From positions 1 through 29,143 of the IMG/VR virus record IMGVR_UViG_3300023172_001929: 29,143 nt of DNA; one strand, written 5' to 3'. How positions within the stretch are numbered: position 1 is the stretch's first letter; the number at the start of each line of letters is the position of its first letter. The notes beneath the pieces were generated by a model. That model had not been told where the DNA came from. It did not search any database and worked only from the letters and a program-made list of their open reading frames with translations. Positions 1 to 29,143 of the stretch are shown here, piece after piece. A program made the position numbers and the translations under genes. Source of the DNA: a virus.

Positions 1-1
1 T

Positions 2-484
2 GCTTCATTAAATTCAGAACTTACAACAACTGCTTCTAATATTGGAACCACTGGTGTGGGTATCTTTAAAGAAAAAGTTGGTGCTGATTTACAGTTTAAG
101 AAACTAGTAGCCGGCACAAAAATGATTCTAGATGAAAACGTTGATTCTATTACAGTTAATAATACTGCTCCAGATGCGTTTATCAGAATTGACAGTGACA
201 GTGGTAGTATATATGCTAACACACATACACAAATAACTGCACAGGGTATTGCTGCTCCGGGTTCAGAAACTGGTGTTAAAGACATTGAAGTAACTGCCGT
301 AGGTAGTAGTTTAAACTTTAAAACTATTATTCCTGTTACAGAATACCTTACTACATATGATTTCGGATATATTAATCCAACATATGATAACGCAATACAA
401 CTTGCACTTCAAGCAGGAAACATTGAATTCGGAACTTTAACATTCAGCTCAGATTTGGAATTAGACTGTGGCGGTCTAACGTAG
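2..484 (+). CDS. Virion structural protein, C-terminal part (5' end outside window)
   Basis: The reading frame is open from the first complete codon at base 2 and ends with TAG at 482-484, so the N-terminus lies upstream of the window. The GTG at 56 is internal and has no ribosome-binding site, so I do not treat it as the start. The visible 160 residues are rich in Thr, Ser, Asn, Ala and short beta-strand-like stretches, with no enzyme motif. This composition and the position 10 bases before a large adhesin-like gene suggest a virion structural or tail-associated protein. The exact role is unknown; the structural call rests mainly on composition and neighbours. Confidence 0.7.
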   Translation, partial: ASLNSELTTTASNIGTTGVGIFKEKVGADLQFKKLVAGTKMILDENVDSITVNNTAPDAFIRIDSDSGSIYANTHTQITAQGIAAPGSETGVKDIEVTAVGSSLNFKTIIPVTEYLTTYDFGYINPTYDNAIQLALQAGNIEFGTLTFSSDLELDCGGLT

Positions 485-494
485 GAGGTAACTA

Positions 495-2987
495 ATGGCT
501 GTAAACTGGACAACGCCAGCAGGGGACCTTGGAATACTTGAAGAAAGAATTACTGTTAATATTCCGTTAACAGCAACCTCAGACACAACAGGTTTACAAT
601 ATAAAGTTATTGCTGGCTCTTTACCTAGAGGTCTATATGTAGAATCTAATACTGGTGTAATAAAAGGAACACCTGCCGAAGTTAGAAAATTTACAGAATC
701 AAGATTTGTAGTTAGAGCTCAAGACAGCAATGACGAAAAAGACAGAACATTTAAACTTTCAGTTGACGGTTCTGATATTCCTGAATGGGTTACAGCAGAA
801 GGTTTTCTAAATGTAGGTCCAGGCGAAGCATACTTTGTTCTTGATGATGCTCAAGTTGACTTTCAACTTGAAGCACGTGACAATGATGTTGTTGCCGGCG
901 ATACTTTAGAATACTATGTGATTCCTAATTCAGGAGAATTGCCACCAGGATTAACATTATCTAAAACAGGAAGAATATCTGGATTCACCAGTCCTATACC
1001 TGCATTAGAAAATAATACAACACCTAGCGGTGCATATGATACAGCATCTTTTGATACTGTACCGTTGGATATTGCTAAAAATAGTTCAACAGGTTTTGAT
1101 ACATATTTCTATGATAATCAAAACTATGACTACAGCGAAGCAGCAAGAACACCTAAAAGTTTATCAAGAATTTATACATTTAGTGTAGCTGTTAGCGACG
1201 GTGTAAATGCTATTAGTAGAGTGTTTAAAATTTATGTTGTAACTGAAGAATTTTTACAAGCAGATAATACTCTAGTTCAAGTAGACACAAATCTTTTCCA
1301 AGCAGATAGTTCACGTGATAGACAACCTTTATGGATTACAGATTCATACCTTGGAAAATATAGAGCAAACAATTATGTTACAATCGCGTTAGATGTTTAT
1401 GATCCTCCTTCATTAGGCGGAACTATAACACATTTCCAACTAGACACAAACCCAGACGGAAGTATAAGTCAACTTCCTCCAGGATTAGTTTTAGATAATA
1501 ACACAGGAGACATTGCTGGAAAGGTACCTTATCAAGCTGCTGTAACAAAGACCTATCAATTTACAATGCAGGCTGTAAACTTCCCTGCGATTCTTGCTGA
1601 AACAACTTATACACTTGTAGGAGATTGGTCTTCTACAGTAATTTATAGAACTAACGAAGCTGTTAGATATGACGGATTTATATATGTTGCTCTAAAAGAT
1701 AATCAATTTGTTGTGCCTACAGAAGATCCAGACACATGGGAATTAGGTGTTAGCACAGCAGAAAAAACATTTACAGTTGATATTATCGGAGAAATCGAAA
1801 GTGCTATCGAATGGATTACTCCGAGTGACAGAGGAACTATTAAACCTAATCAACCTAGTAGATTGTACGTAGAAGCAAAAGCATTGCTCTATGGTGGAAG
1901 AATTAATTATAGTTTAGAGTCTGGAACATTGCCTCCGGGATTAAGTTTCTTACCTAACGGAAACATAGAAGGCAAAGTAAAACAATTTGCTGACGATACT
2001 AGTTTAGGACTTACACGTTATTATGATCTAGTTAGTGGTGAAAAAACTTTTTCAACTACATTTGATAATCGTTCAACTAGTTTTGATAAAACTTTTAGAT
2101 TCTCAATTAAAGCACAAGACGGTGCTAACTTTGCAGAATCTATTAGAGAGTTTTCAATTACAGTTGTATCAGATACAGAATTAACTTTTGCTAACCTATA
2201 TGTTAAACCTTTACAAGTTAAATCTAAAAGATTAGATTGGTTTAATTTTATTACAGACGCAACTATATTTGCTCCAGCAGATATTTACAGATACGGTGAT
2301 GGTAACTTTGGCACACAGGCTGAAATGAAAATGCTAGTGTTTGCCGGTATAGAAAGCGTAGAAGCAGTAAGTTATGTTCAAGCTATAAGCAGAAATCATT
2401 ACAGAAAACGTTTTACTTTTGGTAATCTTAAAAAAGCCAAAGGAAAAGATCCAGACACTCAAGAAACAATTTACGAAGTAATATATGTAGAACTTGTAGA
2501 CAATTTAGAGAAAAACGGAAAAACAATAAGTCATACAGTTGAATTGGCTGATGATATAAACAGCAAAGTATTAGTTAGCTATGCTGGAATTAGAATTGAC
2601 AGCGATATTCCGCTTGTAAGTGATAGCGATGTACAAAGAGTTTTTCCAAATTCTGTTAAGAATATGAGAAGCAGAATTAAAGAGCTAGGTGTAAGAGATC
2701 GCGAATTTTTACCATTATGGATGCGCAGTATTCAAGATGATGCACAGTCTGAAACAGGTTATGTAAAAGCATTAGTGCTATGCTACTGTAAACCTGATAG
2801 AGGAGATAGTGTATTAGCAAGAATAAAACAAAGCAATTATGACTTTAAAACACTAGATTTTACAGCAGATCGATATATAATTGATATAATTAATGGTAAT
2901 ATACAGGATACATACCTTAAATTTCCGCAGGAAACGATTGTAAATCACCGAAATTCCAGCGGAGTTACTCAGGATATAACTGCGTAA
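495..2987 (+). CDS. Large virion structural/adhesin protein with Ig-like (He_PIG) repeats
   Basis: An 830-residue protein starting at ATG 495 behind a strong SD (GTAGGAGG). Four copies of the putative Ig-domain signature LPxGLxxxxxxGxIxG are visible, at about residues 43-60, 149-164, 327-344 and 479-495 (for example LPPGLTLSKTGRISG). Residues about 378-416 have the spaced aromatic pattern of a type-3 chitin/carbohydrate-binding module (W..... Y....AVRYDGFIYVA ... DTWEL). The last 250 residues are a different, Ig-free domain. Proteins of this build in T4-like marine phages are large virion structural proteins, often proposed as tail or baseplate decorations that contact the cell surface. I infer a role in host attachment or tail structure. 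It sits between two other structural genes. Confidence 0.85.
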   Translation: MAVNWTTPAGDLGILEERITVNIPLTATSDTTGLQYKVIAGSLPRGLYVESNTGVIKGTPAEVRKFTESRFVVRAQDSNDEKDRTFKLSVDGSDIPEWVTAEGFLNVGPGEAYFVLDDAQVDFQLEARDNDVVAGDTLEYYVIPNSGELPPGLTLSKTGRISGFTSPIPALENNTTPSGAYDTASFDTVPLDIAKNSSTGFDTYFYDNQNYDYSEAARTPKSLSRIYTFSVAVSDGVNAISRVFKIYVVTEEFLQADNTLVQVDTNLFQADSSRDRQPLWITDSYLGKYRANNYVTIALDVYDPPSLGGTITHFQLDTNPDGSISQLPPGLVLDNNTGDIAGKVPYQAAVTKTYQFTMQAVNFPAILAETTYTLVGDWSSTVIYRTNEAVRYDGFIYVALKDNQFVVPTEDPDTWELGVSTAEKTFTVDIIGEIESAIEWITPSDRGTIKPNQPSRLYVEAKALLYGGRINYSLESGTLPPGLSFLPNGNIEGKVKQFADDTSLGLTRYYDLVSGEKTFSTTFDNRSTSFDKTFRFSIKAQDGANFAESIREFSITVVSDTELTFANLYVKPLQVKSKRLDWFNFITDATIFAPADIYRYGDGNFGTQAEMKMLVFAGIESVEAVSYVQAISRNHYRKRFTFGNLKKAKGKDPDTQETIYEVIYVELVDNLEKNGKTISHTVELADDINSKVLVSYAGIRIDSDIPLVSDSDVQRVFPNSVKNMRSRIKELGVRDREFLPLWMRSIQDDAQSETGYVKALVLCYCKPDRGDSVLARIKQSNYDFKTLDFTADRYIIDIINGNIQDTYLKFPQETIVNHRNSSGVTQDITA

Positions 2988-2997
2988 AACGAAGATA

Positions 2998-3005
2998 GAT
3001 AAATA
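2998..3005 (+). promoter_or_regulatory. Candidate T4-type late promoter box (GATAAATA)
   Basis: GATAAATA differs by one base from the T4 late promoter consensus TATAAATA. It lies in the 46-base gap before the gene at 3034, which has its own SD (GGAGAT at 3021-3026). The predicted start of transcription falls about 6 bases downstream of the box. The same type of box recurs before other late-looking genes in this window, which raises my confidence. Confidence 0.55.
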
Positions 3006-3033
3006 ATGTATAACAATATCGGAGATTAAAAAC

Positions 3034-3621
3034 GTGGCAAGTACAATAAATTATTTAAGTATCAATGAAAACTTCCCAGTTGCCGGTGCGGACAACGATA
3101 CACAAGTTTTCAGAGATAACTTTGACACTATTAAGACTAGTCTTAGCAGTGCTAAAACTGAAATTACAGATCTACAAGATAACACAGCAAAGTTAAATTT
3201 AGACAACGACTTTGAACTTAATAAAATTCAAAGAGCGTTAATGCAGAATATTAGAATGCAAAAATTTAACGGCGGAACTATTTCTGCAAGTCCTACTACT
3301 ATTGATTACGAAAACGGTTCATATCAAATCTTCAGTGTTGCTGCCAACGTCACTGTTGACTTTTTGAACTTCCCAGGAGATCCTGTATTTACTGGTGAAG
3401 TGACTCCGATTGGAATGGGTAAAGTTACTTTAGAACTTTACAATTCAGGCTCAGAAAATCATACAATTACATTTATTACTTCCGGTGGTACCGTTATTAA
3501 AAAAGATCCAGACTTTCCTGGACTAGTTACACTTTCATCAACAACTGATCCAGTTTTTGTTGAAGTTTGGAGACATAGTGCAGACACGATCTTTATGCGT
3601 TATCTCGGACAGTATAGCTAA
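3034..3621 (+). CDS. Virion structural protein (tail-fibre-like N-terminus)
   Basis: A 195-residue protein starting with GTG at 3034, preceded by SD GGAGAT and a late promoter box. The N-terminus (INENFPVAGADNDTQVFRDN) followed by a short heptad-like stretch (about residues 28-60, ITDLQDNTAKLNLDN) is a pattern I associate with small structural proteins next to tail genes in marine T4-like phages. The C-terminal half is beta-rich, with alternating hydrophobic strands and no catalytic motif. It probably forms part of the virion exterior. The stop overlaps the next start by one base (TAATG), so the two are likely co-translated. Confidence 0.72.
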   Translation: MASTINYLSINENFPVAGADNDTQVFRDNFDTIKTSLSSAKTEITDLQDNTAKLNLDNDFELNKIQRALMQNIRMQKFNGGTISASPTTIDYENGSYQIFSVAANVTVDFLNFPGDPVFTGEVTPIGMGKVTLELYNSGSENHTITFITSGGTVIKKDPDFPGLVTLSSTTDPVFVEVWRHSADTIFMRYLGQYS

Positions 3622-3860
3622 TGTTTCACCCATTCTCCGAACCAGTTGAACAACTCTCAGACACTGAGTTACAGGAGCGTATTAGTGAACTCAACAGAAA
3701 GTATTTTGCCGCTCAACGTTTAGGTAAAAATAATATGTTGACACAAATCCAAACATTTGTTACAATATATAGAGATGAAGTTCGTAGACGTGCTTTACAA
3801 GACAAATTGAAAACAAATGATCAAGACAAGGATTTGGATCAACTTATAAATGTGGACTAA
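3621..3860 (+). CDS. Small conserved-type phage protein, unknown function
   Basis: A 79-residue, strongly charged and mostly alpha-helical protein. The start ATG at 3621 shares one base with the stop of the structural gene upstream, and its end overlaps the next gene by 11 bases, so it is part of the same operon. There are no cysteines, transmembrane segments or recognisable catalytic residues. The helical pattern (ELQERISELNRKYFAAQRLG) and the acidic tail suggest a small binding or assembly protein. I do not know its function. Confidence 0.75.
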   Translation: MFHPFSEPVEQLSDTELQERISELNRKYFAAQRLGKNNMLTQIQTFVTIYRDEVRRRALQDKLKTNDQDKDLDQLINVD

Positions 3861-4311
3861 TACAGAAAATCAATTAATCAAAGGTATACTAAAACACGGT
3901 CCTGATATACTGGAACATTGTGTTACCTCTGCTGATTTAACAAAATACAATCAAAGAATAGATTCCGAATTTCTTAACTATCCAAAAGTAAAATCCGATA
4001 TTAACAAAGACAACTGGTTTATGCCAGACTCTTATAGAAATATGGAAATTGAAAAATGGATTAAAGAAATTTGTCCAAAAGATAATCTAGACAGAGTAGA
4101 ACTAGAACTAGAACTGTATAAAAAGAATGATTTAATTTCATTACTAAAACAAATGAAATATATAGTAGATACATTAAGAAAGAATAATGTTTTATGGGGT
4201 ATTGGTAGAGGAAGTAGTGTTGCAAGTTATGTACTCTATTTGATAGGGGTCCATAGGGTGGACAGTGTTAAATACAATATACCAATAACAGAATTCTTTA
4301 AAGGAGAATAA
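3850..4311 (+). CDS. DNA polymerase III alpha-like (C-family) fragment, no catalytic Asp
   Basis: A 153-residue protein whose residues 112-152 read like the stretch of bacterial DnaE/PolC palm that precedes the catalytic aspartates: GIGRGSSVASYVLYLIG followed by a (V/L)DxxxYxIxxxxFF pattern, matching the cellular GPGRGSxxGSxVxYxLxITDxDP...F(L)NP segment. In cellular enzymes the catalytic Asp pair follows soon after this point. Here the protein stops, so it cannot be a polymerase by itself. The first 110 residues are helical and unfamiliar to me. It overlaps the upstream gene by 11 bases. The phage encodes its own B-family polymerase (25211-27877), so this fragment probably has another job such as nucleotide or partner binding. 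Family resemblance moderately sure; function unknown. Confidence 0.65.
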   Translation: MWTNTENQLIKGILKHGPDILEHCVTSADLTKYNQRIDSEFLNYPKVKSDINKDNWFMPDSYRNMEIEKWIKEICPKDNLDRVELELELYKKNDLISLLKQMKYIVDTLRKNNVLWGIGRGSSVASYVLYLIGVHRVDSVKYNIPITEFFKGE

Positions 4312-4312
4312 T

Positions 4313-4543
4313 ATGGCTAGAACAATCAGAAGTATGCGTGGTAAAGAGATTGATATGGAAAAACTCAATCTTAAAAATGAGTTGTTACCAGCAGTCGGAA
4401 ATGCAAAAGTAAATGCTCGTGGTGACGAAATTGGCAAGGGTGGTAAAATTATTCGCACTCGCGAAGAAGTATTACAAGACTATTACAAAAAGAATCCAAG
4501 AGCAGTAAAAGAAGAAATCGTTCAACGCGGCAACAAACAGTAA
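4313..4543 (+). CDS. Small basic phage protein, unknown function
   Basis: A 76-residue protein with SD AAAGGAG about 8 bases before ATG 4313, one base after the preceding stop. It is lysine/arginine rich (MARTIRSMRGKEIDMEKLNL; GKGGKIIRTREEVLQDYY), without cysteines or membrane segments. It lies between the DnaE-like fragment and the co-chaperonin gene in one rightward operon. The basic character would fit a nucleic-acid or assembly-linked protein, but I do not recognise a family. Confidence 0.72.
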   Translation: MARTIRSMRGKEIDMEKLNLKNELLPAVGNAKVNARGDEIGKGGKIIRTREEVLQDYYKKNPRAVKEEIVQRGNKQ

Positions 4544-4552
4544 AGGTGCAAA

Positions 4553-4942
4553 ATGATTAAAGGAAAAGTACGACCTATCCATGGTGATGTTATCGTAACC
4601 GATATGCACTTCGGAGAAATGAGAACTAAAAGCGGTTTATATATTCCGTCGGATGATGCCAAGGCACACGGAGTTAAACCTCGTTGGGCCAAAGTATATG
4701 CCAAAGGTCCAGAAAATACCGATCCTTATGAGGTTGGCGATTGGGTTCTAATTGAGCACGGTCGTTGGACCCGAAAAGTTAAAATAGAGAACGAACTAGG
4801 CGAACATATCGAAATACAAAAAGTTGAAGTAGAATCAATTCTTGCTTGGCAAGATGTTCAGCCTGATACTAACTACATATCAAAAGAGTTCAACGACGGT
4901 GCTACAGCAACGTTTGACGCCGGTATGTTTGGCGCACAATAG
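4553..4942 (+). CDS. 31: Co-chaperonin, GroES/gp31-like
   Basis: A 129-residue protein starting with a GroES-type beta-barrel: VRPIHGDVIV (cf. the GroES opening IRPLHDRVIV), then a mobile-loop region with SGLYIP (cf. SAGGIV), then VYAKGP, a conserved YEVGDWVLIEHG (cf. VGDIVIFNDG), and VESILAW at the end of the barrel (cf. ESDILAIV). Residues after about 100 (DVQPDTNYISKEF onward) extend past the cellular length of about 97. T4 gp31 replaces host GroES so that GroEL can fold the major capsid protein gp23; the same role is likely here. SD is AAAGGTG. The gene ends five bases from a convergent leftward gene. Confidence 0.85.
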   Translation: MIKGKVRPIHGDVIVTDMHFGEMRTKSGLYIPSDDAKAHGVKPRWAKVYAKGPENTDPYEVGDWVLIEHGRWTRKVKIENELGEHIEIQKVEVESILAWQDVQPDTNYISKEFNDGATATFDAGMFGAQ

Positions 4943-4947
4943 TTACA

Positions 4948-5136
4948 TCAATAACACAATTCTTTTTCAGGGCACAATCTAAATGTTAGTGCCTTTCTCG
5001 GTCCACGTGTGGTATTAATAGAGACCTCCCCCGATTTTGGATGAAACTCGATTTTAGTAATTCGAGCTTTATCGTTATGCTTTCCTACTAGGATTTCTTG
5101 TCCAACTTCTAAGTTTAATGAAATATTCTTGATCAT
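4948..5136 (-). CDS. Small leftward protein, unknown function
   Basis: A 62-residue protein read leftward. An ATG further upstream at 5193 is in frame, but the ATG at 5136 has a clear SD (AGGAGA, 6 bases upstream on the minus strand), so I chose 5136. The protein is a short beta-rich sequence (LEVGQEILVGKHNDKARITK, then a GEVSINTTRGPRKALTFRL segment), resembling a small barrel-like domain with an SH3-like rhythm, but I cannot name a family. It is the only gene on this strand between the structural and early blocks and is divergent from the MazG operon. A 16-base palindrome lies in its leader. Confidence 0.65.
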   Translation of the reverse strand: MIKNISLNLEVGQEILVGKHNDKARITKIEFHPKSGEVSINTTRGPRKALTFRLCPEKELCY

Positions 5137-5151
5137 GGGATTCTCCTTTGC

Positions 5152-5167
5152 TACAACGATTGTTGTA
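5152..5167. promoter_or_regulatory. Palindrome TACAACgattGTTGTA between divergent genes (possible operator)
   Basis: A perfect inverted repeat with 6-base arms (5152-5157 and 5162-5167) around a 4-base centre. It lies just upstream of the SD of the leftward gene and 20 bases from the -35 box of the rightward promoter. It could be a dimeric repressor site or a small mRNA hairpin in the leader of the leftward gene. No binding protein is identified. Confidence 0.4.
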
Positions 5168-5186
5168 AAAATATTTACCAGAACTG

Positions 5187-5215
5187 TTGACAAGCATTAA
5201 CAGATAGTATAAAAT
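5187..5215 (+). promoter_or_regulatory. Sigma70-type promoter for the MazG operon
   Basis: TTGACA at 5187-5192 (perfect -35), a 17-base spacer, and TAAAAT at 5210-5215 (one mismatch from TATAAT). Transcription would start near 5222, giving a short leader that contains the SD AAGGAG at 5231-5236 and the TTG start at 5245. This is the form of a host-RNA-polymerase early promoter and would drive the rightward block at 5245-9100. Confidence 0.75.
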
Positions 5216-5244
5216 ATATAAACACAGTAAAAGGAGTACAAACA

Positions 5245-5661
5245 TTGTCAGTAGATTTAAACAAATATAAAGACTTTGTAGAACAAGTTACATCTGAAGA
5301 ATCAAACGATAATAATCGCTTATACGGTCGTATGGGCTATTTAAATGGAGAATCGCATGGATGCCCGGTTAATATTGCACTACTTGTTACAGGCGGTATT
5401 GGACTTTCGTCTGAAACTGGAGAGCTTAATGAAATTATTAAAAAAGTCCTTTTTCAAGGAAAGCCTTGGGACGAGGACACCAAATTCCATCTTAAAAGAG
5501 AACTTGGTGATATTATGTGGTATTGGGTTAATACTTGTCGCTCTCTCGGTTTAGATCCAAACGAAGTAATTGAAGAGAATGTACATAAACTCGAGAGTAG
5601 ATACCCCGGCGGAAAATTTGACGTTCATTACAGTGAAAACAGAAAAGAAGGCGATCTTTAA
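5245..5661 (+). CDS. mazG: MazG-like NTP pyrophosphohydrolase
   Basis: A 138-residue protein of the all-alpha NTP pyrophosphatase (MazG) family. The metal-binding pattern is present: ExxE at E57/E60 (SSETGELNE) and ExxD at E86/D89 (KRELGDIMWYW), followed by a typical closing helix VIEENVHKLESRYP. Family members hydrolyse nucleoside triphosphates to monophosphates plus pyrophosphate; phage versions have been proposed to adjust nucleotide or alarmone pools. The start is TTG at 5245, chosen because SD AAGGAG sits 8 bases upstream and no ATG is suitably placed. It is the first gene after a strong sigma70-type promoter. Its end overlaps the next gene. Confidence 0.87.
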   Translation: MSVDLNKYKDFVEQVTSEESNDNNRLYGRMGYLNGESHGCPVNIALLVTGGIGLSSETGELNEIIKKVLFQGKPWDEDTKFHLKRELGDIMWYWVNTCRSLGLDPNEVIEENVHKLESRYPGGKFDVHYSENRKEGDL

Positions 5662-6037
5662 GAAGCCGGATAATGTAGCAGATCATCCTAATGCAATGCC
5701 TTATCCTACTAACGTAGGTGCTCCGGCATTCACGATTCCTGACGTATTAGGTAATAAAAAAGATCGAGGATCAACTGCTACACATCATTTACAAACTAGA
5801 TTCGACGAACTAAAAAAGAAATATTTCGAATTAGTTTCTCTTGCAGAAGATACAGAACTAGTGTATAATGCAAAGTATAATTTCATTCCGATTATAGGAA
5901 AGGTATATTATTTGTATTACGGTGCCGACGGAAAGCCATTCTTATCTTTAATAGAACCAGAAGATTGGCCAGCATACAAAACAAACTTTATTGGAAGTTT
6001 TCGTTATAGTGCAGACTGTGTGTGGGAAAGACAATGA
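5633..6037 (+). CDS. DUF2452-family protein
   Basis: With GTG 5633 as start the product has 134 residues. It shows features I recall for DUF2452: KPDNVADHPNAMPYPTNVGA near the N-terminus, a central helix (RFDELKKKYFELVSLAEDTE), then IPIIGKVYYLYYGADGKPF and a short LSLIEPEDWP motif. An in-frame ATG at 5570 would overlap MazG by 92 bases and add residues without a family match, so I prefer the GTG, which overlaps by 29 bases; the SD is weak for either. The biochemical role of this family is unknown to me. It is co-transcribed with MazG and the HNH-like nuclease. Confidence 0.72.
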   Translation: MKTEKKAIFKKPDNVADHPNAMPYPTNVGAPAFTIPDVLGNKKDRGSTATHHLQTRFDELKKKYFELVSLAEDTELVYNAKYNFIPIIGKVYYLYYGADGKPFLSLIEPEDWPAYKTNFIGSFRYSADCVWERQ

Positions 6038-6681
6038 GTGTAACTAAGCATTATCTTGAAATATATCAAGACCTTGAAGTACATTGTGATAACTGTGTAG
6101 GTGTTAAAGTAGGATCTAATCAACCAGCAGCGAGAGCAATGAATCTACGAAACATGGGATATGCTTTTGAAAAATACGGAAACAAATACGAAACAAGATT
6201 GTATTGCGATACCTGTAAAAAGAAAACTCCACACAGAAAACTATTGAACAAAGAACCTGTAAATCAATCTGCTCAACGTTTTAACTTTAGTTCTACATTT
6301 AGAAAACGTATATTAAAAGTTTTAGATTGTTATGATCCGATAGAAAGACGTCAACTAAATCCTTCGCAGTTAGAAGTTGATCATAGAGAACCTTTTTTAA
6401 GATTTAAAGTTAACGGTAATGAAATCATCAACGAAGCAACAATATCAGACGATGAGATAGCATCAAAGTATATGCTTCTTAACAGAAGTAACAATCTTTT
6501 AAAATCACGTAATTGTGAAAAGTGTGAAAGAACAGGCATTCGACAGCCTAGCAAAGATGGAATAGAATATTTTTATAGCGGTAAAGAAACATACGAAAAT
6601 AGTTGTATTGGTTGCTTTTGGTATGATCCAGAAACATGGAGATATAATTTAAATGAAAAATTGGGAGAACTGAATGGATGA
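6034..6681 (+). CDS. HNH-type endonuclease, restriction-enzyme-like
   Basis: A 215-residue protein with the look of a beta-beta-alpha-metal (HNH) nuclease: a first Zn-binding pair CDNC near residue 20 and CDTC near residue 65, then LEVDHREPFLRF (the DH pair as core), a following YMLLNRSNNLLKSRNCEKC helix region (second half of the fold), and CIGCFWYDPETWR near the end. The architecture reminds me of HNH-type type II restriction enzymes more than of homing endonucleases, but I cannot name one. Start is ATG 6034, overlapping the upstream stop as ATGA; an in-frame GTG at 6022 is less likely. No methyltransferase gene lies beside it. It may degrade host or competitor DNA. Confidence 0.68.
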   Translation: MSVTKHYLEIYQDLEVHCDNCVGVKVGSNQPAARAMNLRNMGYAFEKYGNKYETRLYCDTCKKKTPHRKLLNKEPVNQSAQRFNFSSTFRKRILKVLDCYDPIERRQLNPSQLEVDHREPFLRFKVNGNEIINEATISDDEIASKYMLLNRSNNLLKSRNCEKCERTGIRQPSKDGIEYFYSGKETYENSCIGCFWYDPETWRYNLNEKLGELNG

Positions 6682-6784
6682 CAGAATATGTGTTATATGT
6701 AAAAAAATTTTTAACCCTAGTTGTGATTGGGGTCCTTGCAAACTAGCAAATACCCTTGCTCAAAAAAGAATGGAACGTAAATGA
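6674..6784 (+). CDS. 36-residue Cys-containing miniprotein (zinc-ribbon-like)
   Basis: A short gene bridging the HNH nuclease (8-base overlap) and the cytidylyltransferase (ATGA overlap at 6781-6784). The product MDDRICVICKKIFNPSCDWG continues to a 36-residue end; it has CxxC at C6/C9 and a second pair C17/C22, the spacing of a small zinc knuckle. SD-like GGGAGAA lies upstream. The exact fit at both ends and four regularly placed cysteines argue for a real gene. Function unknown; it may be a small nucleic-acid-binding or partner-binding protein. Confidence 0.65.
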   Translation: MDDRICVICKKIFNPSCDWGPCKLANTLAQKRMERK

Positions 6785-7191
6785 GAATAGGATTCACAGC
6801 ATCTTCTTTTGATCTTTTTCATAGTGGACACGTTGCTATGCTTAAAGAGGCAAGAGCAAACTGTGATTATATGATAGTTGGATTACAAACAGATCCTACC
6901 ATTGACCGTCCAGAAAAGAATAAGCCTGTCCAAAGTGTTTTTGAAAGATATGTTCAATTGGAAGGTTGCAAGTACATTGACGAAATTATACCTTACGCCA
7001 CAGAACAAGACCTAATAGATATATTTTTAACCTATAAAATTGATGTTCGATTTATTGGTGAAGAATATAAAACCAAAGATTTTACCGGAAAACAATTATG
7101 TCTTGACAAGGGCATAGAAATATACTATAATAGTAGACAACATTCGTTCAGTACGAGCGGTTTACGTAAAAGGATAAGTGAGGCAAAATGA
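6781..7191 (+). CDS. Cytidylyltransferase (glycerol-3-phosphate/TagD-like)
   Basis: A 136-residue nucleotidyltransferase of the HxGH superfamily. The first motif reads GFTASSFDLFHSGHVAMLKE (HSGH at residues 14-17) and the closing motif is HSFSTSGLRKRI, the equivalent of RTxGISTT. The length (about 130) and the FDLxHxGH form match CTP:glycerol-3-phosphate cytidylyltransferases such as TagD. The enzyme would transfer CMP to a phosphorylated alcohol or sugar, making a CDP-activated precursor; the true substrate cannot be read from sequence. Start and stop both overlap neighbours (ATGA), so it is translationally coupled with the miniprotein and gp44. Confidence 0.85.
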   Translation: MRIGFTASSFDLFHSGHVAMLKEARANCDYMIVGLQTDPTIDRPEKNKPVQSVFERYVQLEGCKYIDEIIPYATEQDLIDIFLTYKIDVRFIGEEYKTKDFTGKQLCLDKGIEIYYNSRQHSFSTSGLRKRISEAK

Positions 7192-8102
7192 AAGAACTTT
7201 GGGTAGAAAAATATCGTCCTAAGTCATTAGATGGCTATGTATTTAGAGATGATAATCAAAGAAAACAAGCACAGAGCTGGATTAAAGATAAGTCTATTCC
7301 GCATTTGTTGTTTAGTGGTGCAGCAGGCATTGGCAAAACAACTATGGCAAAAATTCTTATTAATGAATTAGAAATTCCGGAGTATGACGTACTAGAAATT
7401 AACGCAAGTCGTACAAACTCAGTTGACGAAGTTAGAAACAAGATTACTAACTTTGTGCAAATGATTCCATTTGGTCCTTTTAAAGTTGTACTGCTAGACG
7501 AGGCTGATTACTTGTCGCCGAACGCACAAGCCGCACTTCGTGGTGTTATGGAAGAATATCATAGCACAGCACGTTTTATTCTTACTTGTAACTACCCTAA
7601 CAGAATCATTCCTGCACTACATTCACGTTGTCAAGGTTATCATATTGAACGTATTGATCAAACAGAATTTACGGCAAGAGTCGCAACTATATTAGTTTCT
7701 GAAAATGTTGATGTAGAATTAGAAACACTTGACAGTTATGTAAAAGCAACTTATCCAGACTTACGTAAATGTATCAATATGGTACAACAAAACGTAACAG
7801 AAGGCAAACTACAAGCACCTAGCAAAGGTGATGAAGGTGCAGCAGATTGGAAGTTTGACATGGTCGAACTTTTTAAAGAAGGAAAGATTGCCGAAGCACG
7901 TAAATTACTTTGCGGAAAACTTAAAGCAGAAGAGATGGAAGAAGTATATCGTTGGCTATACGACAACTTAGAAATTTTCGGATCTGAAGAGAAACAAGAC
8001 ACTGCGGTACTAATTATTAAACAAGGATTAGTTGATCACACACTTGTTGCCGATGCAGAAATTAATCTAGCGGCTGTATTGATCAAGTTAGGAAGACTTT
8101 GA
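7188..8102 (+). CDS. 44: Sliding-clamp loader ATPase subunit (gp44)
   Basis: A 304-residue AAA+ ATPase (T4 gp44 is about 319). It opens with the clamp-loader signature LWVEKYRPKSLDGYVF, has Walker A GAAGIGKT at 44-51, Walker B LLDEAD with DEAD at 104-107, and the arginine-finger SRC motif in LHSRCQGY. gp44 with gp62 loads the gp45 clamp onto primer-template DNA for gp43. Here it lies about 20 kb from gp45 and gp43 (25211-28672), unlike T4 where genes 45, 44, 62 and 43 are adjacent, and gp62 is not evident in this window. ATGA overlap with the cytidylyltransferase. Confidence 0.93.
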   Translation: MKELWVEKYRPKSLDGYVFRDDNQRKQAQSWIKDKSIPHLLFSGAAGIGKTTMAKILINELEIPEYDVLEINASRTNSVDEVRNKITNFVQMIPFGPFKVVLLDEADYLSPNAQAALRGVMEEYHSTARFILTCNYPNRIIPALHSRCQGYHIERIDQTEFTARVATILVSENVDVELETLDSYVKATYPDLRKCINMVQQNVTEGKLQAPSKGDEGAADWKFDMVELFKEGKIAEARKLLCGKLKAEEMEEVYRWLYDNLEIFGSEEKQDTAVLIIKQGLVDHTLVADAEINLAAVLIKLGRL

Positions 8103-8347
8103 AAATAAGATATTACCATAAGATAGATGGCTGGCGATGGCTAGGATTTGTTCTAGCTATGATCGGCGCTTTTTTATTAAGTGGTGGTGATCCAAAATTA
8201 CAATGGTTAGGATGGGCAATAGCCTCTGTAAGTTGTAGTATATGGATATGGATGGGAGTAAAAGATAAAGATACACCAAGAGCATTAATGGAATTATTTT
8301 ATCTATTATTAGCAATTAGAGGTATCTATAACTGGATAGGACAATAA
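8099..8347 (+). CDS. Small membrane protein (three hydrophobic segments)
   Basis: An 82-residue protein starting at TTG 8099, which overlaps the gp44 stop (TTGA). Hydrophobic segments lie at about residues 13-28 ([16 protein letters not shown]), 34-53 ([20 protein letters not shown]) and 62-80 ([20 protein letters not shown]). The final segment resembles the C-terminal helices of small PnuC/YgjV-like membrane proteins, though the protein is too short to be a full transporter. Another small membrane protein of similar build is at 24876-25130. Function unknown. Confidence 0.72.
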
Positions 8348-8348
8348 A

Positions 8349-8669
8349 ATGGCATACTTAGTAGATGATAAATGTATTAATTGTAAACACACAACCTGTG
8401 TAGAAGTTTGCCCGGTTGATTGTTTTTACGAAGGACCAAATATGCTTGTAATCAATCCTGAAGAGTGTATTGATTGCGGAGTATGCGTTCCTGAATGTCC
8501 TGAAGAAGCAATTTTTCAATCAGACGACAAAGAAAATCCTTGGTACAAGCACAATGAATATTTTTCAAATGAATGGCCTAATATTGTTCAAATGAAAGAT
8601 CCTATGCCTGAATACGAACAGTATTCAAATAGTACAGAAGACAAGACAAAACTATTTAGAGCAAAATAA
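8349..8669 (+). CDS. fdxA: 7Fe ferredoxin, FdxA type ([3Fe-4S]/[4Fe-4S])
   Basis: A 106-residue ferredoxin. Its cysteines, counted after removal of the first Met, are at 8, 11, 16, 20, 24, 39, 42, 45 and 49, the same numbering as the Azotobacter-type 7Fe ferredoxin FdI. By that comparison C8, C16 and C49 would hold the [3Fe-4S] cluster and C20, C39, C42 and C45 the [4Fe-4S] cluster. [15 protein letters not shown], a conserved [18 protein letters not shown] segment and the C-terminal [10 protein letters not shown] stretch are all FdxA hallmarks. It would be a soluble cytoplasmic one-electron carrier. Phage ferredoxins known to me from cyanophages are the plant 2Fe-2S type, so this is a different family and suggests acquisition from a proteobacterial host. 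Its partner enzyme is not obvious here; it lies between a membrane protein and dCMP deaminase. Confidence 0.92.
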
Positions 8670-9100
8670 TGAAATTTAGATTTGTACAAGCATACATGGA
8701 TGTAGCCGAAAGATTTGCAAAACTATCTCATGCAAAGAGATTGCAGGTAGGTGCGATTGTTGTAAAGGATGATCGTATTATTAGTATTGGTTACAATGGT
8801 ATGCCTAGTGGCTGGGATAACGAGTGTGAAATATGCACACACATCGATGATGTTGGAGCACCGACGTTAAAAACTAAACCTCAGGTACTACACGCAGAAT
8901 CAAATGCCATTACTAAATTAGCAAAGTCTACCGAAAGCGGAGACAATAGCATTATGTTCTGCACACATTCTCCTTGTATGGAGTGTGCAAAACTGATATT
9001 TCAATCAGGCGTCAATACTGTATACTATCGACATGACTATCGAAGTACTGAAGGTATTGACTTTTTAAAAGCTAGTGGTGTTTCAATCGAACAAGTATAG
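8669..9100 (+). CDS. cd: dCMP deaminase
   Basis: A 143-residue zinc-dependent deaminase. The catalytic motif HAE is at residues 75-77 (LHAESNAI) and the second zinc motif PCxxC at 102-106 (SPCMECAKLI). GYNGMPSGWDN before the active site is characteristic of dCMP deaminases, and an extra Cys pair C53/C56 could hold a second zinc as in the T4 enzyme. The reaction dCMP to dUMP feeds thymidylate synthesis for phage DNA. The start overlaps the ferredoxin stop by one base (TAATG). It is the last gene of the rightward block and ends two bases from the convergent phoH. Confidence 0.93.
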   Translation: MKFRFVQAYMDVAERFAKLSHAKRLQVGAIVVKDDRIISIGYNGMPSGWDNECEICTHIDDVGAPTLKTKPQVLHAESNAITKLAKSTESGDNSIMFCTHSPCMECAKLIFQSGVNTVYYRHDYRSTEGIDFLKASGVSIEQV

Positions 9101-9102
9101 AC

Positions 9103-9810
9103 TTATTCGTCACCATAAATCTTTAAAATTTCTTTTACTGCTTCATGCCTTTCAATATCTTGTTTACTAAATCTACAAACTGTCACAAAGTGATGATTTT
9201 CAAAACCGTTATACAGTTTAAGGAAATCCAATAACCCGTTACTGCTAGGCCTGTCAGCCTGATGCAGATCACCAGTTACAACCATCTTGCTTCCTTCACC
9301 AAGTCTTGTCAGCAACATCTTCATTTGATTGGGTGTTGCGTTTTGCATTTCATCCGCAATGATTGCAGACTTTTTAAACGTTCTACCGCGCATATATGCT
9401 AACGGTGCAATTTCTAAAATTCCTTCTCTAATTTGTCGCTCCACTTCCCTTTGACAGAAATTTTCTGAAAATACGTCAAATATTGGTCTGGTCCAAGGAG
9501 CCATTTTTTCATTTAAATCGCCCGGTAAAAAACCATGCTGCTCGTCTACTGACACAGCAGGTCTTGTGATTACAATCTTGTCAACTCTACCTTCTTTGAA
9601 TTCGTCGATAGCCCATTGCACACCCAAAAGAGTTTTACCCGTTCCTGCAGGACCGATAGCAAAAACAATGTTTTTTAGTTCATCATTTAGCGTATCTACG
9701 TATATTTTTTGTGCTAGGTTTTTGGGGGAAATTTGTGGTCTTTTGTTTTTGTGTGAATTGATGTTGACTACGTTATTGTAAGCCAAGTTTTCTCTGTGTT
9801 TTTTCTTCAT
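9103..9810 (-). CDS. phoH: PhoH-like P-loop ATPase
   Basis: A 235-residue PhoH-family protein. Walker A GPAGTGKT is at 53-60, followed by the family-typical VITRPAVSVDEQHGFLPGDL, a Walker B-like AIIADEMQNATPNQMKMLLT, and VVTGDLHQADRP. The fold matches the helicase-like half of PhoH/RecD-type ATPases, and the first 30 residues are a variable basic lead. PhoH is widespread in marine phages; the bacterial gene is phosphate-regulated in some hosts, but the phage function is not established and RNA-related roles have been suggested. No pho box was identified. SD GGAGGG lies upstream inside a small coupled ORF. Confidence 0.93.
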   Translation of the reverse strand: MKKKHRENLAYNNVVNINSHKNKRPQISPKNLAQKIYVDTLNDELKNIVFAIGPAGTGKTLLGVQWAIDEFKEGRVDKIVITRPAVSVDEQHGFLPGDLNEKMAPWTRPIFDVFSENFCQREVERQIREGILEIAPLAYMRGRTFKKSAIIADEMQNATPNQMKMLLTRLGEGSKMVVTGDLHQADRPSSNGLLDFLKLYNGFENHHFVTVCRFSKQDIERHEAVKEILKIYGDE

Positions 9811-9938
9811 ATTAAGGAATACCCTCCGTGCTTGATTTGCTCTGGCACAGACGCCTTAATATAACCAACAATGTAATATCGTCCGTACCCGAACATACTA
9901 TTATTTACTCTTGTTTCCAAAAAATAATACTGTAACAT
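9807..9938 (-). CDS. Possible 43-residue protein coupled to phoH
   Basis: A short leftward ORF whose TGA stop (9809-9807) overlaps the phoH ATG as ATGA, the arrangement used by most real gene pairs here. The predicted end GRYYIVGYIKASVPEQIKHG then GYSLI has protein-like composition, and the phoH SD lies inside it. The weak point is the start: the ATG at 9938 has no SD, and starts at 9959, 9896 or a non-ATG codon are possible. It occupies most of the 9811-9971 gap, which otherwise holds only a late promoter box for the rightward gene. Confidence 0.45.
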   Translation of the reverse strand: MLQYYFLETRVNNSMFGYGRYYIVGYIKASVPEQIKHGGYSLI

Positions 9939-9948
9939 ATCTAAAACG

Positions 9949-9956
9949 AATAAATA
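9949..9956 (+). promoter_or_regulatory. Candidate T4-type late promoter box (AATAAATA)
   Basis: AATAAATA, one mismatch from TATAAATA, is followed by C and then the SD GGAGA at 9962-9966 and ATG 9972. The expected transcription start (about 6 bases after the box) would give a very short leader beginning at the SD. It lies between the leftward phoH unit and the rightward block. Confidence 0.5.
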
Positions 9957-9971
9957 CATATGGAGATAGAT

Positions 9972-10499
9972 ATGCCTAGCGTAAAAGACATTATTAGCAA
10001 TATAGAACAAATTTATGAGTCAAACAACAGTTTAAACCTTTTAAAGGACTTTGAACGTGTAGTTGACGAACTAGATCTTTATGTTTACGAGAACTGGATC
10101 GACGGAGAACTATTAGCTGGACCTAAGGAAGATAGATACTTCGTTGAATGCACTTTTCTTTGGCCTAAAGAAAATATGCCCGACCCTGCCGGCGGTAAAC
10201 GTTTGTTAGAATACGGGTGTAAAGTAGCATACGGTGAAAGCGTACTTAAAAAAGTAAGAACAATTGAATCACCAGATGATATTAGACCAGGTACAAGAAA
10301 AGGTAAAATTGATCATGAACCTGTTTGGATGGTTAAGATTAAAATGCCTAAACGTTTAATGAAAAACGTTGATAGAGGTTACACCAATCTAGACAGAAAC
10401 AAAGTAGAAGATTTACTAGCCAGTGTACCACAAAAAGCAATTGAACCAGCACAACAACAGGATACAGCACAAGATGGAACAGAAGAAGTCGCACAATAA
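9972..10499 (+). CDS. Conserved-type phage protein, unknown function
   Basis: A 175-residue protein. ATG 9972 is preferred over the in-frame ATG at 9960 because the SD GGAGA lies 5 bases before it, within the longer alternative. The protein starts with a helical acidic segment (VKDIISNIEQIYESNNSLNL), continues with a mixed alpha/beta region containing several aromatic residues (LYVYENWIDGELLAGPKEDR; RYFVECTFLWP), a KMPKRLMKN segment, and a disordered Gln/Ala/Glu tail of about 20 residues. I recognise no enzyme motif. A late promoter box directly upstream and its position before the lysis genes favour a late role, possibly virion-related. Confidence 0.75.
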   Translation: MPSVKDIISNIEQIYESNNSLNLLKDFERVVDELDLYVYENWIDGELLAGPKEDRYFVECTFLWPKENMPDPAGGKRLLEYGCKVAYGESVLKKVRTIESPDDIRPGTRKGKIDHEPVWMVKIKMPKRLMKNVDRGYTNLDRNKVEDLLASVPQKAIEPAQQQDTAQDGTEEVAQ

Positions 10500-11226
10500 T
10501 ATTTTAGAAGAAGGCCTAAGAAGAGGCGACCTAGAAGATTGCCTTTATCCTATGTTTGAAGTAGACTCTTTCCGTTCTAAAATGGGTGAAGACAAAGATG
10601 TTGTCGTAGTTACTTTCCAAGCCAAGGACAGATATCCTGCGAAAGACTTTATGGAGTTTATTGAAAGAGGATATCCTTTTGTTTTAGATGCAGACGTTAG
10701 TGCTGGCGAAAACGAAAAAGGTGAATATAGTATTTTTGTAGAAATTGAAAGAAGCAGTAAAGTTGCAGAGAATATTATGGAAATGCTTTACGGTTTAGAA
10801 AGACTTACTAATATTAATGATTGGAAGTTTAGCTACTATAAAGATAAAAAAGAATTAAATGCAACCACCGAAAACCTAAAAAAAGTAGTTCCAGATTCTG
10901 CTAAAGTTTACGAACAAGCAATGCAAAATTTTAGAACCAACGAAGTAAAAAGTTTCTTCAATAAAACACTAATGGATAACTTTACACTAGAAGGCGATGT
11001 TATTACAATTTATAAACCTTTTGATAATGTGTATAAATTCAAACTAATCCAGGAAGGTGATGATAAACTGATTGAAGAAGTAAATACTACAGCTGGCGTT
11101 GGACAAGAAGATATCGCTGAAGTATTTTGGTTAACCAAAGTTTTTGGTGACTATGATATTGAAAAGCATGGCGACAATTTAGTATTTTCGAATACTAATA
11201 AAACACTAATTTTACAAAGGTTATAA
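10474..11226 (+). CDS. Conserved-type phage protein, unknown function (250 residues)
   Basis: ATG 10474 gives 250 residues and a 26-base overlap with the upstream gene; an in-frame GTG at 10423 would overlap by 77 bases and has no SD. Residues 1-85 form an acidic alpha/beta region (GLRRGDLEDCLYPMFEVDSF; DVVVVTFQAKDRYPAKDFME), and residues about 120-250 a second domain beginning LKKVVPDSAKVYEQAMQNF and rich in beta strands. Only one cysteine and no membrane segment. I do not recognise it. Its coupling to the preceding gene suggests the two products act together, perhaps in virion assembly. Confidence 0.75.
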   Translation: MEQKKSHNNILEEGLRRGDLEDCLYPMFEVDSFRSKMGEDKDVVVVTFQAKDRYPAKDFMEFIERGYPFVLDADVSAGENEKGEYSIFVEIERSSKVAENIMEMLYGLERLTNINDWKFSYYKDKKELNATTENLKKVVPDSAKVYEQAMQNFRTNEVKSFFNKTLMDNFTLEGDVITIYKPFDNVYKFKLIQEGDDKLIEEVNTTAGVGQEDIAEVFWLTKVFGDYDIEKHGDNLVFSNTNKTLILQRL

Positions 11227-11227
11227 C

Positions 11228-11740
11228 ATGGCAAAAGAAAACTATCAAGCGTGTTTAGAAATGATTCTACATCACGAAGGTGGATATGTAAACCATCCCA
11301 AAGACCCAGGTGGTGAAACTAACTTGGGCGTTACTAAAAGAGTTTACGAAGATTTTGGCGGCACTAAAGACATGAAAGATTTAACTGTCGAAGACGTTGC
11401 GCCGATCTATGAAAAGAACTACTGGGGACGTTTAAAGTGCGATGACATTCCTAGTGGATTAGATTTATGTGTATTTGACTTTGGTGTCAATGCTGGTACA
11501 GGTCGTTCAGCAAAATACTTACAAACAATGATTGGTACAGTTGCTGATGGTGGTATTGGACCTAATACACTAAGAGCATTAGGCAATTACATCGAATCAG
11601 AAGGCATCGAGACTGCTATTAAGAACTTCCAAGAAGCAAGACAATCATATTACGAAAGTTTAAGCACATTTGAAACATTCGGTAGAGGTTGGACTCGAAG
11701 AGTTGAAGAAACTACCGAAGCAGCACTAAAAATGGTATGA
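11228..11740 (+). CDS. Endolysin, GH108 family with peptidoglycan-binding domain
   Basis: A 170-residue lysozyme-like protein. The glycoside hydrolase family 108 signature is clear: MILHHEGGYVNHPKDPGGET with catalytic Glu17 in the EGGY motif, then LGVTKRVYEDFGG and YEKNYWGRLKCDDIP. Residues about 80-165 (VFDFGVNAGTGRSAKYLQ; DGGIGPNTLRAL; GWTRRVEE) match the PG_binding_3 domain that usually follows it. It would cleave the glycan backbone of peptidoglycan at lysis. There is no signal peptide, so it must pass through a holin; two candidate membrane proteins lie downstream. It is the first gene of the lysis cassette and overlaps the next by ATGA. Confidence 0.93.
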   Translation: MAKENYQACLEMILHHEGGYVNHPKDPGGETNLGVTKRVYEDFGGTKDMKDLTVEDVAPIYEKNYWGRLKCDDIPSGLDLCVFDFGVNAGTGRSAKYLQTMIGTVADGGIGPNTLRALGNYIESEGIETAIKNFQEARQSYYESLSTFETFGRGWTRRVEETTEAALKMV

Positions 11741-11946
11741 TCGAATACTGTCAAAATTGTGGTAGGCAGCACGAAGGTAGATTAGTAGAAACTTTTACTG
11801 ACGGTGACGGTCGAGCAATAGAGATAGTTGTTTGCGAATATCCAAGATATAAAGAAGTAAAGCAAGAAAATACCTATACCCAACGTGAATGGGATAGGAC
11901 TGTTGGTTACGGCAGAGTTCCAGAGGAATATAAGAGAGATGTTTAG
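11737..11946 (+). CDS. Small zinc-ribbon-like protein
   Basis: A 69-residue protein between the endolysin (ATGA overlap) and the i-spanin (8-base overlap). It starts MIEYCQNCGRQHEGRLVETF with a CxxC pair and has a third cysteine at residue 33 (VVCEYP), so a complete four-Cys zinc site is not evident unless histidine contributes. The C-terminus is charged (QREWDRTVGYGRVPEEYKRD). Function unknown. Its place within the lysis cassette may be incidental. Confidence 0.68.
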   Translation: MIEYCQNCGRQHEGRLVETFTDGDGRAIEIVVCEYPRYKEVKQENTYTQREWDRTVGYGRVPEEYKRDV

Positions 11947-12424
11947 TTCAATTAAAATTGCCTTAGTACTAGTAATGCTCGCCGGCGGTGCTGGTGGATT
12001 TGTGTATGTAAAAACACTTAAATCTGATTTAGAAATTTCTAAAGCCAACAATGCAAAACTAGAATCAGGCATTGAAGATCAAAAAACACTTATTATGCAG
12101 ATGCAAAAAGATTTCGAGTCAATTAATAAAGCAAAACAAGAACTCGAAGATAAACAAAGAGTGTTAACAGCAGAACTTAAAAATTTAGATGATAAATTTA
12201 ACAAGATCAATTCTTCAGGTAAGAAGCGTGATATTGGGGATCTTGCTGTTAAAAGAACAAAACCCGTAGAAAAGATAATTAATAATGCAAGTAAGAATGC
12301 ATTACGTTGCGTTGAAATTGCTATGGGATCACCATTAACGGAGGCAGAGAGAAATGCTACTAAGAACTCAGAAATCAATTCTGAATGTCCTAGCCTTGCT
12401 AATCCTAACTACGTTCCTCACTAG
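11939..12424 (+). CDS. Rz-like inner-membrane spanin (i-spanin)
   Basis: A 161-residue protein. ATG 11939 was chosen over the in-frame upstream start at 11885 because it puts the membrane segment at the N-terminus and has GAGGA upstream. It has a short cytoplasmic start, one transmembrane helix (IALVLVMLAGGAGGFVYV, about residues 6-23) and then a long coiled coil (residues 24-100, LEISKANNAKLESGIEDQKT onward). The C-terminus contains the CVEIAMGSPLTEAE and ECPSLANPNY pieces I associate with Rz-type proteins of marine T4-like phages. It should span the periplasm with an outer-membrane partner to disrupt the outer membrane. A lipoprotein gene starts inside it in another frame, the classical Rz/Rz1 arrangement. 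Confidence 0.82.
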   Translation: MFSSIKIALVLVMLAGGAGGFVYVKTLKSDLEISKANNAKLESGIEDQKTLIMQMQKDFESINKAKQELEDKQRVLTAELKNLDDKFNKINSSGKKRDIGDLAVKRTKPVEKIINNASKNALRCVEIAMGSPLTEAERNATKNSEINSECPSLANPNYVPH

Positions 12425-12755
12425 TTGTAGTACAGTTAAGGAACTAAAGATTTTTAGCACAGAGGTAGAACGTCAGCCTCTTAACCTTCCTAACCCAGAG
12501 ACTCCTAAAATGGAGCAACTACAATGGGTTATTATTACTTCAGATAATGCAGAAGAAGTATTTGCTAAACTGAAAGAACAAGGTAAAGATCCAGTGCTTT
12601 TTGGTTTAGATGATGACAACTACGAATTACTTGCTAAAAACTTTGCACAAATACGTGCTTATATGATCAAGCAAGGACTTACATTAGATCAATACAGAGA
12701 TTATTACGAAGGGGAAAAGAAGAAGGAAACTTCTTCCACTGAACAGAATAAGTAA
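12354..12755 (+). CDS. Lipoprotein overlapping the i-spanin (Rz1/o-spanin-like)
   Basis: A 133-residue protein starting at ATG 12354, inside the i-spanin gene in a different frame (71-base overlap), with a strong SD GGAGG 9 bases upstream. The N-terminus is a lipoprotein signal: basic start, hydrophobic LNVLALLILTTFLTSC with lipobox LTSC and acylated Cys25. The mature part has a Pro-rich stretch (RQPLNLPNPETPKMEQLQW) and a helical domain with DPVLFGLDDDNYELLAKNF. The embedded start is typical of Rz1. It is longer than classical Rz1 proteins, so it may be an enlarged o-spanin or carry another function. Another lipoprotein follows directly. Confidence 0.75.
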   Translation: MLLRTQKSILNVLALLILTTFLTSCSTVKELKIFSTEVERQPLNLPNPETPKMEQLQWVIITSDNAEEVFAKLKEQGKDPVLFGLDDDNYELLAKNFAQIRAYMIKQGLTLDQYRDYYEGEKKKETSSTEQNK

Positions 12756-12758
12756 TCG

Positions 12759-12959
12759 ATGTTTAAGTGGGCGATCATATTACTCATTTCTACCCTATTC
12801 TTATCTTCGTGTGCGTCCTCTATCAAAAATTGCTCAGTTAAACCTAACGTCGAAATAGACACAAGTAAAGTCAAAGACCCCACTAAAAGCGACTCCGACA
12901 TTATAGATAGTATAAGAGATGGAGTGCAGCCCGGTGGTAAAATGACCTGTGACTTTTAA
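12759..12959 (+). CDS. Small lipoprotein (second o-spanin candidate)
   Basis: A 66-residue protein starting at ATG 12759, three bases after the preceding stop. MFKWAIILLISTLFLSSCAS is a clear lipoprotein signal with lipobox LSSC (Cys18). The mature part is about 48 residues, polar, with two more cysteines. Size and position would also suit an Rz1-like o-spanin, so the cassette has two outer-membrane lipoprotein candidates. The SD is weak, so translation may be coupled to the previous gene. Confidence 0.72.
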   Translation: MFKWAIILLISTLFLSSCASSIKNCSVKPNVEIDTSKVKDPTKSDSDIIDSIRDGVQPGGKMTCDF

Positions 12960-12965
12960 TAAATA
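12958..12965 (+). promoter_or_regulatory. Candidate T4-type late promoter box (AATAAATA)
   Basis: AATAAATA followed by C overlaps the end of the upstream lipoprotein gene. The expected start is near 12971, immediately before SD AAGGAGA (12974-12980) and ATG 12985, as in the promoter at 9949. Confidence 0.5.
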
Positions 12966-12984
12966 CACATAGCAAGGAGATGTT

Positions 12985-13269
12985 ATGTGGGAAATGATAC
13001 AAAATATGGCGAGCGATCGTCTATGGATTTACACAGGTATAGCTGGTTCTCTATTTGGCGCCGCATTTTTATTCTGGTTTAAAGATACAAAAATGGCAAT
13101 ATGGGCGGTGGGCAAGTTCGATCGTACACTAGAATATCTAGCAATACGTTGGGGCTGGACTTGGTTCCAAAATGATCCAAATGCATGGCGTGTAAAGTAT
13201 CCTAAGATAACCGCTAAGATTGACGAACTAGAAGATCGTATTAAAAAATTAGAGGGCAAGAAAAAGTGA
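12985..13269 (+). CDS. Single-span membrane protein with coiled-coil tail (lysis cassette)
   Basis: A 94-residue protein with SD AAGGAGA. One transmembrane helix is at about residues 15-32 (WIYTGIAGSLFGAAFLFW), followed by an amphipathic Trp-rich region (YLAIRWGWTWFQNDPNAW) and a short coiled coil ending in lysines (AKIDELEDRIKKLEGKKK). It sits between spanin-like lipoproteins and a two-span membrane protein, so a holin or antiholin role is possible, but single-span proteins of this kind are not diagnostic. It has its own late promoter box. The 3' end overlaps a Cys-rich miniprotein gene (GTGA). Confidence 0.72.
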   Translation: MWEMIQNMASDRLWIYTGIAGSLFGAAFLFWFKDTKMAIWAVGKFDRTLEYLAIRWGWTWFQNDPNAWRVKYPKITAKIDELEDRIKKLEGKKK

Positions 13270-13385
13270 CCGATTGTAAATGTAAGAAATGTGGATGCAA
13301 TCATCATTGCGGTACAGAATGCAATACTTGTGCAAACGATGTTTGCTACAAGTGCGAATGTGAACATTGTAAGGAGAGCGAATAA
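13266..13385 (+). CDS. 39-residue Cys-rich, metallothionein-like miniprotein
   Basis: A GTG-start gene nested between two membrane-protein genes: its GTGA overlaps the upstream stop, and its TAATG overlaps the next start by one base. The SD-like AGAGGG is upstream. Of 39 residues, 11 are Cys (positions 4, 6, 9, 11, 15, 19, 22, 27, 30, 32, 35) and three are His (13, 14, 34), with repeated CxC and CxxC pairs; the rest is polar and charged. There is no hydrophobic core. This composition is that of metallothioneins, which bind d10 metals in thiolate clusters; homology to a known family is not claimed. Metal buffering, metal scavenging or redox roles are possible. Exact fit to neighbours argues against a chance ORF. 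Confidence 0.72.
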   Translation: MTDCKCKKCGCNHHCGTECNTCANDVCYKCECEHCKESE

Positions 13386-13714
13386 TGGCAGACGATAAAA
13401 TTGTAGTGCCTGCAGATAAAGATTCTGCATCTAAAAAAGTAAGTGTCGAATTAGAAGTAGATACTTCAGTTAAAGATTTAGGCCCTAACCCATACGCTAG
13501 ATTAATTCATCTAGCAAGAGCCGTGGATAGTTGGAGAATCTTTCCAAGGGTATTCATTACAACCTATATTATATTATTATACAAAGTTGTAGTTTGGTAT
13601 ATGGCTCTTCCAAATCCGACCATGGAGCAATCAGGTTTGGTCAGTATCGTTGTAGGTGCTGGTGCGGCTTGGTTTGGTTTATATACTGGATCCAGCAAGA
13701 AAATTGACAAATAA
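13385..13714 (+). CDS. Two-span membrane protein, holin candidate
   Basis: A 109-residue protein with a soluble charged N-terminal part (about 50 residues) and two transmembrane helices: VFITTYIILLYKVVVWYMAL (about 54-73) and SGLVSIVVGAGAAWFGLYTG (about 84-103), ending in a short basic tail. Small size, two helices and the lysis-cassette context make it the best holin candidate here. A holin would release the signal-less endolysin at 11228. The sequence does not identify a particular holin class. The SD is AAGGAG upstream, within the Cys-rich miniprotein gene. Confidence 0.7.
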   Translation: MADDKIVVPADKDSASKKVSVELEVDTSVKDLGPNPYARLIHLARAVDSWRIFPRVFITTYIILLYKVVVWYMALPNPTMEQSGLVSIVVGAGAAWFGLYTGSSKKIDK

Positions 13715-13740
13715 AAATTTTTTATCCCCTTAACATCTAG

Positions 13741-13748
13741 GTTAAATA
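13741..13748 (+). promoter_or_regulatory. Candidate late promoter box (GTTAAATA) overlapping hairpin arm
   Basis: GTTAAATA matches the T4-type late consensus at six of eight positions, including the TAAATA core. Counting six bases on, transcription would begin around 13754, inside the 5' arm of the hairpin at 13745-13782. Such late transcripts would lack most of that arm and could not fold the hairpin. Confidence 0.4.
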
Positions 13749-13782
13749 ATAAAGGATTGCTTAAGGAGGATCCTTTATTATT
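13745..13782 (+). promoter_or_regulatory. 13-bp hairpin presenting the dnaJ Shine-Dalgarno in its loop
   Basis: Arms AATAATAAAGGAT (13745-13757) and ATCCTTTATTATT (13770-13782) are perfectly complementary. The 12-base loop TGCTTAAGGAGG contains the SD AAGGAGG, and the start ATG of dnaJ follows the 3' arm directly. The linear SD-to-ATG distance of 13 bases is long; either folding or melting of the AT-rich stem would change ribosome access. There is no U-run after it, so it is not a terminator. I infer a translational control element. Confidence 0.72.
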
Positions 13783-14613
13783 ATGGACTATTACGCTACA
13801 TTAGGTATAAACAGAAATGCTTCTGATTCAGAAATAAAAGATGCATATCGCAAAATGGCGATGAAGCATCATCCTGATCGTGGTGGTGATGAAACCTCAT
13901 TTAAAAATGTTACCGAAGCATACGAAGCTTTAAAAAATCCTGAAACAAGAAAAATGTATGACCAGTTTGGATCAGTAGATCCAAGACAGCGTCAATACCG
14001 AAGTGGTGATTTTCAATACGACTTTGATCAAGATCCGTTCGGTATGGGAGATCTTTTTAGACAGTTCGGTTTCGGTTTTCAGAATAGACAAAGAAATAAT
14101 AACATCAATATTGCTGTAGACATTTCTCTCGAAGATGTACTACAAGGTAAAACAATTGGTATTGAAATACAATTAGCCAATGGTAGAACTAAAGTCGTAA
14201 CTATTGATATTCCTCCAGGTGTTGAACATGGACAATCTGTCCGATATCAAGGAATGGGTGATGATTCCTATAGACAAATCAGGCCTGGTGACCTTATAAT
14301 ACAAGTACGTGTTAGAAATCATCCAGTGTTTAAACGCATAGGTGATAACATTCAATTCGAAACTGCAATTGATGTGTTTAATCTTATGTTAGGAAGTAAA
14401 ACTTCTATTAGGACACTTGATGGTAAATCATTAGAAATTAACATACCTTCAGGTACACAACCTGATACGGTACTAAGTTGTAAAGGAGAAGGTTTGCCAA
14501 ATAGTAGAACAAGGCAACGAGGTAATTTATATGTTAAAATTAAAGCATTAATACCTAAAGACCTTAGTCCACAGCAACTTGAGGAAATAAGAAAAATAAG
14601 ATATGGAATATAA
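13783..14613 (+). CDS. dnaJ: DnaJ-type co-chaperone without zinc finger (CbpA-like)
   Basis: A 276-residue J-domain protein. Residues 1-65 form the J domain with HPD at 30-32 (MKHHPDRGGDE). A short Gly/Phe-rich linker follows (residues about 68-105: DPFGMGDLFRQFGFGFQNRQ), then the two C-terminal substrate-binding domains (DISLEDVLQGKTIGIEIQLA; NHPVFKRIGDNIQFE). The CxxCxGxG zinc repeats of classical DnaJ are missing, so it is type II/CbpA-like. It would stimulate host DnaK and deliver substrates. Its SD lies in a 13-bp hairpin, and it heads an operon with peptide deformylase and a ClpA-like ATPase, so co-regulation of folding and degradation is likely. Confidence 0.93.
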   Translation: MDYYATLGINRNASDSEIKDAYRKMAMKHHPDRGGDETSFKNVTEAYEALKNPETRKMYDQFGSVDPRQRQYRSGDFQYDFDQDPFGMGDLFRQFGFGFQNRQRNNNINIAVDISLEDVLQGKTIGIEIQLANGRTKVVTIDIPPGVEHGQSVRYQGMGDDSYRQIRPGDLIIQVRVRNHPVFKRIGDNIQFETAIDVFNLMLGSKTSIRTLDGKSLEINIPSGTQPDTVLSCKGEGLPNSRTRQRGNLYVKIKALIPKDLSPQQLEEIRKIRYGI

Positions 14614-15136
14614 ATTAGACATAGACTACAAGTTAGGCTTGCATGAAGCACTTGATCAAAACAGCGAAGTATGGGATTTTTCAAACGAAAAATATGATCC
14701 AGAAAAACTAGAATGGGATATGTGCAATTTCATGATAGAGCACAGAGGAATAGGGTTGGCAGCAAATCAAATAGACTTAAAGAAAAGAGTATTTGTAATG
14801 GGCTCAACCACTGTTCCAAATTTTCCAAAACCATTCGCTGTTTTTAATCCTGCAATTATTGAAGCCAGCACTGAAAAAGTTTTAGACTTAGAAGGCTGTT
14901 TAAGTTTCCCAGGATTGTTCTTAAAAGTTTCGCGTCCTGCTTGGATAGTAGCTCAGTGGCAAAATTCAAAAGGCGAAACTAAAGAAGGCAAGATTGAAGG
15001 CTATCTTGCAAAGTGTTTCCAACATGAGTTTGATCACATTAACGGCGTTTGTTTTACAAACAGAGTAAGTAAGTTAAAGCTAGATTTAGCAGTTAAAAAA
15101 TTAAGGAAAAGATTAAAAAATGATAGAGCCAAGTAA
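14603..15136 (+). CDS. def: Peptide deformylase
   Basis: A 177-residue PDF with all three motifs: GIGLAANQ (49-56), EGCLSFPG (97-104) and HEFDH (141-145). C99, H141 and H145 would bind the metal and E142 is the catalytic residue. The enzyme removes the N-formyl group from nascent proteins. Marine phages often carry shortened PDFs; this one is near full length, with an acidic N-terminus of about 35 residues before the first motif. It overlaps dnaJ by 11 bases and the ClpA-like gene by 17 bases, so all three are probably made from one message. Confidence 0.94.
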   Translation: MEYKLDIDYKLGLHEALDQNSEVWDFSNEKYDPEKLEWDMCNFMIEHRGIGLAANQIDLKKRVFVMGSTTVPNFPKPFAVFNPAIIEASTEKVLDLEGCLSFPGLFLKVSRPAWIVAQWQNSKGETKEGKIEGYLAKCFQHEFDHINGVCFTNRVSKLKLDLAVKKLRKRLKNDRAK

Positions 15137-17474
15137 GAACTTACAAAACATTTTCGATAAATCAATTACTATTGCAAAACAGTTTGAACATAGATTTATT
15201 ACTGTTGAGCATCTAGTATATTCCATCTTTTCTGATGAAGCTGCAAGTGATGGCTTAAAAGCATACGGAGCAGATGTTGAATTTATTAGAAGTAACCTAG
15301 AACATTATTTAAAAAACAATTTAAATGATATTAAAGTTGAAGGTGAAACTAATGTTATACCTAAAAAAACCAATGCTGTAGAACGTGTTTTAAATCGCTG
15401 TTTTACACAAGTATTGTTTAGTGGTAGAAATCAAATGGAAGTAGCTGATGTTATTATTAGTGTACTTTCAGAAAAGAATAGTTTTGCCTTCTATTTCCTA
15501 ACCAAAGGCGGTATTATTAAAGAAAAATTTGTAGAACATTTCCAACAATTTATATTTGCAGATGATGAACTAGGAATGGACGAAAACGAAGTGGCACTTA
15601 CAAAGGATCAATTAGAAAAAATTATTTCACAATTTTGTACAAATTTATCATTACGAGCAAAACAAAAAGTTATTGATCCAGTTATTGGAAGAGATGAAGA
15701 ACTTGAAAACATTATCTTAACACTGGCTAGACGTAGCAAATCAAATGTACTAATGGTAGGTGATCCAGGTGTAGGTAAAACTGCTATTGCAGAAGGATTA
15801 GCAAAAAGAATTTTTGAGAAAAAAGTACCTAAGTTTATTCAAGACCATATTGTTTATAGTTTAGATATAGGTTCTCTAGTTGCAGGGTCAAAATACAGAG
15901 GTGACTTTGAAGAAAGAATTAAAGCAGTTCTAACTGCTATTGAAAGAAAAGGAAAGGTTATTCTTTTCATAGACGAAGCTCATATGATGAGTGGTGCAGG
16001 GTCAGCAAGTCAAGGTTCAAACGATCTTGCAAATATGTTGAAGCCTGCTCTAAGTAAAGGCAACTTAAAAGTTATTGCTTCAACTACTTGGGAAGAATAT
16101 CGCAAGTACTTTGAAAAGGATCGTGCTTTAATGCGTCGATTCCAGCGTGTAACTATTGACGAACCTACTGAAGAATTAACTATTAAAATTATTAAAGGCC
16201 TTAAAAGATATTACGAGAAACACCATAACGTTGCTATTACCGAGGAAGCTATTGTACAGGCAGTGAAACTTTCAGTTAAGTATATGGCTGATAAAAAACT
16301 GCCTGACAAGGCGATTGATATTATCGATTGTGCTTCTGCTAGGTATAAACTTAATGACGATCCGTTAGAAGAAGATGTACAACAAATTGTTGATATCGAG
16401 CAGATTACTTATGAATTAAGTAAGATGATCAATATGCCATTGGAAACTGTTGCACAAAAGGAAAGCAAGAATCTTTCTGGATTAGAACAATCTATGAAAC
16501 AGTCAGTATTTGGTCAAGACAATGCTGTAGATGTTTTACTTGACAAAATCTTTGTAGCACAGGCAGGATTAAAAACTCCTAACAAACCTGTAGGATCATT
16601 CTTGTTCCTAGGACCAACAGGATGTGGTAAAACTGAAACTGCTAAACAACTAGCGGAAAAAATGGGTATGACTCTTGTACGTTTTGATATGAGTGAATAT
16701 CAAGAGAAACATTCAGTAGCACGTTTGATTGGTGCGCCTCCAGGATATGTAGGTTATGACGAAAACGCAGGACAGTTAATTACTAAACTTCAAGAAACAC
16801 CTAACTGTATATTGCTGTTAGATGAGATTGAAAAAGCACACCCAGATGTATCAAATATTCTTTTACAGTTTATGGATAACGGATTTGTAACAGGATCTAA
16901 CGGTAAACAAGCAGACGGACGTAATACTATTCTTATTATGACAAGTAACTTAGGTGCTGCCGACAATGAAAGAAATAATATTGGCTTTGACGATTTAGAA
17001 AAAGATGGTGAAGATGACAAAGCTGTTAAAAAATTCTTTGCTCCAGAATTTCGAAATCGTTTAGATGCAACTATTAAGTTTGGTAAACTATCTAAAGAAG
17101 TAGTATGTAGTATTGTTCATAAGTTTATAGCAGAACTAAATTCACAACTTAAAGATAAAAACATTCTAATTCAACCTGATGATAGTGCAGTTGAATGGTT
17201 AGCTGATAAAGGTTATAGTCCTAAACTTGGAGCAAGACCATTAGGTCGAGTTATTGATAATAAAATTAAAACTCCATTAAGTAAAAGAGTATTGTTCGGA
17301 GATTTGATCGATGGTGGTAAAGTTACAATTTCTATTGTTGAGAATGAACCAGCATTTGAAATTACTCCAATGCCTAAGCCACTTACAAAAGCAGAAAGAA
17401 AAGCATTAAAAGCAAAGCTGAAGCAGGAACAAAATGCTACCGACACCGAAGAAAACAAAACAGAAATTTTATAA
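15120..17474 (+). CDS. clpA: ClpA-like double-AAA+ unfoldase with ClpP-docking-like loop
   Basis: A 784-residue Hsp100 protein (E. coli ClpA 758). It has an N-terminal Clp-N-like repeat (residues 1-145), first AAA+ domain with Walker A GDPGVGKT (about 214-221), FIDEAH and the VAGSKYRGDFEERI pore-region signature, then a short junction without the long coiled-coil middle domain of ClpB, and the second AAA+ domain with Walker A GPTGCGKT (about 498-505), GAPPGYVGYDE and LLDEIEKAHP. A tripeptide IGF at 621-623 stands where ClpA has IGL for ClpP contact. It would unfold proteins, possibly for host ClpP, since no phage ClpP is seen here. The last 30 residues are Lys/Glu rich. Confidence 0.92.
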   Translation: MIEPSKNLQNIFDKSITIAKQFEHRFITVEHLVYSIFSDEAASDGLKAYGADVEFIRSNLEHYLKNNLNDIKVEGETNVIPKKTNAVERVLNRCFTQVLFSGRNQMEVADVIISVLSEKNSFAFYFLTKGGIIKEKFVEHFQQFIFADDELGMDENEVALTKDQLEKIISQFCTNLSLRAKQKVIDPVIGRDEELENIILTLARRSKSNVLMVGDPGVGKTAIAEGLAKRIFEKKVPKFIQDHIVYSLDIGSLVAGSKYRGDFEERIKAVLTAIERKGKVILFIDEAHMMSGAGSASQGSNDLANMLKPALSKGNLKVIASTTWEEYRKYFEKDRALMRRFQRVTIDEPTEELTIKIIKGLKRYYEKHHNVAITEEAIVQAVKLSVKYMADKKLPDKAIDIIDCASARYKLNDDPLEEDVQQIVDIEQITYELSKMINMPLETVAQKESKNLSGLEQSMKQSVFGQDNAVDVLLDKIFVAQAGLKTPNKPVGSFLFLGPTGCGKTETAKQLAEKMGMTLVRFDMSEYQEKHSVARLIGAPPGYVGYDENAGQLITKLQETPNCILLLDEIEKAHPDVSNILLQFMDNGFVTGSNGKQADGRNTILIMTSNLGAADNERNNIGFDDLEKDGEDDKAVKKFFAPEFRNRLDATIKFGKLSKEVVCSIVHKFIAELNSQLKDKNILIQPDDSAVEWLADKGYSPKLGARPLGRVIDNKIKTPLSKRVLFGDLIDGGKVTISIVENEPAFEITPMPKPLTKAERKALKAKLKQEQNATDTEENKTEIL

Positions 17475-18099
17475 TCAGTACATTTATAAAATTAACTTAG
17501 AAATGCTAGGAGCATTTGCTCTTAGGCATTATAAGTTTGATCAATTTAAAAACAGCGGTAATCTACCTTTTAAAAGTCAATTCGGTAGCGAACGTCTAAG
17601 TGATAAAGTTGATAGTAATAAAGAAAATCTTCTAAAACTTTCGTTTATGCTAGAGTCTTACAAAGACTCTATGCGTATTCGAGTTGAAGGTGACTGGGTG
17701 GATATCTATACTAATGAAGATACTATATATCGTGAATTCTTAAAAGAGTTTGAAAGTAATGTAATTAGAAGATGGGAACCACCTGCAGGATTAGAAGATG
17801 AATTACTAGATAGTCATAAGAAGATTTTTGTAAAAAAACTACCACACGAAAAGTACGAATATAAAGTATACCTTTTACCTCATAAGTTAAAATATGATAG
17901 GCATAGTATTGCAGATTGGTACGAAAAGCAAACTGAACATACTTCAATCAGTCCTAGCATTGTAAAGTGGATTAGAAGAACATCACAGAACTGGGATAGA
18001 AGGTATATATTAGTTGATAACGATAAAACTTTACTAATGCTTAAATTAAGGTCTCCTGAGCTTATTGGTGCAGTACATCGTTATGTTGTAATTACATAA
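17434..18099 (+). CDS. Unknown phage protein (221 residues)
   Basis: The gene overlaps the end of clpA by 41 bases, with AGGA 7 bases before ATG 17434. The product begins with a basic tail (MLPTPKKTKQKFYNQYIYKI) and continues as a mixed alpha/beta protein with many aromatic and charged residues (FMLESYKDSMRIRVEGDWVD; YEYKVYLLPHKLKYDRHSIA). It has no cysteines and no transmembrane helix. I see no catalytic signature. The basic, aromatic-rich composition would fit nucleic-acid or virion binding, and co-translation with ClpA could mean an adaptor or substrate role, but both are guesses. Confidence 0.75.
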   Translation: MLPTPKKTKQKFYNQYIYKINLEMLGAFALRHYKFDQFKNSGNLPFKSQFGSERLSDKVDSNKENLLKLSFMLESYKDSMRIRVEGDWVDIYTNEDTIYREFLKEFESNVIRRWEPPAGLEDELLDSHKKIFVKKLPHEKYEYKVYLLPHKLKYDRHSIADWYEKQTEHTSISPSIVKWIRRTSQNWDRRYILVDNDKTLLMLKLRSPELIGAVHRYVVIT

Positions 18100-18106
18100 A
18101 TACAGT

Positions 18107-18466
18107 ATGTCCACAGAAAACATCACATTGTTAGAAAATATTACTACGGAATCAACAGATTCCACATATTCGTACGGCACAAAACAAAAAGGTGCAGGAT
18201 ACTATAAAAATGGTAATGGAGTACACACAGCAGTGTATCAAACCGCAGATTTTATAGGTTCTATGAAAATACAAGGTACTTTAGCACAAGAACCAGGAGA
18301 TTCAGACTGGATCGATATAGAAGATACTGAAGTAGGTTTAGGTTACGATAGTACTATTTTCTTAACAAATTCCAAAGCAGTTACATTTACTGGCAAGTTT
18401 GTGTGGGTTAGAGCTGCATACAACCTACAAAACGGCACTATTACACGTATCCTTTATAATTATTAA
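18107..18466 (+). CDS. Small beta-rich protein, likely virion-associated
   Basis: A 119-residue protein full of Thr, Ser, Gly and Tyr with alternating beta-strand patterns (STYSYGTKQKGAGYYKNGNG; FVWVRAAYNLQNGTITRILY) and no cysteine. The appearance is that of a small virion decoration or tail component. No SD is visible before ATG 18107, and a CATAAATA box at 18095-18102 is so close that a transcript from it would be nearly leaderless; translation may instead depend on the preceding gene, which ends 7 bases upstream. Confidence 0.68.
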   Translation: MSTENITLLENITTESTDSTYSYGTKQKGAGYYKNGNGVHTAVYQTADFIGSMKIQGTLAQEPGDSDWIDIEDTEVGLGYDSTIFLTNSKAVTFTGKFVWVRAAYNLQNGTITRILYNY

Positions 18467-18480
18467 TCTTGCGTTTTACG

Positions 18481-18498
18481 CTAAATACTGTATAAATC
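18481..18498 (+). promoter_or_regulatory. Two candidate late promoter boxes (CTAAATA and TATAAATC)
   Basis: CTAAATA (18481-18487) and TATAAATC (18491-18498, seven of eight bases of the T4 consensus) lie in the gap before the gene at 18517, whose SD AAAGGAA is at 18503-18509. They would drive the long late-looking cluster 18517-22495. Confidence 0.55.
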
Positions 18499-18516
18499 TA
18501 TCAAAGGAATTATACG

Positions 18517-19155
18517 ATGCGTGATCTATTGGACAAATTAAAATTATACGAAGATGTCGACACATATCAAGGTGAAGTTGACGGCTTTGAATTCACCGGA
18601 GATGATGGCGAAACCGGCGAAGGCACACTTTATTATACAGCAGTTAACGGAAAAGTTGACCCTAAATCACTAAGAGGTGAAGCAGAGGGCGATGGTAACA
18701 ATAAACTAGATGATGAACTAGCAACAGCAGTTGTCCAGCCAGGAGCATTAGATCACGAATATGCAATGGATGCAGCACAAGAAGACTACGAAGAAGCTGT
18801 AAGAAGAATGATGTCAAAGTTTGAAGAAATCAACGATGAACAAACATTTGAAGGTGAAGAGTTTTATAACTATTACGGTTTCCTACCATGGCACGAAGAT
18901 GTACCTGTAGAAGAAGCAGAATATAGAGGTCGTAAAGTTCCACTAGGCAAACCTATGCAAGGTGATGTCAAGAAGTTTAAAGTATACGTTAGAGATCCGA
19001 AAACAAAAAATATTAAGAAAGTAAACTTTGGTGATCCTAATATGAGAATTAAAAAATCTAATCCGGCACGTAGAAAGTCATTTAGAGCTAGACATAATTG
19101 TTCAAACCCAGGTCCGAGAACAAAAGCTCGTTACTGGTCATGCAGGAAGTGGTAA
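18517..19155 (+). CDS. Modular phage protein with basic two-Cys C-terminal module
   Basis: A 212-residue protein. The N-terminus MRDLLDKLKLYED could be a short targeting segment (see the cluster finding). The middle is very acidic (residues 13-150). The last 65 residues switch to basic: KKFKVYVRDPKTKNIKKVNF, then RRKSFRARHNCSNPGP and a final YWSCRKW. I have seen this C-terminal module at the end of otherwise unrelated proteins of T4-like marine phages; its role is not known to me. The sharp acidic/basic split is unusual. First gene after two late promoter boxes; next gene starts one base after its stop. Confidence 0.75.
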   Translation: MRDLLDKLKLYEDVDTYQGEVDGFEFTGDDGETGEGTLYYTAVNGKVDPKSLRGEAEGDGNNKLDDELATAVVQPGALDHEYAMDAAQEDYEEAVRRMMSKFEEINDEQTFEGEEFYNYYGFLPWHEDVPVEEAEYRGRKVPLGKPMQGDVKKFKVYVRDPKTKNIKKVNFGDPNMRIKKSNPARRKSFRARHNCSNPGPRTKARYWSCRKW

Positions 19156-19491
19156 ATGAAACTCAACGAATTATTCTCACCTATAGGCGCACCTGACGAT
19201 AACGAAGATATCAATTGGGTTGAAGATTTAAAAATCTTCATCGACAATGATAACCAAGTCCTTAGTAATGTAATGTTTCCGGCCATAAAGAAACATAAAA
19301 ATTATCCAGGACACCCTGATGCTTATAAAATTTATATCAAGCCTGTCAATGCTTGTAAAGAAATGTACTGCAATAAATTTCAAGTAGATGACGCTGATCA
19401 AAAGTTTCCAAAAGAACAAATAATTGCTTTAGCGAGACGTATTGCCTCAGAGCAAGATAGTTTTATTAAACGAGGCGATTATGAAGATTAG
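19156..19491 (+). CDS. Small protein with MKLNELF N-terminus, unknown function
   Basis: A 111-residue protein directly adjoining its neighbours (0-base gap before, 11-base overlap after). The start MKLNELFSPIGAPDDNEDIN is of the type shared with genes at 19481 and 22220. The rest is a compact helical-looking domain with two nearby cysteines (NACKEMYCNKFQVDD) and a segment FPKEQIIALARRIASEQDSF. No catalytic motif is recognisable. Likely a late protein; possibly packaged in the head if the N-terminus is a targeting tag. Confidence 0.72.
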   Translation: MKLNELFSPIGAPDDNEDINWVEDLKIFIDNDNQVLSNVMFPAIKKHKNYPGHPDAYKIYIKPVNACKEMYCNKFQVDDADQKFPKEQIIALARRIASEQDSFIKRGDYED

Positions 19492-20113
19492 AGAACTCTT
19501 CGAAGCACAAGATAGACACGTTACATTTTGTTTCGGAAGATTCAATCCCCCTACACTTGGCCATAAAAAAGTTTTTGATGCAATGGCTGACCAAGGTGGA
19601 GAAATGAAAATTTTTACAAGTGTTAGCCAAGACGGGAAAAAGAATCCGTTAGACTATGACACAAAAATTGACTTTATTAGAAAGATACATCCTAACTACG
19701 CTGATCAAATAGAAGATAACAAAAATCTAAACACCATTGACAAAGTATGTGAGTACTTAAATGATCAAGGATACAATCACATCACATTTGTTGCAGGTAG
19801 TGATAGATTAGATTCTATGAGAAATCTTATTAAAGATTACAATGGTAAGACTGAAGGTAAAAGAGGACCTGTTGCACATCCTTTTAAATTTGAAACAATG
19901 GAATTTGTTTCAAGTGGTGAAAGAGAAGATGGCGCAGAAGGTGTAGAAGGAATTAGCGGAACACAAGCACGTGAAGATGCAGCAAACAACGACTTAAAAA
20001 GTTTTGTAAAACATACAGGTGCAGGTGAACACGCAGACGAACTTTTTCTAGCAGTTAGAAAAGGAATGGGACTTCAAGATGAAAAAACAGATGCCGAAGA
20101 CGATCAAGAGTAG
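19481..20113 (+). CDS. HxGH-superfamily nucleotidyltransferase (NMN adenylyltransferase-like)
   Basis: A 210-residue protein. ATG 19481 (SD GAGG) was chosen; a longer in-frame start at 19442 lies deep in the upstream gene. After the short start MKIRELFEAQ comes the superfamily signature CFGRFNPPTLGHKKVFDAM (TLGH at 25-28), VAGSDR (105-109) and ISGTQAR (158-164, the ISTTxxR equivalent). These motifs place it with nucleotidylyl transferases such as NadM/NadD-type NMN adenylyltransferases or phage FAD-synthetase-like proteins. The reaction is transfer of a nucleotidyl group from ATP or CTP to a phosphate-bearing substrate; which one cannot be told. It ends with an acidic tail. Confidence 0.84.
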   Translation: MKIRELFEAQDRHVTFCFGRFNPPTLGHKKVFDAMADQGGEMKIFTSVSQDGKKNPLDYDTKIDFIRKIHPNYADQIEDNKNLNTIDKVCEYLNDQGYNHITFVAGSDRLDSMRNLIKDYNGKTEGKRGPVAHPFKFETMEFVSSGEREDGAEGVEGISGTQAREDAANNDLKSFVKHTGAGEHADELFLAVRKGMGLQDEKTDAEDDQE

Positions 20114-21146
20114 AGACCCTAGTTGGAAAACTATGCAAGACATTCGTCAGAGTGGTGCTATGGGTGCTCATCGAGATAAGAAGAAAGAACAAAAATACGG
20201 ATACGAAAAACATAAGGGGAAAACAATGGACGAATCCATCTATACACATCCAGCCGGTAGTGAACTATCAAGAATCGGTAGAATCTTGATGGACAAAGCA
20301 ATTACAACCAAAGACGATGCATTATCAAATGTAATGTCAAGAGTAGGTAGTGAACTTACTATGTACGGTGAAGCAGGAGGTGCATCTTCGATAGAAGAGC
20401 TTGAAAAGAAAACTAAACTACCGAAAGAAAAAATTCTAAAACTAATGAAATGGGCTACGCAACAAAAAGACGATACCCTATCAAAAGTAAAAGATCCTGA
20501 GCCATCAAAAGATGATGACGATGAAAAAGAAGAGTCAATTGCAACCGAGACAACCCCTATCGGTCATGTAGATGATGAACGTAATATGATTCGTAAAGAA
20601 CTTTATCAAATGGCTACCTATGCTAAAGAGATGTTTACAATGTTAGAAAAATTACCTGCGGACAGTGATTTCCCCCACTGGTGGCAGGCTAAGGTTGTTA
20701 ACAGTCTTTCAATGATTAGCAAAGCTAAACACTATCTTGAAAACGAAATCAATGTTCCAGATGTTGATGGAGACAGAACAGAAGAATCGCATGATAACAT
20801 GGGATTTTCTGACAAAGAAATTAAAATGGCTTACGGTGTTTTAAACGATCCAAGATACAAAGGTGGCAATATGACAGGTGCTGTTGCTACTATCGAAAAA
20901 ATTGCTAAGGGCTTATCAAAACATCCAGGTGTTCAAAAAGCACTACAAAGAACAAACGAATCAGTATGTTCTGAATGCGGCAAAGTTCGCTTTACATCAC
21001 TACCAGAAGAAATGCAATCTCAATACGAAAATGTAAATGAAGAAAAGCAAAAAGGTGTTGATGGCAAAGTATGCTGGAAAGGCTACAAGCGCATGGGCAC
21101 CAAGATGAAAGGTGGCAAACGAGTAGACAACTGTGTTAAGATGTAA
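20079..21146 (+). CDS. Modular phage protein with CWKGY-type C-terminal module
   Basis: A 355-residue protein if started at ATG 20079 (35-base overlap with the previous gene). An in-frame ATG at 20226 has a better SD (AGGGGA) and would remove 49 basic residues (DPSWKTMQDIRQSGAMGAHR part), but those residues look like genuine protein, so I keep the longer form. The central part is helical with an acidic linker (KDDDDEKEES) and a His/Trp-rich segment (DSDFPHWWQAKVVNSLSM). Near the end are CSECG and, in the last 30 residues, GKVCWKGYKRMGTKMKGGKR followed by VDNC. I know this closing module from short phage proteins but not its role. Confidence 0.75.
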   Translation: MKKQMPKTIKSRDPSWKTMQDIRQSGAMGAHRDKKKEQKYGYEKHKGKTMDESIYTHPAGSELSRIGRILMDKAITTKDDALSNVMSRVGSELTMYGEAGGASSIEELEKKTKLPKEKILKLMKWATQQKDDTLSKVKDPEPSKDDDDEKEESIATETTPIGHVDDERNMIRKELYQMATYAKEMFTMLEKLPADSDFPHWWQAKVVNSLSMISKAKHYLENEINVPDVDGDRTEESHDNMGFSDKEIKMAYGVLNDPRYKGGNMTGAVATIEKIAKGLSKHPGVQKALQRTNESVCSECGKVRFTSLPEEMQSQYENVNEEKQKGVDGKVCWKGYKRMGTKMKGGKRVDNCVKM

Positions 21147-21346
21147 TGGAGATCGAAGAGCTAAAAAGACTTGCGGGTATCTATGAGCGTCACGGCTGGA
21201 AAGCATATGACGGACCCAATCTATCGATCACAGGCACAGAAAAACAATACCTAGAAAAGAAGCACAACATACAACCAGGAACACCAGAATGGTTTAAGTT
21301 GTGGTTCTCATTACCAAAACTAACAGGCGAGAAACCAATAGGATGA
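21146..21346 (+). CDS. Small phage protein (MEIEELKRLAGI type), unknown function
   Basis: A 66-residue protein whose ATG shares one base with the upstream stop (TAATG). It starts MEIEELKRLAGIYERHGW and ends with QPGTPEWFKLWFSLPKLTG, a Trp/Phe-rich stretch that I recall from several marine T4-like phages. The middle is basic/polar. No enzyme motif. It overlaps the HAD gene by ATGA and so is in the same translation unit. An IxE context lies at residues 12-14 (IYE), a possible prohead protease cut site. Confidence 0.72.
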   Translation: MEIEELKRLAGIYERHGWKAYDGPNLSITGTEKQYLEKKHNIQPGTPEWFKLWFSLPKLTGEKPIG

Positions 21347-22215
21347 GATTCTTTGAATTCCAAAACGAAGAAGCTGCTGGAGTTGGCATTGTAACAAAAC
21401 AAAATGCTACTAAAGATGTTCCTGTTGGTGGCGAATACGCAAACGTTAAAAAATTATTTCCTAAGAAAAAGAAAACCTATGAAGATATGTTCCAAGGACT
21501 TAATCCTAAATCTGATATCTATGTGGATATGGATGGTGTTCTTGCAGACTTCTTTGGAGAATGGAAGAAACTAGTAGGCAAAGATTGGCGCCAACTAGAC
21601 AAAGACGAACTAGAACCAGCACTTAAAAAAATTAGAGATGCTGATGATTTTTGGTTAAACATACCTTTAACCTCGAACGCAAAAAATTTGTTATCTATTA
21701 TTAAAAAAGTAAAGGGTAACTATAAAATTCTAAGTTCACCACTAGCAAACGATCCTAAATCAGAACCACACAAGCGCGAGTGGATTGAAAAGAATCTAGA
21801 CTTCTTCCCGCCAAGCGAAGTCATCATAACTAAGGATAAGGCGAAGTATGCGACAAACCCCGACGGCACACCTAATATCCTTATTGACGATTATGGTGTA
21901 AACATATCAGCGTGGGAAAGTGCCGGAGGCATAGGGTTTAAACACAAGGATCACAAGTTTGAAAGAACTGCTAAAAAACTTAAAGCAGAAATAGAAGAAA
22001 GTTTCCAACATTTATTAAGAGAACATATTGAAGAAAACTTTGCTGACGGTAAAGTAAAAGGCAAAAGCAGACCAGGGCGTGTAAAACGTGCTGGTGCTAG
22101 TTGTAATGGTAGTGTAACAAGTTTACGTAAAAAGGCTAAAAATGCAAGTGGCGAACGTGCAAAAATGTACCACTGGTGTGCTAATATGAAGGGCGGCCGT
22201 AAAAAAGGTAAATAG
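21343..22215 (+). CDS. HAD-family 5'-nucleotidase-like enzyme with basic Cys C-terminal module
   Basis: A 290-residue protein; ATG 21343 overlaps the upstream stop as ATGA. After MRFFEFQNEEAAG and a Lys-rich stretch (VKKLFPKKKKTYEDM), residues 58-200 form a HAD domain: motif I YVDMDGVLADF with D62 and D64, motif II KILSSPL (S131/S132), Lys residues in ITKDKAKYA, and motif IV NILIDDYG (D182/D183). This is the deoxyribonucleotidase-type HAD group, so dephosphorylation of a 5'-nucleotide is likely. The C-terminus is a separate basic module (KGKSRPGRVKRAGASCNGSV and MYHWCANMKGG), known to me at the ends of other phage proteins. The fusion of enzyme and tail module is noteworthy. Confidence 0.84.
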   Translation: MRFFEFQNEEAAGVGIVTKQNATKDVPVGGEYANVKKLFPKKKKTYEDMFQGLNPKSDIYVDMDGVLADFFGEWKKLVGKDWRQLDKDELEPALKKIRDADDFWLNIPLTSNAKNLLSIIKKVKGNYKILSSPLANDPKSEPHKREWIEKNLDFFPPSEVIITKDKAKYATNPDGTPNILIDDYGVNISAWESAGGIGFKHKDHKFERTAKKLKAEIEESFQHLLREHIEENFADGKVKGKSRPGRVKRAGASCNGSVTSLRKKAKNASGERAKMYHWCANMKGGRKKGK

Positions 22216-22219
22216 TACT

Positions 22220-22495
22220 ATGAGATTGAATGAATTATTTAACGATAAAAAAGAATATATAGCAAACGAAACTGCTACAGCAGGTGCTACAGTCTCGGGT
22301 AATATTGCTAGTGTACCTAATCCACACATTTCTCCAGGAAATGCAAGAGGTAAAAAGAGCTATATAGGTAACCCTAAAGGGGGTATTTCTGGTACAAAAG
22401 CACCACCTCAACCAAAACCCAAAATGCAAAAACCAACAGATAATGCACTAGATACAAAAGGAAGCATTTTTGGAACTAACCTAGTGAAAAGATAA
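22220..22495 (+). CDS. Small low-complexity protein with MRLNELF N-terminus
   Basis: A 91-residue protein. MRLNELFNDKKEY closely resembles the starts of the proteins at 19156 and 19481. The remainder is Gly, Pro, Ala, Ser and Lys rich with no core (ATAGATVSGNIASVPNPHIS; GISGTKAPPQPKPKMQKP), so it is probably disordered. The TAGATVSGNIASVPNP piece is of a type I have seen in T4-like phage proteins. A disordered, basic, tagged protein would suit a head-internal protein. Function unknown. Confidence 0.68.
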   Translation: MRLNELFNDKKEYIANETATAGATVSGNIASVPNPHISPGNARGKKSYIGNPKGGISGTKAPPQPKPKMQKPTDNALDTKGSIFGTNLVKR

Positions 22496-22498
22496 ATA
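22491..22498 (+). promoter_or_regulatory. Candidate T4-type late promoter box (GATAAATA)
   Basis: GATAAATA, identical to the box at 2998, overlaps the stop of the preceding gene. SD AGGGGA (22505-22510) and ATG 22518 follow, and the predicted start of transcription near 22504 leaves a short leader. Confidence 0.55.
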
Positions 22499-22517
22499 GC
22501 ATATAGGGGATAAAAAT

Positions 22518-23540
22518 ATGGACTTTAGAAAAATAAACAAAATTTTAAAAGATATTGATCCAACAACACCGGATCAAGATCTACATAATACATCAATGTT
22601 GGCTGAATCTTTAGGCATCGATGTTGGTGTTGAAAAAGAACAACTAACAGAAAAAGCAGTTTCTAAAGCCCAACAAAAGTTAATGGGTCAAGCATATGCA
22701 CTCAAGAAGGGAGATATGAAAGCTAAAGATGCATCAAAAGAAGTTAAGAAACTTGCTAAAGAAATGAGCAAGTCAGATCTAAAAGACTTTGCATCTACCA
22801 AGCACAAAGGTAAACCAGAACACGTTAAAAAAGAATCTGTAAAAGAAAATTTAACTCCCCAAGAAGCAGATCAAAAACTAACTGACAAACAAGCAAAACA
22901 AAAAGCTCTACAAGATATTCAAATGGATCCTAACACTCACAAAGATCCACAACTCAAAAAAGAATTAGCAAGACGTAAAGCAGAAGTTGATGCTATGGAA
23001 GAATCAGTTAAATTAGTTGACGACTTCGGCGAAGTGTTTGAAGCACAATCTGCAAAACAAAAAGCAGCCTTTAAGAAAATGCTAGATGCTAAGAAAGGCA
23101 AAAAATCTGACGATAAAGAAGTTGACGAAGCAGCAAAGCCAGACTTCCTTGACGTGGATAAAGATGGGGACAAGAAAGAGCCTATGAAAAAAGCTCTCAA
23201 GGACAAGAAGAAAAAACAAGTAAAAGAATCCGCTGACCCATTGAAGTTCATCGAAATGATGAAGATGGTTCGTGAAAGCGGAGGTCAACAAGCAATTGAT
23301 CCTATGGACGATGTATTATGGTCATGGGCAAACAGAGTTGCTAAATCCAAAGTACAAGAATCAAACAAACAAGAAATTTTCGCAGCAATGGTATACGAAA
23401 GAAATGGTGGACGTTTTGAAATGTATGATGTTGTTGAAAAAGGCCTAAACGAAGGCAAAGACTGTAACTGCGGTCCAGACTGTGCTTGTAAAGGCAACTG
23501 TGGTTCAAACTGTAACTGCGGTCCAAACTGCGACAAATAA
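22518..23540 (+). CDS. Modular protein: DUF3008-like domain, acidic DxDxDG loop, Cys-rich tail
   Basis: A 340-residue, Lys/Glu/Asp-rich protein built from modules. Residues about 49-100 resemble DUF3008 (SKAQQKLMGQAYALKKGD and DLKDFASTKHKGKPEHV). Around residues 206-225 is PDFLDVDKDGDKKEPMKKAL, whose DVDKDGD resembles the first half of a calcium-binding EF-hand loop. Residues 240-312 are a helical segment with two Trp (DDVLWSWANRVAKSK). The last 26 residues hold eight cysteines in CxC/CxxxC spacing (for example CNCGPDCACKGNC), a metallothionein-like tail. Own late promoter box; a strong terminator follows. The combination suggests an abundant, perhaps head-internal, protein. No enzyme activity is evident. 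Confidence 0.78.
   Translation: MDFRKINKILKDIDPTTPDQDLHNTSMLAESLGIDVGVEKEQLTEKAVSKAQQKLMGQAYALKKGDMKAKDASKEVKKLAKEMSKSDLKDFASTKHKGKPEHVKKESVKENLTPQEADQKLTDKQAKQKALQDIQMDPNTHKDPQLKKELARRKAEVDAMEESVKLVDDFGEVFEAQSAKQKAAFKKMLDAKKGKKSDDKEVDEAAKPDFLDVDKDGDKKEPMKKALKDKKKKQVKESADPLKFIEMMKMVRESGGQQAIDPMDDVLWSWANRVAKSKVQESNKQEIFAAMVYERNGGRFEMYDVVEKGLNEGKDCNCGPDCACKGNCGSNCNCGPNCDK
23461..23530 (+). repeat. 22-base direct repeat encoding CNCGP motif
   Basis: The 22-base units at 23461-23482 and 23509-23530 differ at one base and are 48 bases apart. They encode the two NCNCGP-type halves of the cysteine-rich tail, so the tail seems to have grown by in-frame duplication. Confidence 0.6.
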
Positions 23541-23558
23541 TTTATTACCAAAATAAAG

Positions 23559-23592
23559 AAAAAGCCAGTTAATTAGTTGACTGGCTTTTTTT
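23559..23592 (+). terminator. Rho-independent terminator
   Basis: Arms AAAAAGCCAGT (23559-23569) and ACTGGCTTTTT (23580-23590) are perfectly complementary around a 10-base loop, and the 3' arm ends in a T-run (23586-23592). It lies 19 bases after the preceding stop and separates the late cluster from the replication block. The A-rich 5' side could allow partial function on the opposite strand. Confidence 0.9.
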
Positions 23593-23605
23593 GTGACTAT
23601 ATAAT
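23577..23605 (+). promoter_or_regulatory. Sigma70-type promoter overlapping the terminator
   Basis: TTGACT at 23577-23582 (one mismatch from TTGACA), a spacer of exactly 17 bases, and a perfect TATAAT at 23600-23605. The -35 box lies in the loop and 3' arm of the terminator. Transcription would start near 23612; the SD CCAGGAG and ATG 23632 follow. It would drive the dsbA to gp43 block by host RNA polymerase. Confidence 0.8.
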
Positions 23606-23631
23606 ACTATAACTTAACCAGGAGAAAATAT

Positions 23632-23916
23632 ATGTCAAGAATGTACGGGCCAGAAGAAAAAGCCAAACTAGATCGACTTATCAAAGAAGGATCTAATGTA
23701 CTACGTGAAGTTGAAGACCTGAACGAAGGACTTAAAGATACTGTGAAAGCAGTAGCAGAAGAACTACAGATTAAACCATCTATCATTAACAAAGCAATTA
23801 AAATCGCACACAAAGGTGATTGGAAACGCCACGAAGAAGAGTGGGAAGAGATTGAAGGCATTTTAGGAATTACTAAAAACCTACCCGATGACCAAAACGA
23901 CAACGGTGCTGCGTGA
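23632..23916 (+). CDS. dsbA: DsbA-like double-stranded DNA-binding protein
   Basis: A 94-residue helical, charged protein: LREVEDLNEGLKDTVKAVAE, then ELQIKPSIINKAIKIAHKGD and a WEEIEGIL end. The length, the NELIKD/NEGLKD-like motif and the (K)xxxNxxxxxxHKxD pattern resemble T4 DsbA (89 residues), a dsDNA-binding protein reported to affect late transcription. First gene after the sigma70-type promoter, so it is expressed early. It overlaps the next gene as GTGA. The similarity is recognisable but distant, so a search is needed to be sure. Confidence 0.72.
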   Translation: MSRMYGPEEKAKLDRLIKEGSNVLREVEDLNEGLKDTVKAVAEELQIKPSIINKAIKIAHKGDWKRHEEEWEEIEGILGITKNLPDDQNDNGAA

Positions 23917-24197
23917 TTACAAGAATAAAAGACTTTTGGTTACATAGTTATAAAACAGACAAAACTGCGTTTATATTTGAACTAATCAGTTTCGTATTTA
24001 CTGTAGGCGCTAGTTTAACACTAGCGGTTACAGCAGATGCGCCTGATATGGTGATTGTATATCCAGGATTCTTTATAGGATCTTGTACTGCAATTTATGC
24101 ATACTATAGACGCACACTTGCATGGCCTTTGATGCTAACCACATACTTTGCCTGTGTTAATGTATTTGGATTCGGAGTAGCTACCGGTTGGTGGTAA
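23913..24197 (+). CDS. Small membrane protein (three hydrophobic segments)
   Basis: A 94-residue protein starting at GTG 23913, which overlaps the dsbA-like stop (GTGA). Hydrophobic segments are at about residues 18-40 (AFIFELISFVFTVGASLTLA), 46-64 (MVIVYPGFFIGSCTAIYAY) and 69-92 (LAWPLMLTTYFACVNVFGFG). The N-terminus is basic (MITRIKDFWLHSYKTDKTA). No functional motif. It joins the small membrane proteins at 8099 and 24876 as an unexplained group in the early blocks. Confidence 0.75.
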   Translation: MITRIKDFWLHSYKTDKTAFIFELISFVFTVGASLTLAVTADAPDMVIVYPGFFIGSCTAIYAYYRRTLAWPLMLTTYFACVNVFGFGVATGWW

Positions 24198-24234
24198 ACT
24201 AATCACACTTTAAAACAAATAGAAAGACAATACG

Positions 24235-24660
24235 ATGAACGATCGTATTTTACAAATGCTTACCCGCCTTGCCGTTGAAAACCCTGGAGTACAGGGAAGA
24301 TTTAAAATGGCTGCGGGTATAGTTTATCGAAAGCATCTAATCTCAACAGGTGTTAACAGTTATAAAACTCATCCTATGATGATGCCTGAAAATGGATATC
24401 GTGAAGGACAATGGTATCTTCACGCTGAACCAGATGCTATCAAAAATGCCTTAAAACTAATCACTCAAGAACAACTTACAAAGTGTGATCTTTATGTTGT
24501 TCGTGTAAAGCGTCCAAATAACAAATCTACAAAATGGATTACAGGACTAGCTAAACCTTGTCCGGGCTGTATGCGAGTAATAGCAAGTTTTGGAATTAAA
24601 AATGTTCTGTGGACTGAAGACGCAGACTTGACACACAATGAAAACTATGTTAGTATATAA
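24235..24660 (+). CDS. Zinc-dependent cytidine/deoxycytidylate deaminase-like protein
   Basis: A 141-residue protein with the deaminase zinc signature: HAE at residues 63-65 in WYLHAEPDAIKNAL and PCxxC at 108-112 in LAKPCPGCMRVIASFGIKNV. The spacing and the first-strand AAGIVYRKHLISTGVNSYKT fit the cytidine deaminase fold. It differs from the dCMP deaminase at 8669: HAEPDA in place of HAESNA, no GYNGxPxG motif and no second Cys pair. The substrate may be a nucleotide, nucleoside or RNA base; I cannot tell. Second deaminase of the window, in a different operon, between membrane-protein genes and gp43. Confidence 0.8.
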   Translation: MNDRILQMLTRLAVENPGVQGRFKMAAGIVYRKHLISTGVNSYKTHPMMMPENGYREGQWYLHAEPDAIKNALKLITQEQLTKCDLYVVRVKRPNNKSTKWITGLAKPCPGCMRVIASFGIKNVLWTEDADLTHNENYVSI

Positions 24661-24663
24661 CAA

Positions 24664-24879
24664 ATGTCTAGAATACCGAGAAAAAAAAATAATAAAATGT
24701 ATACACAATTTGATCCGAAGATTCACGTCAAGACTAAAGGAGGACATGGTTTTGGCATGAAAAAAAATATTAAGATAACTGATATTGATAATAGTGGCGT
24801 TCATCTTGCATCAGTATTTGGTTGGGAAGTTCCTGAACATTTAATGCATATTAAAAAGGCGATTGACAAACGTAAATGA
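24664..24879 (+). CDS. Small basic protein, unknown function
   Basis: A 71-residue, Lys-rich protein (MSRIPRKKNNKMYTQFDPKI) that ends in KKAIDKRK. It has several His residues and no Cys. ATG 24664 is three bases after the deaminase stop with no clear SD; translation is likely coupled. The next start overlaps its stop as ATGA. No family recognised; the charge suggests nucleic-acid binding. Confidence 0.66.
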   Translation: MSRIPRKKNNKMYTQFDPKIHVKTKGGHGFGMKKNIKITDIDNSGVHLASVFGWEVPEHLMHIKKAIDKRK

Positions 24880-25130
24880 AAACAATACAAACTAAACCTT
24901 ACCAACCACTTGCATGGTTATCCACAGCAGTCTTACTAACTGCTGCTGCACTGCTATCTCAATTTCCAGATGAAATGTACGGAGTGTTTGGATTTGGCAT
25001 TGCATCTACACTATGGACTATTGTCGGATTTTTATGGAAAGAAAAATCATTAATTGTTTTAAACGGTATACTAACAGTCATTTATATGTACGGAATCACA
25101 AAACATCTACTCGGTGTTGTTGCAGGATAA
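24876..25130 (+). CDS. Small membrane protein (three hydrophobic segments)
   Basis: An 84-residue protein with ATGA overlap at the start. Hydrophobic segments at about residues 11-28 (LAWLSTAVLLTAAALLSQ), 34-52 (YGVFGFGIASTLWTIVGFLW) and 57-82 (SLIVLNGILTVIYMYGITKH). The build, with a W-K-E/D-K turn before the third helix, resembles the small membrane protein at 8099 (third helix after [11 protein letters not shown]). Both look like the helical end of PnuC/YgjV-like membrane proteins. Function unknown; it precedes the DNA polymerase gene. Confidence 0.72.
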   Translation: MKTIQTKPYQPLAWLSTAVLLTAAALLSQFPDEMYGVFGFGIASTLWTIVGFLWKEKSLIVLNGILTVIYMYGITKHLLGVVAG

Positions 25131-25136
25131 GTATAT

Positions 25137-25214
25137 ATGAGAAAGGCACAGTCGGCCACAAAGCGACTATTTAGGTATTTGTCAGCCAGAATTGACATAC
25201 AGGAGAAAAGATGA
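25137..25214 (+). CDS. Possible 25-residue leader peptide upstream of gp43
   Basis: A short basic ORF (MRKAQSATKRLFRYLSARID and five more residues) whose TGA overlaps the gp43 start as ATGA. AGGA lies upstream of its ATG, overlapping the end of the membrane-protein gene, and the gp43 SD is inside the ORF. It fills the 80-base gap. Such placement fits a leader that couples gp43 translation, but a 25-codon ORF can arise by chance. Confidence 0.35.
   Translation: MRKAQSATKRLFRYLSARIDIQEKR
25150..25168 (+). promoter_or_regulatory. Small hairpin in the gp43 leader (possible translational operator)
   Basis: AGTCG (25150-25154) and CGACT (25164-25168) form a 5-bp stem with a 9-base loop GCCACAAAG. 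T4 gp43 represses its own translation by binding a 5-bp hairpin in its leader, so a similar hairpin is of interest. Here it is 32 bases before the SD (25201) rather than overlapping it. Confidence 0.35.
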
Positions 25215-27877
25215 GTTACGTTGATGCGTTTTATGACCGCGATCAAGATCTAATTAGAGTCGTTGAAAGAAAAAACGACAAAAGAGAATTTAGAGATTAT
25301 TCCCCCCGTCATATTTTTTATTACAAAGATCCAAACGGTAAGTATACAAGTATTCACGGTGAATCCCTTTCACGTGTATCTGCAAAGAACATAAAAGAAC
25401 TCCGCAAAGAACTTGCAATACATTCTAACAAAAAATTATACGAATCAGATATTAATCCGATTTATAGATGTCTCGAGGACAACTATCTTAATATCGATGC
25501 ACCAAAACTAAACGTTGCGTTTTTCGATATCGAGGTAGACTTTGATCCTGAGCGTGGATATGCATCTCCTGAAGATGCATTTATGCCTATTACATCTATT
25601 GCTGTTGAACTACAATGGATGAAAGAACTGATATGTTTAGCTATTCCACCTAAAACACTTTCAATGGAACAAGCACAAAAAGAAATTGAAGGCATTCCTA
25701 ACACAATACTTTTTGAAAACGAAGCTGATCTGTTAGATGCATTTTTAGATATTATTCAAGATGCTGATGTGTTAAGTGGTTGGAACAGCGAAGGCTTTGA
25801 TATTCCGTATACCGTTAACCGTGTAACAAAAGTGCTCAGTAAAGAAGATACAAGACGTTTCTGTTTGTGGGATCAGTATCCTAAGAAGCGTGAATATGAA
25901 AAGTTTGGTAAGACTTCTCAAACATATGACCTAATTGGTAGAGTTCATGTTGACTCACTAGAACTTTATAGAAAATACAACTACGAAGAACGTCATACAT
26001 ACAGACTAGATGCAATTGGTGAACTTGAAGTAGGTGAAACTAAAACAGTATATGAGGGTTCATTAGATGCTCTTTATAATAACGACTTCCGTAAGTTTAT
26101 TGAATACAACAGACAAGATACAGCACTGCTTGGAAAACTTGATCAAAAACTTAAATTTTTAGATCTAGCAAATACCATTGCACATGAAAACACTGTTCTT
26201 ATTTCAACAACAATGGGTGCTGTTGCTGTTACAGAGCAAGGTATTATCAACGAAGCACACAGACGTGGATTTATTGTTCCTAATCGTGTTAAGCGTGAGC
26301 CAGGTAGTGAGCCTGCGGCAGGTGCGTATGTTGCGTATCCTAAGAAAGGCATTCACGAATGGATTGGATCAGTTGACTTGAACTCACTGTATCCTTCCGT
26401 TATTCGCGCATTGAACATGGGTCCTGAAACTGTAGTAGGACAACTAAGACAGGACGGCACAAAGGCACACATTGATTCACAGATGGCAAAAGGCAAGTCA
26501 TTTGCAAATGCTTGGGAAGGTATGTTTGGTTCTGTCGAATACACTTCAGTTATGGAACAAGAAGTAGGAAGAGAAATTACTATTGACTGGGAAAACGGAG
26601 ATAGTGACACTTTAAGCTCTGCACAGATTTATGATTTAATATTTGAAAGTAATCAGCCTTGGATGCTAAGTGCTAATGGTACTATCTTTACATACGAAAA
26701 AGAAGGTATCATTCCTGGACTACTAACACGTTGGTACAAAGAACGTAAAGAAATGCAAGCCAAGCAAAAAGAAAGTCAAAACGCAGGTAATAAAATTGAA
26801 GAAGAATATTGGGCAAAACGTCAACTTGTTAAAAAAATTAATCTTAACTCTCTTTACGGGGCCATTCTTAATCCTGGTTGCAGATTTTTTGACAACAGGA
26901 TTGGGCAATCAGTAACGCTAACTGGTAGAAGCATTACTAAACATATGGCTGGTAAGATTAATGAGATCATTACAGGCGAATATAATCACACAGGCAAAGC
27001 AATTGTTTACGGTGATACAGACTCGTGTTATTTCTCTGCTTACTCAACACTTAAACAAGATATTGAAAAAGGAAAAATAGCATGGACTAAAGATAGTGTT
27101 GTTGAACTATATGACACCATCGGTGAAACAACCAATGAAACATTTCCTAAATTCATGCAAGATGCTTTTCATTGTCCAAAGAAAAGAAGTGATGGAGTTA
27201 TTGCTGCTGGTAGAGAAATTGTTGCTAGTAAAGGTTTGTTCATCACAAAGAAACGTTATGCAGTTCTTTATTACGATATTGAAGGATTTAGAACAGACAC
27301 AGAAGGCAAAAGCGGAAAGATCAAGGCAATGGGTCTAGATCTAAAGCGTTCAGATACTCCTGTGGTTATTCAAGAATTCCTAAGTAAGGTACTAGAACAA
27401 GTTCTAGAAGGCCAACAAAAAGAACGTGTATTAGATTACATTACAGAATTTAGAACAGAATTTAAGGCAAGGCCTGGTTGGGAGAAAGGTTCTCCAAAAC
27501 GTGCAAATAAAATTACTGAATACGAAGCCAAAGAAAAGAAACAAGGCAAAGCCAATATGCCAGGACACGTAAGAGCAAGTATCAATTGGAATACACTCAA
27601 GCGTATGCATGGTGACAAGTATTCAATGAACATTACAGATGGTGCTAAAGTTATTGTTTGTAAAGTTAAAGACAACCCTATGGGTTATACATCTGTTGCA
27701 TATCCGGTTGACGAACTAAGACTTCCGGAATGGTTTAAAGATTTACCATTCGATGATGCGCAGATGGAGAATTCAGTTATCGATGAAAAACTTGGGAACC
27801 TCATTGGAGTGTTGGAATGGGACATTAGTCAAACACGCAATGATAATAATTTTAACAAATTGTTTGATTTTGAGTAA
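25211..27877 (+). CDS. 43: Family B DNA polymerase (gp43)
   Basis: An 888-residue replicative polymerase (T4 gp43 898). The proofreading exonuclease motifs are visible: Exo I FFDIEVDFDP (D106/E108), Exo II SGWNSEGFDIPY and Exo III IEYNRQDTALL. The polymerase motifs are A SVDLNSLYPSVIR (D389), B KKINLNSLYGAILNPG and C YGDTDSCYF (D602/D604), and the KKRYA strand is present. All catalytic acids are intact. It should copy phage DNA with the gp45 clamp encoded next and the gp44 loader encoded at 7188. SD AGGAG lies 5 bases upstream; a short ORF and hairpin precede it. Confidence 0.97.
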   Translation: MSYVDAFYDRDQDLIRVVERKNDKREFRDYSPRHIFYYKDPNGKYTSIHGESLSRVSAKNIKELRKELAIHSNKKLYESDINPIYRCLEDNYLNIDAPKLNVAFFDIEVDFDPERGYASPEDAFMPITSIAVELQWMKELICLAIPPKTLSMEQAQKEIEGIPNTILFENEADLLDAFLDIIQDADVLSGWNSEGFDIPYTVNRVTKVLSKEDTRRFCLWDQYPKKREYEKFGKTSQTYDLIGRVHVDSLELYRKYNYEERHTYRLDAIGELEVGETKTVYEGSLDALYNNDFRKFIEYNRQDTALLGKLDQKLKFLDLANTIAHENTVLISTTMGAVAVTEQGIINEAHRRGFIVPNRVKREPGSEPAAGAYVAYPKKGIHEWIGSVDLNSLYPSVIRALNMGPETVVGQLRQDGTKAHIDSQMAKGKSFANAWEGMFGSVEYTSVMEQEVGREITIDWENGDSDTLSSAQIYDLIFESNQPWMLSANGTIFTYEKEGIIPGLLTRWYKERKEMQAKQKESQNAGNKIEEEYWAKRQLVKKINLNSLYGAILNPGCRFFDNRIGQSVTLTGRSITKHMAGKINEIITGEYNHTGKAIVYGDTDSCYFSAYSTLKQDIEKGKIAWTKDSVVELYDTIGETTNETFPKFMQDAFHCPKKRSDGVIAAGREIVASKGLFITKKRYAVLYYDIEGFRTDTEGKSGKIKAMGLDLKRSDTPVVIQEFLSKVLEQVLEGQQKERVLDYITEFRTEFKARPGWEKGSPKRANKITEYEAKEKKQGKANMPGHVRASINWNTLKRMHGDKYSMNITDGAKVIVCKVKDNPMGYTSVAYPVDELRLPEWFKDLPFDDAQMENSVIDEKLGNLIGVLEWDISQTRNDNNFNKLFDFE

Positions 27878-27885
27878 AAAAATAC

Positions 27886-27914
27886 TTGTGGAATCATACA
27901 AACCTAAATATAAT
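27886..27914 (+). promoter_or_regulatory. Sigma70-type promoter for gp45
   Basis: A perfect TATAAT (27909-27914) with TTGTGG (27886-27891, three of six matches) at 17-base spacing. SD AAGGAGAA (27923-27930) and ATG 27935 follow. A CTAAATA late-type box overlaps it at 27904-27910, so the site might be used in both phases of infection. Confidence 0.6.
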
Positions 27915-27934
27915 GTAAGAACAAGGAGAATTCA

Positions 27935-28672
27935 ATGAAAGATATCTTACAAGACATTGTCAATCATACGCAGAACTTAGGATTCCTAACTACTGTAAAA
28001 GTGACTGGCGAAGAAGACAAAACTGCTATCTTTTCGATGGCTGATGATAGATCAGTTATTATGGAAGCAGATACACATAATCCATATCCAGATATGATTG
28101 GTACTTTTGGTATGCCACAGTTGCAAAAACTAAAGTATCTTTTAGATGGGTCTGAATATCAAAAAGAAGCAAAGATCAGTATTACAAGTGCTGAAAGAAA
28201 TGGTGAAACTATTCCTGTAGGCATTCACTTTGAAAATGCTGATGGCGATTTTAAAAACGACTATCGTTTTATGAATCAAGAAATTATTAATGAGAAGATG
28301 AAAACTGTAAAGTTTAGAGGTGTTAATTGGGACGTAGAAGTTACTCCTTCACTTCCAGCAGTACAACGTTTTAACTTCCAAGCAGGTGCTAATGCAGAAC
28401 ATCCGACATTCTTAGCAAAAACTGAAGATGCTAATCTTAAATTTATCTTTGGTGATGCTTCAACTCATGGCGGTGAATTTGTTTTTGCACAGAATGTAGA
28501 AGGAAAACTTGACAGAGGCTGGACTTGGCCTGTAGCAAGTATCCTAGCAATTCTTAAAATTGCAGATGTGAACAATACTAAGATGAGTATTTCAAACGAA
28601 GGTGCTATTCAAATCACACTAGATTCAGGATTAGCAAATTACAAATATATTATTCCAGCACAGGCGGCCTAA
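27935..28672 (+). CDS. 45: DNA polymerase sliding clamp (gp45)
   Basis: A 245-residue protein (T4 gp45 228) lacking catalytic motifs, with the clamp-type alternation of strands and helices and conserved pieces RFNFQAGANAEHPTFL, FIFGDASTHGGEFVF and WTWPVASILAILKI. The C-terminus NYKYIIPAQ is clamp-like. It would form the ring that tethers gp43 to DNA; in T4 the loaded clamp also activates late transcription through gp33 and gp55, which fits the TAAATA boxes seen here. Good SD and its own promoter. Confidence 0.87.
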   Translation: MKDILQDIVNHTQNLGFLTTVKVTGEEDKTAIFSMADDRSVIMEADTHNPYPDMIGTFGMPQLQKLKYLLDGSEYQKEAKISITSAERNGETIPVGIHFENADGDFKNDYRFMNQEIINEKMKTVKFRGVNWDVEVTPSLPAVQRFNFQAGANAEHPTFLAKTEDANLKFIFGDASTHGGEFVFAQNVEGKLDRGWTWPVASILAILKIADVNNTKMSISNEGAIQITLDSGLANYKYIIPAQAA

Positions 28673-28675
28673 ATA
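28669..28675 (+). promoter_or_regulatory. Possible late-type box CTAAATA before the transglycosylase gene
   Basis: CTAAATA overlaps the gp45 stop codon and lies 6 bases before ATG 28681. The core is right but the position would make a nearly leaderless message, and TAA stops followed by AT-rich sequence produce this string by chance, so I rate it low. Confidence 0.25.
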
Positions 28676-28680
28676 AAGTT

Positions 28681-29143
28681 ATGAAAAAACCAGTCAACCT
28701 TACACCACTACAAAAAGACTACGCAGTGTATTTGCCTGCGATTAGTTGTTTCTTTTCCACTTACATATCAAAGCAGAGATATGAGGAGTTTATCGCGAAG
28801 GATAGAGTTCCGGCAGGCTTTGATAGAGGTATCGAAGGTATGAACTTCCTTAACGAGGAAGAAGGATACTTTACATACAAGTATGGTTTGTATTCAGCAG
28901 GTCATGCACAATTGAACTTGGATAAAACTATTAAACAGGATAGTATGATTCAAGAACGTGATCGAAGCAAAACAATGATACTTGGTGATAGTGGTGGTTA
29001 TCAGGTAGGTAAAGGTGTTCTTAAATTTGACTGGTTAAACTTCGAAGGTACGGCTGCTAATAAAGTACGTGATGATATTTTAAATTGGTTAGAACTAACT
29101 GCTGATTGGTCAATGTTACTTGACGTTCCGACTTGGGCAGCTG
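28681..29143 (+). CDS. TGT-superfamily transglycosylase, DpdA-like (3' end outside window)
   Basis: The frame is open from ATG 28681 to the end of the window (154 codons visible). The segment KTMILGDSGGYQVGKG contains the DSGG(F/Y)Q signature of queuine tRNA-ribosyltransferases (here D103 matches the active-site Asp102 of the bacterial enzyme), and ADWSMLLDVP corresponds to the second conserved Asp strand. Phage members of this superfamily are often DpdA, which inserts 7-deazaguanine bases into DNA; the sequence before the motif is unlike cellular TGT, favouring DpdA, but this needs the missing C-terminus. Placement beside gp43/gp45 suits DNA modification. No SD is visible; the gene follows gp45 by 8 bases. 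Confidence 0.72.
   Translation, partial: MKKPVNLTPLQKDYAVYLPAISCFFSTYISKQRYEEFIAKDRVPAGFDRGIEGMNFLNEEEGYFTYKYGLYSAGHAQLNLDKTIKQDSMIQERDRSKTMILGDSGGYQVGKGVLKFDWLNFEGTAANKVRDDILNWLELTADWSMLLDVPTWAA

Follow-up and report, generated by a model that had tools for sequence, protein, structure and literature searches.

Short leaders and predicted protease sites of putative phage head proteins

Targeting of proteins to the T4 capsid by a short leader is well characterised, and few natural cargo proteins use it. In the internal proteins, the capsid-targeting sequence (MKTYQEFIAE/A, the slash marking the cut) has 9-10 residues and ends in (L/I)xE. A comparable propeptide, MAKINELLRE/S, is removed by the gp21 protease from the vertex protein gp24. 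In Alt, an injected ADP-ribosyltransferase, the N-terminal propeptide is cut at ITE-6/LF, and gp21 removes a C-terminal propeptide of 63 residues at LTE-619 (PMC5694885).

The window analysed here is a stretch of 29,143 nucleotides of viral DNA, for which a near-identity search of phage records returned no match. At positions 18517-23540 it carries a cluster of eight genes, all on the + strand. Judged from sequence alone, the cluster lies in an aquatic T4-like bacterial virus and its short leaders look like the head-addressing tags of T4. They are of the gp24/Alt type: INELLRE of gp24 is nearly identical to LNELF(x)E of the window, although gp24 is a shell protein and not cargo. Alt (MELITE/LFDE) resembles the ELF leaders and shows the same layout of leader, enzyme and tail, but in the window the enzyme part is a nucleotidyltransferase in one protein and a HAD nucleotidase in another, and the tails are interchangeable across many bodies. 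The internal proteins share their leader spacing with leaders of S-CREM2, C48C1 and Melnitz, whereas their mature bodies are unrelated and their leaders are not of the ELF type; PHROG and Pfam scans of the cluster gave families different from IPI-III and Alt, or none. Among the 267-272 ORFs of T4, a pattern built for window-type leaders matches gp24 and Alt only, and the internal-protein pattern matches two internal-protein genes and gp61.1 only. In phiKZ and SPN3US, inner-head cargo is likewise cut after Glu motifs by the prohead protease, but the propeptides mostly exceed 100 residues, unlike the short leaders of the window (PMC5694885).

Leaders, enzymes and domain borders of the cluster

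An earlier note, made from the letters only, had drawn attention to N-termini shared by neighbouring proteins. Those it quoted are all present, at 18517, 19156, 19481, 21146, 21343 and 22220, and the common start is genuine: M[KR][LI]x[ED]LF opens 3 of the 43 genes of the window, every one within 19156-22220. By chance this pattern arises at 0.00045 per window (residues 2-31 shuffled); three matches were never reached in 20,000 trials, and none was found in 840 proteins of Melnitz, HTVC008M, S-CREM2 (part) and T4. The note had also claimed an (L/I)xE soon after the start for several of these proteins. This applies to five of the eight cluster genes, as against 3 of the remaining 35 (residues 2-15; Fisher p = 0.0026), but 19156 and 22220 have no (L/I)xE directly after ELF. 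Their sole near-start site is LNE-5/LF, with the geometry of the Alt site; because the published Alt site is ITE-6/LF (PMC5694885), MKLNE/LF is the likelier cut in both, and cleavage of Alt-like leaders behind LFDE was weighed and dropped. A putative T4-type short propeptide (about 6-19 residues) can be recognised in all the proteins starting at the positions listed above. It should be kept in mind that (L/I)xE is short and common, the 22518 protein alone holding 14 [LIVMF]xE.

The 212-aa protein opens with the leader MRDLLDKLKLYE (18517..18552), with a predicted cut at LYE-12/D; LxE is kept in relatives (LDE/G, LLE/G). A predicted internal site, VEE-133 (18907..18915), precedes the Cys/Lys/Arg-rich C-terminal domain AEYRGRKV..RKSFRARHNC..YWSCRKW (phrog_7595; 18916..19152), which in C48C1 stands alone behind the leader MKKFKQYIDE/G. 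The 111-aa protein (19156..19491) follows, and its leader MKLNELF is kept in all relatives. The leader of the nucleotidyltransferase, MKIRELFE (19481..19504), offers two candidate cuts, IRE-5/LF and LFE-8/AQ; its start, MKIRELFEAQ, lies at an ATG inside the 19442 ORF and has GAGG upstream. Further on, the 355-aa protein (20079..21146) has no N-terminal leader and ends in the tail EKQKGVDGKVCWKGYKRMGTKMKGGKRVDNCVKM after VNE-321 (21033-21041). The 66-aa protein shows a leader-like N-terminus, MEIEELKRLAGIYE (21146..21187), with a predicted cut at IYE-14/R, IYE being kept in relatives and replaced by ITE in G006. The HAD protein starts at an ATG within the 21301 ORF. Its leader MRFFEFQNE (21343..21369) is clear only through the homologue L220, whose MRAHQFVDE/EAAGVG aligns with MRFFEFQNE/EAAGVG; its gp21-type end is recognised by homology only. 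Its 59-aa Lys/Arg/Cys tail, NFADGKVKGKSRPGR..YHWCANMKGGRKKGK (22036..22212), lies behind the internal site IEE-231 (22027..22035) and occurs alone behind a leader in relatives (MRAKEFITE/NFADGK). In the next gene, the leader MRLNELFNDKKEYIANE (22220..22270) is followed, directly after Glu17, by the conserved body TATAGATVSGNIAS; the G006 homologue reads MRIHELLE/TATTGATSAGNIATG. Finally, the 340-aa protein (22518..23540), also devoid of an N-terminal leader, has many [LIVMF]xE sites, a Cys-rich C-terminus and a DUF3008 domain (22653..22826; PF11450, E = 1e-11) preceded by LTE-45 (22644..22652). Relatives carry this domain, too, on its own after a leader (MRAYEIISE/KAVSKKQQ).

Both enzymes announced by the earlier note were recovered in Pfam scans (PF01467 and PF06941). 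The NMNAT/PPAT-like body of the nucleotidyltransferase (19505..20113; motif GRFNPPTLGH; PHROG cytidyltransferase) combines a Rossmann fold with the motif NPPTxGH and a conserved SxxxxR, and its Foldseek matches are NadD/NadM/PPAT. Across 17 homologues, the most distant at 38% identity, F7 and E8 of its leader are each retained in 90% or more. In the HAD 5'(3')-nucleotidase body (NT5C; 21370..22026), the acidic residues DMDG..D and DD are invariant across 16 homologues. The predicted cut sites fall outside folded domains in the two AlphaFold2 models: the nucleotidyltransferase leader lies outside the modelled fold with a pLDDT of 54, and HAD residues 220-251, which span the IEE-231 linker, have a pLDDT below 50. 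A search by sequence for solved structures of either enzyme found none, and PADLOC gave no hits.

Four small domains of the cluster exist in two forms, solo after a leader or as part of a larger fusion, with [LIVMF]xE at the border, and the two forms of one domain converge at Glu. For DUF3008, the border reads [LIVMF]xE/K in all 15 leadered or fused contexts (11/11 after removal of related ones). For the YWSC domain, it reads [LIVMF]xE/A in 21 of 21 upstream contexts (9/9 non-redundant). The NFADGK tail has E at -1 in 67/67 contexts and one of LIVMF at -3 in 52 of the 67 (background 26%, p = 1e-18; 40/52 without related contexts). For the fourth domain, the tail of the 355-aa protein, [VIL]xE was seen at the border in relatives, the contexts being judged by eye. 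DUF3008 proteins of other viruses that have no leader begin simply MP-AVSK, and no paper in the literature accessible to us names both DUF3008 and phage. An obligatory pairing of leader and tail was not upheld: the leader is carried by 23 of 49 tail proteins, yet by many tail-less neighbours too, and for pattern B the excess of tail proteins over neighbouring ORFs did not reach significance.

Leaders in relatives and in cyanophage virions

The motif search on relatives proposed by the note has been run. The leader sits on many unrelated bodies, with a concentration in syntenic clusters, and related viruses bear such leaders on dozens of different proteins, some of them known from purified particles. 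Close relatives show MKLNELFSE/A, MKLSELFAE/D, MLLRELFE/G, MRIHELLE/T and MRINDILTE/S before differing bodies. In C48C1, the closest complete genome, five regex-A leaders stand at called starts in the syntenic cluster, against 0.25 expected genome-wide; the leader regexes were composed after some leaders had been seen. A leader is present in 32 of 39 cytidylyltransferase contexts, and in the HTVC008M protein (MKTLKELLRKKVG) the usual LxE end is missing, though LKE/LL is retained. Pfam scans of 10 leader-bearing representatives detected few domains (nucleotidyltransferase, chitinase-like GH19, DUF6267 and a weak GNAT).

At the level of homologues, presence in particles is documented: mass spectrometry detected homologues of the nucleotidyltransferase in purified virions of S-SM1, S-SCSM1, S-CREM2 and S-SZBM1, and the S-CREM2 paper also cites S-CBWM1. 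These cytidylyltransferase/NMNAT proteins (T4-GC190) are homologous to 19481-20113 and several bear leaders, that of S-CREM2 beginning MKNFSSFLTE/A. In the portions of the literature available to us they are presented as puzzling virion enzymes, without mention of a targeting leader. The leader is more frequent on virion-detected proteins of S-CREM2: all five proteins with a T4-internal-protein-type leader, including a SAM hydrolase, a kinase and the cytidylyltransferase, were virion-detected, as against 52 of 221 CDS overall (p = 6e-4; 4e-5 without 24 structural proteins). This test was not blind, since the regexes postdate sight of some leaders. Some virion-detected cyanophage proteins have no clear leader (S-SZBM1_139 and _136; S-CREM2 gp155 and gp160). 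It should also be noted that the authors of the S-CREM2 and S-SCSM1 studies warn of possible carry-over of non-structural proteins during CsCl purification.

The cluster as putative head cargo

With a probability of roughly 0.8, we consider that the cluster encodes phage head cargo with T4-like targeting leaders, gp21-type cleavage and composite proteins. Packaging in the head, as inferred in the earlier note, gains support from the leaders of relatives and from virion homologues; presence in virions, cleavage and host entry have not been shown for the window phage itself, and its targeting, cleavage and injection are inferences. The leaders (M[KR][LI]xELF(x)E; MKxFxxFLxE or MRAxEFIxE in relatives) would act as capsid-targeting sequences and bring the proteins to the prohead core, where a gp21-type serine protease would cut after (L/I/V)xE. 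The mature protein, freed within the head, could then exit along with the DNA. An early-infection role of the enzymes, for instance in NAD restoration or nucleotide handling, may be envisaged.

Because the domains occur solo or fused with [LIVMF]xE borders, and with T4 Alt as a precedent, we read the cluster as modular head cargo, in which an N-terminal tag would give the address and a gp21-type protease would cut at domain borders. Additional [LIV]xE sites would link small basic or Cys-rich domains to the enzymes, so that maturation would split domains too, as gp21 splits the C-terminal 63-residue propeptide off Alt. Judging by the border sites, head cargo may be produced in polyprotein form. 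A broader proposal, to which we give slightly better than even odds, is that effectors are packaged by many aquatic T4-like phages as modules delimited by protease sites, in a large set whose members can be exchanged. A domain would enter the head and be cut free whenever it stood after a leader or was joined to other cargo by [LIV]xE; cargo would evolve through reshuffling at these sites, and injected proteins would be predictable from sequence alone by their leaders and border sites.

Several other explanations may be envisaged. It is possible, though clearly less probable, that the leaders target the prohead and are cut, the proteins serving head assembly or DNA condensation without delivery to the host. 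The Lys/Arg/Cys-rich tails would suit binding of DNA or scaffold, and the many possible sites of 22518 recall the T4 core proteins shredded by gp21; however, the intact active-site motifs and the S-CREM2 leader set look like injected effectors rather than scaffold. The border Glu might instead belong to the fold or function of each domain, without being a cleavage site. Its invariance (67/67, 15/15, 21/21) is compatible with this idea, which nevertheless appears unlikely: the [LIV]xE border is common to four unrelated domains, it is missing from leaderless DUF3008 proteins, the HAD model places it in a disordered linker, and Alt is cut at LTE-619 in a like arrangement (PMC5694885).

That the N-termini resemble one another through common ancestry or gene conversion, without any targeting role, might be imagined for adjacent genes whose domains are exchanged among relatives. 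This seems improbable given that unrelated bodies are involved, that the leader changes in sequence but keeps its hydrophobic-x-Glu end, that it is retained while the enzymes fall to 38% identity, and that it is also found on unlinked S-CREM2 genes. Mere chance, in AT-rich phage proteins rich in Lys and Glu, can practically be set aside: the motif is short and single [LIVMF]xE sites are scattered all over the cluster proteins, but the shuffles, the absence from 840 proteins of other phages, the conservation of the leaders in all relatives, the C48C1 excess and the domain-border counts already contradict it.

If the cluster does encode targeted cargo, a leader carried by many bodies across aquatic T4-like phages would explain the NMNAT-like proteins, SAM hydrolase, kinase and Cas9-like nuclease of cyanophage virions. 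The puzzle of the virion enzymes would become a testable rule, with a sequence signature for finding phage-injected proteins.

Head genes, including a gp21-type (S77) protease and a gp23-type head gene, are absent from the 29-kb fragment. No gp21 was found in the first eight relative contigs searched, probably because they are fragments. The near-complete relative G010 encodes both a Peptidase_S77 (PF03420, 7e-26) and a Gp23 (PF07068, 3e-102), and C48C1 also has the protease (PF03420, 2e-39).

Leaders of the cluster and of related phages

The N-termini that the earlier note had likened to capsid-targeting sequences were each recovered where it had placed them. A shared motif, M[KR][LI]x[ED]LF, opens 3 of the 43 window genes, against 0.00045 expected after N-terminus shuffling; three such starts were never reached in 20,000 trials, and none was found among 840 proteins from four other phages. 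The second claimed feature, (L/I)xE soon after the start, also holds, occurring within residues 2-15 in 5 of the 8 cluster genes (18517-23540) vs 3 of 35 elsewhere (p = 0.0026). With proteins named by their start coordinates and a slash marking the predicted cut after Glu, the sole near-start site of 19156 and 22220 is an Alt-like LNE/LF, and the 19481 leader, MKIRELFE/A, has an Alt-type site plus a second one, LFE-8; 20079 and 22518 are without leader. In the leader of this cytidylyltransferase (19481), F7 and E8 are nearly invariant across 17 homologues, with identity as low as about 38%. The forms MKLNELFSPIGAP, MKIRELFEADTDKH, MRDLLDKLxLLE/G and MEIEELKRLAGIYE/R are kept among close relatives. 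It should be kept in mind that the motif is short and that patterns were shaped with part of the leaders already in view; the more independent tests are the shuffles and the border statistics.

Judged from these sequences, the leader is a movable module. A motif search on relatives bore out the idea of a common signal, one leader type being found on differing bodies (MKLNELFSE/AYTPTKDKADY, MKLSELFAE/DTRTSITKD, MRIHELLE/TATTGAT, MRINDILTE/S and MRISDLIE/D in close relatives). Five cluster genes of Phage C48C1 carry leaders of the T4 internal-protein type (regex-A), vs 0.25 expected genome-wide: MLDFKNFITE/Q, MLSFKQFVSE/V, MITFKKYLEE/K, IKNFSQYLLE/E on the cytidylyltransferase and MKKFKQYIDE/G on the YWSC domain. 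Methylophilales phage Melnitz has MQGFKTFLSE/A, MTQKFSQFITE/E and MKKFSEIIE/A, and 80 loci gathered via the NFADGK tail show MRAKEFITE, MRAQEFVTE, MKVYEILSE, MKIRDIITE and others on many bodies. Over all loci, a relaxed pattern gave 261 distinct bodies, some surely false, in 62 single-linkage groups, 19 of them with at least 2 members.

As annotated, the C48C1 cytidylyltransferase (L038:1427-2770) lacks both its leader and its first strand; translation probably begins instead at a GTG (record position 63448), which gives IKNFSQYLLE/E. In one relative, MKAHEFVTE/K precedes a chitinase/GH19 domain (L168:1454-2437), a possible head-packed lysozyme-like enzyme. Adjacent proteins on contigs of another kind of phage (L071:1890-2989, L075:2459-2989, L089:2527-2934) begin MKHIKLFEQFVxE, perhaps a signal of the same type beyond the window clade.

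Predicted sites at domain borders

Four small cluster domains form fusions with other proteins, and some of them also exist as solo proteins headed by a leader; the junction follows Glu. DUF3008 is found in MRAYEIISE/KAVSKKQQ alone and in ..EQLTE/KAVSKAQQ in the window fusion (22518), the NFADGK tail in MRIFELVE/NFADGK, MKAHEFITE/N and MRAKEFITE/N alone and in ..REHIEE/NFADGK in the window HAD nucleotidase (21343). The YWSC domain is joined as ..VEE/AEYRGRKV in the window (18517) and as ..ELTE/AEYQGKKV in C48C1, and the CWKGY tail of 20079 as ..VNE/EKQKGVDGKVCWKGYKRMGT. Over all contexts, [LIVMF]xE stands precisely at the border in 15/15 cases for DUF3008, 21/21 for YWSC and 52/67 for NFADGK (11/11, 9/9 and 40/52 once related contexts are removed). 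At the NFADGK border, position -3 is LIVMF in 78% of contexts vs 26% at adjacent positions (p = 1e-18). Since leaderless, unfused DUF3008 proteins from other viruses start MP-AVSK, the xE/K join is not inherent to that domain. In AlphaFold2 models, leader residues 1-10 of the cytidylyltransferase precede the fold (pLDDT 54), and in the HAD protein IEE-231 falls in a disordered region (220-251) that connects the enzyme to a small helical tail.

The C-terminus of the 22518 protein (23454-23537) is Cys-rich (CNCGPDCACKGNCGSNCNCGPNCDK) and metallothionein-like in appearance.

Virion data and a possible packaging route

The nucleotidyltransferase matches PF01467. Homologues have been detected in virions purified from S-SM1 (T4-GC190; PMC3037559), S-SCSM1 (PMC9602691; 37.7% identical to the window protein), S-CREM2 (gp154; PMC10665884) and S-SZBM1 (S-SZBM1_140; PMC9146016), as have the neighbours S-SZBM1_136 and S-SZBM1_139 (PMC9146016) and S-CREM2 gp155, gp156 and gp160 (PMC10665884). 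Virion-detected, non-structural S-CREM2 proteins begin MKNFSSFLTE/A (gp154), MKRFDAFLTE/E (gp14 kinase), MKDFDSFLEE/F (gp6 SAM hydrolase), MKDLHSFLTE/Q (gp13) and MQTFSMFFSE/D (gp136). The expectation that the motif would be commoner on packaged proteins was met: all 5 S-CREM2 proteins with a regex-A leader were detected (p = 6e-4, 52 of 221 CDS being detected; p = 4e-5 without 24 structural proteins). This test is not blind: regex-A was designed around the T4 leader, but at a point when the S-CREM2 leaders had already been seen. Carry-over remains possible, as the authors themselves warn (PMC10665884), and a clear leader is lacking in several of the cyanophage neighbours detected in virions.

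The virion-detected Cas9-like protein of S-CREM2 (L021:7704-10313) has LRFASFMAE/A from residue 17, in which FMAE/A, at residue 25, may be a site of processing; that a phage particle should carry a Cas9-type protein is itself odd.

The explanation with most support is that the leader would direct cluster proteins into the prohead core, where a gp21-type protease would cut after (L/I/V)xE, so that mature enzymes and small basic domains would be set free within the head. Targeting, cleavage and injection are inferred, with no measurements on the window phage; what is observed are the sequence features with their spread and position, and the protease in relatives, the virion presence of homologues coming from papers. 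The nucleotidyltransferase has intact catalytic motifs and a fold like NadD, NadM and PPAT; its substrate is left undecided because these matches are modest (TM-scores about 0.5). The HAD enzyme retains the acid residues typical of 5'-nucleotidases. One may only guess at a role in early infection, in NAD restoration or nucleotide handling.

The window phage, its relatives and T4

The window (36% GC, from a virus record) derives from a T4-like aquatic phage. Reading of its translations indicates clamp loader, PhoH, lysozyme, DnaJ, peptide deformylase, ClpA, B-family DNA polymerase and sliding clamp genes. A near-identity search among phage records returned no match; by cluster homologues, the closest complete records are C48C1, Melnitz and Pelagibacter phage HTVC008M, all classified under Kyanoviridae. 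Head genes are absent from the 29-kb window, where gp21, gp22 and gp23 are not seen. Peptidase_S77 and a Gp23 capsid gene are both present in G010, a near-complete relative of 138.7 kb, where leaders of the kinds described above lie mostly in the 4-8 kb region and at 125.8 kb. By eye, the open frame at the window's end (28675-29143) resembles a queuine tRNA-ribosyltransferase-type (DpdA-like) protein.

In T4, gp21 cuts after L/I-x-E (PMC9026906); its substrates include gp24 and internal proteins, with propeptides of 10-20 residues, and Alt is cut at ITE-6 and at LTE-619, the latter 63 residues before the C-terminus (PMC5694885). The window's MKLNE/LF and MRLNE/LF share the geometry of the Alt N-terminal site. 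Among about 270 T4 ORFs, the ELF-type pattern picks only the vertex protein gp24 (MAKINELLRE/S) and Alt (MELITELFDE), and the MKTYQEFIAE-type pattern two internal-protein genes and gp61.1. The latter, a hypothetical 54-aa protein (L309; NC_000866, 18966-19130), begins with an internal-protein-type leader, MKTFKEFIKE/D, and its TTSGAVV stretch resembles the window 22220 protein. Its neighbour is primase gene 61; in Melnitz and HTVC008M the cargo cluster likewise lies beside the primase gene.
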